A stretch of DNA of 64,000 bases from Nocardioides mangrovi (GTDB lineage: Bacteria > Actinomycetota > Actinomycetes > Propionibacteriales > Nocardioidaceae), in assembly GCF_020073815.1 (NCBI RefSeq), contig NZ_JAIQZJ010000001.1, positions 1 to 64,000 of the forward strand, in the 5' to 3' direction. The first letter of the stretch is position 1; each line of letters starts with the position of its first letter. Positions 1-64,000 of this stretch are shown in pieces. The notes under the pieces were generated by a model that was not told the DNA's origin, did not search any database, and saw nothing but the letters and a program-made list of their open reading frames with translations. Made by a program: the position numbers and the translations under genes.

Positions 1-110
1 CAGCCGAAGCCCTGGCCGTTCACCAGATCACCATCAGCCGCACGGAGCGAGGACTGTTCATCGACACCGCCCTCGTCGACCGCTACCGCGCCTGGATCCG
101 CGCCGCTTGA
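1..110 (+). CDS. C-terminal fragment of an unrecognised protein
   Basis: The frame is open from the window edge (first whole codon at base 3) and ends at TGA 108-110, so 35 residues are visible, finishing DRYRAWIRAA. Third codon positions are GC-rich as in the neighbours, which supports real coding. I recognise no family or motif in this short tail. The next gene lies on the opposite strand, so this is the end of a rightward transcript. Confidence 0.5.
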   Translation, partial: AEALAVHQITISRTERGLFIDTALVDRYRAWIRAA

Positions 111-125
111 CACCCATAGGAGCTT

Positions 126-164
126 CACTGAGATGCTCAGAACCCCCATATCCACAGGGTTCTG
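126..164. repeat. 20-bp shared box followed by a small hairpin
   Basis: Bases 126-145 (CACTGAGATGCTCAGAACCC) recur exactly at 45486-45505, just upstream of the DUF222/HNH gene. Here the box runs into an inverted repeat, CAGAACCC (138-145) and GGGTTCTG (157-164), with an 11-nt loop. The hairpin is absent from the second copy. It lies 28 nt past the stop of the partial gene and could act as its terminator. The identity is seen directly; that it is a scar of a lost HNH repeat copy is inference. Confidence 0.6.
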
Positions 165-210
165 GGTCACAGGATGGTCACGATCCCGAGCCGTGATCGC
201 GCGCCGCAAC

Positions 211-366
211 GCCTGCTCGCTGACCGCAAGTCGGCGTCGTCCCGATAGGCACGAACACTGGCGCCGACGGGAGGACGCCACGAGTCGGATCGCAGGACGC
301 CAGGCCATGGTTGGCTTTCCGGGGTTTCGAGGCTCGGCGCTGGCGCGCCTCGCACCTCAACCAGCG
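211..366 (+). repeat. 156-bp interspersed repeat unit, copy A
   Basis: This unit matches 45647-45802 almost base for base and in the same orientation. It has two parts. The first is an imperfect inverted repeat, GGCGTCGTCCCG (233-244) against CGGGAGGACGCC (268-279), with one mismatch. The second is the palindromic core GGTTTCGAGGC...CCTCAACC (323-362), which also occurs inside cobB and at 45579. No open frame in the unit looks like a gene. Together with the hairpin on each side it explains the 316-nt gap between genes, in which I see nothing else. Confidence 0.8.
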
Positions 367-381
367 GGGTGGTCCAGCGAG

Positions 382-419
382 GACGAGGGCCGGCGGCGGG
401 GGAGACGCCGGCCCTCGTC
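382..419 (-). terminator. Perfect 14-bp hairpin, likely terminator of the downstream minus-strand gene
   Basis: GACGAGGGCCGGCG (382-395) and CGCCGGCCCTCGTC (406-419) are exact reverse complements with a 10-nt loop. The hairpin starts 8 nt beyond the stop of the minus-strand gene ending at 427. There is no clear U-tract, as is common for actinobacterial terminators. Confidence 0.7.
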
Positions 420-426
420 GACGCGG

Positions 427-1014
427 TCAGGCGCGGACGTCGACCTGGAAGCCGGTGGAGCTGCCGGCGAGGGCGGTCTCGAGGGCGGAGGAGAGGTCGG
501 TCATGTCGACGCCGGCCTGCTGGAGCAGGTCGGAGAGGCTGCCGTCCTTGATCGCGCTGGTGAGGTCGTCGCTGTCCATGTCGAGCAGGCTGCTCAGGGC
601 GTCGATCGTGCTGCTCTGGGTGTCGGTCAGGTTGCCGGACATGACGCCGCTCGGCGGGGGGCCGGGAGGCGGACCGCCGGGACCGCCCGGGCCACCCGGG
701 CCACCCGGGCCACCCGGGCCGAGGCTGCCGGTCTGGTTGGCCATCTTCTCAACGATCTCGTCGAGCTGGTCCGACCCCTGGAGGTCGGAGGGGGCGTTCT
801 CCTTGAGTGCGGAGAGGAGGTCGTCGGAGGACACGCCCTGCTGCTCGGCGAGGTCCATCAGGGACTGGCCGCCCTCGACGGCCGTCTTGATGTCGTCCGC
901 GGACATGCCGAGCACGTCCGCGGCGGCCTCATACGGGCTCTTGCCGCGCTGGGTCTGCGAGGACCCCTGCGTGGAGAGCAGGGAGCTGATGCTCCCGATG
1001 CTGTTGATGGTCAT
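427..1014 (-). CDS. Hypothetical protein with duplicated helical segment and Gly/Pro-rich linker
   Basis: 195 residues, family not recognised. Two related helical segments flank a collagen-like linker: an N-terminal one around residues 30-75 (containing DDIKTAVEGGQSLMDLAEQQGV) and a C-terminal one around 140-185 (DDLTSAIKDGSLSDLLQQAGV). The linker is built of GGP repeats encoded by a 9-bp tandem repeat at about 690-725. The helical units resemble short 'DLL..AG.' repeats, but I cannot assign a function. There is no signal peptide or Cys. I chose the ATG at 1014; a GTG at 1032 in the same frame would add six residues, and neither has a strong ribosome site. Confidence 0.7.
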   Translation of the reverse strand: MTINSIGSISSLLSTQGSSQTQRGKSPYEAAADVLGMSADDIKTAVEGGQSLMDLAEQQGVSSDDLLSALKENAPSDLQGSDQLDEIVEKMANQTGSLGPGGPGGPGGPGGPGGPPPGPPPSGVMSGNLTDTQSSTIDALSSLLDMDSDDLTSAIKDGSLSDLLQQAGVDMTDLSSALETALAGSSTGFQVDVRA

Positions 1015-1218
1015 GCCGCAACCAGTCGTCACCTGTGAGATGCGGTTGAGTCGGAGGCGGCGTACTCACAGGTTGTCCGCCGATTTCACAGCGTCATGAC
1101 AGGGGGCGGACCAGCTGCTGCGGCGGGCGGGCCCGACGGGACTCGAGGACCAGCCCGACGGTCGTCGGTGACCACGGCGGCTGGTGGAACGGCACTCCGG
1201 CATCGGTCGAGGTGCCGC

Positions 1219-1860
1219 TCAGCCGAACGACATCCGGAAGTCGGCCTGCCGGAAGGAGGCGAGCTGGCGCGCGCCGCGCATCCAGCCGAGCGGGCCGTCG
1301 GCCGCGAAGTCCCAGCGGCCGCGGCAGGGCAGCGCCTTCGAGGATCCCTGGAGCACGGCGGTGCGCTCCTCCCCGTCGGTGTCGTCGATGCCGGGCTGCC
1401 AGGTGGTGCCCTTGAAGGGGACCCGCAGCATCGCCCGCGAGACGTCGGTGAAGGACGCGCTCGCGATCGGGGAGCGGCCGAGCGACGCCGACCAGTCGGT
1501 GGAGGACAACGGCCCGCGGTGGCTGGTGTCGAGCTCGAAGTCGCACAGGCCCTTGGGGATCGCCCACAGCTCGCGGCCGCCGGCCACCGAGGCGGGGGAG
1601 TCGACCCAGATGTCGGTGATCGACACGCAGCGGCCGTGCTGCTCGGTCGGGACCAGCCGGGCGACGAGCAGCTCGGAGTAGGTCAGCGGACTGCCTGGCT
1701 CGTAGGAGACGAACGCCGCGCCGTACACGCCGGCCCGGCGCAGCTCGTCGACGGGCTCGCGCAGCCGGAAGATCGACAGCCACAGCTGGCCGACCATGTC
1801 CCAGGGAGCCGCGGGGTAGGACACCTCGGCGTCGCGGGACGCCACCCACTCGATGGTCAT
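1219..1860 (-). CDS. Acetoacetate decarboxylase-like family protein
   Basis: 213 residues. Features fit the acetoacetate decarboxylase-like fold: an N-terminal region ending SYEPGSPLTYSELLVA, then ITDIWVDS and the GRELWAIPKGL segment, which in true decarboxylases carries the E-x-W-G/K catalytic area. The active-site Lys of ADC cannot be placed with certainty, so decarboxylase activity is not claimed. The ATG at 1860 begins MTIEWVAS; the longer frame to 1896 lacks support. It is divergent from the sulfatase operon, with an 18-bp palindrome between them, so the two may share control. Confidence 0.7.
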   Translation of the reverse strand: MTIEWVASRDAEVSYPAAPWDMVGQLWLSIFRLREPVDELRRAGVYGAAFVSYEPGSPLTYSELLVARLVPTEQHGRCVSITDIWVDSPASVAGGRELWAIPKGLCDFELDTSHRGPLSSTDWSASLGRSPIASASFTDVSRAMLRVPFKGTTWQPGIDDTDGEERTAVLQGSSKALPCRGRWDFAADGPLGWMRGARQLASFRQADFRMSFG

Positions 1861-1911
1861 GCGGGCATCTTGCCGTACCTGTAGAACTCGTTCCACAACG
1901 CCGAGACGGAA

Positions 1912-1929
1912 CTGTCAGTCAAGTGACAG
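1912..1929. promoter_or_regulatory. Palindrome in divergent promoter region, candidate TetR operator
   Basis: CTGTCA-GTCAAG-TGACAG is a perfect 6-6-6 inverted repeat between the divergent 1219-1860 and 1939-4212 genes, ending 9 nt before the sulfatase GTG. A TetR gene is second in the rightward operon, which makes autoregulation through this site plausible. That link is inference. Confidence 0.4.
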
Positions 1930-1938
1930 GATGGTCCC

Positions 1939-4212
1939 GTGCCTGCCCAGCGGATCACCACGCGCCACGACACGTCCGAGCCCCGCTTCGTCGACTACCC
2001 GAAGCCCGGGCCCGATGCCCCGAACGTCGTGATGGTGGTCCTCGACGACGTCGGCTTCGCCCAGCTCGGCTGCTTCGGCTCCGGGATCTCGACGCCGCAC
2101 ATCGACCGACTCGCCGAGCAGGGCCTGCGCTACAACCGCTTCCACGTCACCGCCGTCTGCTCGGCCACCCGCGCCGCGCTGCTCACCGGCCGCAACCACC
2201 ACGCGGTCGGCATGGGCGTCACCCAGGAGGCGGCGCTCGGCTTCCCCGGCTACACCGGCCGGATCCCGCGCTCGGCCGCGACCCTGGCCCGCACGCTCAA
2301 GGACAACGGCTACAACACCCTCGCGGTCGGCAAGTGGCACCTCGCTCCCAAGAACGAGTACTCCGCCTCCGGCCCGTTCGACCGCTGGCCGCTCGGCCAG
2401 GGCTTCGAGCGCTACTACGGCTTCCTCGGCGCGGAGACCAACCAGTGGGCGCCGGAGCTGGTCCGCGACAACACCCACATCGACCCGCCGTCCTCCCCGG
2501 AGGAGGGCTACCACCTCACCGAGGACCTCGTCGACCAGGCAATCCGGATGGTCCAGGACCAGCGTCAGGCCGAGTCGCGCAAGCCCTTCTTCCTGTACGT
2601 CGCGCCCGGTGCTGCGCACGCGCCGCACCAGGTGACCGAGGAGTGGGTCGAGCCCTACCGGGGGCAGTTCGACGACGGCTGGGAGGCCTGGCGGCAGCGC
2701 GCCTTCGACCGGCAGATCGCCGACGGGCTCGTCCCGGACGGCACGACGCTGCCGGAGCGGCCGCCGTGGATCCCCGACTGGGACGCGATCCCGGAAGACC
2801 AGCGACGCCTCTTCGCGCGCTACATGGAGGTCTTCGCCGGCTTCCTCACCCACACCGACCACCACCTCGGCCGGCTCTTCTCCTACCTCGACGAGCAGGG
2901 CATCGCCGACGACACCCTGGTCATGGTGCTCTCCGACAACGGCGCCAGCGCCGAGGGCGGTACGACGGGCACGCTCAACGAGGCCGCCGGCTGGCTCGGC
3001 CTGGGCGAGGACGTCGACGAGGCGATCGCCCGCATCGACGACATCGGCGGCCCGGACGCCTACAACCACTACCCCTACGGCTGGGCCTGGGCCGGCAACG
3101 GCCCGCTGCGGCTGTGGAAGCGCTACGCCTGGCTCGGCGGCGTCCGCACCCCGCTCGTGGTGCGCTGGGGCGACCGGCTGGCCGAGCGCGGCGGCGTACG
3201 GCCGCAGTTCTGCCACGCCGTCGACCTCTACGCGACGGTCCTCGACGCGGCCGGGATCGCGCAGCCCGACGTCGTCGACGGGGTGCACCAGCAGCCGGTC
3301 GACGGACGCTCGCTGCTCCCGAGCTTCGCGGAGCCCGACGCGGGCGAGCACCGGCTGGTGCAGTACTTCGAGATGTTCGGCTCGCGCGGCATCTACGAGG
3401 ACGGCTGGATGGCGGTCACCGACCACGTCGCCAACCAGTTCGACGAGCGCGCACACCTCGTCGGCAGCTTCGACTTCGACACCGACCGCTGGTCGCTCTT
3501 CCACCTCGCCGAGGACTTCTCCGAGGCCCACGACGTCGCCGACGAGCACCCCGAGCTGGTCCGGCGGCTCGAGGGCCTGTGGTGGGCCGAGGCCGGCCGC
3601 AACCAGGTGCTGCCGCTCTTCGAGTTCCCGGGCTCGATGGCGCACATGCACCCCGGCGAGTTCCCGCCGGCGACGGTCGGCCGCTACGCGCCCGGTGGCG
3701 GCCCGGTCCAGGAGAGCCAGCTGCCCGCGATCATGGGCGGCTTCGAGCTGACCGCGCGGGTGGTGGTCCCCGAGGGCGGCGCCGAGGGGATCATCACCGC
3801 GATCGGCGACCGGCACGGCGGCTGGGCGACGTACCTCCTCGACGGCCGGCTGGTCGCCACCGTCGCCCTGCTCGACACCACCACCCGCCTGACCGCGCCC
3901 GAGCCGGTGCCGGCGGGCGAGCACGTCCTGACCGTCCGCTACGAGCCCGGGCCGCAGGCCCGCCTGGTGCTGGCCGTCGACGCCGTCGACGTCGCCGAGA
4001 CGCCGCTGCCCGGCTTCCTCTTCTTCCCCAACCTCGGCTCGTCGGGTGCCGGGATGCTGGTCGGGCGCGACCGCGGACTCGCCGTGAGCGCCGACTACGC
4101 CCCGCCGTTCGCGTTCACCGGCGACCTGCGCGCGGTGGAGCTGCGGAGTGGTCATCCTCACGCGAGACCTGACCGGAGCGCCGAGCTCCGGATAGCGTTG
4201 GCGGGTGACTGA
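1939..4212 (+). CDS. Type I sulfatase (arylsulfatase family)
   Basis: 757 residues, hydrolase of sulfate esters. The metal pair DD (about 36-37) precedes the formylglycine-type signature VCSATRAALLTGR, with candidate nucleophile Cys74 and Arg78. This is the C-x-A-x-R variant of the usual C-x-P-x-R, and formylglycine-generating enzyme would be needed to mature it. KWHL (about 133-136) and SDNGAS (about 332-337) are further family motifs. No signal peptide is visible, so it looks cytoplasmic. The C-terminal ~150 residues form a beta-rich extension typical of the long actinobacterial sulfatases. The start is the GTG at 1939; the 3' end overlaps the TetR gene by 8 nt, indicating one operon. Confidence 0.9.
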   Translation: MPAQRITTRHDTSEPRFVDYPKPGPDAPNVVMVVLDDVGFAQLGCFGSGISTPHIDRLAEQGLRYNRFHVTAVCSATRAALLTGRNHHAVGMGVTQEAALGFPGYTGRIPRSAATLARTLKDNGYNTLAVGKWHLAPKNEYSASGPFDRWPLGQGFERYYGFLGAETNQWAPELVRDNTHIDPPSSPEEGYHLTEDLVDQAIRMVQDQRQAESRKPFFLYVAPGAAHAPHQVTEEWVEPYRGQFDDGWEAWRQRAFDRQIADGLVPDGTTLPERPPWIPDWDAIPEDQRRLFARYMEVFAGFLTHTDHHLGRLFSYLDEQGIADDTLVMVLSDNGASAEGGTTGTLNEAAGWLGLGEDVDEAIARIDDIGGPDAYNHYPYGWAWAGNGPLRLWKRYAWLGGVRTPLVVRWGDRLAERGGVRPQFCHAVDLYATVLDAAGIAQPDVVDGVHQQPVDGRSLLPSFAEPDAGEHRLVQYFEMFGSRGIYEDGWMAVTDHVANQFDERAHLVGSFDFDTDRWSLFHLAEDFSEAHDVADEHPELVRRLEGLWWAEAGRNQVLPLFEFPGSMAHMHPGEFPPATVGRYAPGGGPVQESQLPAIMGGFELTARVVVPEGGAEGIITAIGDRHGGWATYLLDGRLVATVALLDTTTRLTAPEPVPAGEHVLTVRYEPGPQARLVLAVDAVDVAETPLPGFLFFPNLGSSGAGMLVGRDRGLAVSADYAPPFAFTGDLRAVELRSGHPHARPDRSAELRIALAGD

Positions 4213-4780
4213 CAGGGGCACCACCCCACCTCCGGAGCAGGGCCGACGCGAGACCCACAAGGCCAGCACGCGTCGCGCGCTCGAGGACGCTGCCCTGCGG
4301 CGCTTCGCCGAGGACGGCTTCGACCAGACCTCGGTGGAGTCGATCGCGGCCGACGCCGGCGTCTCGACGCGCACCTTCTTCCGCTACTTCGCCACCAAGG
4401 ACGAGGTCCTCGACATGGGCCGCGACGAGCGCCAGGCCGAGCTGCGGGCCGCGCTGCGGGAGCTGGTGCGCCGCGACCTGAGCGACTTCGAGGTGGTCCG
4501 GGCCGCGGTCGCGACGCTCGCCCGCAGCTTCGAGGACGACCGGGAGCGGGTCGAGCTGCGGCAGCGGGCCGCCGCCTCGTCGGTGCTCCTGCGCGGGCGG
4601 GTCTTCGACATGGTGCTCTCCTGGGAGTACGTCGTGGCGCGCGAGCTCGGCGGCGACGTGGCCGCCCAGAGCCTGGCCGCGGCCGGCTTCGGCGTCTTCC
4701 GGGCGGCGGCCACCACCTGGATGTTCGAGGGCGGCTCGCTGACCGATCTCGTGAACGCCGGATTCGACGCGCTCCGTTGA
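4205..4780 (+). CDS. TetR family transcriptional regulator
   Basis: 191 residues. The N-terminal helix-turn-helix (about 17-62: RRALEDAALRRFAEDGFDQTSVESIA, then STRTFFRYFATKDEV) is a clear TetR DNA-binding domain; the C-terminal helical ligand domain is not specific. GTG start within the end of the sulfatase gene; its last codons overlap the MFS start by 4 nt. Position between an enzyme gene and an exporter gene suggests a local repressor responding to an exported or hydrolysed compound. The palindrome at 1912-1929 is a candidate target. Confidence 0.9.
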   Translation: MTDRGTTPPPEQGRRETHKASTRRALEDAALRRFAEDGFDQTSVESIAADAGVSTRTFFRYFATKDEVLDMGRDERQAELRAALRELVRRDLSDFEVVRAAVATLARSFEDDRERVELRQRAAASSVLLRGRVFDMVLSWEYVVARELGGDVAAQSLAAAGFGVFRAAATTWMFEGGSLTDLVNAGFDALR

Positions 4781-6003
4781 CCACCTCGATCGAGCGGGCC
4801 CGTCGTACGCCGACGCGCCTGCACTTCCCCTCGCTCGTCCTGGTGGTCGGCGTCGGACCGCTCGCCACCGACGCCTACCTGGCAGCGCTGCCGCAGGTGC
4901 AGCACCAGCTGCACACCTCGGGGACGCTCGCCCAGCTGACCATGACCACGTTCATCGTCGGCATGGCCGCCGGCCAGCTGGTCTTCGGCCCGGTCAGCGA
5001 CGGCGTCGGCCGACGCCGGATCCTGGTCGTGAGCTCGGCGGTCTTCGCGCTCAGCTCGCTCGGCTGCGCCGTGTCGCCGAGCATCTGGGCGCTCCTCGGC
5101 TGCCGAGTCGTCCAGGGCGCCGCTGCCGGGTGCGGCGTGGCGCTCGGCCGGGCGGTCATCAGCGACCGCTACGCGGGCGTCGAGGCGGCGCGGCGCTTCG
5201 GGATGCTCACCTCGATCGTGCTGCTCGGACCGGTCGTCGCACCGGCCGTCGGCAGCGTGATCCTGGCCTTCGGCGGCTGGCGCGACGTCTTCGCGGCGCT
5301 GACCGTCGTCGGGATCCTGATGTGGGTCGGGATGGTCCTGGGGCTCCCCGAGACGCTCGCGCCGGAGGCGCGGCACGCGCACGGCCTGCGGCACAGCCTG
5401 GTCCGGATGCGGGAGATGCTCCGCAACCGGCTCTTCCTGGGCGTCGTCGCCGTCCAGTGCTTCGCAACGGCGGGCTTCTTCGTCTACATCGGCGGCTCCT
5501 CGATCGTGCTCCAGGACCAGCTCGGCATCGGGACCACGGCGTACGCCGTCCTCTTCGCCACCAACGCCGCGCTGATGGCGGTCGGCAGCCTCGTCTTCCG
5601 CTACTCGGTCGCCCGGGTCGGGCCGGTGCCGCTGCGGCGGGCCGGGCTGGCGATCTCGACCGGCGCCGTCGTCGGGCTGCTCGCCTACGCGCTGATCGCG
5701 GGCGACGACGTCCGGCTGGCGCCGACGTGGGTGCTGCTGGCGGTGATGGTCGGCGGCAACGGGCTCACCATCCCCGCGACCACGACGCTGGCCCAGGAGA
5801 TCGGCCGGCGCGCCGGCGGCACGGCGTCCGCGCTCCAGGGCGGGCTCACCTTCGTCGCCGGGTCGCTGGCGCTGCCGCTCACCGGCGTGGTCGGGCACCA
5901 GACGGTGCTGGCGATGGCGCTGCTGTCCTCGGCGCTGTACGTCGCCGCCGGCCTGACCCTCGCCGGCGTACGGCGCGGGGAGCGGGCCGCACACGTCGGC
6001 TGA
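4777..6003 (+). CDS. MFS transporter, Bcr/CflA-like multidrug exporter
   Basis: 408 residues with about 12 hydrophobic segments. The N-terminal half has the drug:H+ antiporter features of the Bcr/CflA group: D-x-Y in the first membrane region (ATDAYLAALP), the loop 2-3 motif GPVSDGVGRRR (about 69-79), and RVVQGAAAGCGVALGRAVISD in helix 4. TTG start at 4777 inside the TGA of the TetR gene, so translation is coupled. Substrate unknown. Confidence 0.88.
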   Translation: MTTSIERARRTPTRLHFPSLVLVVGVGPLATDAYLAALPQVQHQLHTSGTLAQLTMTTFIVGMAAGQLVFGPVSDGVGRRRILVVSSAVFALSSLGCAVSPSIWALLGCRVVQGAAAGCGVALGRAVISDRYAGVEAARRFGMLTSIVLLGPVVAPAVGSVILAFGGWRDVFAALTVVGILMWVGMVLGLPETLAPEARHAHGLRHSLVRMREMLRNRLFLGVVAVQCFATAGFFVYIGGSSIVLQDQLGIGTTAYAVLFATNAALMAVGSLVFRYSVARVGPVPLRRAGLAISTGAVVGLLAYALIAGDDVRLAPTWVLLAVMVGGNGLTIPATTTLAQEIGRRAGGTASALQGGLTFVAGSLALPLTGVVGHQTVLAMALLSSALYVAAGLTLAGVRRGERAAHVG

Positions 6004-6047
6004 GACCGGACACCGTTCGTTCACCCGCGTTTGCTTGGGTGTCGCGC

Positions 6048-9000
6048 GTGAGTCTGCTGCGCGGTGACCTGGCACCTCCGCCCCGGACGCTGGTGGAGGT
6101 CTTCCGCGCGACGGTGCTGGCCTCCCCGGAGGCCCCGGCGATCGACAACGGCGTCGAGGTGCTCACCTACGCCGAGCTGGCCGACGCCGCCGAGGACGTC
6201 GCCGACGAGCTCGCCGCGCTCGGGGTCGGGCCGGGCGACAAGGTCGGCATCCGGGTGCCGTCGGGCACCACCGACCTCTACATCGCGATCATGGCGACCC
6301 TGCTCGTCGGCGCGGCGTACGTCCCGGTCGACGCCGACGACCCCGACGAGCGGGCGCGGGTGGTCTTCGAGGAGTCCGACGCCGTCGCGGTCGTCGGCGC
6401 GGACCTCGCGCTCGCCCCGCGGCGTACGGCGCCCGCGCGGGAGCGCGTGGACCCCTCCATCGACGACGATGCGTGGGTCATCTTCACCTCCGGGTCGACC
6501 GGGAGGCCGAAGGGCGTCGCGGTCACCCACCGCAATGCGGCGGCGTTCGTGGACGCCGAGTCGCGGCTCTTCCTCCACGGGGCACCGCTCGGCCCGGGCG
6601 ACCGGGTGATGGCCGGGCTCTCGGTCGCCTTCGACGCGAGCTGCGAGGAGATGTGGCTCGCCTGGCGCTACGGCGCCTGCCTGGTGCCGGCGCCGCGCGC
6701 GCTGGTCCGCAGCGGGATCGACGTCGGCCCGTGGCTGTCGGCCAACCGGGTGACCGTCGTGTCGACGGTGCCGACGCTGGTCTCGATGTGGCCCGACGAC
6801 GCGCTGGAGCAGGTGCGGCTGCTGATCCTCGGCGGCGAGGCCTTCCCGCCCGAGCTGGCCGGCCGCCTGGTCCGCGAGGGCCGCGAGGTCTGGAACACCT
6901 ACGGCCCGACCGAGGCGACCGTGGTCGCCTGCGGCGCGCTGGTCACCGGCGACGGGCCGATGCGGATCGGCCTCCCGCTCGACGGCTGGGACCTCGCCGT
7001 CGTCGACGGCGACGGCATGCCGGTCCCCGAGGGCGGCACCGGCGAGCTGATCATCGGCGGGGTCGGGCTGGCCCGCTACCTCGACCCCGAGAAGGACGCC
7101 GAGAAGTACGCCCCGATGCCGACCCTCGGCTGGGACCGCGCCTACCGCAGCGGCGACCTCGTCGTGAACGACCCGGAGGGCCTGCTCTTCGGCGGCCGGG
7201 CCGACGACCAGGTCAAGCTCGGCGGTCGGCGGATCGAGCTCGGCGAGGTCGACAGCGCGCTGCTCGCGCTGGTCGGCGTGGTCGGCGCGGCCGCCGCCGT
7301 ACGCCGGACCTCGTCGGGCAACTCGGTGCTCGTCGGCTACGTCATCGTCGACGAGCGCTACGACGCCGCCGCGGCGATGGCCGAGCTGCGCCGCAGCCTG
7401 CCCGCGGCGCTGGTGCCCCGCGTGGTCACGGTCGACGACATCCCGACCCGGACGTCCGGCAAGGTCGACCGCGACGCGCTGCCCTGGCCGGTGACGACCG
7501 AGGCCCCGACGGCGCCGAGCGGCCTGGACGCGACCGAGGAGTGGGTGGCGCGCCTGTGGTTCGACGTGCTCGGCGCGAGCGTCACCGGCCGCGGCGACGA
7601 CTTCTTCGACCTCGGCGGCGGCAGCCTCACCGCCGCGCAGATGGTGACCAAGCTGCGCACGCGGCACCCCGAGGTCGCGATCGGCGACATCTACGACCAC
7701 CCGACGCTCGGCGGCCTCGCCGCCTACGTCGACTCGCTCGCGGACGGCGGCGACGCCACCACCGACCGCTCGGTGCCGCCCACGCCGCTCAAGACGCAGG
7801 CCGGCCAGGTGGTCGGCACGCTGCTGCTCCGCTCGGCCGCCGCGCCCCGGTGGCTGACCTGGCTGCTGCTCGCCAGCGCGCTGGCCTCCGCGGCGTTCGA
7901 CCTCGACGTGCTGCCGCGCGCGCCGCGGTGGCTGCTGGTGGTCGCGACCCTCGTCTTCCTGACCCCACCCGGCCGGATGCTGCTCGCGGCCGGCGCCGCG
8001 CGGCTCGTGCTGCGCGGCGTCACGCCGGGGGAGCACCCGCGCGGCGGCAAGGTGCACCTGCGGCTCTGGGCCGCCGAGCGCCTGGCCGATCAGCTGGGCG
8101 CCCACTCGCTCGCCGGCGCGCCGTACGTCACCTGGTACGCCCGCCTCCTCGGCGCGAAGGTCGGCCGCGACGTCGACCTGCACTCGCTGCCGCCGGTCAC
8201 CGGGATGATGCGCCTCGGCAAGGGCTGCTCGATCGAGCCCGAGGTCGACCTCACCGGCTACTGGGTCGACGGCGACGTGCTGCGGCTCGGCGAGGTGCGG
8301 GTCGGCAAGCGGGCCCGGGTCGGCACCCGCAGCATGCTCTGCCCGGGTGCGGTCGTCGGCGACGAGGCCGAGGTCGCGGCCGGCTCCGCGGTCTTCGGTG
8401 TGGTGCCCGACGGCGAGTTCTGGTCGGGCGCGCCGGCGGTCCGGGTGAGCGGCGCCGCCCGCGGGCCGTGGGACGACCGGCCGTCCAGCTCACGCGCCTG
8501 GGTCGGCGCGTACGCCGCCACCGCGGCGCTGCTCGGGCTGCTCCCGGCGATCGCGATCACCGTCGCCGTCGGTCTCCTCGCGCCGCTCGCCGACCTGCCC
8601 GACGACACCCTGCGCGGGCTCGTGGTCGCCGCCCTCCCGTGGGCGGCGCTCGGCACGGTCGTCGCGCTCGTGGTGCTCGCGCTCATGGTGCTCGGACTCG
8701 TCCGGCTCTGCGCCGTCGGCCTCGAGCCCGGCGTCTACCCGGTGCGCGGCCGGGTGGCACTCCAGGTCTGGGCGACCGTGCGGGTCCTCGACGAGGCCCG
8801 CACCTGGCTCTTCCCGCTCTACTCCTCGCAGCTGACCCCGACCTGGCTGCGGCTGCTCGGCGCCCGGATCGGCGACGACGTCGAGGCGTCGACGGTGCTG
8901 ATGGTCCCGGCGATGACCAGCGTCGGTGCGCTCGCGTTCCTCGCCGACGACACGCTGATCGGCGGCTACGAGCTCGGCGGCGGCTGGCTGCGCATCGAGC

Positions 9001-9908
9001 GGGTCAAGGTCGGCAAGCGGGCCTTCGTCGGCAACTCCGGCATGGCCGCGCCCGGCCGCAAGGTGCCCAAGCGGGCGCTGGTCGCGGTGCTCTCCGCGGC
9101 ACCCAACCGCAAGACCGCACGGGCGGGGGAGTCGTGGCTCGGCAGCCCGCCGACCGCGCTGCGCCGGACCGCCCAGGAGGGCGACGACGAGCGCACCTAC
9201 GCCCCGCCGACCCGGCTCAAGGTCGCCCGGGCCGCCTGGGAGCTGGCGCGGGTCCTGGCCGTGCTCGTCTCCGTCGGCCTGTACGCCGCCGTCGGCTTGG
9301 TCGCGCTGGCGGCGTACGACGACGCCGGGGTGCCGGCCGGGCTGGTCGCCGTGGCCCTCGCGCTCCTCGTCGCCGGCGTCGGCGCCGCGCTGGTCGCGAC
9401 CGCGGCCAAGTGGCTGCTGGTCGGCCGGATCCGCGCGGGCACCCACCCGCTGTGGAGCTCCTTCGTGTGGCGCAACGAGCTCGCCGACACCTTCGTCGAG
9501 GTGGTGGCCGCGCCGTGGTTCGCGCGCGTCGTGACCGGGACGCCGCTGCTGACCGCGTGGTTCCGGGCGATGGGGTCGACGGTCGGCCGCGGGGTCTGGT
9601 GCGAGACCTACTGGCTCCCGGAGGCCGACCTGATCGCCCTCGGCGACGGGGCGACGGTCAACCAGGGCACCGTGGTGCAGACCCACCTCTTCCACGACCG
9701 GCTGCTCGCCACCGACCGGGTCGAGCTGCGGCGCGGCGCGACGCTGGGGCCCAACTCCGTGATCCTGCCCGCGGCGACCATCGGCCGGCACGCTACGGTC
9801 GGACCGGTGTCGTTGGTGATGAGGGGGGAGTCGGTGCCCGACAAGACCGTGTGGATCGGCAACCCGATCGGGCCGTGGGCCGAGGCCGCCCGGGTGAGCG
9901 GCTCGTGA
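6048..9908 (+). CDS. Pls/PosA-type single-module NRPS-like membrane synthetase (A-T-TM/hexapeptide)
   Basis: About 1286 residues, the usual size for the Pls/PosA family (epsilon-poly-L-lysine synthetase relatives). Order: an adenylation domain (about 10-480), a thiolation domain with phosphopantetheine Ser526 (DLGGGSLTAAQM), then alternating membrane segments and left-handed beta-helix (hexapeptide) repeats to the C-terminus. A-domain cores are IFTSGSTGRPKGV, NTYGPTEAT, YRSGD and TSGKVDRDAL with Lys472. There is no classical condensation HHxxxDG motif and no thioesterase. Aligning to PheA gives pocket residues D196, A197, E200, S239, I260, G262, T284, V292, V293. The start is uncertain: GTG 6048 or GTG 6039, neither with a strong ribosome site. 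The stop overlaps the M1 peptidase start by 4 nt. Confidence 0.88.
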   Translation: MSLLRGDLAPPPRTLVEVFRATVLASPEAPAIDNGVEVLTYAELADAAEDVADELAALGVGPGDKVGIRVPSGTTDLYIAIMATLLVGAAYVPVDADDPDERARVVFEESDAVAVVGADLALAPRRTAPARERVDPSIDDDAWVIFTSGSTGRPKGVAVTHRNAAAFVDAESRLFLHGAPLGPGDRVMAGLSVAFDASCEEMWLAWRYGACLVPAPRALVRSGIDVGPWLSANRVTVVSTVPTLVSMWPDDALEQVRLLILGGEAFPPELAGRLVREGREVWNTYGPTEATVVACGALVTGDGPMRIGLPLDGWDLAVVDGDGMPVPEGGTGELIIGGVGLARYLDPEKDAEKYAPMPTLGWDRAYRSGDLVVNDPEGLLFGGRADDQVKLGGRRIELGEVDSALLALVGVVGAAAAVRRTSSGNSVLVGYVIVDERYDAAAAMAELRRSLPAALVPRVVTVDDIPTRTSGKVDRDALPWPVTTEAPTAPSGLDATEEWVARLWFDVLGASVTGRGDDFFDLGGGSLTAAQMVTKLRTRHPEVAIGDIYDHPTLGGLAAYVDSLADGGDATTDRSVPPTPLKTQAGQVVGTLLLRSAAAPRWLTWLLLASALASAAFDLDVLPRAPRWLLVVATLVFLTPPGRMLLAAGAARLVLRGVTPGEHPRGGKVHLRLWAAERLADQLGAHSLAGAPYVTWYARLLGAKVGRDVDLHSLPPVTGMMRLGKGCSIEPEVDLTGYWVDGDVLRLGEVRVGKRARVGTRSMLCPGAVVGDEAEVAAGSAVFGVVPDGEFWSGAPAVRVSGAARGPWDDRPSSSRAWVGAYAATAALLGLLPAIAITVAVGLLAPLADLPDDTLRGLVVAALPWAALGTVVALVVLALMVLGLVRLCAVGLEPGVYPVRGRVALQVWATVRVLDEARTWLFPLYSSQLTPTWLRLLGARIGDDVEASTVLMVPAMTSVGALAFLADDTLIGGYELGGGWLRIERVKVGKRAFVGNSGMAAPGRKVPKRALVAVLSAAPNRKTARAGESWLGSPPTALRRTAQEGDDERTYAPPTRLKVARAAWELARVLAVLVSVGLYAAVGLVALAAYDDAGVPAGLVAVALALLVAGVGAALVATAAKWLLVGRIRAGTHPLWSSFVWRNELADTFVEVVAAPWFARVVTGTPLLTAWFRAMGSTVGRGVWCETYWLPEADLIALGDGATVNQGTVVQTHLFHDRLLATDRVELRRGATLGPNSVILPAATIGRHATVGPVSLVMRGESVPDKTVWIGNPIGPWAEAARVSGS

Positions 9909-11227
9909 CGGGACCGACCGCCGACCCCTACCTGCCCGGCCACGGCGACCGCCGCTTCCGGGTCGCCCACTACGACCTCGACCTGACCTATGCCGTCGCC
10001 GGCAACCGGCTCGACGCCACCGCGGTGCTCAGCGTCGAGGTGCTCGAGCCGACCAAGCAGCTGACCCTCGACCTGGCGCACCTGCGCGTCGCGAAGGTGA
10101 CCGTCTCCGGCGGGATGCTCGCGCGCTACCGGCGGCCGGCCCACCGGCTCGTGCTCGACCTCAAGCGCGAGGCCAGGCCGGGCACGGAGCTGACGGTCAC
10201 CGTCCGCTACACCGGGGCGCCGAAGCCGGTCGCCGAGCGGCACCTCGGCGACGCCGGCTGGGAGGAGCTCACCGACGGCGTGATCGTCGCGGCGCAGCCG
10301 CACGGATCGCCGACCTGGTTCCCGTGCAACGACCGCCCCGACGACAAGGCGACCTACCGGATCAAGGTCCGCGCCGACGTGGGCTACCACGTCGCCTGCA
10401 GCGGTGAGCTCGTCTCGCGGCAGCGGCACGGCAGCAGCGAGACCTGGGACTACGAGCAGACGGCGCCGATGGCGACCTACCTCGCCACCCTGCAGATCGG
10501 GCGGTACGTCGACTGGCCGGTGCCGCAGCCGGAGTCCGGGGTGCCGGTCGCCGTCGTCGGCCCCGAGGACCTCGACGAGCAGGCCGTCGCCGACGCGCTC
10601 GGCCGGCACCACGAGATGGTGGCGGCGTTCGAGAAGCTCTTCGGGCCCTACCCCTTCCCGTCGTACACCGTCGTCGTCACCGACGACGAGCTGGAGATCC
10701 CGCTCGAGTCGCAGATGCTCTCGACCTTCGGGCGCAACTACGTCGACCCCGACTGGCAGCGCACCCGGCTGGTCGCGCACGAGCTCGCGCACCAGTGGTT
10801 CGGCAACGCCGTGACGCTCACGCACTGGCGCGACATCTGGCTGCACGAGGGCTTCGCCTGCTACAGCGAGTGGCTGTGGTCGGAGGAGTCCGGCCAGGGC
10901 ACGGCGGCCGAGCACGCGCGGCACCACTGGGACAAGCTCGACGGCCTCGACCAGGACCTCCTGCTCTCCGACCCCGGCCCGGAGCTGATGTTCGACGACC
11001 GCGTCTACAAGCGCGGGGCGCTGGCCCTGCACGCGCTGCGGGTCGCGGTCGGCGACGACGCGTTCTTCGAGGTGCTCCGCACGTGGGTGGCCGACCACTC
11101 CGGCGGCTCGGTCACCACCGAGCAGTTCCTCGAGCACGCCGGCGACCGCACCGGCCACGACGCGCGGATGCTGCTCAGGCCGTGGCTCTACGACGAGGCG
11201 CTGCCGCACTTCCCGTCCGCAGGCTGA
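9905..11227 (+). CDS. M1 family zinc metallo-aminopeptidase
   Basis: 440 residues, a compact M1 enzyme. The zinc site is HELAH (about 291-295) plus the Glu of WLHEGFACY, 18 residues on. The exopeptidase GxMEN region is degenerate (LEIPLESQ), as in several short actinobacterial M1 proteins. No signal peptide, so likely cytoplasmic. GTG start overlaps the synthetase stop (GTGA), so the two are translationally coupled. M1-type aminopeptidases that cleave poly-lysine are known beside Pls genes, which makes polymer trimming or self-protection a plausible role (inference). The last 53 nt overlap the convergent PPTase gene. Confidence 0.88.
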   Translation: MTGPTADPYLPGHGDRRFRVAHYDLDLTYAVAGNRLDATAVLSVEVLEPTKQLTLDLAHLRVAKVTVSGGMLARYRRPAHRLVLDLKREARPGTELTVTVRYTGAPKPVAERHLGDAGWEELTDGVIVAAQPHGSPTWFPCNDRPDDKATYRIKVRADVGYHVACSGELVSRQRHGSSETWDYEQTAPMATYLATLQIGRYVDWPVPQPESGVPVAVVGPEDLDEQAVADALGRHHEMVAAFEKLFGPYPFPSYTVVVTDDELEIPLESQMLSTFGRNYVDPDWQRTRLVAHELAHQWFGNAVTLTHWRDIWLHEGFACYSEWLWSEESGQGTAAEHARHHWDKLDGLDQDLLLSDPGPELMFDDRVYKRGALALHALRVAVGDDAFFEVLRTWVADHSGGSVTTEQFLEHAGDRTGHDARMLLRPWLYDEALPHFPSAG

Positions 11228-11651
11228 CCTCGCGCAGGTCGACGCTGGCGCGGGTCACGCCCAGCACCGCCACGGTCCCGACGTACGGCGCGGGCAGCGG
11301 CAGCGGCGCGCTCCACGCCGGGATGCCGTCCACGGTGGCGGGATCTCGGCGCAGGCCCTCGCCGGTCGCCTTGAGCAGGGCCTCGACCCGGGTCCAGGCG
11401 AGGTGGTCACCGCGCTCGACGTCGACGCCGACCGGCGCGTCGGCGATCGCCACCAGGGCGAGCCCGTCGGCGTACGCGAGGCTCAGCTGACGGCCCGCGA
11501 GCAGCGGGCGGCCGTGGGCGACGCTGCCGCAGTGGGGGCACAGGCGGGTCGGCCGGCCGGGCCCGTGCGCGAGGTGGTCGGCGACCAGGGCCCGTCGCTC
11601 CGCCCGCTCGAGACCCTCGGGCAGGGCCAGCGCCAGCACCGCGACGAGCAT
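11175..11651 (-). CDS. 4'-phosphopantetheinyl transferase superfamily protein
   Basis: 158 residues, shorter than typical Sfp-type enzymes (about 220-240). Visible motifs are RLCPHCGSVAHGRP (about 36-49), the magnesium-binding VGVDVE (about 74-79), and W-x-x-x-E-A-x-x-K (WTRVEALLKATGEG, about 86-99). Substrate would be a carrier protein; the thiolation domain of the synthetase at 6048-9908 is the obvious local candidate. The ATG at 11651 lies 1 nt past the PPK2 stop, so it is probably cotranscribed with PPK2. The 3' end overlaps the M1 gene by 53 nt on the other strand. Confidence 0.82.
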   Translation of the reverse strand: MLVAVLALALPEGLERAERRALVADHLAHGPGRPTRLCPHCGSVAHGRPLLAGRQLSLAYADGLALVAIADAPVGVDVERGDHLAWTRVEALLKATGEGLRRDPATVDGIPAWSAPLPLPAPYVGTVAVLGVTRASVDLREVSLRTGSAAAPRRRATA

Positions 11652-11652
11652 C

Positions 11653-12543
11653 TCAGTCGCCGACCGCGTCGATGCCGCGCTGCACGATCCGCGGGTCCGG
11701 CTCGCCGACCACGTCGGCGTCCTTGCCGTCGTACTCGAACCGCGAGAGGAAGGCGCGCATCGCGTTGATCCGGGCGCGCTTCTTGTCGTTGCTCTTCACC
11801 GTCGTCCACGGTGCCCACTCGGAGTCGGTGCGGCGGATCATCGCCTCCTTGGCGGCGGTGTAGTCGTCCCACTTGTCCAGCGACTCCAGGTCGATGGGGG
11901 AGAGCTTCCACTGCCGCACCGGGTCGACCTGGCGGATGATGAAGCGGGTGCGCTGCTCGGACTGGGTCACCGAGAACCAGAACTTCGACAGCGAGACGCC
12001 GCTGTCGACCAGCATCCGCTCGAAGAGCGGCGCCTGCGCCATGAACTGCTCGTACTCCGGCGGCGAGGCGAAGCCCATCACCCGCTCGACGCCGGCGCGG
12101 TTGTACCAGGACCGGTCGAAGAGCACCATCTCGCCGGCGGCCGGGAGGTGCTTCACGTAGCGCTGGAAGTACCACTGGCTCTGCTCGCGGTCGCTCGGCT
12201 TGGTCAGCGCGACCACCCGGGCGTAGCGCGGGTTGAGGTGCTCCATGAAGCGCTTGATCGTGCCGCCCTTCCCGGCCGCGTCGCGCCCCTCGAAGAGCAG
12301 CACGTGCTTGGTCTGGGTCTCGGCCGCCCAGGACTGGAACTTCAGCAGCTCGACCTGGAGGAGGTACTTCTGCTCGTCGTACTCCTCGCGCGGCATCCGC
12401 TCGTCGTAGGGGTAGTTCTCGCGCCACGTGTCGACCGCGCGTCCGTCGGGGTCGATGAGCACCGGGTCGTCGTCGTGGTCCTCACCGATGGTGTGGCCCT
12501 CGATCTGCAGCTGGTCGATGTACTCGCGGACGTCGGTGAGCAT
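11653..12543 (-). CDS. ppk2: Polyphosphate kinase 2
   Basis: 296 residues, a one-domain PPK2 that transfers phosphate between polyphosphate and nucleotides. Walker A is GRDAAGKGG (about 85-93), the Walker B/lid region is DRSWYNRAGVERVMGF, and conserved SVTQSEQRTRF and LSPIDLESLDKWDDYT follow. A 60-residue N-terminal tail has the acidic run GEDHDDDP. The ATG at 12543 was chosen because the protein then begins like other actinobacterial PPK2s; the open frame upstream is a shadow of the antiporter. First gene of a PPK2-PPTase pair. Confidence 0.93.
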   Translation of the reverse strand: MLTDVREYIDQLQIEGHTIGEDHDDDPVLIDPDGRAVDTWRENYPYDERMPREEYDEQKYLLQVELLKFQSWAAETQTKHVLLFEGRDAAGKGGTIKRFMEHLNPRYARVVALTKPSDREQSQWYFQRYVKHLPAAGEMVLFDRSWYNRAGVERVMGFASPPEYEQFMAQAPLFERMLVDSGVSLSKFWFSVTQSEQRTRFIIRQVDPVRQWKLSPIDLESLDKWDDYTAAKEAMIRRTDSEWAPWTTVKSNDKKRARINAMRAFLSRFEYDGKDADVVGEPDPRIVQRGIDAVGD

Positions 12544-12596
12544 GGCCGGAAGGTACCCACGCTCGGTGAACGTACGGCGAACCCGGGACGGGTCGG

Positions 12597-14174
12597 TCAG
12601 TCGGTGGCGATCTCGCGGGAGAAGCGCACCTCCTCGATGTCCAGCCGGGCCTGGACCCGGCGCAGGACGATGTCGTCGATCTGCTGCTCGTCGCGCAGCA
12701 CCAGGAGGGCCTCGCGGCGGCGGCCGATCAGGGCGAGGGACAGGCTCGTGTACTGGTCGTCGTGCCGGACGACCGGGTCCCCGTCCTCCCCGGAGGCGGC
12801 GACCAGCGCACGCTGCTTGCCCAGCTCGTGGCGGACCCGGTCGACCACCGGGGCACCGACGCCGAGCTCGGCGGCAGTGTCGTCGATGGCGTCGATGGCG
12901 GCGTCCAGGGTGGAGAGCTCGGCGAGCTGGGTCTCCTCCGCGACCGAGTTGTCGGCGGGCAGCCGGGCGAATCGCACGATCGCCGGGAGCAGCAGCGCCT
13001 GGAGGAGGCTCAGCACGATCACCCCGCAGGCGACCAGCACGATCAGGTCGCGCTCGGGGAAGGGGGCGCCGGAGTCGAGGGTGTGCGGCACCGCGAGCAC
13101 CGCGGCGAGGGAGACCGCGCCCCGGAAGCCGGCCGTCGCGCTCACCGTGCGCTGGCGCGCGCCGACCCGCCGCAGCCGCTGCGCGGGTCGGCGGTCGACG
13201 AGCCGGATCAGGTACGGCGTCGTGTAGGTCCAGGCCCACCGCACGCCGATCACCACGGCGGTCACCGCCAGCGTGTCGACCAGCGCCTCGCGCAGCGAGG
13301 TGCTGCTGAGCCCGCGGAGCGCCGACTGGGCAGAGAGGCCGATCAGCACGAAGAGCGCGCTGCTCAGCACGGTGGTGGAGAGGGACCAGAAGGGCAGCAC
13401 GAGCTGTCGGGTGGCCGCGCCGGTGATCCGCGGGGTCACCTGGCTCATGAAGAGACCGCACGAGACCACGGCGAGGACGCCCGAGGCGTCGATGGCGTCG
13501 GCGAGCAGGAACGCCGCGAACGGGGTGACCAGCATGGCGATGCTCTCGAGCATCGGGTCGTCCATGCGTCGGCGCACCTGCCAGCTCAGGAGCCCGACGA
13601 GCCCGCCCGCCAGCACGCCGCCGCCGTACGCCAGCACGAGCAGCCACGACACGTGCAGCGGGGTGAGGTGCTCCTCGCCGACCGTGACGCCCACCGCCAG
13701 GCCGTAGAGGACCAGCGCGGTGCCGTCGTTGACCAGGCTCTCGGCGCGCAGCACCGTGACCGTACGCCGAGGGAGGTCGCGGGCCAGCACCCCGACGGCG
13801 GTGGCGTCGGTCGGGGCGAGCGCCGCGCCGAGCACCCAGGCCGGACCCCACGGCATGCCCAGTGCGTGCGCGACGGCCGCCACCGCCCCGGCGGTGGCCA
13901 CGACGAGCACGGTGCTGGTCAGCACCACGACCCGCAGGTTCTTGCGGATCTCCCGCAGCGAGGTGGTCAGGCTCTCCCAGTAGAGCAGCGCGGGGAGGAA
14001 GAGGAGGAGCACGACCTCCGGCGGCAGCTGGGCGTGGCGCAGGCGCGGGACGAAACCGACCAGCACGCCCACCAGGACCAGCAGGATCGCCGGCGCGATC
14101 GGGTAGCGGCGCGCGAGCGCGCCGCACACCACGAGGGCCACGCCGAGGAGGACGACCATCTCGAGTCCGAGCAC
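12597..14174 (-). CDS. Na+/H+ antiporter, CPA1/NhaP type
   Basis: 525 residues. About 12 membrane segments fill residues 5-410, followed by a soluble helical tail. The ion-binding signature is ESLVNDGTALVLY (Asn-Asp pair), preceded by LAPTDATAVGVL and followed by the GFRGAVSLA loop, all standard for CPA1 exchangers. The role is cytoplasmic pH and Na+ homeostasis. GTG 14174 (VLGLEMVVLLGV) gives a normal N-terminus; ATG 14159 is an alternative. It stands alone on the minus strand, 53 nt from PPK2. Confidence 0.9.
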   Translation of the reverse strand: MLGLEMVVLLGVALVVCGALARRYPIAPAILLVLVGVLVGFVPRLRHAQLPPEVVLLLFLPALLYWESLTTSLREIRKNLRVVVLTSTVLVVATAGAVAAVAHALGMPWGPAWVLGAALAPTDATAVGVLARDLPRRTVTVLRAESLVNDGTALVLYGLAVGVTVGEEHLTPLHVSWLLVLAYGGGVLAGGLVGLLSWQVRRRMDDPMLESIAMLVTPFAAFLLADAIDASGVLAVVSCGLFMSQVTPRITGAATRQLVLPFWSLSTTVLSSALFVLIGLSAQSALRGLSSTSLREALVDTLAVTAVVIGVRWAWTYTTPYLIRLVDRRPAQRLRRVGARQRTVSATAGFRGAVSLAAVLAVPHTLDSGAPFPERDLIVLVACGVIVLSLLQALLLPAIVRFARLPADNSVAEETQLAELSTLDAAIDAIDDTAAELGVGAPVVDRVRHELGKQRALVAASGEDGDPVVRHDDQYTSLSLALIGRRREALLVLRDEQQIDDIVLRRVQARLDIEEVRFSREIATD

Positions 14175-14274
14175 GCGCCCATCTTGGTCACCGCGCCGCG
14201 GCGCGGCCACCCCCGGACCGGACAGCCCGTCGGCCAGTCCGGCGGCCAGGCCGGCGGCCAGTCAGACGGTCGGG

Positions 14275-14451
14275 TCAGTCCTCGGGGTCGTCGAGCCGCG
14301 CGAGCCAGGTCGCGAACCGCTCGACGGCGGTCTCGAACTCCGGATGGGAGTCGACGAAGCCCTGGAGCTGCTCGGCGATCCACGCCAGGGTGACCTCCTC
14401 GTCACCCCGACGCTTCTCGAGCTCCTCGATGCCGCGGTCGGTGAAGTACAT
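14275..14451 (-). CDS. Small DUF6104-like protein
   Basis: 58 residues, MYFTDRGIEELEKRRGDE at the N-terminus, ending WLARLDDPED. It is acidic and helical, with no Cys or membrane segment. It resembles the small DUF6104 proteins that sit immediately downstream of kgd in many actinobacteria. It starts 3 nt after the kgd stop and so must be cotranscribed; function unknown. The 100-nt gap to the antiporter (14175-14274) holds only imperfect GGCCAG-type repeats. Confidence 0.8.
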   Translation of the reverse strand: MYFTDRGIEELEKRRGDEEVTLAWIAEQLQGFVDSHPEFETAVERFATWLARLDDPED

Positions 14452-14454
14452 CGC

Positions 14455-18279
<3,825 letters not shown>

Positions 18280-18404
18280 GGCTAGACCCCCGCTCCAGCA
18301 AATGGAGACTGTGGCTGGCGCTTTTCGGCGTGGTGTGCCGCGAGCCACAGACTTGTCTTGCACACTTCCTTCCGATCGGCACCGAGCATGGGGAGTTTCG
18401 TCGA

Positions 18405-18971
18405 ATGCGTCACATCCGCCGACGGGGGGCACGCGCTGTGGTGCCGCTCGTCCTGACCGCGGCACTCCTGAGCGGGTGCACCGGCGACAGCGACGAACCC
18501 GACAGCGGGCCCACACCGGCGCCCTCGGCCGGCGCCAGCGACGCGCCCGAGGTGGTGACGACCGTCAAGGTCGGCACGGTCACCGGACGGCTGCCCGCGG
18601 CGAAGCGCAAGAACGCGGCCGACCAGGTCGGCGACGTCGTCGACCGGTGGTACGACGCGGCGTACCTCGGCGGCGACCGCTCGACGGGCGCCTGGCCGGG
18701 CTTCACGAAGGGCGCGGCCGCGGAGGCGCGGCACGACCAGGACCTCACCAGCGAGACGGGGTCGCAGGACGGCCCGGTCACGCCCGGACTGAAGGCGGTC
18801 CGGGTGGACCTGCTCGCGGTGCGCCAGAAGCCGGCGGGCGCGACCGCGCACGTCTTCCTGCGCTACCCGGTCGGGGACCACGCCGTGAAGATCACCGGGC
18901 GGCTCTTCCTGTCGCCGTCGAAGCAGGGGTGGCAGGTCTTCGGGTACGACCTCGCGAGGGGGAACGTGTGA
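18405..18971 (+). CDS. Putative lipoprotein of unknown function
   Basis: 188 residues. A signal peptide (RRRGARAVVPLVLTAAL) ends in the lipobox LLSGC, so the mature protein should start at the Cys near residue 25 and be anchored outside the membrane. A Pro/Ala/Asp-rich spacer follows, then one compact domain with no recognised family. The stop overlaps the ATG of the LCP gene by one base, so the two are coupled and may act together at the cell envelope. ATG 18405 gives a clean signal peptide. The 125-nt gap to kgd must hold both promoters; I see no convincing hexamer pair. Confidence 0.85.
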   Translation: MRHIRRRGARAVVPLVLTAALLSGCTGDSDEPDSGPTPAPSAGASDAPEVVTTVKVGTVTGRLPAAKRKNAADQVGDVVDRWYDAAYLGGDRSTGAWPGFTKGAAAEARHDQDLTSETGSQDGPVTPGLKAVRVDLLAVRQKPAGATAHVFLRYPVGDHAVKITGRLFLSPSKQGWQVFGYDLARGNV

Positions 18972-19885
18972 TGCGCGGGCGAGGCTGGCGGCGGTGGCTG
19001 GCGATCGGGGCGGTGCTGGCGGTCGCGGCGCTCGTCGTCCCCGACTCCGCGGTCAAGAGCACCGAGATCGAGCTGCTCAAGGTCAACACCGCCGACGGGG
19101 TCGACCTGAGCCCCGACGTCGTGTGGATCCTGGCCGTCGGCTCGGACGCGCGCCCCGGCGAGGACATGACGCACACCCGCGGCGACGCGCTCCAGCTCAT
19201 CGGCATGAACACCAAGACCGGTGCGGCCACCGCCATCGGCATCCCGCGTGACTCGTGGGTGGACATCCCCGGCCACGGCTACGAGAAGATCAACGCCGCC
19301 CTCTACTTCGGCGGGCCGCAGCTGATGGGGCAGGCGGTCGGCAACCTGGTCGGCATCCAGCCCGACTACGTCTTCGTGACCCGCTTCCTCTTCTTCCAGG
19401 ACATGGTCAACGGCATCGGCGGCATCGACGTCCACAACCCGGTGCGCTTCACCGACGACGCGATCCACCCGCCGCAGTACCCCACCGGCTTCCCGGCCGG
19501 GAAGATCCACCTCAACGGCTGGTCGGCCCTGGCCTTCTCGCGGATGCGGCACTACCTGCCCCGCGGCGACTTCGACCGCTCGGCCAACCAGCAGCGCGTC
19601 CTGCGCGGCATCCAGTCCACGGTCCACGCCAAGGCGCACGTGCCCGGCTTCATCGAGCGCGGCGTCGTCTCCGTGATGGCGCACATGCACACCGACCTCG
19701 GGCCGGTCGAGCTCTTCAAGCTCGCGCAGGCCATGGCGCAGGTCGACCCGGCGAAGATCACCAGCTGCGTGGTCCAGGGCGGCATCGGCGACGTCAACGG
19801 CGCCAGCGTCGTGCTCCCGTACGTCGACCAGGCCCGACGGCTCGGGAACGACGCTCGCAAGGACGCGGTGATCAAGCACTGCTAG
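18971..19885 (+). CDS. LytR-CpsA-Psr (LCP) family protein
   Basis: 304 residues. One N-terminal membrane helix (about 8-25) and an extracellular LCP domain that transfers wall polymers from lipid carriers to peptidoglycan. Family motifs: GSDARPGE, TRGDALQLIGMN, the key GIPRDSWVDIPGHG (Arg/Asp), the pocket Arg in FSRMRHYLPRGDFDRSANQQRVL. The last TAG also forms the first bases of the TAGCGT -10 element of the following riboswitch promoter. Confidence 0.93.
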   Translation: MRGRGWRRWLAIGAVLAVAALVVPDSAVKSTEIELLKVNTADGVDLSPDVVWILAVGSDARPGEDMTHTRGDALQLIGMNTKTGAATAIGIPRDSWVDIPGHGYEKINAALYFGGPQLMGQAVGNLVGIQPDYVFVTRFLFFQDMVNGIGGIDVHNPVRFTDDAIHPPQYPTGFPAGKIHLNGWSALAFSRMRHYLPRGDFDRSANQQRVLRGIQSTVHAKAHVPGFIERGVVSVMAHMHTDLGPVELFKLAQAMAQVDPAKITSCVVQGGIGDVNGASVVLPYVDQARRLGNDARKDAVIKHC

Positions 19886-20134
19886 CGTGAGCGCGCCAGT
19901 CGTGCTCCACGCAGTGGAGTCAGGGAACCCGGTGCGACTCCGGGACTGACGCGCAGCGGTGAGGGTGACGGGCGGGACACGCAGCACCAGCTCGACCACT
20001 GGGCCTCCGGGCCTGGGAAGGCGTCCCGTACCGGTCGATCCCGAGTCCGAAGACCTGCTGGTCCTCCCGGCGCCGCCGGGTGGAACCCCCGCGGGCTCCG
20101 CGTACGAGCCCCTGACCGCGGAGGACCAGCCTCG
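19883..20134 (+). promoter_or_regulatory. Cobalamin riboswitch 1 with promoter and RBS-sequestering hairpin, upstream of cobG
   Basis: A -10-like TAGCGT (19883-19888) precedes the aptamer. Landmarks are GGGAACCCGGTGCGACTCC (19923-19941), GCGCAGCGGTGA, and AGTCCGAAGACCTGCTGG (about 20044-20061). The 3' part is an expression platform: GCTGGTCCTCC (20057-20067) is exactly complementary to GGAGGACCAGC (20120-20130), which contains the cobG ribosome site 5 nt before the GTG at 20135. Translational shut-off of cobG on cobalamin binding is therefore likely (inference). This accounts for the whole 249-nt gap. Confidence 0.9.
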
Positions 20135-20953
20135 GTGATCGACAGAGCCCCCATCCGTACTCGCGCCGACCGCTGCCCCGGGGTCCTGCGACCCTGGCCC
20201 GCCGACGACGGGCTGCTGGTCCGGCTGCGGCTCGCCGGTGGCCTGCTCCCGGCCGGGAGCCTGCGCCCGCTGCTCGACCTCGCCGCGGCGTACGGCGACG
20301 GCGACGTGCACGTCACCGGCCGCGCCAACCTGCAGGTGCGCGGGATCGCCCGCGTCTCGGAGGAGGTCGTCGGCGCGATCGAGGCGGCCGGGTTGCTGCC
20401 CTCGCGCAGCCACGAGCTGGTCCGCAACCTGATGACCTCGCCGCAGACGGGGCTGGCGGGTGGCCGCGCCGACCTGCGGCCGGTCGTCGCCGAGCTCGAC
20501 CGGCAGCTGTGCGCCGACCCGGCCCTGGCGGAGCTGCCGGGGCGCTTCCTCTTCGTCCTCGACGACGGGCGCGGCGACCTGCTCGGCCGCCCGACCGACC
20601 TCGGGCTCGTCGCCCTGGACGACGCCTACGTCCAGCTGCGCGTCGGCCCGGGATGGGGCCCGGTGGTGCCCCTCGGCGAGGCCCCGGCGGCGCTCCTCGA
20701 GCTGGCTCGGCTCTTCCTCGCGACCCGGACGACCCAGTGGCACGTCACCGAGCTGGACCGGCCGCTCGTCCCGCCCGAGCGCCCGCGACCCGGCGTACCG
20801 GAGGCGGCGGAGCCGCTGCCGTACGGCGCGGTGCCCGGCGGCGAGCACGTCGCCGCACCCCGGGGGCTGCTGGACCCGGCGCTCGCCGACCGCGACGGGG
20901 ACCTCGTCGTCACACCGTGGCGCGGGGTGCTGGTGCCGGAGGCGGCACGATGA
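20135..20953 (+). CDS. cobG: CobG-like precorrin-3B synthase, C-terminally truncated
   Basis: 272 residues; CobG proteins are usually 360-450. The ferredoxin-like half domain (CPGVLRPWPADDGLLVRLRL), VTGRANLQVRGI and HELVRNLMTSP (about 93-103) match CobG well, and ADLRPVVAELD and GRFLFVLDDGRGDL follow. The protein stops right after TPWRGVLVPEA, where full-length CobG continues into the region with the cysteines that bind the [4Fe-4S] cluster and siroheme. Only two Cys remain (RADRCPG, LCADP). Whether it can still make precorrin-3B is doubtful. GTG start under riboswitch 1; stop overlaps cobH by 4 nt. Confidence 0.82.
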   Translation: MIDRAPIRTRADRCPGVLRPWPADDGLLVRLRLAGGLLPAGSLRPLLDLAAAYGDGDVHVTGRANLQVRGIARVSEEVVGAIEAAGLLPSRSHELVRNLMTSPQTGLAGGRADLRPVVAELDRQLCADPALAELPGRFLFVLDDGRGDLLGRPTDLGLVALDDAYVQLRVGPGWGPVVPLGEAPAALLELARLFLATRTTQWHVTELDRPLVPPERPRPGVPEAAEPLPYGAVPGGEHVAAPRGLLDPALADRDGDLVVTPWRGVLVPEAAR

Positions 20954-21615
20954 CCGGCCCGACCCGACCCGGCCGCCACTTCGACTACGTCGACAGCGGG
21001 CCGGCGATCTACGTCGACTCCTTCGCGACGATCCGGCGCGAGGCCGACCTGTCCGCGATCCCGGCGGACGCGGAGAAGCTCGCGGTCCGGATGATCCACG
21101 GCAGCGGCCAGGTCGACCTCGTCGACGACCTCGTCGTCCACCCGCGACTGGTGTCCGCCGCGCGAGCGGCCCTGGAGGCCGGGGCACCGATCCTCTGCGA
21201 CGCCACGATGGTCGCGACCGGTGTCACGGCCGGGCGACTGCCCGCCGGCAACGACGTGGTCTGCCTGCTCCACGACGACCGCGTGCCGGAGCTGGCCCGC
21301 GCCTGGAGCACCACCCGCACCGCGGCCGCCGTGTCGCTGTGGGAGCCGCGGCTCGAGGGGGCGGTCGTGGCGATCGGCAACGCGCCGACCGCGCTCTTCC
21401 ACCTGCTCGAGATGCTGGTCGAGGGGGCGCCCCGGCCGGCGGCGATCGTCGGCTGCCCGGTCGGCTTCATCGGCGCCGCGGAGTCCAAGCAGGCGCTCGT
21501 CGACCTCGCCGCCTCGCACGGCATCGACGTCCCCTACGTCACGGTGCGCGGCCGCCGCGGCGGGTCGGCGATGACGTCGTCCGCGCTCAACGCGCTGGCC
21601 CAGGAGGAGGAGTGA
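20950..21615 (+). CDS. cobH: Precorrin-8X methylmutase CobH
   Basis: 221 residues. Moves the C-11 methyl of precorrin-8X to C-12, giving hydrogenobyrinate. Family features: RMIHGSGQVDLVDDL with the catalytic His (about 50), ILCDATMVATGV, AIGNAPTALFHLLEM and the VGCPVGFIGAAESK segment. ATG at 20950 overlaps the cobG stop, and its own TGA overlaps the cobIJ ATG by one base; full family length. Confidence 0.95.
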   Translation: MTGPTRPGRHFDYVDSGPAIYVDSFATIRREADLSAIPADAEKLAVRMIHGSGQVDLVDDLVVHPRLVSAARAALEAGAPILCDATMVATGVTAGRLPAGNDVVCLLHDDRVPELARAWSTTRTAAAVSLWEPRLEGAVVAIGNAPTALFHLLEMLVEGAPRPAAIVGCPVGFIGAAESKQALVDLAASHGIDVPYVTVRGRRGGSAMTSSALNALAQEEE

Positions 21616-23117
21616 TGGCGGGCCGCTTCTGGGGCGTCGGCGTCGGGCCGGGCGACCCCGAGCTGATCACCCTCAAGGCCGCGCGGCTGATCGGGTCGGC
21701 GGACGTGGTCGCCTACCACGCGGGCGTCGGCAAGCGGTCCAACGCGCGGCGGATCGCCGACGCGCTGATCCCGCCCGGCGCGGTCGAGGAGGAGCTGACC
21801 TACCCGGTGACCACCGGCGCGACCGACCACCCGGGTGGGTACGCCGGCGCGCTGGCGGCGTTCTACGAGTCGGCCGCCGCGCGGCTGGCCGCGCACCTGG
21901 ACGCCGGCCGGGACGTGGTGCTGCTCGCCGAGGGCGACCCGCTCTTCTACGGCTCCTACATGTACATGCACGACCGGCTCGCCGAGTCCTACGACACGGA
22001 GATCGTCCCCGGGGTGCCGGCGTTCGCCGCGGCGACGGCGGCCGCGGCGTCGCCGCTGGTGCGGCAGACCGACGTGCTGACGATCCTGCCCGGCACCCTG
22101 CCCGAGCCCGAGCTGGCCCGGCGCCTGGCCGACACCGACGGCGCGATCATCATGAAGCTCGGCCGCACCTTCCCGGCGGTGCGCCGCGCGCTGGCCGCCG
22201 CCGGGCGGCTCGACGGCGCGGTCTACGTCGAGCGCGCGTCGATGGCCGAGGAGCGGTGGCTGCCGGTCGCCGACGTCGACCCGGACACGGTCCCGTACTT
22301 CTCGCTGGTCGTCGTCCCGGGTGACGCGCGGCACGGGGCCGGTCGGCGTGCCGTGGAGCGACCGGTCGTCCGCGACCGGCCGGCGGCGGAGCTGCTGGTG
22401 ATCGGCCTCGGCCCCGGCCCGGACCGGTGGCTGACCGCGGAGGTGACCGCCGCGCTGGCGGAGGTCGACCACGTGGTCGGCTACGCGCCGTACGTCGACC
22501 GGGTGCCGCAGCGGCCCGGACTGACCCGGCACGCGTCGGGCAACTCCGTCGAGCTGGACCGGGCCCGGCTGGCCCTCGACCTGGCGCTCGCCGGCGAGCG
22601 GGTCGCGGTGGTGTCCGGCGGCGACGCCGGGGTGTTCGGGATGGCGACCGCGGTCCACGAGGCCGCGGAGGGCGACCCGGTGTACGCCGACGTACCGGTG
22701 CGCGTGCTGCCCGGCGTGAGCGCGGTGCAGGCAGTGGCCGCGCGGGCCGGGGCGCCGATCGGCGGCGACTTCGCCGTGCTGAGCCTCTCGGACCGGCTCA
22801 AGCCGTGGCCGGTGGTCGAGCGGCGGCTGCGGTCGGTCGCCGAGGCCGACCTGGTCGTGGCGATCTACAACCCCGCCTCGCGGTCGCGGACCCACCAGGT
22901 GGTCGAGGCGCAGAAGGCCCTGCTGGAGCACCGGTCGCCCGACACGGTCGTGGTCGTCGGCCGGGACGTCGGCCGGGCCGAGGAGTCGCTCACGGTGACC
23001 ACGCTCGCCGAGCTCGACCCGGACACGATCGACATGAAGTGCCTGCTGATCGTGGGTGCGTCGAGCACCCGCGTGACGGCCGGGGGAGCGGTGTGGACGC
23101 CGCGGTGGGTCAGGTGA
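21615..23117 (+). CDS. cobIJ: CobI-CobJ fusion: precorrin-2 C20- and precorrin-3B C17-methyltransferase
   Basis: 500 residues holding two SAM-dependent tetrapyrrole methyltransferases in one chain. The first (about 1-245) is CobI: GVGVGPGDPELITLKA and LLAEGDPLFYGSYMYM. The second (about 255-500) is CobJ: VIGLGPGPDRWLT, VVSGGDAGVFGMA and AIYNPASRSRTHQ. CobJ carries out ring contraction using precorrin-3B, the product CobG should supply. The linker around 240-255 is Arg-rich. ATG preceded by AGGAGGAG. The fusion is common in Actinobacteria. Confidence 0.96.
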   Translation: MAGRFWGVGVGPGDPELITLKAARLIGSADVVAYHAGVGKRSNARRIADALIPPGAVEEELTYPVTTGATDHPGGYAGALAAFYESAAARLAAHLDAGRDVVLLAEGDPLFYGSYMYMHDRLAESYDTEIVPGVPAFAAATAAAASPLVRQTDVLTILPGTLPEPELARRLADTDGAIIMKLGRTFPAVRRALAAAGRLDGAVYVERASMAEERWLPVADVDPDTVPYFSLVVVPGDARHGAGRRAVERPVVRDRPAAELLVIGLGPGPDRWLTAEVTAALAEVDHVVGYAPYVDRVPQRPGLTRHASGNSVELDRARLALDLALAGERVAVVSGGDAGVFGMATAVHEAAEGDPVYADVPVRVLPGVSAVQAVAARAGAPIGGDFAVLSLSDRLKPWPVVERRLRSVAEADLVVAIYNPASRSRTHQVVEAQKALLEHRSPDTVVVVGRDVGRAEESLTVTTLAELDPDTIDMKCLLIVGASSTRVTAGGAVWTPRWVR

Positions 23118-23860
23118 CGGTCCACTTCGTCGGCGCCGGGCCGGGTGCGGCCGACCTGCTGACCGTCCGGGCCTGCCGGCTGCTCGCCGATGCCGGAGTC
23201 GTGCTCTACCCGGGCACCTACCTCGACCCGGACGTCCTCGCGCACTGCAGCCCCGGGGCTGAGCTCGTCGACACCCAGGGCCTCGACCTCGACCAGATCA
23301 CCGAGCACCTCGTCGCGGCCCACGGGCGCGGTGTCGAGGTCGTCCGGCTCACCTCCGGCGACCCGTCGGTCTACTCCGCCCTCAGCGAGCAGACCCGCCG
23401 GCTCGACGCCGCGGGGGTGTCGTGGGACGTCACGCCCGGCGTCCCGGCGTACGCCGCCGCGGCGGCCGTCGTCGGGAGCGAGCTGACCGTCCCGCTCGTC
23501 GCGCAGTCGGTGGTGCTCACCCGCACGCAGGCACGCTCGACGGCGATGCCGGCGACCGAGCGGCTGGCGGCCTTCGCGGCGACCCGCGCCACGCTGGTCC
23601 TGCACCTGGCGATCACGAAGGTGCGCGAGCTGATGACCGAGGTCGAGCCGGAGTACGCCGCGGACTGCCCGGTCGTCGTCGTCCACCGGGCCAGCCAACC
23701 GGAGGAGCTGGTGCTGCGCGGCACGGTCGCCGACATCGCGGACGCCGTCGAGGCAGCCGGGCTCCGGCAGGCCGCGGTCGTGCTGGTCGGCCGGGCGCTC
23801 GAGGCGGGTGGGGGCGAGTCGTTCCTCTACGACGCGTCGCGGGTGCGCAGCGCCCACTGA
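23114..23860 (+). CDS. cobM: Precorrin-4 C11-methyltransferase CobM
   Basis: 248 residues, one tetrapyrrole methylase domain: VHFVGAGPGAADLLTVRACRL at the N-terminus, LTSGDPSVYSAL for SAM binding, TPGVPAYAAAAA and RTQARSTAMP. Adds the C-11 methyl group to precorrin-4. GTG 23114 overlaps the cobIJ stop; a GTG at 23090 would extend it by 8 residues. The last 34 nt overlap the convergent cobL gene. Confidence 0.95.
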   Translation: MTVHFVGAGPGAADLLTVRACRLLADAGVVLYPGTYLDPDVLAHCSPGAELVDTQGLDLDQITEHLVAAHGRGVEVVRLTSGDPSVYSALSEQTRRLDAAGVSWDVTPGVPAYAAAAAVVGSELTVPLVAQSVVLTRTQARSTAMPATERLAAFAATRATLVLHLAITKVRELMTEVEPEYAADCPVVVVHRASQPEELVLRGTVADIADAVEAAGLRQAAVVLVGRALEAGGGESFLYDASRVRSAH

Positions 23861-25023
23861 GTCACCGCGCGCGCTGGCGTCCAGCCGGTGAAGCCGCCGA
23901 CCGGGGTCGCGGTCTCGACCGCGATCCGGGTGAGCTCGCCGCCGTGCTCGGCGTACGCCGCGGCCAGGGCCTGCTCGGTCTCCAGTGTCACGCCGTGGAC
24001 GACGAGCCGCCCGCCGGGGCGCAGCGCCCGGAGGCAGGCGTCGAGGACGCCGGGGCGGGACGCGCCGCCGCCGACGAAGACCGCGTCCGGCGCCGGCAGG
24101 TCGGCGAGCGCGTCGGGCGCGCGGCCGGTGACGACCCGGAGTCCCGGGACGCCGAGGTGCGCGGCGTTGCGGGCGATCCGGTCGGCCCGCGCCGGGTCGG
24201 CCTCGATCGCCGTGGTGGTGCAGGTGCGGTGGGCGCGCATCCACTCGATCCCCACCGACCCGGCGCCCGCGCCGACGTCCCACAGGTGCTCGCCCGGCGT
24301 CGGCGCGAGCCGGGCGAGGGCCGAGGCGCGCAGGTCGCGCTTGGTCAGCTGGCCGTCGTGCTCGAAGGCGTTGTCCGGCAGTCCGGCGACCCAGCCGCCG
24401 ACGGGCGGGCCGAGCAGCTCGAGCGCGACGACGTTGAGGGCTGGCGCAGGCCCGGCCCAGCTCGCGGCGGTCGCGGCGGTGCGCGACTCGGTGGCCGCGC
24501 CGAGGTCGCCCAGGACGGTCATCGTGGAGGCGCCGTACCCGCGGTCGACGAGGAGGTCGGCGAGCGTCGCAGGGGTGGACGCGTCGGAGGAGAGCACCAG
24601 CACCCGGCGGCCGGGAGCGAGCTCGCGCAGCACGGCGGCGGGGTCGCGGCCGACGACCGTCACGACCGCGCAGGACTCGGCGGCCCAGCCCATGCGTGCG
24701 CGGGCCAGCGCGACCGACGAGACCGCCGGCTCGATCCGGACGGCGTCCGCGCCCAAGAGCTCGACGAGCGTGGTGCCGACGCCCGAGACGAGGGGGTCGC
24801 CGGAGGCCAGCGCCACGACCGGACCGGGTCCGAGATCGTCGAGCAGCGCGGGCAGCCCGGCGCGCAGCGGTGAGGGCCAGGGCTCGCGCCGCTGGCCGGG
24901 CACCTCCGGCAACAGACCCAGGTGCCGGCGGCCGCCGAGGACGGTCGCGGCCTCGACCACCAGGCGGCGCTGGACGTCCGGGAGCCCGTCCCATCCGTCG
25001 GCGCCGAGACCCACCACGACCAT
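23827..25023 (-). CDS. cobL: Precorrin-6Y C5,15-methyltransferase (decarboxylating) CobL
   Basis: 398 residues, a CbiE-CbiT fusion. The N-terminal CbiE half (about 1-205) has VVVGLGADGWDGL and ALASGDPLVSGVG. The C-terminal CbiT half (about 210-398) begins with GLPDNAFEHDGQLTKRDLRA and has the Rossmann SAM motif LWDVGAGAGSVGIEW. Methylates C-5 and C-15 and decarboxylates the C-12 acetate. It is the only early-pathway gene here on the minus strand, convergent with cobM (34-nt overlap) and divergent from riboswitch 2, so it probably has its own promoter. ATG 25023. Confidence 0.95.
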   Translation of the reverse strand: MVVVGLGADGWDGLPDVQRRLVVEAATVLGGRRHLGLLPEVPGQRREPWPSPLRAGLPALLDDLGPGPVVALASGDPLVSGVGTTLVELLGADAVRIEPAVSSVALARARMGWAAESCAVVTVVGRDPAAVLRELAPGRRVLVLSSDASTPATLADLLVDRGYGASTMTVLGDLGAATESRTAATAASWAGPAPALNVVALELLGPPVGGWVAGLPDNAFEHDGQLTKRDLRASALARLAPTPGEHLWDVGAGAGSVGIEWMRAHRTCTTTAIEADPARADRIARNAAHLGVPGLRVVTGRAPDALADLPAPDAVFVGGGASRPGVLDACLRALRPGGRLVVHGVTLETEQALAAAYAEHGGELTRIAVETATPVGGFTGWTPARAVTQWALRTRDAS

Positions 25024-25038
25024 CACGCCGGCAGACGC

Positions 25039-25220
25039 TATCGTGAGCCGCACTAGGTGCGAGGTGCCCCAACGGCCCAGCCATCGGAAACGGTGGGGAC
25101 GGTCGGCGGGGAGAATCTGGGAAGCCGGTGAGACTCCGGCACAGGCCCGCTGCGGTGAACCGAGCCCCTGCTCCGGCAGGGGACTCGACAAGTCCGAAGA
25201 CCGGCCCCGCGCCCTGTCCA
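25039..25220 (+). promoter_or_regulatory. Cobalamin riboswitch 2, upstream of the chelatase-bluB-cobO operon
   Basis: A -10-like TATCGT (25039-25044) precedes the aptamer. Landmarks are GGGAAGCCGGTGAGACTCC (25119-25137), CCCGCTGCGGTGAACCG, a GC hairpin CCCTGCTCCGGCAGGG, then AAGTCCGAAGACCGGCC (about 25190-25206). It ends about 50 nt before the ATG at 25268; a GGGAGCGGGAG ribosome site lies in between. With the divergent cobL promoter it fills the 244-nt gap. Confidence 0.9.
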
Positions 25221-25267
25221 TCCGATGAATGGCGCTACACAGCCGGTACTGGGAGCGGGAGCCTCAC

Positions 25268-27250
25268 ATGCCAGTTCAATACCCCTTTGCCGCGGTCGTG
25301 GGCTGCGACCTCGACGCCGGCCTCGACGACATGGGTCTCGCCCTCGTCCTGACGACGATCTCGCCCGAGATCGGCGGAGTCCTGGTGCGCGGCGAGAAGG
25401 GCACCGCGAAGTCGACGACCGTCCGCGGCCTGGCCGCCGTGCTGCCCCCGATCGACGTGGTCGCGGGCGACCGCTTCTCCAGCGACCCGCGGGACCGGGC
25501 GCCGCTCTCGCCGGACGGGCCGTTCGCGGCGGACGCGCCCGTGGAGACCCGGCCGGTGCGGCTGGTCGAGCTCCCCGTCGGCGCGACGGAGGACCGGGTC
25601 ATCGGGTCGCTGCACCTCGAGCGGGCGCTGTCGGCCGGGCAGGTGGAGTACGAGCCCGGACTGCTGGCCCGCGCGCACCGCGGGATCCTCTACGTCGACG
25701 AGGTCAACCTGCTGCACGACCACCTGGTCGACCTGCTCCTCGACGCGGCCGCGATGGGCCGGGTCAGCGTCGAGCGCGACGGGGTCTCGGTCGAGCACGC
25801 GGCCCGCTTCGTCCTGATCGGCACCATGAACCCCGAGGAGGGCGAGCTCCGCCCGCAGCTGCTCGACCGCTTCGGCCTCACCGTCGAGGTCGCGGCGCCG
25901 CGTGACGCCGCGCTGCGCGCCGAGGTGGTCCGCCGCCGGATGGCCTACGACGCCGACCCGGACGACTTCGCCGCGGCGTACGCCGACGCCGAGGCCGCGC
26001 TCACCGCCCGGGTCGTCGCCGCCCAGGAGCTGGTCGGCCAGGTGGAGCTGACCGACTCCGCCCTGCTCGCGATCGCCGAGCTGTGCGCCGCCTTCGACGT
26101 CGACGGGCTGCGCGCCGACATCGTCACCGCCCGCGCCGCCGTCGCGCACGCCGCCTGGGAGGGCCGCGACCGGGTCACCCGGGAGGACGTCCGCCGCGCC
26201 GCCACCCTCTCGCTGCCGCACCGGCGGCGCCGCAACCCCTTCGACGCGCCCGGCCTCGACGAGGACCTGCTCGACGACCTCCTCGGGGACGACGAGCCGG
26301 AGGGCCCCGATCCCGACGGTCCGGACGACGATCCGGAGCCTCCGGGCGGCGGCCAGGACCCGGTCGACCAGCCCGCCTCCGCCGAGGACGGCCCCGAGCC
26401 GTCGGGCGGCGGGACCCCGGCGCCGACGACCGAGCGAGCCGGCGCGCCGTACCGCGCCCGGCTCCTCACCGTCCGTGGCCTCGGGGCCGGTACGGCGGGC
26501 CGGCGCAGCCGTGCGGTCACGGCCTCCGGCCGGCGGACCGGCGCAGCCCCGCTCGGCAGCGGCGGCGGGCTGCACCTGGTCGAGACGCTGCGCACCGCCG
26601 CCGGCCGCCAGGCCGGTCGCGACCGCGTGGACGCCCGGGTGGCGCTGCGGCCCGGCGACCTGCGCGGCGCCGTCCGCGAGGGCCGCGAGGCCAACCTCGT
26701 GCTCTTCTGCGTCGACGCCTCCGGGTCGATGGCGGCCCGCAAGCGGATGGGCCAGGTGAAGACCGCCGTCCTCTCGCTGCTCCTCGACGCCTACCGCCGT
26801 CGCGACAAGGTCGGTCTCATCACCTTCCGCGGCGACCGCGCCGACCTCGCCCTGCCGCCCACCCGCTCCGTCGACGTCGCCGCCCGGCGTCTCGAGGAGC
26901 TGCCGGCCGGCGGGCGCACCCCGCTCGCCGAGGGACTGCTCGAGGCCGCCCACGTGCTCGACCGCGAACGCCGACGCGACCCCCGGCTCCGACCGCTCCT
27001 GGTCGTCGTCACCGACGGCCGCGCCACCGGTGGGCCCGACGCGGTCGCCCGGTCGCGGCAGGCGGCGGCGTACGTCGCGAGCCTGGGCATCACCTCCGTC
27101 GTCGTCGACGGCGAGAGCGGACCGCTCCGCCTCGGCCTCGCCGTCGCGCTGGCCGAGCACCTCGGCGCCGAGCACCTGCCGGTGGCCGAGGTCAGCGCGG
27201 AGGTGCTCACCGGGGTGGCCCGGTCCGCGCGGGGCGGGCGCGCGGCGTGA
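25268..27250 (+). CDS. ChlI/ChlD-type AAA+/VWA chelatase subunit for cobalt insertion
   Basis: 660 residues, a fusion of a ChlI-like AAA+ ATPase and a ChlD-like von Willebrand A domain. Walker [10 protein letters not shown] lies about 42-50; [13 protein letters not shown] is Walker [20 protein letters not shown] is the sensor region. An acidic, Pro-rich linker (about 340-400) leads to the VWA domain with MIDAS motif [12 protein letters not shown] (about 484-495). With CobN it should form the ATP-dependent cobaltochelatase in place of CobS/CobT, as in many actinobacteria. ATG 25268 has a good ribosome site; the frame is open upstream to 25229 only inside the leader. Confidence 0.93.
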
Positions 27251-27873
27251 GCGCCGATCTCTACGACGTCATCGCCCGGCGTCGCGACGTCCGGGCCGAG
27301 TTCGCCGGCGGCGAGGTGCCGGACGAGCAGCTCGTGCGGGTGCTGGGCGCCGCCCACGCCGCGCCGAGCGTCGGCCACAGCCAGCCATGGGACTTCGTGC
27401 TCGTCCGCGACCAGGACACCCGCGCCCGCTTCCAGGAGCACGTCGAGTCCGAGCGGTCCGCGTTCGCCGCGAGCCTGCCGCCCGAGCGCCGGTCGACCTT
27501 CGACCGGATCCGGGTCGAGGGCATCCGCGACGCCGCCCTCGGCGTCGTCGTGACCTACGACCCCGAGCGCGGGGGACCGCAGGTGCTCGGCCGGCACGCG
27601 ATCGACGACGCCGGGCTCTACTCCACCTGCCTCGCCATCCAGAACCTCTGGCTCGCCGCCACCGCGGAGGGACTCGGTCTCGGCTGGGTCTCCTTCTACC
27701 GCGAGGAGGTCCTCGCGGACCTCGTCGGGCTCCCGGCGGGCGTCCGACCGGTCGCCTGGCTCTGCCTCGGCCCGGTCACCCGGCTGCAGGACGAGCCCGA
27801 CCTCGAGCGGCACGGGTGGCGGCAGCGGCGACCGCTCGCCGCGGCCGTCCACCACGAGCGGTGGGGGAGCTGA
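27247..27873 (+). CDS. bluB: 5,6-dimethylbenzimidazole synthase BluB
   Basis: 208 residues, a nitroreductase-fold enzyme that fragments FMNH2 to give DMB, the lower ligand of cobalamin. RRRDVRAEF at the N-terminus, [14 protein letters not shown] (about 39-52) and [10 protein letters not shown] (about 138-147) are BluB hallmarks that separate it from ordinary nitroreductases. GTG overlaps the chelatase stop by 4 nt. Confidence 0.95.
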
Positions 27874-27874
27874 C

Positions 27875-28489
27875 GTGCCGCAGGGACAGCCGACCCTCGT
27901 CCCCGACGACGGCCTGACCACCGCCCAGCGCCGGCGCCTGCCGCTGCTGATGGTCCACACCGGCGACGGCAAGGGAAAGTCCAGCGCCGCCTTCGGCCTC
28001 GCCATCCGCGCCTGGAACCAGGGCTGGGACATCGGGGTCTTCCAGTTCGTGAAGTCCGCGAAGTGGCGCATCGGCGAGCAGACCGTGCTCGAGCGCCTCG
28101 GCGAGCTGCACGACCAGACCGGCGAGGGCGGCGCCGTCGAGTGGCACAAGATGGGCGCTGGCTGGTCCTGGTCGCGCAAGGCCGGGGAGGCCGAGGACCA
28201 CGCGCGCGACGCCGCCGAGGGCTGGGCCGAGGTCAAGCGCCGGATCGCCGAGGAGCGCCACGACCTCTACGTGCTCGACGAGTTCACCTATCCGATGGAG
28301 TGGGGCTGGGTCGACGTCGACGACGTCGTCACGACCCTGCGCGACCGTCCGGGTCGCCAGTTCGTCGTCGTCACCGGCCGGCGAGCCCACCCCGCCCTGG
28401 TCGAGGCGGCCGACCTGGTCACCGAGATGACCAAGGTCAAGCACCAGATGGACCGCGGCCAGAAGGGACAGGCGGGGATCGAGTGGTGA
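27875..28489 (+). CDS. cobO: Cob(I)yrinic acid a,c-diamide adenosyltransferase CobO
   Basis: 204 residues. Transfers the 5'-deoxyadenosyl group of ATP to cobalt. P-loop HTGDGKGKSSAAFG (about 28-41), then VFQFVKSAKWRIGE, DLYVLDEFTYPMEWGW and the terminal KVKHQMDRGQKGQ GIEW-type tail are all standard CobO/BtuR features. GTG at 27875, one base after the bluB stop; its own stop overlaps cobB. Confidence 0.95.
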   Translation: MPQGQPTLVPDDGLTTAQRRRLPLLMVHTGDGKGKSSAAFGLAIRAWNQGWDIGVFQFVKSAKWRIGEQTVLERLGELHDQTGEGGAVEWHKMGAGWSWSRKAGEAEDHARDAAEGWAEVKRRIAEERHDLYVLDEFTYPMEWGWVDVDDVVTTLRDRPGRQFVVVTGRRAHPALVEAADLVTEMTKVKHQMDRGQKGQAGIEW

Positions 28490-29877
28490 GCCTGCCCGGT
28501 GGCCGACTGCCGCGTCTCGTCGTCGCCGCACCCTCGACCGGGCAGGGCAAGACGACGGTCGCCACGGGGTTGATGGCCGCGCTGACCCGTGCCGGTCAGA
28601 CCGTGAGCGGCCACAAGGTCGGGCCGGACTACATCGACCCCGGCTACCACGCCCTGGCCACCGGGCGACCCGGCCGCAACCTCGACCCGCACCTCGTCGG
28701 GACCGACCGCATCGCGCCGCTGCTCCTGCACGGTGCCCGCGGCGCGGACGTCGCGGTCGTCGAGGGCGTGATGGGCCTCTTCGACGGCAAGGTCGGGGGC
28801 GAGGGCTTCGCCTCCACCGCGCACGTCGCCACGCTGACGCGGTCGCCGATCGTGCTGGTCGTCGACATCTCCAGGTCCTCGCGCACCATCGGCGCGGTCG
28901 TCCACGGCCTGGCCACGTGGGACCCCGACGTCCGGATCGCCGGGGTCGTCCTCAACCAGGCCGGCTCGCCGCGGCACGCCCGCGAGGCCGCCGACGCGAT
29001 CGACCTGCCGGTGCTCGGCGTGCTCGGTCGCGACCCGGCCCTCGGCGTACCGTCCCGGCACCTCGGGCTGGTCCCGGCCGCCGAGCGGGACGAGGCACGG
29101 CACACCCTCGACGCCCTCGCGACCCGGATCGCCGAGCAGGTCGACCTGGACGCCGTGCTCGCCGTCGCCGCGATCGCGCCCGACCTCGAGGTGGCGGCGT
29201 GGGATCCCGAGGTCGCCCTGGCGGGTGCCGGGGTTTCGAGGCTCAGGCGCCAGGGCGCCTTCGCGCCTCAACCGCCGGAGGTGCCGGTGGTGGCGATGGC
29301 AGGTGGGCGGGCGTTCACGTTCCGGTACGCCGAGACGGAGGAGCTGCTCCGGGCGGCCGGGTGCGAGGTGGTCGGGTTCGACCCGCTGGTCGACCCGCAC
29401 CTGCCCGACGGGACCGCGGGCATCTACCTCGGCGGGGGCTTCCCCGAGGTCCATGCCCGCGAGCTCACCGACAACGTGGTGCTCCGGCGCGAGCTGGCGG
29501 CGGCGCTCGCGGACGGCGTCCCGACCGTGGCCGAGTGCGCCGGGCTGCTCTACCTCTGCGACTCACTGGACTCCTCCCCGATGGTCGGCGCGATCGCGGC
29601 GCGGGCCGCGATGAGCGAGCGGTTGACCCTGCGCTACCCGACGATGACCGCGGCCACCGACAACCTGCTGACCCGCTGTGGAGAAGAGGTCACCGGGCAC
29701 GAGTTCCACCGCACCCACGTCACCCCGGAGGCCGCCGGCCGCCCGGCCTGGACGGTCGACGGGGCCGAGGTGGGCTTCGCGAGCGAGACGCTGCACGCGT
29801 CGTACCTGCACACCCACTGGGCCGGCCACCCGCAGCTCGCGGCCCGCTTCGCCGAGGCGGTGCACGCCCGTGGCTGA
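28486..29877 (+). CDS. cobB: Cobyrinate a,c-diamide synthase CobB, with in-frame palindromic repeat insertion
   Basis: 463 residues. Glutamine-dependent amidation of the a and c side chains of (hydrogeno)cobyrinate. N-terminal dethiobiotin-synthetase-like ATPase domain (APSTGQGKTTVATGL, about 11-25; KVGPDYIDPGYH) and C-terminal glutaminase-like domain with the triad Cys in TVAECAGLLYL (about 352) and a late His (ASYLHTHWAGHP). Between the domains, residues about 248-264 (GVSRLRRQGAFAPQP) are encoded by the palindromic element found elsewhere only in intergenic DNA. The frame is kept and both domains are intact. GTG overlaps cobO. Confidence 0.95.
   Translation: MSLPGGRLPRLVVAAPSTGQGKTTVATGLMAALTRAGQTVSGHKVGPDYIDPGYHALATGRPGRNLDPHLVGTDRIAPLLLHGARGADVAVVEGVMGLFDGKVGGEGFASTAHVATLTRSPIVLVVDISRSSRTIGAVVHGLATWDPDVRIAGVVLNQAGSPRHAREAADAIDLPVLGVLGRDPALGVPSRHLGLVPAAERDEARHTLDALATRIAEQVDLDAVLAVAAIAPDLEVAAWDPEVALAGAGVSRLRRQGAFAPQPPEVPVVAMAGGRAFTFRYAETEELLRAAGCEVVGFDPLVDPHLPDGTAGIYLGGGFPEVHARELTDNVVLRRELAAALADGVPTVAECAGLLYLCDSLDSSPMVGAIAARAAMSERLTLRYPTMTAATDNLLTRCGEEVTGHEFHRTHVTPEAAGRPAWTVDGAEVGFASETLHASYLHTHWAGHPQLAARFAEAVHARG
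29229..29273 (+). repeat. Palindromic repeat core inside cobB
   Basis: GGTTTCGAGGC (29232-29242) and GCCTCAACC (29265-29273) form the outer arms; AGGCGCC...GGCGCCTT forms an inner stem. The sequence matches copies at 323-362 and 45757-45798, including the CCGGGGTTTCGAGGCTC left end. It is a multiple of three in effect, since cobB stays open, and it falls in the linker between the two CobB domains. Confidence 0.85.
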
Positions 29878-30880
29878 CCCGCTCGAGAGCAGGCTCCGCC
29901 ACCACGGCGACCGCGAGGTCGGCGACCTCCTCGACCTCGCCGTCAACGTGTACGACGGACCGCGGCCGGCCTGGTTGGCCGAGGCGCTGCGCGCCAGCCT
30001 CGAGGACGTCGGCCGCTACCCGGACCCGACCGCCGCCGAGCACGCCGTCGCCCGTCACCACGGCCGCCGCCAGGACGAGGTGCTCGCGACCGCCGGCGCG
30101 GCCGAGGCGTTCGGGCTGGTCGCCCGGCTGCGGTCGTGGCGCCGGCCGGTGGTGGTGCACCCGCAGTTCACCGAGCCGCACGCCGCACTCGTCCAGGCCG
30201 GGCACGCCGTGACCACGGCGTCGCTCGGCGGCGACTTCACCCTCGACCCGACCGTCGTGCCCGGGGACGCCGACCTCGTCGTCGTGGGCAACCCGACCAA
30301 CCCGACCGGCGTCCTGCACCCGGCGGAGGTCGTGCGCGGGCTCAAGCGGCCCGGGCGGCTCGTGGTCGTCGACGAGGCGTTCATGGACACGGTTCCCGGC
30401 GAGACCGAGTCGCTCGTCGCGGAGCCCGGCGTCCTCGTGATCCGCAGCCTCACCAAGCACTGGGGGATCCCCGGGGTGCGGGCGGGCTACGTCCTCGGCA
30501 ACGCGGACCTCGTCGCCGAGCTGCGGGACGGCCAGGCGCCGTGGTCGGTCTCCGCACAGGCCATCGCGGCGATGACCGCGTGCACCACGCCCGAGGCCCG
30601 CACCGAGGGGCGCCGCCGAGCGCACGAGATCGCCGGCTGGCGCGCCCACCTCGAGGCCGGGCTGGCGGAGCGGGAGATCCCGTTCCGGTCGTCCGCGACC
30701 TCCTTCGTCCTCGCCCGCCCGGGCGCCGGCATCCACGCCGAGCTCCGCGGTCGCGGCATCGCCGTACGCCGTGCCGACACGTTCCCCGGCCTCGACCCGT
30801 CCTGGGTCCGCATCGCCGTCCGCCCACCCGCCACCACCGACCGGCTCCTCGCCGCGCTCGACGACCTCGCCCACCGCTGA
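29870..30880 (+). CDS. cobC: PLP-dependent aminotransferase-like CobC (Rv2231c type)
   Basis: 336 residues, fold type I PLP enzyme related to HisC and threonine-phosphate decarboxylase (CobD of Salmonella). VVVGNPTNPTGVL (about 139-151), VVDEAFMD and the PLP Lys in RSLTKHWGIPGVRAGY are visible. In this context it should supply aminopropanol phosphate for the side chain, or a related step. GTG 29870 overlaps the end of cobB by 8 nt. True product not provable from sequence. Confidence 0.88.
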   Translation: MADPLESRLRHHGDREVGDLLDLAVNVYDGPRPAWLAEALRASLEDVGRYPDPTAAEHAVARHHGRRQDEVLATAGAAEAFGLVARLRSWRRPVVVHPQFTEPHAALVQAGHAVTTASLGGDFTLDPTVVPGDADLVVVGNPTNPTGVLHPAEVVRGLKRPGRLVVVDEAFMDTVPGETESLVAEPGVLVIRSLTKHWGIPGVRAGYVLGNADLVAELRDGQAPWSVSAQAIAAMTACTTPEARTEGRRRAHEIAGWRAHLEAGLAEREIPFRSSATSFVLARPGAGIHAELRGRGIAVRRADTFPGLDPSWVRIAVRPPATTDRLLAALDDLAHR

Positions 30881-30890
30881 AGGAGCCACC

Positions 30891-31934
30891 ATGACCCGCC
30901 CCATCGCCCCGCCGTCCGACGTCGTCCGCGCCCACGCCGCGAAGCGGCTCGCGGCACTGGCGACCCCGCCCGGCGCGCTCGGCCGCCTCGGTGACCTGGC
31001 CGTGTGGGTGGCGGCGGCGCAGTCGCAGGTGCCGCCAGGTCTGGTCACCAACCCGCGCCTGGTGATCTTCGCCGGCGACCACGGCGTCGCGGCGCACGGC
31101 GTCTCGGCCTTCCCCTCCGCGATCACCGGCGCGATGGTGCGCACCTTCCTCGCCGGCCGGGCCGGCGTCAGCGCGCTGGCCGCCGCCCACGGCGTGAGTG
31201 TGCGGGTGCTCGACCTGGGCGTCGACGAGGACTTCGCCGACCTCGACGAGAGCACCCGGGTGGCGCTGCAGGCGCACAAGGTACGGCGCTCCAGCGGCGC
31301 CATCCACCTCGAGGACGCCCTCACCCCCGAGCAGACCCGGGCGGCCCTCGACGCGGGCGCCGCCGTCGCGGCGGAGGAGATCGCGGCGGGCGCCGACCTG
31401 CTGCTCAGCGGCGACATGGGCATCGGCAACACCACCCCCGCCACCGCGCTGGTCGCCGCCGGGCTCGGCCTCCCGGCCGCCGAGCTGACCGGCCGCGGCA
31501 CCGGCATCGACGACGCCGCGCTGCTGCACAAGCAGGCCGTGGTGGACGCCGCCCTCACGCGCGCCGGCGACCGCACCCACGACCCGGTCGAGACCCTGAC
31601 CGCGCTCGGCAGCGCGGACCTCGCGGCCACGACCGGCTACCTGCTGACCGCAGTCGACCGCGGCGTGCCCGTCCTCCTCGACGGCCTGATGAGCGTCGCC
31701 TGCGCGCTGACCGCGGACCGGATCGCGCCGGGTGCGGCGGCCTGGTTCGCCGCCGGCCACCGCTCCACCGAGCCCGCGCAGTCGCTCGCCCTCGACAAGC
31801 TCGGTCTCGAGCCGCTGCTCGACCTCGGCCTGCGGCTGGGGGAGGGCTCCGGCGCGGTCGCGGCGGTGCCGGTCGTCCGCAGCGCGGTCGCGGTGCTGCG
31901 GGACGTCGCGCTCCTCTCGGAGCTCGCCCCGTGA
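30891..31934 (+). CDS. cobT: Nicotinate-nucleotide--dimethylbenzimidazole phosphoribosyltransferase CobT
   Basis: 347 residues. Makes alpha-ribazole phosphate from DMB and NaMN. TPPGALGRLGDLA, FAGDHGVAAHGVSAFP (about 60-75), SGDMGIGNTTPATAL and the C-terminal catalytic Glu in GLRLGEGSGA are all present. ATG follows a textbook GAAGGAG with 5-nt spacing (30879-30885), the strongest ribosome site of the operon. The stop overlaps cobS. Confidence 0.96.
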   Translation: MTRPIAPPSDVVRAHAAKRLAALATPPGALGRLGDLAVWVAAAQSQVPPGLVTNPRLVIFAGDHGVAAHGVSAFPSAITGAMVRTFLAGRAGVSALAAAHGVSVRVLDLGVDEDFADLDESTRVALQAHKVRRSSGAIHLEDALTPEQTRAALDAGAAVAAEEIAAGADLLLSGDMGIGNTTPATALVAAGLGLPAAELTGRGTGIDDAALLHKQAVVDAALTRAGDRTHDPVETLTALGSADLAATTGYLLTAVDRGVPVLLDGLMSVACALTADRIAPGAAAWFAAGHRSTEPAQSLALDKLGLEPLLDLGLRLGEGSGAVAAVPVVRSAVAVLRDVALLSELAP

Positions 31935-32698
31935 TCGATGCCCTGACCGACGCGTGGCGGCTGGCGGTCGGCACCCTGACCGCCGTCCCGGTCCGGCCAC
32001 CGCGCCGCGTCGACCGGCGTACGGCGGCCGCCGCGATGGTCCTCGCGCCCCTCGCCGCGGTGCCCCTCGGCGCGGTCGTCGTGGCGGTCCTGCTCGCCGG
32101 TGACGCGCTCGACCTCCCGCTGCTGGTGACCGCACTGCTCGCGATCGCCGCGCTGGTGGCGGGCAACCGCGCCTTCCACCTCGACGGGCTCTCCGACACC
32201 GTGGACGGGCTCGCGGCCTCGCACGACCGCGAACGGTCGCTCGCGGTGATGAAGACCGGCACCTCCGGTCCGGCCGGCACGGCGGCCGTCGTCCTCGTGC
32301 TCGGCGTCCAGGCCGCGGCGCTGGCCGTCCTCGTCGGGACCTGGCGCGCAGCCGTGCTCGCCGGCGTCGCCGTCTGCGCCTCGCGTGCGGCGCTCGCCGT
32401 CTGCTGCGCGCGGGGCGTCCCGGCCGCGCGCGCGGACGGGCTCGGGGTCACCTACACCTCGACCGTCCCGCGAGCAGTGGTCGCGGCGGCGTGGGCCGCG
32501 CTGGCGGTCGTGCTGGCGGCGGTCGGCGTGCTCGCCGACATGGCGTGGTGGCGAGGACCGGTCGCGATCGGCTCCGCGCTGGTGGTGGTGCTCGTCCTGG
32601 TGCGGCACACCACCCGCCGCTTCGGCGGGGTCACCGGCGACGTGTTCGGCGCGGCCGTCGAGCTCGCGCTCGCGGCTCTGCTGGTGGCCCTGGCGTGA
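31931..32698 (+). CDS. cobS: Adenosylcobinamide-GDP ribazoletransferase CobS
   Basis: 255 residues, integral membrane enzyme with about 6-7 hydrophobic segments. Joins AdoCbi-GDP and alpha-ribazole(-phosphate). The N-terminal LTAVPVRPP and the acidic cytoplasmic motif FHLDGLSDTVDGLAAS (about 79-94) define the family, with MKTGTSGPAGTAA next. GTG overlaps the cobT stop. Confidence 0.95.
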   Translation: MIDALTDAWRLAVGTLTAVPVRPPRRVDRRTAAAAMVLAPLAAVPLGAVVVAVLLAGDALDLPLLVTALLAIAALVAGNRAFHLDGLSDTVDGLAASHDRERSLAVMKTGTSGPAGTAAVVLVLGVQAAALAVLVGTWRAAVLAGVAVCASRAALAVCCARGVPAARADGLGVTYTSTVPRAVVAAAWAALAVVLAAVGVLADMAWWRGPVAIGSALVVVLVLVRHTTRRFGGVTGDVFGAAVELALAALLVALA

Positions 32699-32708
32699 AG
32701 GGATGGGC

Positions 32709-33671
32709 GTGAAGGGACGGGCGCTCGGCCTCGCGCTGGGCTTCGCGGCCGACCGCCTGCTGGGCGACCCGCGACGGGGTCACCCGGTCGCCCTCTTCGG
32801 CTCGACCGCCGCGGCCGTCGAGCGCCGCCTCTACGCCGACTCCCGCGCCCGCGGTGTCGCGCACACGACCCTCCTCGTCGGTGGCGCGGTCGCCCTCGGG
32901 GCCGTCGCGGAGCGCCGCCTCCCGCCCGTCCTGGCCACCGCCGTGGCGACCTGGGCGGTGCTGGGTGGCCGCTCGCTCGAGCGCGAGGCCTCCGCCGTCG
33001 GCGCCCACCTCGACGGCGGCGACCTCCCGGCCGCGCGGCGGCGGCTGACCCACCTGGTCGGCCGCGACCCGTCGGGCCTCGACGCCGACGAGGTCGCCCG
33101 GGCCGTCGTCGAGTCGGTCGCGGAGAACACCTCCGACGCCGTCGTCGCGCCGTTGCTCTGGGGAGCGGTCGCCGGGGTGCCGGGACTGCTCGGCTACCGC
33201 GCCGCCAACACCCTCGACGCGATGGTGGGCCACCGCAGCGCCCGCTACGAGCGCTTCGGCTGGGCGTCGGCACGACTCGACGACCTGCTCAACCTCGCGC
33301 CCGCACGACTCGCCGGGGCGGCGACGGTCCTCGTCGCCGCGCCCGGCCGGCGAGCCGCCGCGTGGCGCGCCTGGCGACGCGACGCCGCGGCCCATCCCAG
33401 CCCCAACGCGGGTGTCGTCGAGGCGTCGTTCGCGGGCGCGCTCGGCGTACGCCTCGGCGGTGAGAACACGTACGGCGACCGCGTCGAGCGTCGTGCCGAG
33501 CTCGGTGACGGCCGCCCGCCCGCGCCCGCCGACATCGCCCGGGCGACGACGCTGGCCCGACGCGTGTCCATCGCCTCAATCGTCTCAACCACAGGGGTTG
33601 CGAGTGCGCTACGCTGCCGACTGCGGGCACGAGGAAGCCGGTGGGAATCCGGCACAGTCGCGCTACTGTGA
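32709..33671 (+). CDS. cobD: Adenosylcobinamide-phosphate synthase CobD/CbiB, C-terminus running into a riboswitch
   Basis: 320 residues, membrane protein attaching the aminopropanol arm. DRLLGDPRRGHPVALFG near the N-terminus, VVESVAENTSDAVVAPLLW (about 134-152), NTLDAMVGHR and SPNAGVVEASFAGALGVRLGG are diagnostic. After TLARRVSIAS the final membrane helix expected in the family is degenerate and the last ~20 codons lie in the aptamer of riboswitch 3; the TGA (33669-33671) is part of the conserved CTACTGTGAC box. GTG 32709 was chosen because GAAGGGA lies 5 nt upstream; ATG 32703 is the in-frame alternative. Confidence 0.9.
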   Translation: MKGRALGLALGFAADRLLGDPRRGHPVALFGSTAAAVERRLYADSRARGVAHTTLLVGGAVALGAVAERRLPPVLATAVATWAVLGGRSLEREASAVGAHLDGGDLPAARRRLTHLVGRDPSGLDADEVARAVVESVAENTSDAVVAPLLWGAVAGVPGLLGYRAANTLDAMVGHRSARYERFGWASARLDDLLNLAPARLAGAATVLVAAPGRRAAAWRAWRRDAAAHPSPNAGVVEASFAGALGVRLGGENTYGDRVERRAELGDGRPPAPADIARATTLARRVSIASIVSTTGVASALRCRLRARGSRWESGTVALL

Positions 33672-33776
33672 CACCGCCTTCAGGGGCGGTGGAGTCAGAC
33701 CCGAGTGTCCGCTCCCTCGGCCGATCGGCCGGGGAACCCCACGACCAGGGACGCACGCATCCCTGAGGAGGACACG
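33610..33776 (+). promoter_or_regulatory. Cobalamin riboswitch 3, upstream of cbtB-cbtA, overlapping the 3' end of cobD
   Basis: A -10-like TACGCT (33610-33615) and the aptamer landmarks GAGGAAGCCGGTGGGAATCC (33631-33650), GGCACAGTCGCGCTACTGTGAC and GAGTCAGACCCGAGTG (about 33700) are clear. The promoter and first 50 nt of the aptamer lie within the cobD reading frame. A CGGCCGATCGGCCGGGG hairpin and the AGGAGG of cbtB follow. Cobalt-importer control by cobalamin is an established use of this riboswitch. Confidence 0.92.
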
Positions 33777-33995
33777 ATGTCGCAGACCGCTGCGGCGCCG
33801 GTCACCGGCGCTACCGCACCCACACCCATCCCGCTCCGGGAGCTCGCCCCCTGGGCGATCTTCTTCGGCCTGCTCGGCCTGCTGGTGATCTTCTTCGTGA
33901 GCGCCGACCAGGGCGCGATCTCGATCCCGTCCGGGACCGCGATCCACGAGTGGGTCCACGACGGCCGGCACCTGCTCGGCTACCCCTGCCACTGA
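33777..33995 (+). CDS. cbtB: Cobalt transporter subunit CbtB
   Basis: 72 residues with a single membrane helix (AIFFGLLGLLVIFFV) and a C-terminal HEWVHDGRHLLGYPCH tail whose His residues are the family's cobalt-binding signature. ATG preceded by AGGAGG 5 nt upstream. First gene of the riboswitch-3 transcript, 13 nt before cbtA. Confidence 0.94.
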   Translation: MSQTAAAPVTGATAPTPIPLRELAPWAIFFGLLGLLVIFFVSADQGAISIPSGTAIHEWVHDGRHLLGYPCH

Positions 33996-34008
33996 GCCGG
34001 GGGTCGAC

Positions 34009-34797
34009 ATGACCGCACGCGCCTTCCTGGTGCGTGGGCTGCTCGCGGGACTCCTCGCGGGCTTCGCCACGTTCTTCGTCGCCCACCAGGTGGGCGAACC
34101 GCACGTCGAGACCGCCATCGCCCTCGAGGAGGCGGGCTCGTCCGACCACACCCATGCCGCTGACGCCGACGAGAGCTCCACGGGCCACACCCACGCGGAG
34201 GACGGCACCGTCGTCTCGCGCTTCGACCAGCGCACGTGGGGCCTGCTCACCGGCTCCGTGGCGATCGGTGTCGCGCTCGGCGGCATCGTCGCCCTGGTCG
34301 CCGCCGGGGTCGCCGGCCGGATCCGCTCGCTGAGCCTCCGCCAGTCGACCGCGGTGGTCGCCACCATCGGCTTCGTCGCCGTCGCCCTGGTGCCGTTCCT
34401 GAAGTACCCCGCGACGCCGCCGGCGGTCGGCAACGCCGACACCATCGGCGCCCGCACCGGCGAGTACTTCGGCTTCCTGCTCGTCTCGGTCGTCGCCGCG
34501 GTGCTCGCCACCGCCCTCGCCGTACGACTGGTGCGTCAGGTGGGTGCGTACGCCGGCGTGGTGATCGGCATCGCGACGTACCTCGTCGTCATGGTGGTCG
34601 CCGGCCAGGTCTTCCCGACGGTCAACGAGATCGGGGACTTCCCGGCGGACGTGCTCTGGTACTTCCGTCGCGCCTCGATCATCACCCTGGCCACGATGTG
34701 GGGGGTGCTCGGCGTCCTGCTCGTCGGGTTCCTCGGCCGGCTGGCCGACCAGGAGACCGCGACCGCCCGGCGCCGGGAGCTGGCCGCCTCCCTGTAG
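34009..34797 (+). CDS. cbtA: Cobalt transporter subunit CbtA
   Basis: 262 residues, about 5-6 membrane segments. A His/Asp-rich loop after the first helix (DHTHAADADES and TGHTHAEDG, about 45-66) suits metal capture. RGLLAGLLAGFATFFVA and the NEIGDFPADVLWYFR segment are CbtA hallmarks. It works with CbtB as a cobalt importer feeding CobN. Followed by a strong inverted repeat and convergent cobU. Confidence 0.94.
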   Translation: MTARAFLVRGLLAGLLAGFATFFVAHQVGEPHVETAIALEEAGSSDHTHAADADESSTGHTHAEDGTVVSRFDQRTWGLLTGSVAIGVALGGIVALVAAGVAGRIRSLSLRQSTAVVATIGFVAVALVPFLKYPATPPAVGNADTIGARTGEYFGFLLVSVVAAVLATALAVRLVRQVGAYAGVVIGIATYLVVMVVAGQVFPTVNEIGDFPADVLWYFRRASIITLATMWGVLGVLLVGFLGRLADQETATARRRELAASL

Positions 34798-34804
34798 CAC
34801 CCGT

Positions 34805-34861
34805 CGTACCTGACGGAATGGTCGTCGGAGAGCGCGATCCAGGACCATTCCGTCAGGTGCG
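34805..34861. terminator. Long perfect inverted repeat between convergent cbtA and cobU
   Basis: ACCTGACGGAATGGTC (34808-34823) and GACCATTCCGTCAGGT (34843-34858) are exact reverse complements around a 19-nt loop, and the stem extends three more pairs with one G-U. It fills the 80-nt gap between the cbtA stop and the cobU stop, so it can serve as a bidirectional terminator. There is no T-tract. It is AT-richer than its surroundings, so it may be a mobile palindrome rather than a native terminator. Confidence 0.7.
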
Positions 34862-34877
34862 TGGCGGGCGTGGCCGG

Positions 34878-35405
34878 TCAGAGCCGCAGCACCCGGCCGG
34901 CGACCACGAGGTGGACCTCGTCGCAGGCCGCGGCGAGGCACTGGTTGACGGTGCCGAGGAGGTCGCGGAAGAGGCGGCCGCTCCTGTGGGCGGGTACGAC
35001 GCCCAGGCCGACCTCGTTGGTCACCAGCACCACGTCGGGGACCTCGGCGAGCGCGGCCGCCGCGCCGTCGAGCAGCTCGTCGACGGCCGCCGCCACCTCC
35101 GTGGAGGGTGACTCCCATAGCCCGCGCTCGTCCAGGACACCCGTCAGCCAGGTGCCGAGGCAGTCGACCAGCACCGGGGCGTCGGCGGCGCGCAGCGCGC
35201 CGGCCAGGTCGCGGGTCTCGACGGTCGTCCAGCCCGCCGGCCGGCGCGCTCGGTGGGCGGCGAGTCGCGCCGCCCAGTCCGGGTCGGGGTCCTCGGCGGT
35301 GGTCGGGCCGGGCGCGACGTAGACGACGCGGTCGTGGGCCGCGAGCAACGACTCGGCGTGCCGCGACTTCCCCGAGCGCACCCCGCCGGTGACGAGCACC
35401 CTCAT
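34878..35405 (-). CDS. cobU: Bifunctional adenosylcobinamide kinase/guanylyltransferase CobU
   Basis: 175 residues. Phosphorylates adenosylcobinamide and transfers GMP to it. P-loop [16 protein letters not shown] (about 5-20), [33 protein letters not shown] (Walker B and specificity region) match the family. Last gene of the minus-strand riboswitch-4 operon; ATG overlaps the cobK stop by 4 nt. Confidence 0.95.
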
Positions 35406-36109
35406 CGCAGGCCCCGGACCCAGTCGGCGGCGGCGGCCACGTCCGACACGGTGCGGACGCCGGCCGGAGCGGGCGGCCGGCGGACCACCACCACGGGTAC
35501 GCCGAGCGCCTCCGCGGCCTGCATCTTCGGCCACGTGTGCGAGCCGCCGGAGTCCTTGGTGACCAGGACGTCGGAGCCGTGCCGCTGCATGAGGGCGACC
35601 TCGTCCTCGAGCGCGTAGGGGCCGCGGTCGCGCAGCAGCTCCCAGGAGGCCGGCAGGTCGAGGTCGGGCTCGTCGACGACGCGGACCAGCGCCGTCGCGT
35701 CGGCCAGCGGACCGACGAAGCGGTCGAGCGACTGCCGGCCGACCGTCAGGAACGGCCGCGAGCCCAGGCCCGCAGCGGCCAGGGCCGCCGCGTCGTGGTC
35801 GTCGACCCAGGTCCAGTCGCCGGTCCACCCCGGCCGCTGCAGCCGGAGCAGCGGGACCTCGACGGCGGTGGCATGGGCGGAGATCTGCGCGGCGAAGGGA
35901 TGGGTGGCGTCCACGACCGCATCGACCTCGCGCGCGTACGTCGCCAGCCCGGCCGGTCCGCCGAACCCGCCGATCCGCACGCCCCCGACCGGCAGCCGCG
36001 GCTCCGCGACCCGGCCGGCGAGGGACGTGGTGACCTCGATCCCGTCGTCGACGAGGGCCACGGCGAGGGCTCGCGCCTCCGCCGTACCGCCCAGGATCAG
36101 CACCCTCAC
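35402..36109 (-). CDS. cobK: Precorrin-6A reductase CobK
   Basis: 235 residues. NAD(P)H-dependent reduction of precorrin-6A to 6B. N-terminal [15 protein letters not shown] is the Rossmann nucleotide site; [13 protein letters not shown] (about 66-78), then [19 protein letters not shown] near the C-terminus are diagnostic. GTG 36109 overlaps the cobQ stop by 4 nt. Confidence 0.95.
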
Positions 36110-37602
36110 CGACGGTCTCCCGGCGGCAGGACGGGCAGCCCGGGCGCGGGACCGGAGCGGGCCAGATCGAGCAGGTCGTCGACGTCGAGGTGGTGCTCGA
36201 CGAGGTCGCCGAGCAGGTCGAGGCGGCGCTCGCGGGCCGCGGGGAAGCTGACGCCCGAGGGCGTCCAGACGTGGCCGGTCAGCCGGGCCACCTCGGCGAG
36301 GAACGCGCCGCGGAAGTCGTCGTGCTCCAGGCAGCCGTGCCACATGGTGCCGAAGACGTGGCCGTCGCGGGCGCCGCCGAGGAAGTCCTCGCCGGCGCCG
36401 ACGGTGACCCGGCCGTGGTGGATCTCGTAGCCGCCGACGGCCGCGCCGAGGGCGGTGCCGCGGGGGAGGCGCAGGACCTTGTCCGGGGCGAAGGTGGTGG
36501 CGGCGTCGAGCAGCCCGAGCCCCTCGGACGTCGCGCCCGCAGGCCCCTCGACGCCGTCCGGGTCGGCGATGGAGCGGCCCAGCATCTGGAAGCCGCCGCA
36601 GATCCCGAGCACCGGCCGGCCCGCGCCGGCGTGGGCGACGACGGCCCGGTCGATGCCGCGGTCGCGCATCCAGGCGAGGTCCGCGAGCGTCGCCCGCGAG
36701 CCGGGCAGCACGACGAGGTCGGCGTCGGCCACCGACCGGCCGTCGGAGGCGTAGACGACGTCCACCCCGGGCTCGAGCCCGAGCGCGTCGATGTCGGTGA
36801 AGTTGCTGATCCGCGGAGAGCGGACGACCACCACGCGCAGCGGCGCGGGACCGTCGAGCACGCGCCGGTCGCCGACGTCGAGGGTGTCCTCACTGTCCAG
36901 CCAGACGTCGCTGCTGAAGGGGAGGACGCCGTAGACCCGCCGGCCGGTGAGCGACTCGAGCTCGGTGAGGCCCGGTCCGAGCAGCGACTCGTCGCCGCGG
37001 AAGCGGTTGACCACGAAGCCCGCGACCAGCCGCTGGTCGTCGGGTGCGAGCAGCGCGACGCTGCCGAAGAGGGACGCGAAGACGCCGCCGCGGTCGATGT
37101 CGCCGACCAGGACCGTCGCGAGCCCGCCGTGCTGGGCCAGGCCCATGTTGACGTAGTCGCTGGACCGCAGGTTGATCTCGGTGGGGCTGCCGGCTCCCTC
37201 GGCGACCACGACCTCGAAGCGCGAGGACAGGTCGTCGAACGCGTCGTACGCCGCCTCCGCGAGGTGCCGCCGGCCGTCGACGAAATCGGTCGCGGACACC
37301 TCGCCCGCCGGCTGGCCCAGCACCACCACGTGGCTGCGGCGGTCGCTGCCGGGCTTGAGCAGCACGGGATTCATCGCGACCTCGGGCTCGACGCCGGCCG
37401 CGACCGCCTGCACCCACTGGGCGCGGCCGATCTCGCCGGTGGTGCCGCCCGCGCCGACGACGACCATCGAGTTGTTCGACATGTTCTGCGCCTTGAAGGG
37501 TGCCACCTTCACGCCCCGGCGCGCGAACGCCCGGCACAGGCCCGAGGTGACGATGCTCTTGCCGGCGTCGGAGGTGGTGCCGGCGACCAGGAGGCCGCTC
37601 AT
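36106..37602 (-). CDS. cobQ: Cobyric acid synthase CobQ
   Basis: 498 residues. Glutamine-dependent amidation of side chains b, d, e and g of adenosylcobyrinate a,c-diamide. N-terminal [19 protein letters not shown] and [14 protein letters not shown] (about 35-48); [14 protein letters not shown]; glutaminase Cys in [15 protein letters not shown] (about 330) and the late [14 protein letters not shown] with the triad His. Full length. ATG overlaps the 2H phosphoesterase stop by 4 nt. Confidence 0.96.
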
Positions 37603-38132
37603 GCGAGGCCCAGCTTCCACTCGCCCAGCACCCGGCAGTCGTGGTTGGCGTAGCGGTGCAGCCGGACCCGGTCCGCGCGGCAGTGAGCAGGCAGGACCGG
37701 CCCGAGCGCCGCGCGGACCCACGCCTCGTCGATCTCGCCGGTCCGCTGCTCGACGGTGAGGTGCGGCGTGGGCTCCGGGAAGGCGCCGCCGTACGGCGGG
37801 CACTGGGGGAAGGCCGCCACCAGCCGCCGGGTCAGCTCGCGGAAGGAGGAGTCCGGCTCGGGCAGCAGGTGGAGGATGCCGTCGGCGAACTCACCGAAGC
37901 GGTCCAGCTCGAAGTCGAACGCCGGGACCTCGGCGGCGACGGCGGCGACCCGGTCGAGGTCGGCGGGCGCCGGGTCGTCCAGGAACGGGCCGAGCACGGT
38001 GACGTGCGCGTGCACGAAGTCCGGGTCGGTGGAGAGGAAGGACGCGTCGTGGTGGGCCGTCCGCTCGCGGACGAACGGCTCGAGCTCGGGGACCGGCACC
38101 AGGAGGACGGTGTGCCCGGACGGGTGCCCCAT
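37599..38132 (-). CDS. 2H phosphoesterase / 2'-5' RNA ligase-like protein inside the cob operon
   Basis: 177 residues. Two H-x-T-x motifs, HVTVLGPF (about 43-50) and HLTVEQ (about 123-128), define the 2H phosphoesterase fold that acts on cyclic or 2'-5' phosphodiesters. No other domain. It overlaps cobQ by 4 nt and cobF by 1 nt, so it is locked in the cobalamin operon. No cobalamin step is known for this fold. A missing alpha-ribazole phosphatase in the window makes a role in nucleotide-loop chemistry conceivable, but this is speculation; chance inclusion is equally possible. Confidence 0.88.
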   Translation of the reverse strand: MGHPSGHTVLLVPVPELEPFVRERTAHHDASFLSTDPDFVHAHVTVLGPFLDDPAPADLDRVAAVAAEVPAFDFELDRFGEFADGILHLLPEPDSSFRELTRRLVAAFPQCPPYGGAFPEPTPHLTVEQRTGEIDEAWVRAALGPVLPAHCRADRVRLHRYANHDCRVLGEWKLGLA

Positions 38133-38917
38133 CAGAGCATCCGCCGCAGCAGGAAGATGTCCATCACCCAGCCGACCGACTCGCGCAACCGTTCGCGCGC
38201 GGCGTCCACCTCGGGCAGCACGTCGCCGACCCGGCCGGAGACCAGCTCCTCGTGCGGCGTCCCGAGGTTGCCGCCCCACCAGATCGTCCAGTCGCTGAGG
38301 TCCATCTGCGGGGAGGTCAGCTCGATCACCCGGTTGAGCATCACGACGACGTTGTCCTGGTGCTGCTCGACGGCCTCCATCAGCCGCCGGCCACTGGTGA
38401 CGTGCAGCGCCTGGCCGACCTCGTGGAGCACGATCCGGTGCCGGGCGGCGAGGAGCTGGATGCTCGAGATGCCGGGGACGACGTCGACCTCCAGGTCCAT
38501 CCGCTCGGCCAGCGCGTCGAGGATCCGGATCGTCGAGTCGTAGAAGGCCGGATCGCCCCAGACCAGGAAGCCCGCCACGCCCTCGTGGCCGTCGAGCGCC
38601 TCGGCGTACGCCGCCCGCCGGGCCTCGTGCCACTGCGCCACGACCGCGTCGTACTGCTCCTGCGTGGCGGTGCGGTCGGGCCGGCGCTCGCGCTCGGGGT
38701 CGTCGACCCGGACGATCACCGGCGGGGCGTCGAGGTGCCGGTCGAGCAGCCGCTCGCGGGCGTGCACGAGCGGGTCGGGCATGCCGCCGCGTCCGGACTT
38801 GTCGGTGACGACGAAGTAGTCGACCTCGCGCAGGGCGCGGACGGCCTCGAGCGTCACCTGGTCGGGGTCGCCCGGGCCGACCCCGATGACCCGGACCCGC
38901 TTCGCTCCCTCAACCAC
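38132..38917 (-). CDS. cobF: Precorrin-6A synthase (deacetylating) CobF
   Basis: 261 residues, tetrapyrrole methylase fold. Methylates C-1 of precorrin-5 with loss of acetate; a marker of the aerobic pathway. VRVIGVGPGDPDQVTLEAV at the N-terminus, FLVWGDPAFYDSTIRI (about 117-132), VVPGISSIQLLAARH and the C-terminal SVGWVMDIFLLRR are typical. GTG start overlapping cobN's end by 8 nt. Confidence 0.95.
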   Translation of the reverse strand: MVEGAKRVRVIGVGPGDPDQVTLEAVRALREVDYFVVTDKSGRGGMPDPLVHARERLLDRHLDAPPVIVRVDDPERERRPDRTATQEQYDAVVAQWHEARRAAYAEALDGHEGVAGFLVWGDPAFYDSTIRILDALAERMDLEVDVVPGISSIQLLAARHRIVLHEVGQALHVTSGRRLMEAVEQHQDNVVVMLNRVIELTSPQMDLSDWTIWWGGNLGTPHEELVSGRVGDVLPEVDAARERLRESVGWVMDIFLLRRML

Positions 38918-41900
38918 GGGGGGTCCGGTCCTCGAGCTCGCCCTCGAGGTCGAGGTAGACCTGCTGCATGGCAGCCATGATGTCGGGATCCGGCGACTCC
39001 CACAGCCCCCGGTCCGCCGCCTCGTGCAGCCGCTCGACGATGCCGCGCAGCGCCCACGGGTTGGAGCGGGTCATGAAGTCGCGGTTGGTCTCGTCGAGGA
39101 CGTACTCCTTGGCCAGCGACTCGTACATCCAGTCGTGCACCACACCCGCGGTGGCGTCGAAGCCGTAGAGGTAGTCGACGGTCGCGGCCAGCTCGAACGC
39201 GCCCTTGTAGCCGTGCCGCTGCATCGCGCCGATCCACCGCGGGTTCACGACCCGCGCCCGGAAGACGCGTGCGGTCTCCTCCGACAGGGTGCGGGTCCGG
39301 ATCGCGTCGGGGGAGGTGGAGTCGCCGACGTACGCCTTCGGGTCCGCGCCGGTGAGCGCGCGCACGGTGGCGACCATGCCGCCGTGGTACTGGAAGTAGT
39401 CGTCGGAGTCGGCGATGTCGTGCTCGCGGCTGTCGACGTTCTTGGCGGCGACCTTGATCCGGCGGTACGCCGAGCGCATGTCGTCGGCGGCCGGCGCGCC
39501 GTCGAGCCCGCGACCGTAGGCGAAGCCGCCCCACGCCGTGTAGACCTCGGCCAGGTCGGCGTCGTCGCGCCAGCTGCCGGACTCGATCGCCTGCAGGATG
39601 CCCGCGCCGTACGAGCCCGGCTTGCTGCCGAAGATCCGCGTGGTCGCGCGGCGGGCGTCGCCGTGCTCGGCGAGATCGGCCGCCGTGTGGGCGCGCACGT
39701 AGTTGGCGTCGTCGGGCTCGTCGAGCGCGGCCACCAGCTGCACGGCGTCGTCGAGCATCGCGACCACGTGCGGGAAGGCGTCGCGGAAGAAGCCCGAGAT
39801 CCGCACCGTGACGTCGATGCGCGGCCGGCCGAGCTCGTCGAGGGGCACGACCCGCAGGTCGCTGACGCGGCGCGACATCTCGTCCCACTCGGGCCGGACA
39901 CCGAGCAGGGCGAGCACCTCGGCCACGTCGTCACCGGAGGTGCGCATCGCCGAGGTGCCCCACACCGAGAGGCCGACCGAGGACGGGTAGTCGCCGGTCT
40001 CCTCCAGGTAGCGCTGGAGCAGCGAGTCCGCCATCGCCTGACCGGTCTCCCAGGCCAGCCGGCTCGGCACCGCGCGCGGGTCGACGGTGTAGAAGTTGCG
40101 GCCGGTCGGCAGCACGTTGACCAGGCCGCGGAGGGGCGACCCGGAGGGACCGGCCGGCACGAAGCCGCCGTCCAGGGCGTGCAGCACCATGCCCATCTCG
40201 TCCGTCGTACGACGGAGTCGCGGGACGACCTGCTCGGCCGCGAAGCGCAGCACGCGCTGGACCTCCGGGTCGTCGTGGACCGCCTCCGCGGCGGCGGGGT
40301 CCCAGTCGGCGGCCTCCATACGGTGCACCAGCTCGCGCGCCTGCTGCTCGATCTCGTCGACGGCGCTCAGCGCCTCGCCGTCCTTGAGGCCGAGCGCGGC
40401 GCGCAGGCCGGGGACCGCGTTGCCGACGCCGCCCCAGACCTGGGTCGCGCGCAGGATCGCGAGCACCAGGTTGACCCGTGCCTCGCCCTCCGGGGGAGCG
40501 CCCAGCACGTGCAGGCCGTCGCGGATCTGGGCGTCCTTGATCTCGCAGAGCCAGCCGTCGACGTGCAGCAGGAAGTCGTCGAAGTCGTCGTCCTCGGGAC
40601 GCTCGTCGAGGCCCAGGTCGCGGTGCATCTCGGCGGCGTGCATGAGCTGCCAGATCTCGCCGCGGACCGCCGGCAGCTTGGCGGGGTCCATCGCGGCGAT
40701 GTTGGCGTGCTCGTCGAGCAGCTGCTCGAGCCGCGCGATGTCGCCGTACGCCTCCGCGCGCGCCATCGGCGGGACCAGGTGGTCGACGATCGTGGCGTGC
40801 GCGCGGCGTTTGGCCTGCGCGCCCTCGCCCGGGTCGTTGACGAGGAACGGGTAGATCAGCGGCAGGCTGCCGAGCGCCGCGTCGGTGCCGCAGGACGCCG
40901 ACAAGGCGGCGTTCTTGCCGGGCAGCCACTCGAGCGAGCCGTGCTTGCCGAGGTGCACGACCGCATGGGCGCCGAAGCCGTGCTCGAGCCAGCGGTAGGC
41001 GCCCAGATAGTGGTGCGAGGGCGCGAGATCGGGGTCGTGGTAGATCGCGACCGGGTTCTCGCCGAATCCGCGGGGCGGCTGGATCAGGATGACCACGTTG
41101 CCCGCGCGCAGGGTGGCGAGCACGAGCTCGTTGCTGTCGTTGACGAAGAGCTTCCCGGGAGCCGCGCCCCACGCCTCGGTCATCGCGTCCCGCAGGGCGG
41201 CGGGCAGGTCGGCGGTCCAGGCGGCGTACTGCTCCGCGGTGATCCGCACGTGCGCCTCGGTGAGGTGGGCGTCGGTCAGCCACTCCTCGTCCTGGCCGCC
41301 GGCGTCGATCAGCGCGTGGATCAGGGCGTCGCCGGCCTCGGTGTCGTCGGGGAGGTCGAGCATCGGCAGGCCGCCGACGTCGTACCCCTCCTCGCGCATC
41401 CGGCGCAGCAGCCGGATCGCGGAGACGGGGGTGTCCAGGCCGACGGCGTTGCCGATGCGGGCGTGCTTGGTCGGGTACGCCGAGAGCACGAGTGCGATCC
41501 GCTTGTCGGCGTTGTCGACGTGGCGCAGACGCGCGTGGTTGACCGCGATCCGGGCCACCCGGGCACTGCGCTCGGGGTCGGCGACGTAGTGGGGCAGTCC
41601 GTCGGCGTCGATCTCCTTGAAGGAGAACGGCGCGGTGATGACCCGGCCGTCGAACTCGGGGATCGCGATCTGGGTCGCCGAGTCGAGCGGGCTCACGCCG
41701 TCGTCGGAGGCCTCCCACTCCGCGCGGCTGCTGGTGAGGCACAGGCCCTGCAGGACGGGGATGTCGAGGGCGGCCATCCGCTCGACGTCCCAGGCCTCGT
41801 CGTCCTCACCCGCGCTGGCGCCGGCGGGGACGCTGCCGCCGGCCGCGAGCACGGTCACGACGAGGGCGTCGAGGGTGCCGAGCGCGTCGTACAGCTCGTC

Positions 41901-42488
41901 GGGCGCGGCGCGCAGGCTGCCCGCGAAGACCGGTACGCCGACCGCCTCACCGGTCGCATCGATCGCATCGCAGAGCGCGTGCGCGAAGGCGTGGTTGCCG
42001 CTGATCTCGTGGGCGCGGTAGTAGAGGACGCCCACTCGGGGAAGCTCGCCGGTCGAGGAGGACGCGCCAGCCATGCCCCACTGCGGCAGGGTCACGGGCG
42101 GGTCGAAGCCCTCACCTGTCAGCAGGACCGTGTCCGAGAGGAAGGCGTGCAGCTGGGCGAGGTTGGCCGGCCCGCCCTCGGCGAGGTAGCGGTGCGCCTC
42201 GGCCGCCGTACCGACCGGGACGCTGGAGAGCTCCATCAGCCGGGCGTCGGGCTGCTGCTCGCCCCCGAGCACCACGACCGGCATCCCGGTCTCCCGGATC
42301 CGGGTGAAGCCCGAGCAGAGGTCCTCCGGAGAGCCGAGGATCCGGCCGACGACGAGGTCGCACCCCTCGATGATCTCGGCCATGGACTGGTGCCCCGGCC
42401 GGGACGGATTGGCGACCACGTAGTCGGCGCCGCTGGCGCGTGCCGAGAGCAGGTCGGTGTCAGAGGTGGAGAGCAGCGCGATGCGCAC
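38910..42488 (-). CDS. cobN: Cobaltochelatase subunit CobN
   Basis: 1192 residues, the large porphyrin-binding subunit that inserts cobalt into hydrogenobyrinate a,c-diamide, related to ChlH. Recognisable segments: VVLSAYPTKHARIGNAVGLDTP (about 330), AVVHLGKHGSLEWLPGK with the conserved His (about 500), GTSAMRTSGDDVAEVLALLGV, ISGFFRDAFPHVV and the C-terminal DETNRDFMTRSNPWALRGIVERL. GTG 42488 has GAGGAGGA upstream. First gene of the minus-strand operon under riboswitch 4; partner ATPase is the ChlI/D fusion at 25268-27250. Confidence 0.96.
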   Translation of the reverse strand: MRIALLSTSDTDLLSARASGADYVVANPSRPGHQSMAEIIEGCDLVVGRILGSPEDLCSGFTRIRETGMPVVVLGGEQQPDARLMELSSVPVGTAAEAHRYLAEGGPANLAQLHAFLSDTVLLTGEGFDPPVTLPQWGMAGASSSTGELPRVGVLYYRAHEISGNHAFAHALCDAIDATGEAVGVPVFAGSLRAAPDELYDALGTLDALVVTVLAAGGSVPAGASAGEDDEAWDVERMAALDIPVLQGLCLTSSRAEWEASDDGVSPLDSATQIAIPEFDGRVITAPFSFKEIDADGLPHYVADPERSARVARIAVNHARLRHVDNADKRIALVLSAYPTKHARIGNAVGLDTPVSAIRLLRRMREEGYDVGGLPMLDLPDDTEAGDALIHALIDAGGQDEEWLTDAHLTEAHVRITAEQYAAWTADLPAALRDAMTEAWGAAPGKLFVNDSNELVLATLRAGNVVILIQPPRGFGENPVAIYHDPDLAPSHHYLGAYRWLEHGFGAHAVVHLGKHGSLEWLPGKNAALSASCGTDAALGSLPLIYPFLVNDPGEGAQAKRRAHATIVDHLVPPMARAEAYGDIARLEQLLDEHANIAAMDPAKLPAVRGEIWQLMHAAEMHRDLGLDERPEDDDFDDFLLHVDGWLCEIKDAQIRDGLHVLGAPPEGEARVNLVLAILRATQVWGGVGNAVPGLRAALGLKDGEALSAVDEIEQQARELVHRMEAADWDPAAAEAVHDDPEVQRVLRFAAEQVVPRLRRTTDEMGMVLHALDGGFVPAGPSGSPLRGLVNVLPTGRNFYTVDPRAVPSRLAWETGQAMADSLLQRYLEETGDYPSSVGLSVWGTSAMRTSGDDVAEVLALLGVRPEWDEMSRRVSDLRVVPLDELGRPRIDVTVRISGFFRDAFPHVVAMLDDAVQLVAALDEPDDANYVRAHTAADLAEHGDARRATTRIFGSKPGSYGAGILQAIESGSWRDDADLAEVYTAWGGFAYGRGLDGAPAADDMRSAYRRIKVAAKNVDSREHDIADSDDYFQYHGGMVATVRALTGADPKAYVGDSTSPDAIRTRTLSEETARVFRARVVNPRWIGAMQRHGYKGAFELAATVDYLYGFDATAGVVHDWMYESLAKEYVLDETNRDFMTRSNPWALRGIVERLHEAADRGLWESPDPDIMAAMQQVYLDLEGELEDRTPRG

Positions 42489-42529
42489 AGGGGTTTCCTC
42501 CTCGGGGTTCTCGCCCCGTCGAACGGTCG

Positions 42530-42652
42530 GATCACCCGCGGCCAGTGTCTGGCTGCGCCCGGCCTCGTCGGAAGGTCCGGCCGGACGTCACAGTGGCGGA
42601 ACCGCCCCGGACTCTCACCGGGTTCCTGCGCCACGGGCGTGCCCGCAGCCTA
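42530..42652 (-). promoter_or_regulatory. Cobalamin riboswitch 4, upstream of cobN
   Basis: On the minus strand: a -10 TAGGCT (42652-42647), AGGAACCCGGTGAGAGTCC (42627-42609), GGTTCCGCCACTGTGAC, and the AGCCAGACACTGGCC box (about 42555-42540). Between it and cobN lies a CGGGG...CCCCG hairpin next to the GAGGAGGA ribosome site, a likely expression platform. Confidence 0.93.
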
Positions 42653-42697
42653 GCGGGGTCCGGGCGAACGGTGACGCGCGAGCCACCTTTCGACCTT

Positions 42698-42715
42698 CCT
42701 AGGTTGCTAGCATGC
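42698..42715 (+). promoter_or_regulatory. Cluster of 6-bp palindromes at the RHH gene promoter
   Basis: CCTAGG (42698-42703), GCTAGC (42706-42711) and GCATGC (42710-42715) lie next to each other directly before the ATG at 42720. TAGCAT (42708-42713) could be a -10 that places transcription start at or near the ATG, giving a leaderless message. RHH proteins usually bind such short symmetric sites in their own promoter; the assignment is inference. Confidence 0.35.
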
Positions 42716-42719
42716 GTTC

Positions 42720-42872
42720 ATGTCGGATCGACCTCCGAAGGTCCAGTTCAACGTCTACCTCCCGCCTGACCTGGTGCGAGCGGTGAAGCACCGGGCGGTG
42801 GACGAGGAGAGCTCGCTGTCGGCCCTCGTGGAGCAGGCCCTGGTCGCCTACCTCGCGGAGGGCGACCGATGA
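42720..42872 (+). CDS. Small ribbon-helix-helix (CopG-like) protein
   Basis: 50 residues: [20 protein letters not shown], then [20 protein letters not shown]. The first part is a beta-strand followed by a helix, the second the C-terminal helix of an RHH DNA-binding fold, as in CopG/Arc or antitoxins. No toxin-like gene follows; the ATG of a VOC-family gene overlaps its stop (ATGA), so the pair is coupled. Divergent from the cobN riboswitch region. No Shine-Dalgarno sequence is visible. Confidence 0.8.
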
Positions 42873-43590
42873 CGATCCCGCCACTGACCGTCAGGCCGGT
42901 CGTGCACACCGCCCACCTGCCGGTGTGGATGGCCACGCTGCAGGCGCTGGGTGCCGCCACCATCAGCGACGACCCAATGTGGACAGAGCTGCAGCTGGGC
43001 AGAGGGCGGGTCACCCTGACCGAGCTCAATCGCGACGCCGTCGAGGGAGAGGTGTCGCTGGGCTTCGAGACACCCGATCTCGCGGCGTACGCCGCGCGTG
43101 TTCGACCTCCGGCCGGCATGGTGCTCGAGCCCTTCCGCACCGAGGGCTTCGAGTCCCTGCGCGTCGTCGGTCGCGATGGGCTCGAGTTCCTCATCGACCA
43201 GACCCTCGGTGGTGGTGGCAATTCCGTCGGGTCGCCGGCGGTCTCGGTCCACGCCATGTGGATCACGCCCGATGTCGAGCGCGCGGCAGAGGACTTGAAG
43301 GCGCTCGGACTGCGCCGCCGGCTCAGCCAGGGCAGCGGTCGGGTCGTCGACATGCAGGCGGGCGAAGGCGACGTGCTGGTGCACATCAGTGATGGTGGAC
43401 CCGTCGATGTCGACCTCGCCCTGGACGTGCTCGACATCGAGTCGGCCCATCACGCCTTGCTGAACGCGCAGATCACCCACGACGTGATCGACGAGACCCA
43501 CGTCGCACGCTCCAGCTGCCGATGCCGGGTGAGCGGAGTCTCTGGATCGTGCAGGAGGACGCCGATCCCGTGGGCGCGATCCTGTACTGA
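42869..43590 (+). pseudogene. VOC (glyoxalase/bleomycin resistance fold) protein, frameshifted near its end
   Basis: Two VOC half-domains: residues 1-110 (PVVHTAHLPVWMATLQALGA; LIDQTLGG) and 125-215 (VHAMWITPDVERAAEDLKALG). In the annotated frame the tail is nonsense (ARSSCRCRVSGV...) and runs to a stop at 43673-43675. One base added near 43501-43503 (CAC-GTCGC to CACGGTCGC) restores HGRTLQLPMPGERSLWIVQED and a natural end ILY at TGA 43588-43590, typical of VOC proteins. So a 1-nt deletion is likely, real or from sequencing. Function unknown; coupled to the RHH gene. Confidence 0.7.
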
Positions 43591-43671
43591 CCGGCTGGCC
43601 GTGATGGAGGCGTCGAAAGATGACCGCAACCGTGGGGTAATGGCAGGCGAGTGCGATTGCGTAAGTCGATC

Positions 43672-44127
43672 GTGAGCCCAGTGATCTGGGTGCCGGGCGG
43701 AAGCGTTCGCACCTGTTCATGTATCTGACCAGCGATGTTTGACGGACACCACGAAGTCGGCGAGCTCGACGTTCTCGGCATCGAGCGTTCCACCGAGAAC
43801 TGGCGGAACCTTGAACGACAGCACCTGACCATCACGCGGTACCAACGCGGCCGCCTCGGCCGCCTGAACCAAGCCGACCATCAGGTACTCGTCCTGTACC
43901 CGGGGATCGTTGATGTCTGCCTGGAGAGCGGCCGCATCGGACCAGACCTGATCCAGGCGCCCGCCAACCACGTCCAAGAACCAGAACGAGCCATCCCGTG
44001 CCTGCAAGAACACGTCGCCGAAGACATTGGTCAGCACCGGTGTCATCTCAGCGAGGCGGTCCAGCCACGTCCAGGACGAGAGTGCGTCAGCGTACTGATC
44101 GGCACGGAAACGTCGGATCAGCTCCAT
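43672..44127 (-). pseudogene. DUF1851-like protein, frameshifted
   Basis: The intact frame is 43717-44127 (136 residues, MELIRRFRADQYADALS), with NVFGDVFLQARDGSFWFLDV and VPPVLGGTLDAENVELADF as in DUF1851 proteins (Tdi1-type immunity C-terminal fold). It then ends abruptly KHRWSDT. Moving frame at about 43736 gives IAGQIHEQVRTLPPGTQI, the usual family ending. A 2-nt loss in CACATC explains it. No stop follows until 43473, so the true 3' end is lost or altered. Lower GC than its neighbours; likely acquired and decaying. The intergenic gap 43591-43671 shows nothing else. Confidence 0.65.
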
Positions 44128-44208
44128 GTCGCCACCCTAGGCGGCTCCCGCTCATCGGCGAGTCCACCGCCAATGCGCAGATGGCATGTGGTGTAGCGAG
44201 ATCCCGGT

Positions 44209-45459
44209 CTATTGGCGTCGGTGGAAGGTGACCGATCCGCTGGGGTGGTGGTTCATGTCGTAGCCGGTGTCGTGGGCTCTCATGTGGTGCCAGTGGCACA
44301 GCCCGATGGCGTTGGCGAGGTCGGTGGGTCCGCCCTTGGACCACTCGACGACGTGGTGAGCGTGCAGGCCGTTCGTGCGGTCGCAGCCCTCGGTCGCGCA
44401 CTGGCCCTGCTGCTTGATGGCGATCGCGATGCGTTGGGCCTTGGAGTGCAGCCGTTGCTCGCGGCCCAGGTCCAACACTTCGGACTTGCCGTTCATGACC
44501 ACGGGGAGGATCCCGGCCTCGCACGCCAGCTGCCGGGCGAGCGCGGGGCTGATGCGGTCGCCGGTGTCGAGGATGGTCCCGGACTGCTCGAGCCGCCCCA
44601 GCAGCGACTCCTCGGAGATGGTCACGAGGAGCGTGGCGTTGAGGCCGCCGAGCTTGGGGAGCTTGTTCTTCGGGAACCGCATCAGGAGCTCGTAGAACGC
44701 CTGCCCCTGAGCCTCGGGACCCGTGCTGTCGGCGGTCAGGTGGCCGGTGCCGGCGCCCTTGGTGGCGTTCTGGTGCTTGGCGGCCATCACCGCGGCCAGG
44801 ATCTTCCGCAACGCGGCGCCGCCGAGGTGCGGCATCTTGAATGCCCCACAGGTGGAGCCGTCGCCGTCGTCCCAGACCTTGAGGTACATCGCCCGCGCTG
44901 CGGCCTGTTCCTGGCGTTCGAGGATCTCGGCCTCGCGGGCGTCGGCGCCATCGGGGTCGATGACCTCCCAGAGTCGCTTCCCGAGCCGGTTGAGCGCTTT
45001 GGCGTCGTGCTCGGCCGCGAGATCGAGCAGGTGCCGCTCCGCCGTGTCGTGGTGCTCGTCGGGGATGGTGTCGACCCAGCGGAGGATCACCGCCGCCTGC
45101 TCGGGACAGATCACGGCGGCCGCGAGTGCCTCACGGGTGAGGGGGTGACGCTGCAGGTCCTGGCCGAGCCTCACCATCCGGTGCATCGCCGGGCGGGTCT
45201 GCTTCGTCTCGTGCGCGAGCCAGGCCGCGGTCGAGGCGGCTCCGCGGTCCTGGCCGACCTGCTGCTCGTCGGCATGCGCGGCCACGCGGCCCTTGAGCTC
45301 GGTGACCTGGGCCTCGAGACGGGTGAGCTCGACGAGGGCGTCGCCGGCTTCGGTGTCGCTCATCGACCAGACCGGAGTGTCCGCGATCGAGGTCAGATCA
45401 TGGCGGGCGTGCGCGACCGCCACCGACACTCGGTGGGTGGGAGTCGCGGTCGTTGCCAT
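44209..45459 (-). CDS. DUF222 / HNH endonuclease protein (13E12 repeat family)
   Basis: 416 residues. DUF222 domain (about 30-340) then a C-terminal HNH nuclease: CATEGCDRTNGLHAHHVVEW (about 360-379), Asn in ANAIGLCHWHH and the zinc-type Cys pair. The family is present in many copies in actinobacterial genomes (REP13E12 in mycobacteria); its biology is poorly known. ATG 45459 starts MATTATPTHRVS; a weak GTGAAG precedes it. The 20-bp box 27 nt upstream is the same as at 126-145, and palindromic repeats lie behind it. Confidence 0.9.
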   Translation of the reverse strand: MATTATPTHRVSVAVAHARHDLTSIADTPVWSMSDTEAGDALVELTRLEAQVTELKGRVAAHADEQQVGQDRGAASTAAWLAHETKQTRPAMHRMVRLGQDLQRHPLTREALAAAVICPEQAAVILRWVDTIPDEHHDTAERHLLDLAAEHDAKALNRLGKRLWEVIDPDGADAREAEILERQEQAAARAMYLKVWDDGDGSTCGAFKMPHLGGAALRKILAAVMAAKHQNATKGAGTGHLTADSTGPEAQGQAFYELLMRFPKNKLPKLGGLNATLLVTISEESLLGRLEQSGTILDTGDRISPALARQLACEAGILPVVMNGKSEVLDLGREQRLHSKAQRIAIAIKQQGQCATEGCDRTNGLHAHHVVEWSKGGPTDLANAIGLCHWHHMRAHDTGYDMNHHPSGSVTFHRRQ

Positions 45460-45485
45460 GTCTTCACTCAAGCACTGGCCACCGA

Positions 45486-45505
45486 CACTGAGATGCTCAG
45501 AACCC
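45486..45505. repeat. 20-bp box upstream of the HNH gene, second copy
   Basis: CACTGAGATGCTCAGAACCC, identical to 126-145. It lies 27 nt upstream of the HNH start, in its presumed promoter or 5' leader. Confidence 0.7.
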
Positions 45506-45575
45506 TTGTCTTGAACGGGATGTGGACAACTTTCGAAGATTTCTTTCCGACCGATCTGCGGTCCCGCTGCGGGGT

Positions 45576-45621
45576 GGTGGTTTCGAGGCTCGTCGCTGGC
45601 GCTCCTCACACCTCAACCACC
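45576..45621 (+). repeat. Palindromic repeat core, complete copy
   Basis: GGTGGTTTCGAGGCTC at the left and CCTCAACCACC at the right, with GGTGGTT/AACCACC as the terminal arms. Same orientation as the copies at 323, 29232 and 45757. It lies in the 350-nt gap between the HNH and LysR genes; that gap holds only this repeat, the 20-bp box and the 156-bp unit. Confidence 0.8.
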
Positions 45622-45646
45622 GTGTGCAGCCGACCGTGCGCCGGCC

Positions 45647-45802
45647 GCCTGCTTCGACCGCAGGTCGGCGTCGTCCCGATAGGTGCGAACACTGGCGCCG
45701 ACGGGAGGACGCCAACAGTCGGATCCCAGGACACCAGGCGCTAGTTGGCCTTCCGGGGTTTCGAGGCTCAGGCGCCAGAGCGCCTTCGCACCTCAACCAG
45801 CG
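45647..45802 (+). repeat. 156-bp interspersed repeat unit, copy B
   Basis: Near-identical to 211-366 from GCCTGCT through CCTCAACCAGCG. Contains the imperfect GGCGTCGTCCCG/CGGGAGGACGCC inverted repeat and the palindromic core (45757-45798). Ends 7 nt before the LysR stop, so it may provide that gene's terminator. Confidence 0.8.
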
Positions 45803-45809
45803 AGACGTC

Positions 45810-46658
45810 TCAGCGCGCATACGCCTCGCGGAGGATCTGGAGGAGGGCGGCGCGGCCGGGGGGAGGGGAGTCCTGCCACCAGACGAGGCGGACGGCGACA
45901 GGGTCGGCGTCGCGGACGGGTCGGTAGGCGACGCCGGGGCGGGCGTGGACCCACTTCGTGGCCTCGGCGGTGATGCCGACGGCGCGGCCGGAGGCGATGA
46001 CGTTGAGCCACTCCTCGACGCCGCGGACGTCGAGCGTCGAGGTGGCGACGTCGAGCAGCGGCTGGCGGGTGCTGCCGGTGCGCGGGTCGACGGCGACGAC
46101 CCGCCCGTCGAGGTCGCCGAGCCGGACGAAGCGGCGCTGGGCGAGCGGGTCGTCGGAGGAGATGGCGAGGTAGCGGTTCTCGAAGCCGACGACGGAGGAC
46201 TCGATGCGCGGGTCGGTCACCTCGGTCCGCACGATCGCGACGTCGACGAGTCCGTCGACCAGACCGGAGGTCGCGCTCCACGAGTGGACCAGCTCGAGCT
46301 GCGTGTCCGGCTGCTCCTGCCTCCACCGCTGCTGGACGACCGCGGTGTGCCGGCCCAGCGCCGCCCACGCGTAGCCGAGCCGCATCGTGGTCGCCGGCTC
46401 CCGCAGCGACCGGCGCAGCAGGTCCACCTCGTCCAGGACCGCGCGCGCGTGCACCAGCGACGTGCGCCCAGCCGGGGTGAGCGACACCGAGCGCGACGTA
46501 CGTCGCAGCAGCGGTACGCCGAGCGACGACTCGAGCCGCGCGACGGCCCGGGAGACCGACGCCTGCGAGACGCCGAGCTCGATCGCGGCGTCGGTGAACG
46601 TCGCGTGGTCGACGACCGCAACGAAGGCGCGGAGGTCCCGTAGCGACGGATCATCCAT
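45810..46658 (-). CDS. LysR family transcriptional regulator
   Basis: 282 residues. N-terminal winged helix-turn-helix (RDLRAFVAVVDHATFTDAA; SQASVSRAVARLESSLGVPLLRR, about 5-55) and a C-terminal periplasmic-binding-like effector domain. ATG 46658 (MDDPSLRDL) matches the usual LysR start; the longer frame to 46700 reads into the operator. Divergent from an EamA exporter across 68 nt, the standard arrangement for a LysR regulator and its target. Confidence 0.92.
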   Translation of the reverse strand: MDDPSLRDLRAFVAVVDHATFTDAAIELGVSQASVSRAVARLESSLGVPLLRRTSRSVSLTPAGRTSLVHARAVLDEVDLLRRSLREPATTMRLGYAWAALGRHTAVVQQRWRQEQPDTQLELVHSWSATSGLVDGLVDVAIVRTEVTDPRIESSVVGFENRYLAISSDDPLAQRRFVRLGDLDGRVVAVDPRTGSTRQPLLDVATSTLDVRGVEEWLNVIASGRAVGITAEATKWVHARPGVAYRPVRDADPVAVRLVWWQDSPPPGRAALLQILREAYAR

Positions 46659-46660
46659 AC

Positions 46661-46698
46661 GCGAAGTGTATGGCTCGCGCGTGGCGTGCACTTTGCGC
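46661..46698. promoter_or_regulatory. Inverted repeat between LysR and EamA genes, candidate LysR site
   Basis: GCGAAGTGTA (46661-46670) and TGCACTTTGCGC (46687-46698) form an imperfect inverted repeat with a 16-nt spacer and a shared AAGTGYA half-site, centred in the divergent promoter region. LysR proteins bind such sites as tetramers; binding here is inference. Confidence 0.4.
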
Positions 46699-46726
46699 AT
46701 GAGTGCCCCGGCCCGATGCTCGGCAG

Positions 46727-47644
46727 GTGACCGAGACCCATGAGACCCGCGCGCACGCGACCGGCGTCGCGCTGATGTCGGTCAGCGTCACCTGCATGCC
46801 CTTCGGCCAGGCGGCCGCGGCCCGCGCCGTCGACGCGATGTCGGCACCCGGGGTGGTCGCGATCCGCCAGCTCGTCACCGCGCTGGTCCTCGTCCCGGTC
46901 GCCCGGCCGCGGTTGCGCAGCCTCACCCGCCAGCAGCTCGCGCCGGCGGTGCTGCTCGGCGTCGTCTTCGTCGCGATGAACCTCTGCCTGCTCAGCTCCA
47001 TCCACCGGATCGGCGTCGCCCTGGCGGTCACGCTCGAGTTCCTCGGCCCGCTCGCCGTCGCCCTCGTCTCATCGGGATCCCGGCGCGACCTCGCCCTCGC
47101 GGTCACCGCCGGACTCGGCGTCTACGTCCTCGTCCTGCCGGGACCGTCCAGCGACCTCCTCGGCGTCGGCCTCGCGCTCGGCGCGGCGGGCGGCTGGGCG
47201 ACGTACATCCACGTCAACCGCACCCTCGGTGAGCGGCTGCCCGGGCTCGAGGGCACCGCCGTCGCATCCCTGGTGTCGACCGCCATCTGCCTGCCGCTGC
47301 TCGCCTGGCTGGTCGTGACCGGCCGGGCCTTCCACCCCGAGATCGGCTTCGCCCTGGTCGCCGGCGTGCTCTGCTCGGTGGTGCCGTACGGCGCGGACCT
47401 GCTCGCCCTGCGCCGCGTGCCGCGACAGGTCTACAGCGTCTTCATGAGCCTCAACCTGGTCACCGCCGCGGTGGCGGGGCTGGTGGTGCTCGGCCAGGGG
47501 CTGACCGCCCACGAGCTCGTCGGGATCGCCGTGATCGTGGGGGTCAACGCGGTCAGCACCCTGGCCGGGCGCCGGGTGGAGCGGCCTCAGCGGGTGACGG
47601 TCAGCGACGCCGAGTCGGTCGCGGTCGAGTCGCTGCCGGCGTAG
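46727..47644 (+). CDS. EamA/DMT family transporter
   Basis: 305 residues, about ten hydrophobic segments in two EamA halves (about 10-130 and 145-285), related to RhtA-type amino acid or metabolite exporters: SVTCMPFGQAAAARAVDAM at the start, LEFLGPLAVAL and GLVVLGQGLTAHELVGIAVI in the second half. GTG 46727 chosen; GTG 46703 is the longer option. The last 58 nt overlap the convergent beta-glucosidase gene. Confidence 0.87.
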   Translation: MTETHETRAHATGVALMSVSVTCMPFGQAAAARAVDAMSAPGVVAIRQLVTALVLVPVARPRLRSLTRQQLAPAVLLGVVFVAMNLCLLSSIHRIGVALAVTLEFLGPLAVALVSSGSRRDLALAVTAGLGVYVLVLPGPSSDLLGVGLALGAAGGWATYIHVNRTLGERLPGLEGTAVASLVSTAICLPLLAWLVVTGRAFHPEIGFALVAGVLCSVVPYGADLLALRRVPRQVYSVFMSLNLVTAAVAGLVVLGQGLTAHELVGIAVIVGVNAVSTLAGRRVERPQRVTVSDAESVAVESLPA

Positions 47645-49905
47645 AGGTCGATCCGGCCCGTCTCCACGACGAACTTCCCGCGGTTGTCGTAGAAGCCGAC
47701 GTCGTCGCGGTCGAGGTGGAACTGCACCGTGGTCGACTCACCCGGGTCGAGCGACACCCGCTCGAACCCGACCAGCCGGCGCACCGGCTGCGAGATGCTC
47801 GCCACCGGGTCGTGCAGGTAGAGCTGCGCCACCTCGTCGCCGGCGACGTCGCCGGTGTTGGTCACCTTCATCGAGACCGTCACCGTGCCGCTGCGCGACA
47901 TCGTGCTCCTGCTCAGCGACAGGTCGGAGACGTCGAACGTGGTGTAGCTGAGCCCGAAGCCGAAGGGGAAGAGCGGGTCGCAGGTGCGCAGGTCGCGGTA
48001 GCGAGACGTGTACTTCTGCGTCACGTCGCACGGGCGGCCGGTCGGCTCGTGGTTGTAGTAGATCGGCACCTGGCCGACCCGCTGCGGGAAGGTCACCGGC
48101 AGCTTGCCCCCGGGGTCGACCTCGCCGAACAGCACGTCGGCGACCGCGTTGCCGGCCTCGACGCCGGGGAACCACGCCTCCAGGATCGCCGGGGCGTCGT
48201 CCACCACGTCGCTCAGGTCGAGCGGGCGGCCGTTGAAGAGCACGACGGCGACCGGCTTGCCGGTGGCCTCGATCCGCCGGATCAGCTCCTCCTGCAGCCC
48301 CGGCAGGGTGATGTCGGAGCGCGACGCGGCCTCGCCGCTCATGCCGCGCGCCTCGCCGACCGCGAGCACGACCTGGTCGGCGCCCTGCGCAGCGGCGACC
48401 GCGGCGTCGAAGCCGTCGTCGCTGCCGCACTCGCCCGCGACGGTGTTGTCCGGCGGGTCGACGTCCGCGACCTCGCAGCCGGGCGTGTAGGTCACCGAGC
48501 CGCCGGCCTGCGCCTTGATCCCGGTCAGCACGCTCACCGCATCGTCGTCCTCGCCCTTGCCCCACCAGGGGCCGAGCATGTCGTGGGCGCTGTCGCCGAG
48601 CGGCCCGATCACGGCGGTCGACCTCGACGGGTCGAGCGGCAGGACGTCCTCGTCGTTCTTGAGCAGCACCATCGACTTGCCGGCGGCCTGCCGAGCGGCC
48701 GCGCGGTCGTCGTCGGTGAGGAAGCTGGCCGGGTCGGTCGCCTTGGTCTGGTCGACGTACGGGTGGTCGAAGAGGCCGGCGCGGAACTTCACCCGCAGGA
48801 TCCGGCGTACGGCGTCGTCGAGCCGCGCCCTGCTGATCCGGCCGTCGGCCAGCAGCTGCTTGCCGTAGTCGCGGATGTAGGTGCTGACCATCTCCGAGTC
48901 GGTGCCCGCCATCAGCGCGTTGGCCGCCGCCTGCGGACCGTCGGCCGCGGTGCCGTGGCCGCACGGGCCCTCGTCGGGCGTGCGGGGCGGGCAGGCGCGG
49001 GTCTCGGCGACCGCGGTGTAGTCGCTCTCGATGAAGCCGTCGAAGCCCCACTGCTTCTTGAGGATCGTCGTCTCGGTGTAGGAGTTGGCACACCCCGGCA
49101 CGCCGTTGATCGAGTTGAAGGAGCACATCACCGTGTCCGCGCCCGCGTCGATCGCGGCCTTGAACGGCGGCAGGTAGAGGTTGCGCAGCCGCTGCTCGGA
49201 CATGTCGGTGGTGTTGTAGTCGCGGCCGCCCTCGGGCTGGCCGTAGCCGACGTAGTGCTTGACGCTGGTGACGACCTTGTCCCGAGCGGAGTAGTCGTTG
49301 CCCTGGGCGCCCTTGACCCGGGCTGCGGCCATGACTGAGTTGAGGTAGGGGTCCTCGCCCGCGCCCTCGGCGATCCGGCCCCAGCGCGGCTCGTGCGAGA
49401 CGTCGACCATCGGGCTGTAGATCTGCTTGATCCCGACCGTCGCGGACTCGCGCGCGCCGATGGTGGCGTCGGCCTTGGCGACGTCGGGGTCGAAGGAGCT
49501 CGCGGCGCCCAGCGGGATCGGGAAGATCGTCCGGTAGCCGTGGATGGTGTCGTAGGCGAAGAGGATCGGGATGTGCAGCCGCGACTGCTCGACCGCGATC
49601 CGCTGGTAGTGGTCGATCTTCTCCGGGTCGGTGAGGCTGAAGACCCCGCCGACCCCGGCCTTCGCGTCGGCGTCGGTGATCTGGCCGTCGGAGAGCAGCT
49701 GCACCTGCTGCAGCTTCTCCGCGGTCGTCATCCTCGCCAGCAGCGCGTTCACCTTGCGCTCGATGCCCCGGTCGGCCGCCGTCCTGGTCGGGGCCAGTGC
49801 GGCCTCGTCGCTGGACTGACCACCCAGGGCCACCACGCTGCCGGCGACGGCCAGACTGCCGAGCAGGAGCCCGGCGGCCGTCGCGATGCTCACGGTCCGT
49901 CTCAT
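47587..49905 (-). CDS. Secreted GH3 beta-glucosidase (BglX-like)
   Basis: 772 residues. Signal peptide with hydrophobic core AAGLLLGSLAVAGSVVAL and cleavage around 30. GH3 N-terminal barrel: IYSPMVDVSHEPRWGRIAEGAGEDPYL, SVKHYVGYGQPEGGRDYN, and the nucleophile Asp in GFDGFIESDYTAVAET (about 285). GH3 C-terminal domain (VLLKNDEDVLPLD to GGKLPVTFP) and a terminal fibronectin-III-like domain with PFGFGLSYTTF. It hydrolyses terminal beta-glucosides outside the cell. GGAGG lies before the ATG; the 3' end overlaps the EamA gene. Confidence 0.95.
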   Translation of the reverse strand: MRRTVSIATAAGLLLGSLAVAGSVVALGGQSSDEAALAPTRTAADRGIERKVNALLARMTTAEKLQQVQLLSDGQITDADAKAGVGGVFSLTDPEKIDHYQRIAVEQSRLHIPILFAYDTIHGYRTIFPIPLGAASSFDPDVAKADATIGARESATVGIKQIYSPMVDVSHEPRWGRIAEGAGEDPYLNSVMAAARVKGAQGNDYSARDKVVTSVKHYVGYGQPEGGRDYNTTDMSEQRLRNLYLPPFKAAIDAGADTVMCSFNSINGVPGCANSYTETTILKKQWGFDGFIESDYTAVAETRACPPRTPDEGPCGHGTAADGPQAAANALMAGTDSEMVSTYIRDYGKQLLADGRISRARLDDAVRRILRVKFRAGLFDHPYVDQTKATDPASFLTDDDRAAARQAAGKSMVLLKNDEDVLPLDPSRSTAVIGPLGDSAHDMLGPWWGKGEDDDAVSVLTGIKAQAGGSVTYTPGCEVADVDPPDNTVAGECGSDDGFDAAVAAAQGADQVVLAVGEARGMSGEAASRSDITLPGLQEELIRRIEATGKPVAVVLFNGRPLDLSDVVDDAPAILEAWFPGVEAGNAVADVLFGEVDPGGKLPVTFPQRVGQVPIYYNHEPTGRPCDVTQKYTSRYRDLRTCDPLFPFGFGLSYTTFDVSDLSLSRSTMSRSGTVTVSMKVTNTGDVAGDEVAQLYLHDPVASISQPVRRLVGFERVSLDPGESTTVQFHLDRDDVGFYDNRGKFVVETGRIDLYAGSDSTATDSASLTVTR

Positions 49906-49931
49906 GTCGTACCTCCGCGGGCGCCTGGTCG

Positions 49932-49957
49932 CACGGCCGACCCCGATGTCGGCCGTG
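49932..49957 (-). terminator. 10-bp hairpin between the cyclodeaminase-like gene and bglX
   Basis: CACGGCCGAC (49932-49941) and GTCGGCCGTG (49948-49957) are exact reverse complements around CCCGAT. It lies 78 nt past the stop of the upstream minus-strand gene and 27 nt before the bglX start. It may be a terminator or a 5'-leader control element for bglX. The remaining intergenic bases show nothing clear. Confidence 0.5.
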
Positions 49958-50034
49958 TGCTCGCGCGGCCTCTCCCCGCGCCCGCACCGCGCAGGCGCTT
50001 CACCCTTTCACGGGCCGGCCGGGGCGACTAGCGA

Positions 50035-50982
50035 CTAGAAGGTCAGCGTCAGCCCCAGCCCGAGGGAACGCGCCCGGCGGAGCACCGCCGCACCGGCGGC
50101 GACGTCGAGGGCCGCGTGGCCGGTCGACTTGTAGAGCGTCAGCCCGGAGCGCGGCGGGGGAGCGTCGAGCACCGACCCGATCAGCCGGACCCCCTCGACG
50201 CCCTGCAGCTCGTGGGCGCCGGCGGGCGGCGGCTCCGCGGCGGCACCGGGCCACTCGGCGTACACGGCGGCGGCGGCGACCGTCGCCGCGTCGACCTCGT
50301 GGCCCTGCGAGCCGCCGACCGAGCTCACGTGCGCGTGCGGCGCGAGCCAGTCCGGCTCGATCACCGGGGTCGTCGCGCCCGTGCAGAGGAAGACCGCCTC
50401 TGCCTCGCGGACCGCGTCGTGGACCGTCGTCGCCCGGACGCCGGGGTACGACGACGCCAGCCGCTCGCCCGACCTCGGGTCGCGGGTGCCGAGCGCGACC
50501 TCGGTGCCCGGCGCGACCAGGGCGAGCAGGTCGAGCTGGGCCCGCGCCTGGACGCCCGCGCCGACGACGGCGAACCGCTCGGCCTCCGGCGCCAGCGCCT
50601 GCTGGCTGACGGTCGCGGACGCCGCGGTGCGCACGGCCGTGATCCGGCCGCCCTCCATGATCGCGAGCGGGCGGCCGTCGTGCTGGTCGAAGACCGCGAC
50701 CAGGCCGAAGTGGGTGCTGCGGCCGCTGTCGGCGCCGTCCGCCCCCGGCACCGCGAAGATCGACACCAGCTTGGCCGCGAGGCCGACGTCCGCGACGTAC
50801 GCCGGCATCCCGGCCAGCAGCCCGTCGGGGGTGCGCGCCGCGATCCGCGGCGGCGAGGAGACCCGCCCGGCGGCGATCGCGGCCAGCGCCGCGCGCACCG
50901 CGTGGAGCACGTCCAGCGGGTCGAGGGCCGCATCGGTCGCGGCGCCGTCCAGCACCAGGACGTCCGAGGAGGGCCCGGTCAC
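50035..50982 (-). CDS. Ornithine cyclodeaminase/mu-crystallin family protein
   Basis: 315 residues. NAD(P)-binding Rossmann domain (FAVVGAGVQARAQLDLLAL, about 120-138) within the family fold; RVSSPPRIAARTPDG and GRITAVRTAASATVSQQAL near the N-terminus and VSSVGGSQGHEVDAATV later. Members are ornithine cyclodeaminases, alanine dehydrogenases or imine reductases; substrate here unknown. GTG 50982 chosen. Divergent from the amidohydrolase operon across only 34 nt, so promoters must overlap. Confidence 0.88.
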   Translation of the reverse strand: MTGPSSDVLVLDGAATDAALDPLDVLHAVRAALAAIAAGRVSSPPRIAARTPDGLLAGMPAYVADVGLAAKLVSIFAVPGADGADSGRSTHFGLVAVFDQHDGRPLAIMEGGRITAVRTAASATVSQQALAPEAERFAVVGAGVQARAQLDLLALVAPGTEVALGTRDPRSGERLASSYPGVRATTVHDAVREAEAVFLCTGATTPVIEPDWLAPHAHVSSVGGSQGHEVDAATVAAAAVYAEWPGAAAEPPPAGAHELQGVEGVRLIGSVLDAPPPRSGLTLYKSTGHAALDVAAGAAVLRRARSLGLGLTLTF

Positions 50983-51016
50983 GGCAGGTCGAGGTCGGTC
51001 GCCATAAGGTCGCCCA

Positions 51017-52273
51017 GTGTCACCCACCACCCGACCGGTCGTCTATCGCGACGTCACGGTCTTCGACGGCACCGGCGACCCCGCCGTCCCCGGTCGTTCC
51101 CTCGTCGTCGAGGACGACCGGATCGCGGCCGTCGTCGCCACCGGCGACCTCGTCGTGCCGGAGGGCGCGGAGGTCGTCGACCTCGGCGGCGCGCACCTCA
51201 TCCCCGGACTCGTCGACTCCCACCAGCACCTCGCCACGCCGCCCGACCGGCCGCAGGCCGAGGCCTGGCTGCGCCGGATGGTGTACGGCGGGGTGACCAC
51301 GATCCGCGACATGGCCGACGACCTGCGCCAGGTCGGCGACCTGGCCCGGGCCTGCCTGGTCGGCGAGATCCCCGGCCCCGACATCCGCTACGCCGCGCTG
51401 ATGGCCGGCCCCAGCTTCTTCGACGACCCGCGCACCTGGCAGGTCTCGCAGGGGGAGACCCCGGGCGAGGTGCCGTGGATGCAGGCGATCACCGACGACA
51501 CCGACCTCGTCCTGGCGACGGCCCTCGCGCGCGGCACCCACGCGTGCGCGGTGAAGATCTACGCCGACCTCGAGCCCGCCCTGGTCGCCGCGATCACCGC
51601 CGAGGCCCACCGGCAGGGGATCGCCTCCTGGGCGCACCTCGCCGTCTTCCCGGCGCTCCCGCTCGACGTCGTCCGGGCCGGCGTCGACGTGGTGTCGCAC
51701 GCCTCGCTGCTGGCCTGGCAGACCCACGAGGACGTGTCGCCGACGTACAAGGACAAGCCGGTGATCGACCGCGGCTCGGTCGACCCCGACCACCCACGCA
51801 TCGCCGCCGTGCTCGACGAGATGGCCGCCCGCGGCACGATCCTCGACGTCACCGCCAGCATGTGGGAGAGCGAGGACGTGCTCGAGGACGCCGACGAGGC
51901 CGAGCGCGACCGCGCCGCCGGCCACGCCGAGCTGTCGGCGCAGATCGCCGCCCGTGCGTACGCCGCCGGCGTGCCGATCTCGACCGGCAGCGACTACGAG
52001 ACGCCCGCCGGTGACGCGTTCCCCGCGCTCCACCGCGAGCTGCTCTTCCTCCACGAGCGCGCGGGCATCCCGGCGGCCGACGTGCTCGTCGCCGCCACCC
52101 GGACCGGCGCCCGCAGCGCCGGCGTCGAGGCGCAGACCGGCACGCTCGAGCCAGGCAAGCGCGCCGACTTCGTGGTCCTCGACGCCGATCCGCTCGCCGA
52201 CCTCCGCCACCTCGACCGCATCCGGATGACCGTCAAGCGCGGCGTACGCCACCTCCGCGAGGACTACCGATGA
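51017..52273 (+). CDS. Amidohydrolase family protein (imidazolonepropionase-like)
   Basis: 418 residues. Metal-dependent hydrolase barrel with the D-S-H-Q-H metal motif in LIPGLVDSHQHLAT (about 60-73), Lys in ACAVKIYADLEP as the bridging residue candidate, HASLLAWQTHED, and Asp in STGSDYETPAGD (about 322). C-terminal GTLEPGKRADFVVLDADPL is the usual amidohydrolase ending. Substrate unknown, but its ATGA overlap with a dipeptidase gene points to peptide or cyclic-amide turnover. GTG start. Confidence 0.88.
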   Translation: MSPTTRPVVYRDVTVFDGTGDPAVPGRSLVVEDDRIAAVVATGDLVVPEGAEVVDLGGAHLIPGLVDSHQHLATPPDRPQAEAWLRRMVYGGVTTIRDMADDLRQVGDLARACLVGEIPGPDIRYAALMAGPSFFDDPRTWQVSQGETPGEVPWMQAITDDTDLVLATALARGTHACAVKIYADLEPALVAAITAEAHRQGIASWAHLAVFPALPLDVVRAGVDVVSHASLLAWQTHEDVSPTYKDKPVIDRGSVDPDHPRIAAVLDEMAARGTILDVTASMWESEDVLEDADEAERDRAAGHAELSAQIAARAYAAGVPISTGSDYETPAGDAFPALHRELLFLHERAGIPAADVLVAATRTGARSAGVEAQTGTLEPGKRADFVVLDADPLADLRHLDRIRMTVKRGVRHLREDYR

Positions 52274-53331
52274 CCCGCGACCTCACGATCGTCAACGCGC
52301 TCGGGATCCTCGACAACCCCAACGCCGAGCGCTCCCGCGCCGCGGCCGCTCGGCTCGAGCCGGGCAGCGACTTCATCACCATCGACGAGCGCACGATCGC
52401 CGACGCGCACGCCAGCGGCCTGACCGCGATCACCATCACCCTCGGCTACACCGTCGGCGACGTCGAGCCCTACGCCCACACGCTCCACGAGATCGAGACC
52501 TGGGACCGGCTGCTGGCCGAGCACCCCGACGACCTGACCCAGGTGCTGGAGGCCGGCGACATCGACCGGGCCCGGGCCGAGGGCAGGGTCGGGGTGGTCT
52601 ACGGCTTCCAGAACGGTCTCGCGATCGGCGACGACCTCGACCGGGTGGCGCATTTCCAGCGAGCCGGCGTCCGCGTGATCCAGCTGACCTACAACCAGGC
52701 CAACCACCTCGGGGACGGGTCGATGGCGCCGGGCAACCGCGGGCTCACGCCGTACGGTCGCGAGGTCGTGGCGGCCCTCAACGACGCCCGGATGATGGTC
52801 GACCTCTCTCACAGCGGTGAGCGGACCTGCCTCGACGCGATCGCGGCGTCGCGCACGCCGGTCTCGATCAACCACACCGGCTGCCGGGCGATCGTCGACG
52901 TGCCGCGCAACAAGACCGACGAGGAGCTGCGGCTGGTGGCCGACGGCGGCGGCTTCGTCGGCATCTACTTCATGCCGTTCCTCAGCCCGACCGGTCACGC
53001 CACGGCCGCCGACGTCGTCGCCCACCTCGAGCACGCGATCGACGTCTGCGGCGAGGACGCCGTCGGCATCGGCACCGACGGCACCGTCACCGGGATCGAC
53101 GACCTCGACGGCTACCGCGCGACCCTCGCCGAGCACGTGGCGCAGCGGGCCGCGGCCGGCGTCGGGGCTGCGGGGGAGCGCGCGGACACGCTGCCCTTCG
53201 TCGAGGACCTGCGCGGCGTCGAGCAGTTCCACCGGCTGGTGGACCTGCTCGAGCAGCGCGGCCACTCGTGGTCGCGGATCGAGAAGGTCATGGGCCGCAA
53301 CTTCGTGGAGTACGCCGCCCGCGTCTGGTGA
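52270..53331 (+). CDS. Membrane-dipeptidase (M19, renal dipeptidase) family protein
   Basis: 353 residues. VVYGFQNGLAIGDDLD, VIQLTYNQANHLGDGS (about 136-151), MMVDLSHSGERTCLDAI with the metal His, PVSINHTGCRAI, and GIGTDGTVTGIDD (about 264-276) are M19 zinc dipeptidase landmarks. No signal peptide, so cytoplasmic here. The ATG overlaps the amidohydrolase stop by 4 nt. Probably hydrolyses dipeptides or related amides made by the preceding enzyme (inference). Confidence 0.9.
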   Translation: MTRDLTIVNALGILDNPNAERSRAAAARLEPGSDFITIDERTIADAHASGLTAITITLGYTVGDVEPYAHTLHEIETWDRLLAEHPDDLTQVLEAGDIDRARAEGRVGVVYGFQNGLAIGDDLDRVAHFQRAGVRVIQLTYNQANHLGDGSMAPGNRGLTPYGREVVAALNDARMMVDLSHSGERTCLDAIAASRTPVSINHTGCRAIVDVPRNKTDEELRLVADGGGFVGIYFMPFLSPTGHATAADVVAHLEHAIDVCGEDAVGIGTDGTVTGIDDLDGYRATLAEHVAQRAAAGVGAAGERADTLPFVEDLRGVEQFHRLVDLLEQRGHSWSRIEKVMGRNFVEYAARVW

Positions 53332-53346
53332 CGCCCCGGCCGGAGG

Positions 53347-53832
53347 TCAGCGGCTGTCGGCGGCCGCGATCCGCTCCTTGACCCGGGCGAGGTCGGCGAA
53401 GACCTTGAGGGCCGCCCAGTCCGGCTGCGTCCTGTCGGCCAGGTGTCGCCGCATGGCGCGCTCGGCGACCCCGGAGTCGACGGCGAGGATCATCCGCTGG
53501 ACCCCGAAGCGGTCCGCCCAGCGGGTCAGCAGCTCGTCGGGGAGCCGGTGGGACGCGGCCAGCGCGAGCACCCGCTCGGCCTCGGACGCCGAGACCTCGT
53601 CGCGGAGCAGCGCCACCAGGTCGCCCGCGACCGGAGCCGCGACCGGGGCCAGGGTGGCACGGGAGGCGCGGGTGACGACCGACCGCGGCGAGGTGGCCCG
53701 CTGCCGGGGCAGGTGCACCGGCGACGACGGGACGTCCCGGGCGCGCCTGTCGTTGCTCGCCGGCCGGGCCAGCAGCCCGAGCATCAGCCAGAGGATCGCC
53801 ACCGCCGCCATCGCACCGAGCACCATCGCCAT
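53347..53832 (-). CDS. Hypothetical protein with one N-terminal membrane helix
   Basis: 161 residues. MAMVLGAMAAVAILWLMLGLLA is a single membrane helix, followed by a basic Pro/Ser-rich stretch and an Ala-rich helical region (about 85-155). No recognised family. The frame is open to 53925, but that would run into the tRNA-Arg gene, so I took ATG 53832 (a second ATG lies two codons on). Convergent with the dipeptidase. Confidence 0.7.
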   Translation of the reverse strand: MAMVLGAMAAVAILWLMLGLLARPASNDRRARDVPSSPVHLPRQRATSPRSVVTRASRATLAPVAAPVAGDLVALLRDEVSASEAERVLALAASHRLPDELLTRWADRFGVQRMILAVDSGVAERAMRRHLADRTQPDWAALKVFADLARVKERIAAADSR

Positions 53833-53895
53833 GCTCGTGCAACGCACGGCGGGGAGGGCGGTTACGGCCAGGGATCGTCCGGTGAGGAGAAGGGG

Positions 53896-53968
53896 CGCCT
53901 CCGGCAGGATTCGAACCTGCGGCACCTGGTACCGGAAACCAGTGCTCTATCCCCTGAGCTACGGAGGC
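53896..53968 (-). tRNA. tRNA-Arg (anticodon CCG)
   Basis: 73 nt folding as a full cloverleaf: acceptor GCCTCCG/CGGAGGC, D arm GCTC...GAGC, anticodon stem CTGGT/ACCAG with loop TTCCGGT (anticodon CCG, reading CGG), T arm GCAGG-TTCGAAT-CCTGC, discriminator G. CCA is not encoded. Lies 150 nt from the divergent argS, the synthetase for this tRNA. Confidence 0.97.
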
Positions 53969-54118
53969 ATCGCCCCGTCGACGGCGGGCCGTCACGGGAC
54001 TGCGCAGAACCCTACAGCCGACGCGCGGGACAGGTGCAATCGGGCTGCGCCCGGCCCGGCCCGTCCCACCGCGGATATCGATGCAAGGGCGAGCGCCGGG
54101 CGCCGATACCCTTGCCGG

Positions 54119-55786
54119 GTGACTCCCGAGCAGCTCTCCACCGCGATCGTCGACGTCCTGACGACGCTGTCCGACGAGGGTGCGATCACCCTGCCGGACG
54201 GCGTCCCGACGAGTGTCACGGTGGAGCGCCCGCGATCGAAGGAGCACGGCGACTACGCCACCAACGTCGCCCTCCAACTGGGCAAGAAGGCCGGGCTCAA
54301 CCCTCGCGCCTTCGCCGAGCTCGTCCAGACGGGCCTGCTGCAGGCCGACGGGATCGACGCCGTCGACATCGCCGGGCCGGGCTTCCTCAACATCTCGGTC
54401 TCGGCCGGCGCCCAGGGCGTCATCGCCGAGCAGGTCGTCGCGGCCGGCGCGTCGTACGGCGTCACCGACTCGCTCCACGGCGAGAAGATCGACGTCGAGT
54501 TCATCTCGGCCAACCCGACCGGCCCGCTGCACCTCGGCCACACCCGCTGGGCCGTGGTCGGCGACGCGATCGCGCGGGTGCTCGAGGCCGCCGGTGCGAC
54601 CGTGACCCGCGAGTTCTACATCAACGACCGCGGCAACCAGATGAACCTCTTCGGCGCCTCGATCGAGGCCGCCGCGCTCGGGCAGCCCACGCCCGAGGAC
54701 GGCTACCACGGCGGCTACATCGCCGACCTGGCCCAGGAGATCGTCGACGCGGACCCGGCCATCCTCGACCTGCCCGCGGACGAGCGGCTCGTCGCCTTCC
54801 GGGAGAAGGGCTACGCGCTGCAGCTCGCCCAGCAGCAGGAGCAGCTCGACCGCTTCAACACCCACTTCGACGTGTGGTTCTCCGAGCGCAGCCTCCACGA
54901 CAGCAACGACGTCGCCGCCGGGCTCGAGAAGCTCCGGTCCCAGGGCCACCTCTTCGACGCCGACGGCGCGCTCTGGATGCGGACCACCGACTTCGGCGAC
55001 GACAAGGACCGGGTGCTGATCCGGTCCAACGGCGAGCTCACCTACTTCGCCAGCGACACCGCCTACTACGTCAACAAGCGCGAGCGCGGCTTCGACCGGT
55101 GCATCTACCTGCTCGGCGCCGACCACCACGGGTACGTCGGGCGGCTGCGCGCCATGGCCGCCTGCGCCGGCGACGACCCCGACCGCAACATCGAGGTCCT
55201 CATCGGGCAGCTGGTGAAGATCGTCCGCGGCGACCAGGAGGTCCGGCTCTCCAAGCGGGCCGGCGAGATCGTGTCGCTCGAGGAGCTGATCGACGAGATC
55301 GGCACCGACGCGCTGCGCTACTCGCTCGCGCGCTACCCGGCCGACTCGCCCCTCGTGCTCGACGTCGCCGAGATCACCAAGGCCTCCAACGACAACCCCG
55401 TCTACTACGTGCAGTACGGCCACGCCCGGACCTGCCGGATGATGGAGAACGCGGCCGAGCTCGGCATGTCGATGCCGCAGCAGTTCGACCCGGCGCTGCT
55501 CTCCCACGAGAAGGAGGGCGAGCTGCTCCGGTCGCTCGCCGAGTTCCCGCGGGTCGTGGCCAGCGCCGCCGAGCTGCGCCACCCCCACCGCGTGGCCCGC
55601 TACCTCGAAGACATGACCGCGGTCTTCAACCGCTGGTACGACACCCGCGAGTGCCGGATGCTGCCCCAGGGCGACGAGCCGGTGGCGCCGGTCAACGAGG
55701 CGCGCCTCGTTCTGGTCGCCGCGGCCCGCACCGTCTTCGCCAACGGCCTCGGTCTCCTCGGCGTCTCCGCCCCGGAGCGCATGTAG
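54119..55786 (+). CDS. argS: Arginyl-tRNA synthetase
   Basis: 555 residues, class I synthetase. N-terminal Add-1 domain (about 1-110), HIGH-type motif SANPTGPLHLGHTR (about 127-140), catalytic core with YINDRGNQM and LLGADHHGYVGRL, a KMSKS-like region degenerate as usual for ArgS (VRLSKRAGE), and the C-terminal DALR anticodon domain ending GVSAPERM. GTG 54119 chosen; the open frame upstream passes through the tRNA complement and is not coding. Directly followed by lysA. Confidence 0.97.
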   Translation: MTPEQLSTAIVDVLTTLSDEGAITLPDGVPTSVTVERPRSKEHGDYATNVALQLGKKAGLNPRAFAELVQTGLLQADGIDAVDIAGPGFLNISVSAGAQGVIAEQVVAAGASYGVTDSLHGEKIDVEFISANPTGPLHLGHTRWAVVGDAIARVLEAAGATVTREFYINDRGNQMNLFGASIEAAALGQPTPEDGYHGGYIADLAQEIVDADPAILDLPADERLVAFREKGYALQLAQQQEQLDRFNTHFDVWFSERSLHDSNDVAAGLEKLRSQGHLFDADGALWMRTTDFGDDKDRVLIRSNGELTYFASDTAYYVNKRERGFDRCIYLLGADHHGYVGRLRAMAACAGDDPDRNIEVLIGQLVKIVRGDQEVRLSKRAGEIVSLEELIDEIGTDALRYSLARYPADSPLVLDVAEITKASNDNPVYYVQYGHARTCRMMENAAELGMSMPQQFDPALLSHEKEGELLRSLAEFPRVVASAAELRHPHRVARYLEDMTAVFNRWYDTRECRMLPQGDEPVAPVNEARLVLVAAARTVFANGLGLLGVSAPERM

Positions 55787-57181
55787 ATGTCCCACGAAGC
55801 AGGCTGGGCGCACGCGCCCGGGGCGCTCCGCGGCCCCGCATGGCTGCAGCCCCCCGCCGACCCCAACGCCCTGGTCCAGCACCTCTGGTCGCAGACCGCG
55901 CACAAGGTCGACGGCGAGCTCCACGTCGGCGGCCTCGCGCTCCCCGAGCTCGTCGCCGACGTCAACACCCCGGCGTACGTCCTCGACGAGGACGACTTCC
56001 GCTCCCGGGCGCGGGCCTTCCGCGACGCGTTCGCGGCGTACGACGTCTTCTACGCCGGCAAGGCCTTCCTCTGCACCGCCGTCGCGCGGTGGGTGCAGGA
56101 GGAGGGGCTGTGCCTCGACGTCTGCTCCAACGGCGAGCTGACCGTCGCGCTGCGGGCCGGCTTCGACCCGGCGCGGATCGGCTACCACGGCAACAACAAG
56201 ACGCTCATGGAGCTGCGCCGTGCGGTGGCCGCCGGCGTCGGCCGGATCGTCGTCGACTCCTTCGACGAGATCGAGCGGCTCGCCTCGATCACCGCCGACG
56301 GCCTCAGCACCCGCGTCATGGTCCGCGTCACCGCCGGCGTGGAGGCGCACACCCACGAGTACATCGCCACCGCCCACGAGGACCAGAAGTTCGGCTTCTC
56401 GATCAGCAACGGCCAGGCCTTCGAGGCGGTACGCCGGGTCCTCGCGACGCCGGGGCTCGAGCTGCTCGGCCTGCACTCCCACATCGGCAGCCAGATCTTC
56501 GACTCCTCCGGGTTCGAGGTCGCGGCCCGCCGGGTGCTCGCCCTCCAGGCGCGGGTCAGCGACGAGCTCGGCGTCGCGCTGCCCGAGATGGACCTCGGCG
56601 GCGGCTTCGGCATCGCCTACACGACCCAGGACGACCCGAGCGACCCGGCGCAGCTCGCGACCGAGATGAGCAAGATCGTCGAGCACGAGTGCCGCGCGCT
56701 CGGCATCCCCGAGCCGCGGCTGTCGATCGAGCCCGGCCGCGCGATCGTCGGGCCCGCGATGTGCACCGTCTACACCGTCGGCACCGTCAAGGACGTGCAG
56801 CTCGACGGGGGCGCGGTGCGCACCTACGTCAGCGTCGACGGCGGGATGAGCGACAACATCCGCACCGCCCTCTACGACGCCGACTACTCCTGCACGCTCG
56901 CCTCCCGCGACTCCGCCGCACCGCCGGTGCTGTCCCGCGTGGTCGGCAAGCACTGCGAGGCCGGCGACATCGTGGTCAAGGACGAGTTCCTCCCCGGGGA
57001 CCTCCGGTCCGGCGACCTGCTGGCGGTCCCGGGCACGGGTGCCTACTGTCGCTCGATGGCCTCCAACTACAACCACGCGCTGCGGCCCCCGGTGGTCGCG
57101 GTGCGGGACGGGGTCGCGCGCGTCGTCGTACGCCGCGAGACTGAGGACGATCTGCTCGCAACGGACATGGGTGATCAGTAA
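55787..57181 (+). CDS. lysA: Diaminopimelate decarboxylase
   Basis: 464 residues, fold type III PLP enzyme making L-lysine from meso-DAP. PLP Lys in VFYAGKAFLCTAV (about 87-93), GLHSHIGSQIFD (about 226-237), DLGGGFGIAYT, IEPGRAIVGPA and the C-terminal HCEAGDIVVKDEFLP with the active-site Cys. ATG immediately after the argS stop; the stop TAA overlaps the hom ATG by one base. Confidence 0.97.
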   Translation: MSHEAGWAHAPGALRGPAWLQPPADPNALVQHLWSQTAHKVDGELHVGGLALPELVADVNTPAYVLDEDDFRSRARAFRDAFAAYDVFYAGKAFLCTAVARWVQEEGLCLDVCSNGELTVALRAGFDPARIGYHGNNKTLMELRRAVAAGVGRIVVDSFDEIERLASITADGLSTRVMVRVTAGVEAHTHEYIATAHEDQKFGFSISNGQAFEAVRRVLATPGLELLGLHSHIGSQIFDSSGFEVAARRVLALQARVSDELGVALPEMDLGGGFGIAYTTQDDPSDPAQLATEMSKIVEHECRALGIPEPRLSIEPGRAIVGPAMCTVYTVGTVKDVQLDGGAVRTYVSVDGGMSDNIRTALYDADYSCTLASRDSAAPPVLSRVVGKHCEAGDIVVKDEFLPGDLRSGDLLAVPGTGAYCRSMASNYNHALRPPVVAVRDGVARVVVRRETEDDLLATDMGDQ

Positions 57182-58506
57182 TGGAGAGCGACAAGCTCAC
57201 CCCAGGAAATGCAGTGAGGGTGGCGGTGCTGGGCTGCGGCTCGGTCGGCTCGCAGGTGGTGCGGCTGCTCGGTGAGCAGGCGGGCGACCTCGCCGCCCGG
57301 GTCGGCGCGCCGGTGGAGCTGGCCGGCGTCGCCGTACGCCGCCTCGACGCGCCGCGCGAGGTCGAGGTGCCCGAGGGGCTGCTCACGACCGACGCGACGG
57401 CGCTCGTCACGCGCGACGACGTCGACCTGGTGGTCGAGGTGATCGGCGGCATCGAGCCCGCCCGGTCGCTGATCCTGGCCGCGCTCGAGAGCGGCAAGTC
57501 GGTCGTGACCGCCAACAAGGCGCTCCTCGCCGAGGACGGCCCGACGCTCTTCGAGGCCGCCGAGAAGGTCGGCCGCGACCTCTACTACGAGGCCGCCGTC
57601 GCCGGCGCGATCCCGATCCTGCGCCCGCTGCGCGAGTCGCTGGCCGGCGACCGGGTGACCCGGGTGCTCGGCATCGTCAACGGCACCACCAACTTCATCC
57701 TCGACAAGATGGACTCCTCCGGCGCCGGCTTCGCCGAGGCGCTCGAGGAGGCCCAGGAGCTCGGGTACGCCGAGGCCGACCCGACCGCCGACGTCGAGGG
57801 CTTCGACGCCGCCGCGAAGGCCGCGATCCTCGCCTCGCTCGCGTTCCACTCGCGGGTGACCGCCTCCGACGTCTACCGCGAGGGCATCACCGAGGTCACC
57901 GCGGCCGACGTCCAGTCCGCGGTCGAGATGAACAGCGTCGTCAAGCTCCTCGCCATCGCGGAGCTCAGGACCGGACCCGGGGGAGACGACTCGGTCGCCG
58001 TCCGCGTCCACCCGGCGATGATCCCGCGGTCCCACCCACTGGCGTCGGTGCGCGAGGCCTTCAACGCGGTCTTCGTCGAGTCCGAGGCCGCCGGCCAGCT
58101 GATGTTCTACGGCCCGGGCGCCGGTGGCGCGCCGACCGCGTCCGCCGTCCTCGGCGACCTCGTCACGGTCGCCCGCAACCGGCTCGCCGGGACCCGCGGC
58201 GCGGGCGAGTCGGCCTACGCCGACCGCGCCGTGCTGCCGATGGGGGAGACCGTCACCCGCTACCACGTCGCGATCGACGTCGACGACCGCGCGGGCGTGC
58301 TCGCGTCGGTCGCGATGGCGTTCGCGGAGCACGGCGTCTCGATCCAGACCGTCCGCCAAGAGGGCCGCGACGCCGACGCCCAGCTCGTCGTCGTCTCCCA
58401 CGAGGCGACCGACGCCCAGCTGTCCGCCACCGTCGAGACCCTGCGCGGCATGGACGCCGTCCGCGAGGTCACCTCCGTCATGCGCGTCGAAGGAGCCACC
58501 GAGTGA
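57181..58506 (+). CDS. hom: Homoserine dehydrogenase
   Basis: 441 residues. NAD(P) site [17 protein letters not shown] (about 14-30), substrate-binding [33 protein letters not shown] and [11 protein letters not shown], then a C-terminal ACT domain (about 360-435; [20 protein letters not shown]), implying feedback control by threonine. Part of argS-lysA-hom-thrC-thrB. Confidence 0.97.
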
Positions 58507-59600
58507 TCAGCCCGCCGACCTCCCGCACCCACCAGTGGCGCGGCGTGATCGAGGAGTACCGCCCGCTGCTCGAGATCCCCGAGGGCACCGCCGCGATCAC
58601 GCTCCGCGAGGGTGGCACCCCGCTGGTCTTCTCCGAGTGGCTCTCCGGCCTCACCGGCGCGGAGGTGTGGCTCAAGGTCGAGGGCAACAACCCGACCGGC
58701 TCCTTCAAGGACCGCGGCATGACCGCGGCGATCTCGGTCGCCAAGCACGACGGCGCCGAGGCCGTCGTCTGCGCGTCGACCGGCAACACCTCGGCCTCGA
58801 TGGCGGCGTACGCCGCGAAGGCCGGGCTGAAGCCGCTCGTCCTGGTGCCCGAGGGCAAGATCGCCGCCGGCAAGATGGCCCAGGCGATCCTGCACGGCGC
58901 CCAGGTGATCATGGTGCGCGGCAACTTCGACGACTGCCTGGCGATGGCCAAGGGCCTCTCCTGGGACTACCCCGTGGCGCTGGTCAACTCCGTCAACCCG
59001 GTCCGCCTCGAGGGGCAGAAGACCGCGGCGTTCGAGATCTGCGACCTCCTCGGCGACGCCCCCGACTACCACCTGCTGCCGGTCGGCAACGCCGGCAACA
59101 TCTCGGCGTACTGGCTCGGCTACACGCAGTACGCCGGCTGGGGGATGGCGACCAAGAAGCCGATCATGCGCGGCTTCCAGGCCGAGGGCGCGGCGCCGCT
59201 GGTGACCGGGGAGCCGTTCCCGGACCCGGAGACCCGCGCCACCGCCATCCGGATCGGCAACCCGGCCTCGTGGAAGCTCGCCGAGGCGGCCCGCGACGAG
59301 TCCGGCGGCCGCTTCGCCTCGGTCAGCGACGGGCAGATCCTCGCGGCGCAGCGCGAGCTCGCCTCGCGGGACGGCGTCTTCGTCGAGCCCGCCTCGGCGG
59401 CCGGGATCGCCGGGCTGCTGCAGGAGCTCGCCGGCGGCGAGTCCTACCGCGGCGCGACCGTCGCGATCACCGTCACCGGCCACGGCCTCAAGGACACGGT
59501 GACCGCGCTCGAGGGCTTCACCGAGAGCGGCGGCACCATCGTCGACACCGTCGTGGACGCCGACGTCGCGGCTGCCGCCGCGGCGGCCGGACTCGCCTGA
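58503..59600 (+). CDS. thrC: Threonine synthase
   Basis: 365 residues, class of short PLP threonine synthases. PLP Lys in [17 protein letters not shown] (about 64-80), [17 protein letters not shown] and the phosphate loop [11 protein letters not shown]. The C-terminal 12 residues are Ala-rich. GTG start overlaps the hom stop by 4 nt. Confidence 0.97.
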
Positions 59601-59608
59601 GGCCGCGG

Positions 59609-60523
59609 GTGGTGACCTTCGTCGAGGGGGCCGTCCGGGTCCGCGTGCCCGCGACCTCGGCCAACCTCGGCCCCGGCTTCGACGCGCTGGGCATCGCGCT
59701 CTCGCTCCACGACGAGCTCGAGGCGGAGGTCCGGCCCGACGGCCTGGTCATCGAGGTCACCGGTGCGGGCGCCGAGGACGTGCCGCGCGACGAGTCGCAC
59801 CTCGTCGTCCGCTCGATGCGCGCGGCGTTCGAGGCGCTGGGGGAGCAGCCGCCCGGCCTGCGGCTGTCCTGCACCAACGTCGTCCCGCACGCCCGGGGCC
59901 TCGGCTCCTCCTCGGCGGCGATCGTCGCGGGTGTCGTGCTGGCCCGCGGACTGGTCGCGGGCGGCGCGCTGCTCGTGGACGACGACGCGCTCTTCCGCCT
60001 CGCCGCCCGGCTGGAGGGTCACCCGGACAACGTCGCGCCCGCCTTCTACGGTGGCTTCACGATCTCCGGCAAGGACACCCCGCCCGAGGGCGAGGGCGGC
60101 TTCTACTCCGTCGGCTCGGCGGTCGACCCGCGCGTCGAGGTGGTCGTCTTCGTGCCGCCGACGCCGGTCTCGACCGCGGTCGCCCGCGGCCTGCTGCCCG
60201 CCCGGGTCCCGCACGCCGAGGCCGCCGCCGACGCCGGGCGTACGGCGCTGCTGGTCGCGGCCCTCGCGGGTCAGCCGGAGCACCTGTGGCGCGCGACCCG
60301 CGACTACCTGCACCAGTCCTACCGGCGCCCCGCGATGGCCGACTCGCTCGCCCTGGTCGACGAGCTGCGCGACGACCAGGTGCCCGCCGTGGTGTCGGGC
60401 GCCGGACCCACCGTCCTGGCCTTCACCGACGCCTCGGGCGCCGCCGCGCTCCGGGCCCGCTGCCCCGACGGCTGGACCAGCCACCACCTCACCGTCGACC
60501 GGGACGGCGCCGTCCTCCTCTGA
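59609..60523 (+). CDS. thrB: Homoserine kinase
   Basis: 304 residues, GHMP kinase. VRVPATSANLGPGFDALGIAL (about 9-29) and the glycine loop VPHARGLGSSSAAIVAGV (about 93-110) are diagnostic; VSGAGPTVLAF is the third GHMP motif. GTG 59609 sits 6 nt after GAGG; GTG 59612 is an alternative. Last gene of the run; rho follows after a 207-nt leader. Confidence 0.95.
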   Translation: MVTFVEGAVRVRVPATSANLGPGFDALGIALSLHDELEAEVRPDGLVIEVTGAGAEDVPRDESHLVVRSMRAAFEALGEQPPGLRLSCTNVVPHARGLGSSSAAIVAGVVLARGLVAGGALLVDDDALFRLAARLEGHPDNVAPAFYGGFTISGKDTPPEGEGGFYSVGSAVDPRVEVVVFVPPTPVSTAVARGLLPARVPHAEAAADAGRTALLVAALAGQPEHLWRATRDYLHQSYRRPAMADSLALVDELRDDQVPAVVSGAGPTVLAFTDASGAAALRARCPDGWTSHHLTVDRDGAVLL

Positions 60524-60573
60524 GCGTGGTCCCGTCACGCGTGCCGGATGCCACACCGGCGCCGACGCGGGTG

Positions 60574-60730
60574 TATGTTGTGGGCGCGCCGAGCTCTGGT
60601 CCCAGGGTTGGGCGCATCTCTCCCTCGTCCTGGTGCGGCCCCGCTTGGTGTGCCCCGGCGGCCGAGGGAACCTGACCCCACGCCGACGGCTCCAGGCCGG
60701 TACGGCGCTGATACGTGGGAAGGACCTCAC
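60574..60730 (+). promoter_or_regulatory. Structured leader and likely promoter of rho
   Basis: A -10-like TATGTT (60574-60579) precedes a leader in which TCCCTCG (60621-60627) and CGAGGGA (60663-60669) pair across a GC-rich interior; GGAAGGA stands before the rho GTG. Rho genes are often autoregulated through their leaders, so this may be the control region. The promoter call is weak, as no -35 hexamer is evident. Confidence 0.4.
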
Positions 60731-62596
<1,866 letters not shown>

Positions 62597-62682
62597 CGGG
62601 GTCCGCACGACGGGCGGCGGTTCCCGCAATCGACAGGGGAGCGCGTTAGGCTGCCCCCGCACAGCAATCGAAAGGGGGCCGC

Positions 62683-63054
62683 GTGGCCCGGATCCTGGTC
62701 GCGGACGACGACGTCGACATCCGCGAGCTCGTCGAGTTCAAGCTCTCGACCCTCGGCCACGACGTGGTCGCCGTGGCCGACGGCGCGGCGGCGATCGACG
62801 CCTGCCAGGCGGAGCGTCCCGACCTTGCCGTGCTCGACGTCATGATGCCGGGGGTGTCCGGCCTGGATGCCATCCGCGCGATCCGCGCCGACCCCGCGCT
62901 CGCCGACCTGCCCGTGATCCTGCTGACCGCCCGTGCGCAGGAGTCCGACGTCGAGACCGGCTTCGACTCCGGCGCCGACGACTACATCACCAAGCCGTTC
63001 AGCCCCCGCGAGCTGGCCTCGCGGGTCCAGGCCCTGCTGACCCGCTCCGGCTGA
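62683..63054 (+). CDS. Single-domain response regulator (receiver only)
   Basis: 123 residues, a complete REC domain and nothing else. DDD (about 8-10), phosphoacceptor Asp in LAVLDVMMPGVSG (about 51), Thr in LLTARAQE and Lys in ITKPFSPRELAS. No output domain, so it acts through protein contact or phosphorelay. A membrane sensor gene follows after 129 nt, and the two may work together. GTG start. Confidence 0.93.
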   Translation: MARILVADDDVDIRELVEFKLSTLGHDVVAVADGAAAIDACQAERPDLAVLDVMMPGVSGLDAIRAIRADPALADLPVILLTARAQESDVETGFDSGADDYITKPFSPRELASRVQALLTRSG

Positions 63055-63183
63055 CTGGTCCGGCTGGCCGTTCGGCCTCCGGGACGCCGCTGTGACGGTA
63101 GTCTCGGATGAGGGGATGCGGCGCGCGATCCGGCGCGCCGTCGTGGGATTCGTTCGTCGTGCACTGGGGGGTGTGACCGAACC

Positions 63184-64000
63184 ATGAGTGGCCGTCCGGT
63201 GACCCGCCTGGTGGCGCCCGTCCTGGCGCGGGTCGCCGTGGTCGCGGGGTTGATGACCCTGGTCGCGATCGTCGGCATCGCCGTGTCCGGGGCAGCGGTC
63301 GATCGCCTCGACGACGAGCTCCGGCCCGCGGTCGCGTCCAACCAGGCCGTGCTCCAGGACCTGACGAGCATGTCCGCCGCGGTCGAGGCCTGGTCGAGCA
63401 CCGGGCGCGGGTCCGCCGCCGACGACTACCAGCAGGCGCTGGTCCAGCTGCCCGCCCACGAGCAGACCGTCCGCGAGTACGCCGCCGGCGACCGCGAGCT
63501 GACCGCACTGGCCGAGGGCCAGGAGCGGGCCGCGCAGACCTGGATCGCCGAGTACGCCGGTCCGCGCATGGATGCCGAGGGCGGGACCCCCGCGTCGGGC
63601 GCGGAGATCCGGAAGGGCACGGCCGCGTTCGACGACCTCCGCGCGGCCAACCGGGCCACCACCGAGGCGCTCGAGAGCCGGGTCCGGAGCTCGACCGACG
63701 CCATGTCCTGGCTGCTCAAGGGCACCGCGCTCGCCGTCCTGGCGGTCGCGCTGGTCGGCTACTTCGTGGTGGCGCGGTCGCGCCGCAAGCTGATGGCCGA
63801 GCTCTCCCAGCCGCTGCTCGACCTCGAGAAGGTCGTCTCGCGGATGCGCGACGAGCCCGACGTACGCGCCAAGCCGGCCGGGCCCAAGGAGGTCCAGGCG
63901 ATCGCGCAGGCGATCAACGACCTGGCCGACGCCCAGTCGCGGGCCAAGGCGGTCGAGGTGTGGATCCAGAAGGAGATGCGGACCCTCGACACCGCCAAGG
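63184..64000 (+). CDS. Membrane sensor protein with CHASE3-like domain (partial)
   Basis: 272 residues visible; the frame is open at the window edge. Two membrane helices, about 8-36 (RLVAPVLARVAVVAGLMTLV) and about 178-200 (LLKGTALAVLAVALVGYFVV), bracket an extracellular helical domain of CHASE3 type. After the second helix comes a HAMP-like region (LSQPLLDLEKVVSRMRD). The output domain is beyond the window: histidine kinase or GGDEF are both possible. ATG 63184. Probable partner of the upstream response regulator. The 129-nt gap before it has a GGCGCGC/GCGCGCC hairpin near 63120-63140. Confidence 0.85.
   Translation, partial: MSGRPVTRLVAPVLARVAVVAGLMTLVAIVGIAVSGAAVDRLDDELRPAVASNQAVLQDLTSMSAAVEAWSSTGRGSAADDYQQALVQLPAHEQTVREYAAGDRELTALAEGQERAAQTWIAEYAGPRMDAEGGTPASGAEIRKGTAAFDDLRAANRATTEALESRVRSSTDAMSWLLKGTALAVLAVALVGYFVVARSRRKLMAELSQPLLDLEKVVSRMRDEPDVRAKPAGPKEVQAIAQAINDLADAQSRAKAVEVWIQKEMRTLDTAK

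Follow-up and report, generated by a model that had tools for sequence, protein, structure and literature searches.

A dispersed palindromic repeat in the CobB linker of Nocardioides mangrovi: a probable in-frame insertion at a site occupied repeatedly across the genus

The gene cobB of Nocardioides mangrovi contains, in the linker between its two domains, a short palindrome that recurs in the DNA between genes, which raises the question of whether this segment is an old part of the protein or a repeat that landed in the gene with the reading frame kept. The window analyzed here is a stretch of 64,000 nucleotides from this genome (G000; 5.04 Mb in 38 contigs), in which cobB occupies positions 28486 to 29877 of the forward strand. 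Its open reading frame and Pfam matches define an N-terminal CbiA domain (residues 11-192), a linker and a C-terminal GATase_3 domain (residues 286-448), and identify the product as a CobB/CbiA-type enzyme of cobalamin synthesis, presumably an amidating one. The palindromic element lies at 29232-29273 on the forward strand and comprises 42 bp, or 14 codons, running in frame from GGTTTCGAGG to GCCTCAACC; as a palindrome it is imperfect, with the ends GGTTTCGAGG...CCTCAACC. A sequence-only reading of the same DNA had described 45 bp at 29229-29273 with an open frame. The open frame stands, but the extent has to be adjusted to 42 bp for the palindrome and to 29230-29274 for the coding of the insert plus its neighbours, read as GVSRLRRQGAFAPQP (residues 249-263). 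One tryptic peptide predicted to span the insert is QGAFAPQPPEVPVVAMAGGR. An AlphaFold model of CobB presents two confident domains (mean pLDDT 89, pTM 0.90), and the stretches of at least three residues with a pLDDT below 50 are residues 1-5, 189-196 and 254-262, the last of them inside the insert. Given this low-pLDDT linker between confident domains, the insert sits at a place to which the modelled fold appears indifferent. A sequence search of the PDB returned no CobB relatives at E 0.001.

The identity of the repeat is borne out by a scan of the window, in which the core GGTTTCGAGGCTC occurs exactly at 323, 29232, 45579 and 45757. A gapped pattern combining both repeat ends recovers the three intergenic copies, with none expected from 100 shuffles, and the cobB copy escapes this pattern owing to a 3' half of the sequence GCGCCTCAACC. 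The intergenic copies, all on the forward strand, belong to a 40-bp class (323-362, from the pattern search, and 45579-45618) and a 42-bp class (45757-45798); the latter two lie upstream of a gene for a DUF222 and HNH endonuclease protein, the nearer at a distance of 120 bp, and both point outward. At gathering thresholds, Rfam finds nothing at the palindromes of the window; it does annotate three cobalamin riboswitches (RF00174; 19880-20076, 25083-25223 and 42523-42650) near cob genes and one tRNA.

Throughout the genome, GTTTCGAGGCTC is present in 54 exact copies (reversed control: 0), and a sequence model built on these copies recognizes at least 81 places at E ≤0.01, a lower bound that stems from scoring 150 first-look candidates. 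This genome-wide count of the core in coding and non-coding DNA had been proposed as a check by the sequence-only reading, and it places the core far beyond cobB. When codon usage was tested in the 150 bp on either side, 2 of the 54 exact copies were called coding, namely the one in cobB and one in a CydDC-like fusion gene; no such call was made for any of the 27 additional places recognized by the model. The description of the element as otherwise intergenic is therefore nearly right: it agrees with the 52 exact copies not called coding and fails for the CydDC-like fusion. Among the other 53 exact-core copies, the nearest to the cobB copy (locus L246 on contig C17) differs at 1 of 42 positions, and the window copy at 45757-45798 is one of five others with differences at 2 of 42. 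The cobB copy and eight others of the 54 have no flank in common with any copy. Inverted pairs, five in all and with a distance of 62-79 bp between their cores, were found at loci L239, L241, L250 (two) and L259, and the family displays the traits of REP-like sequences: small palindromes, many copies, a mostly intergenic location and inverted pairs. Copies are also seen near the ends of contigs C3, C4, C7, C8, C15, C20 and C38, a location that would follow if the assembly had been interrupted at longer units of nearly identical sequence.

The letters of the repeat predict a hairpin whose main form is imperfect. RNAalifold applied to all 54 copies returns only four outer pairs as a result of their unequal lengths, and covariation was consequently counted on the 40-bp class (35 copies, 15 of them distinct). 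Eight outer pairs are invariant in this class and are uninformative either way. Two inner-stem pairs vary on both sides with pairing retained, a number that is not above that of shuffled alignments (reached by 424 of 500). The number of cells with such changes and the covariation score were reached by 2 of 500 shuffles, and this signal is lost in slid versions of the alignment. In the most frequent inner version two pairs are disrupted, and the variants GGCGC/GCGCC, GGGCC/GGCCC and GGCCC/GGGCC present a recurring stem in different letters.

Whether the segment was inserted into cobB can be judged from relatives with and without it. Measured from a conserved W to GGRAFTF, the linker spans 105 nt in N. 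mangrovi vs. 63 nt in the genomes G059 and G139, and the excess of 42 nt equals the length of the palindrome. G059 and G139 fall within the supported clade of nine rows that contains the N. mangrovi CobB (SH-aLRT 99); they represent different species, so that the empty linker is compared between species. Relative to G059, likewise another species, the excess equals the palindrome alone and would leave no space for a target-site duplication of the kind that accompanies a MITE. The CobBs of 30 other named loci, mostly from other actinobacterial genera, show variable linkers without the insert residues in an alignment inspected by eye. An origin by insertion, which the sequence-only reading had put forward together with an alignment of CobB orthologues as its check, is thus well supported as far as sequence comparison reaches, given the deficit of precisely 42 bp in the linkers of G059 and G139.

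The opposite view, that the segment is ancestral CobB sequence or a G+C-rich linker resembling the repeat by shared origin or convergence, can draw on the variability of the CobB linker, in both its length and its sequence, among 31 aligned actinobacterial rows. It has to accommodate the 41 of 42 positions shared with a copy that is not called coding, the exact 42-nt difference from G059 and G139, and the frequency of repeat motifs in long linkers across the genus (18 of 50, against a shuffled mean of 0.42), and it is regarded as extremely improbable. The preferred explanation, to which a probability of roughly 0.88 is assigned, is that the cobB segment represents one copy of a dispersed, hairpin-forming, REP-like repeat that was inserted into the gene.

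Beyond this single gene, the CobB linkers of the genus Nocardioides were compared among 215 genomes, of which 148 have a CobB match and 138 yielded a parsed linker. Eight CobBs with partial, weak or unlisted matches (G086, G157, G158, G172, G180, G203, G219 and G222) were not included, the linkers of G124 and G185 could not be parsed, and second CobB copies of G147 and G048 were left out. Long linkers, defined as at least 27 residues from the W by a threshold set after viewing the length distribution, occur in 50 of the 138 CobBs and reach 195 residues; the other 88 are short. Superfamily motifs, from a set written after some linkers had been viewed, are found in 18 of the 50 long linkers (50 shuffles: mean 0.42, maximum 3) vs. 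1 of the 88 short ones. On a linker-free tree of 137 CobBs (one row was too short), the linker must have switched between the long and the short state at least 17 times, and the motif state at least 15 times; this is a quick tree in which 44 of 134 inner branches are open, and the counts do not separate gain from loss.

The occupants of the linker are diverse. Single units are present in G188, G147, G141 and G054, inverted pairs in G138 and G094, and tandem arrays in G112 (three units) and G130 (five near-identical units). The cobB gene of G130 (L279:3604-5472, minus strand) has the 195-residue linker, with its frame open and both main Pfam domains matched. A longer unit ending in TGTGTTGG...CCAACACA is found in G001 (locus L030); the flanks of the G209 linker (L166) closely match those of G001 and lack the unit, representing either an empty site or an excision. 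Linker elements are used on both strands and in several frames, and the resulting peptides differ by genome (GFEARFARTSTT, VSRL..., VSRLRRQGAFAPQ, VVEVRGAPATSLET and VVEEVAQQPSR). In addition, a second, unrelated palindrome family of 61 bp, GTAGTCCACCGGGAA...CCCGGTGGACTAC, occurs in 9 of the 215 genomes and lies inside cobB in G007 (C23:574319-574379) and G224 (C1:1467773-1467833). The CobB linker is thereby shown, at the level of sequence comparison, to be a recurrent acceptor of more than one palindrome family across the genus, and the phenomenon is wider than the single insertion first proposed: it is genus-wide, involves several families and is tolerated in a linker.

Some close relatives of N. 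mangrovi carry other members of the family in the linker, partly in another frame, and these cases bear on a further possibility, namely that one old insertion in the clade was followed by gene conversion, with the copies resident in the respective genome as donors. Such a history would fit the related element of G130, which shares place and frame with that of N. mangrovi, the other subfamilies located within a few codons of this site in G188 and G147, the possible worn remnants in the linkers of G194 and G137, and the position of N. mangrovi within its well-supported clade of nine. Evidence against it is that no remnant of an element is visible in G059 and G139 of this clade, that the frame differs between the N. 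mangrovi and G130 copies and those of G188 and G147, and that the linkers of G007 and G224 are taken up by an unrelated family. Conversion after a single old event, in place of repeated fresh insertions, is considered rather unlikely.

Other genes were examined for comparable copies. The exact copy in the CydDC-like fusion of N. mangrovi lies in a linker that the codon-usage test calls coding; the name of this gene is our assumption, and Pfam matches two ABC transporter domains and one membrane region. It was considered as a second clean insertion and rejected, as no extra length is seen relative to its close relatives among 29 aligned sequences, and because the copy adds no length it is likely to represent a replacement. 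In 220 kb of G130, the pattern of the repeat has 39 hits, 28 between predicted genes and 11 inside them. Of these 11, two seem to fit the pattern by chance within normal coding sequence and nine look genuine: five in cobB, two (inverted) in CobN, one in UvrC and one at the start of a gene for a FAD oxidoreductase/GcvT protein, for which the start codon is uncertain. The UvrC gene (L281:2837-4876) carries a 45-bp palindrome in frame in its RNase H region.

CobN appears, from its linker sequences, to provide a second recurrent insertion site in its N-terminal linker. The copies of G130 lie in the gene at L278:10856-14491, and relatives were compared at L315-L344; the CobN of N. mangrovi lacks most of the G130 segment. 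The sample of 30 loci plus G130 consisted of the best matches to a two-element query, so that carriers are over-represented; 29 of the 31 linkers were parsed (18 to 63 residues; those of G174 and G175 were not), and the family motif is present in 12 of these 29. A few further CobN linkers contain palindromes of the type TAGTCC...GGACTA, as judged by eye. In the CobN linker of N. mangrovi, the sequence GCTGGCGCGTCCTCCTCGACC (window positions 42051-42071, minus strand) resembles the 3' half of a related palindrome and is perhaps a worn remnant.

Since the linkers of CobB and CobN, two proteins of one pathway, are both occupied repeatedly, the inserts might be kept for a function, with the hairpin tuning cobB mRNA or the peptide serving CobB. 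Different families, strands and frames yield unrelated peptides, linkers are short in 88 of 138 CobBs, and uvrC and cydDC are hit as well, which makes retention for function improbable. The alternative favoured here is that the repeats would insert at many sites, with copies in folded or essential coding sequence being lost and copies of permitting length and frame surviving in flexible linkers, which would lead to a build-up in CobB and CobN. Survival would be aided by the G+C-rich composition of the repeat, which offers few stops: the consensus has a stop codon (TGA) in one of six frames, and the cobB copy has stops in two of six.

The wider distribution of the repeat was followed with the pattern GGTTTCGAGRCN{10,40}CTCRACCA, which is found in 136 of 215 genomes of the genus, with up to 437 hits in G130 and none for the control in the rows listed. 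The same pattern occurs in 49 of 196 genomes of the order, representing 6 of 29 genera; these comprise 33 of 47 genomes of the same genus, 10 from the rest of the family and 6 from other families. RAYT transposases are the known movers of GTAG REPs, and a RAYT-type REP moved in the same manner by a Y1 tyrosine transposase would account for the small size of the palindromes, the large number of copies, the five inverted pairs and the mostly non-coding location. A search for the Y1_Tnp domain (PF01797) gave no match in N. mangrovi and matched 1 of the 215 genus genomes, which is 86% complete with 5% contamination; the control search was positive in 5 of 14 known genomes. Inspection of the ends of the 54 aligned copies revealed no GTAG or CGTC tag. 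With PF01797 absent from N. mangrovi and present in a single genome of the genus, a RAYT origin was rejected, and its probability is judged to be very low.

A different candidate for the source of the repeats is offered by the gene next to two of the window copies. This gene (44212-45459, minus strand), found by tblastn, encodes a DUF222 plus HNH endonuclease protein of the 13E12-repeat type and is 81% identical to a copy at L244. Its domains were assigned through this L244 homologue, which matches PF02720 and PF01844 in Pfam, the HNH domain scoring 22.1 against a cut-off of 21.4 bits. Homologues or pieces of such genes are present in 15 of 44 palindrome-bearing sources of the genome, some of which overlap, and at three loci a gene with DUF222 and HNH domains, about 420 codons long, stands between palindromes. 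An outward orientation is found for each of the 30 flanking copies at the 13 gene-bearing loci, 17 of them upstream and 13 downstream. No downstream palindrome was found at three loci with downstream DNA (that of the window, L260 and L264); L246 offers 76 bases downstream, and five loci have little or no upstream DNA.

Four blocks totalling 859,068 bp of the genome contain four DUF222-HNH genes, all of them flanked by palindromes and none unflanked; the blocks were picked to include the window, L249, L255 and L258 with their four flanked genes. Within them, 13 of 27 palindromes lie at most 600 bp from a DUF222-HNH gene, a fraction that is uninformative since known cases guided the choice of blocks, and the absence of unflanked genes is the informative result. 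The 200 kb of contig C14 beyond the window, the one part of these blocks picked blind to such genes, contain no DUF222-HNH genes and one palindrome.

Other copies can be connected to these genes. The copy nearest to the cobB insert, at L246, is an upstream copy of a DUF222-HNH unit, and some solo copies share the flank of such a unit with no gene nearby. One of them is the window copy at 323: its flank at 250-322 matches the upstream flank of a unit, the nearest DUF222-HNH gene in the sampled part of the contig is 43.9 kb away, and the copy would likely be a solo remnant of a unit. In the 220 kb of G130, no DUF222-HNH gene was found, with about one expected at the density sampled in N. mangrovi; the search of viral contigs confirmed none, and plasmids gave five distant matches. 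On the position and orientation of the palindromes in one genome, it is tentatively suggested that they form the ends of a RAYT-free mobile unit around the DUF222-HNH gene, a reading that is considered possible, though less likely than not. The nuclease would perhaps cut at palindromes, with the unit then being copied in during repair, and the solo palindromes, including those in CobB, CobN and UvrC, would represent its non-autonomous offspring. With less certainty than the insertion itself, the copies may thus derive from DUF222-HNH units between outward palindromes and not from a RAYT transposon.

DUF222-HNH genes have precedents in mycobacteria, where they are multi-copy and in M. tuberculosis rank among the most gene-converted loci (PMC10589994; PMC13061034). 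REP13E12/HNH/DUF222 is listed among repetitive elements (PMC10589994), and a preprint describes the REP13E12 regions of M. tuberculosis as ones that "lack defined biological function" (PMC13061034). The genes of N. mangrovi are likewise multi-copy, and the outward palindromes that flank them and are also dispersed alone go beyond these descriptions of REP13E12.

In-frame palindromes are classically known from Rickettsia, in which they lie between and inside genes and the proteins are presumed functional (PMC10969869; PMC3733652). The parallel drawn by the sequence-only reading fits as an analogy, as dispersed palindromes are inserted in frame in coding genes here too, but it does not extend to membership: Rickettsia palindromic elements are about 150 bp long with a conserved encoded peptide in the description given by a review, whereas the units described here measure about 33-45 bp, yield no single peptide and are read in varied frames. 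The host also differs, being a high-G+C actinobacterial genus in which one linker is hit by more than one family. Two of the Rickettsia families, RPE-4 and RPE-6, are equated with short CGTC REPs in PMC3733652.

A closer likeness is found with the GTAG and CGTC REPs (Di Nocera et al., 2013; PMC3733652), which are 20-40 bp long, form inverted pairs and are mostly intergenic, with some copies inside genes, uvr genes among them. Intragenic REPs are listed there for several other species, with many of the hosts being repair genes (uvrA, for example), and recB is hit at about the same site in two Xanthomonas species. The UvrC copy of G130 may be noted beside this list, in which excision-repair genes host intragenic REPs in other bacteria. 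In contrast to the GTAG and CGTC REPs, the present family has no end tag by inspection, nearly lacks RAYT and is found in the same linker genus-wide. The enterobacterial RU elements (Delihas, 2007; PMC2759123) are also small mobile repeats with open frames within genes; at 103-168 bp, MITE-like and enterobacterial, they are set apart by their description.

The statement that such elements were not known in this group holds for the literature searched, in which subscription papers were mostly outside the scope and no report of in-frame palindromes in Nocardioides or Actinobacteria was found. It needs the qualification that in-frame palindromes are known beyond Rickettsia, from several other bacteria (PMC3733652; PMC2759123). 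The text of PMC3733652 contains no mention of Actinobacteria or Nocardioides, and the palindromic repeats reported in one Nocardioides genome paper are CRISPRs (PMC5526307).

The insertion in cobB and its counterparts would extend in-frame palindromic insertion to Nocardioides, where selfish DNA is predicted to have supplied new protein segments. One enzyme linker altered repeatedly across a genus amounts to a natural experiment that shows what the protein tolerates. The near-absence of RAYT and the linkage to DUF222-HNH genes turn two matters into testable questions, namely how REPs without RAYT move and what 13E12 repeats do. If the proposed unit is real, it would represent a new class of REP mobilizer and assign a role to the actinobacterial 13E12 repeats.
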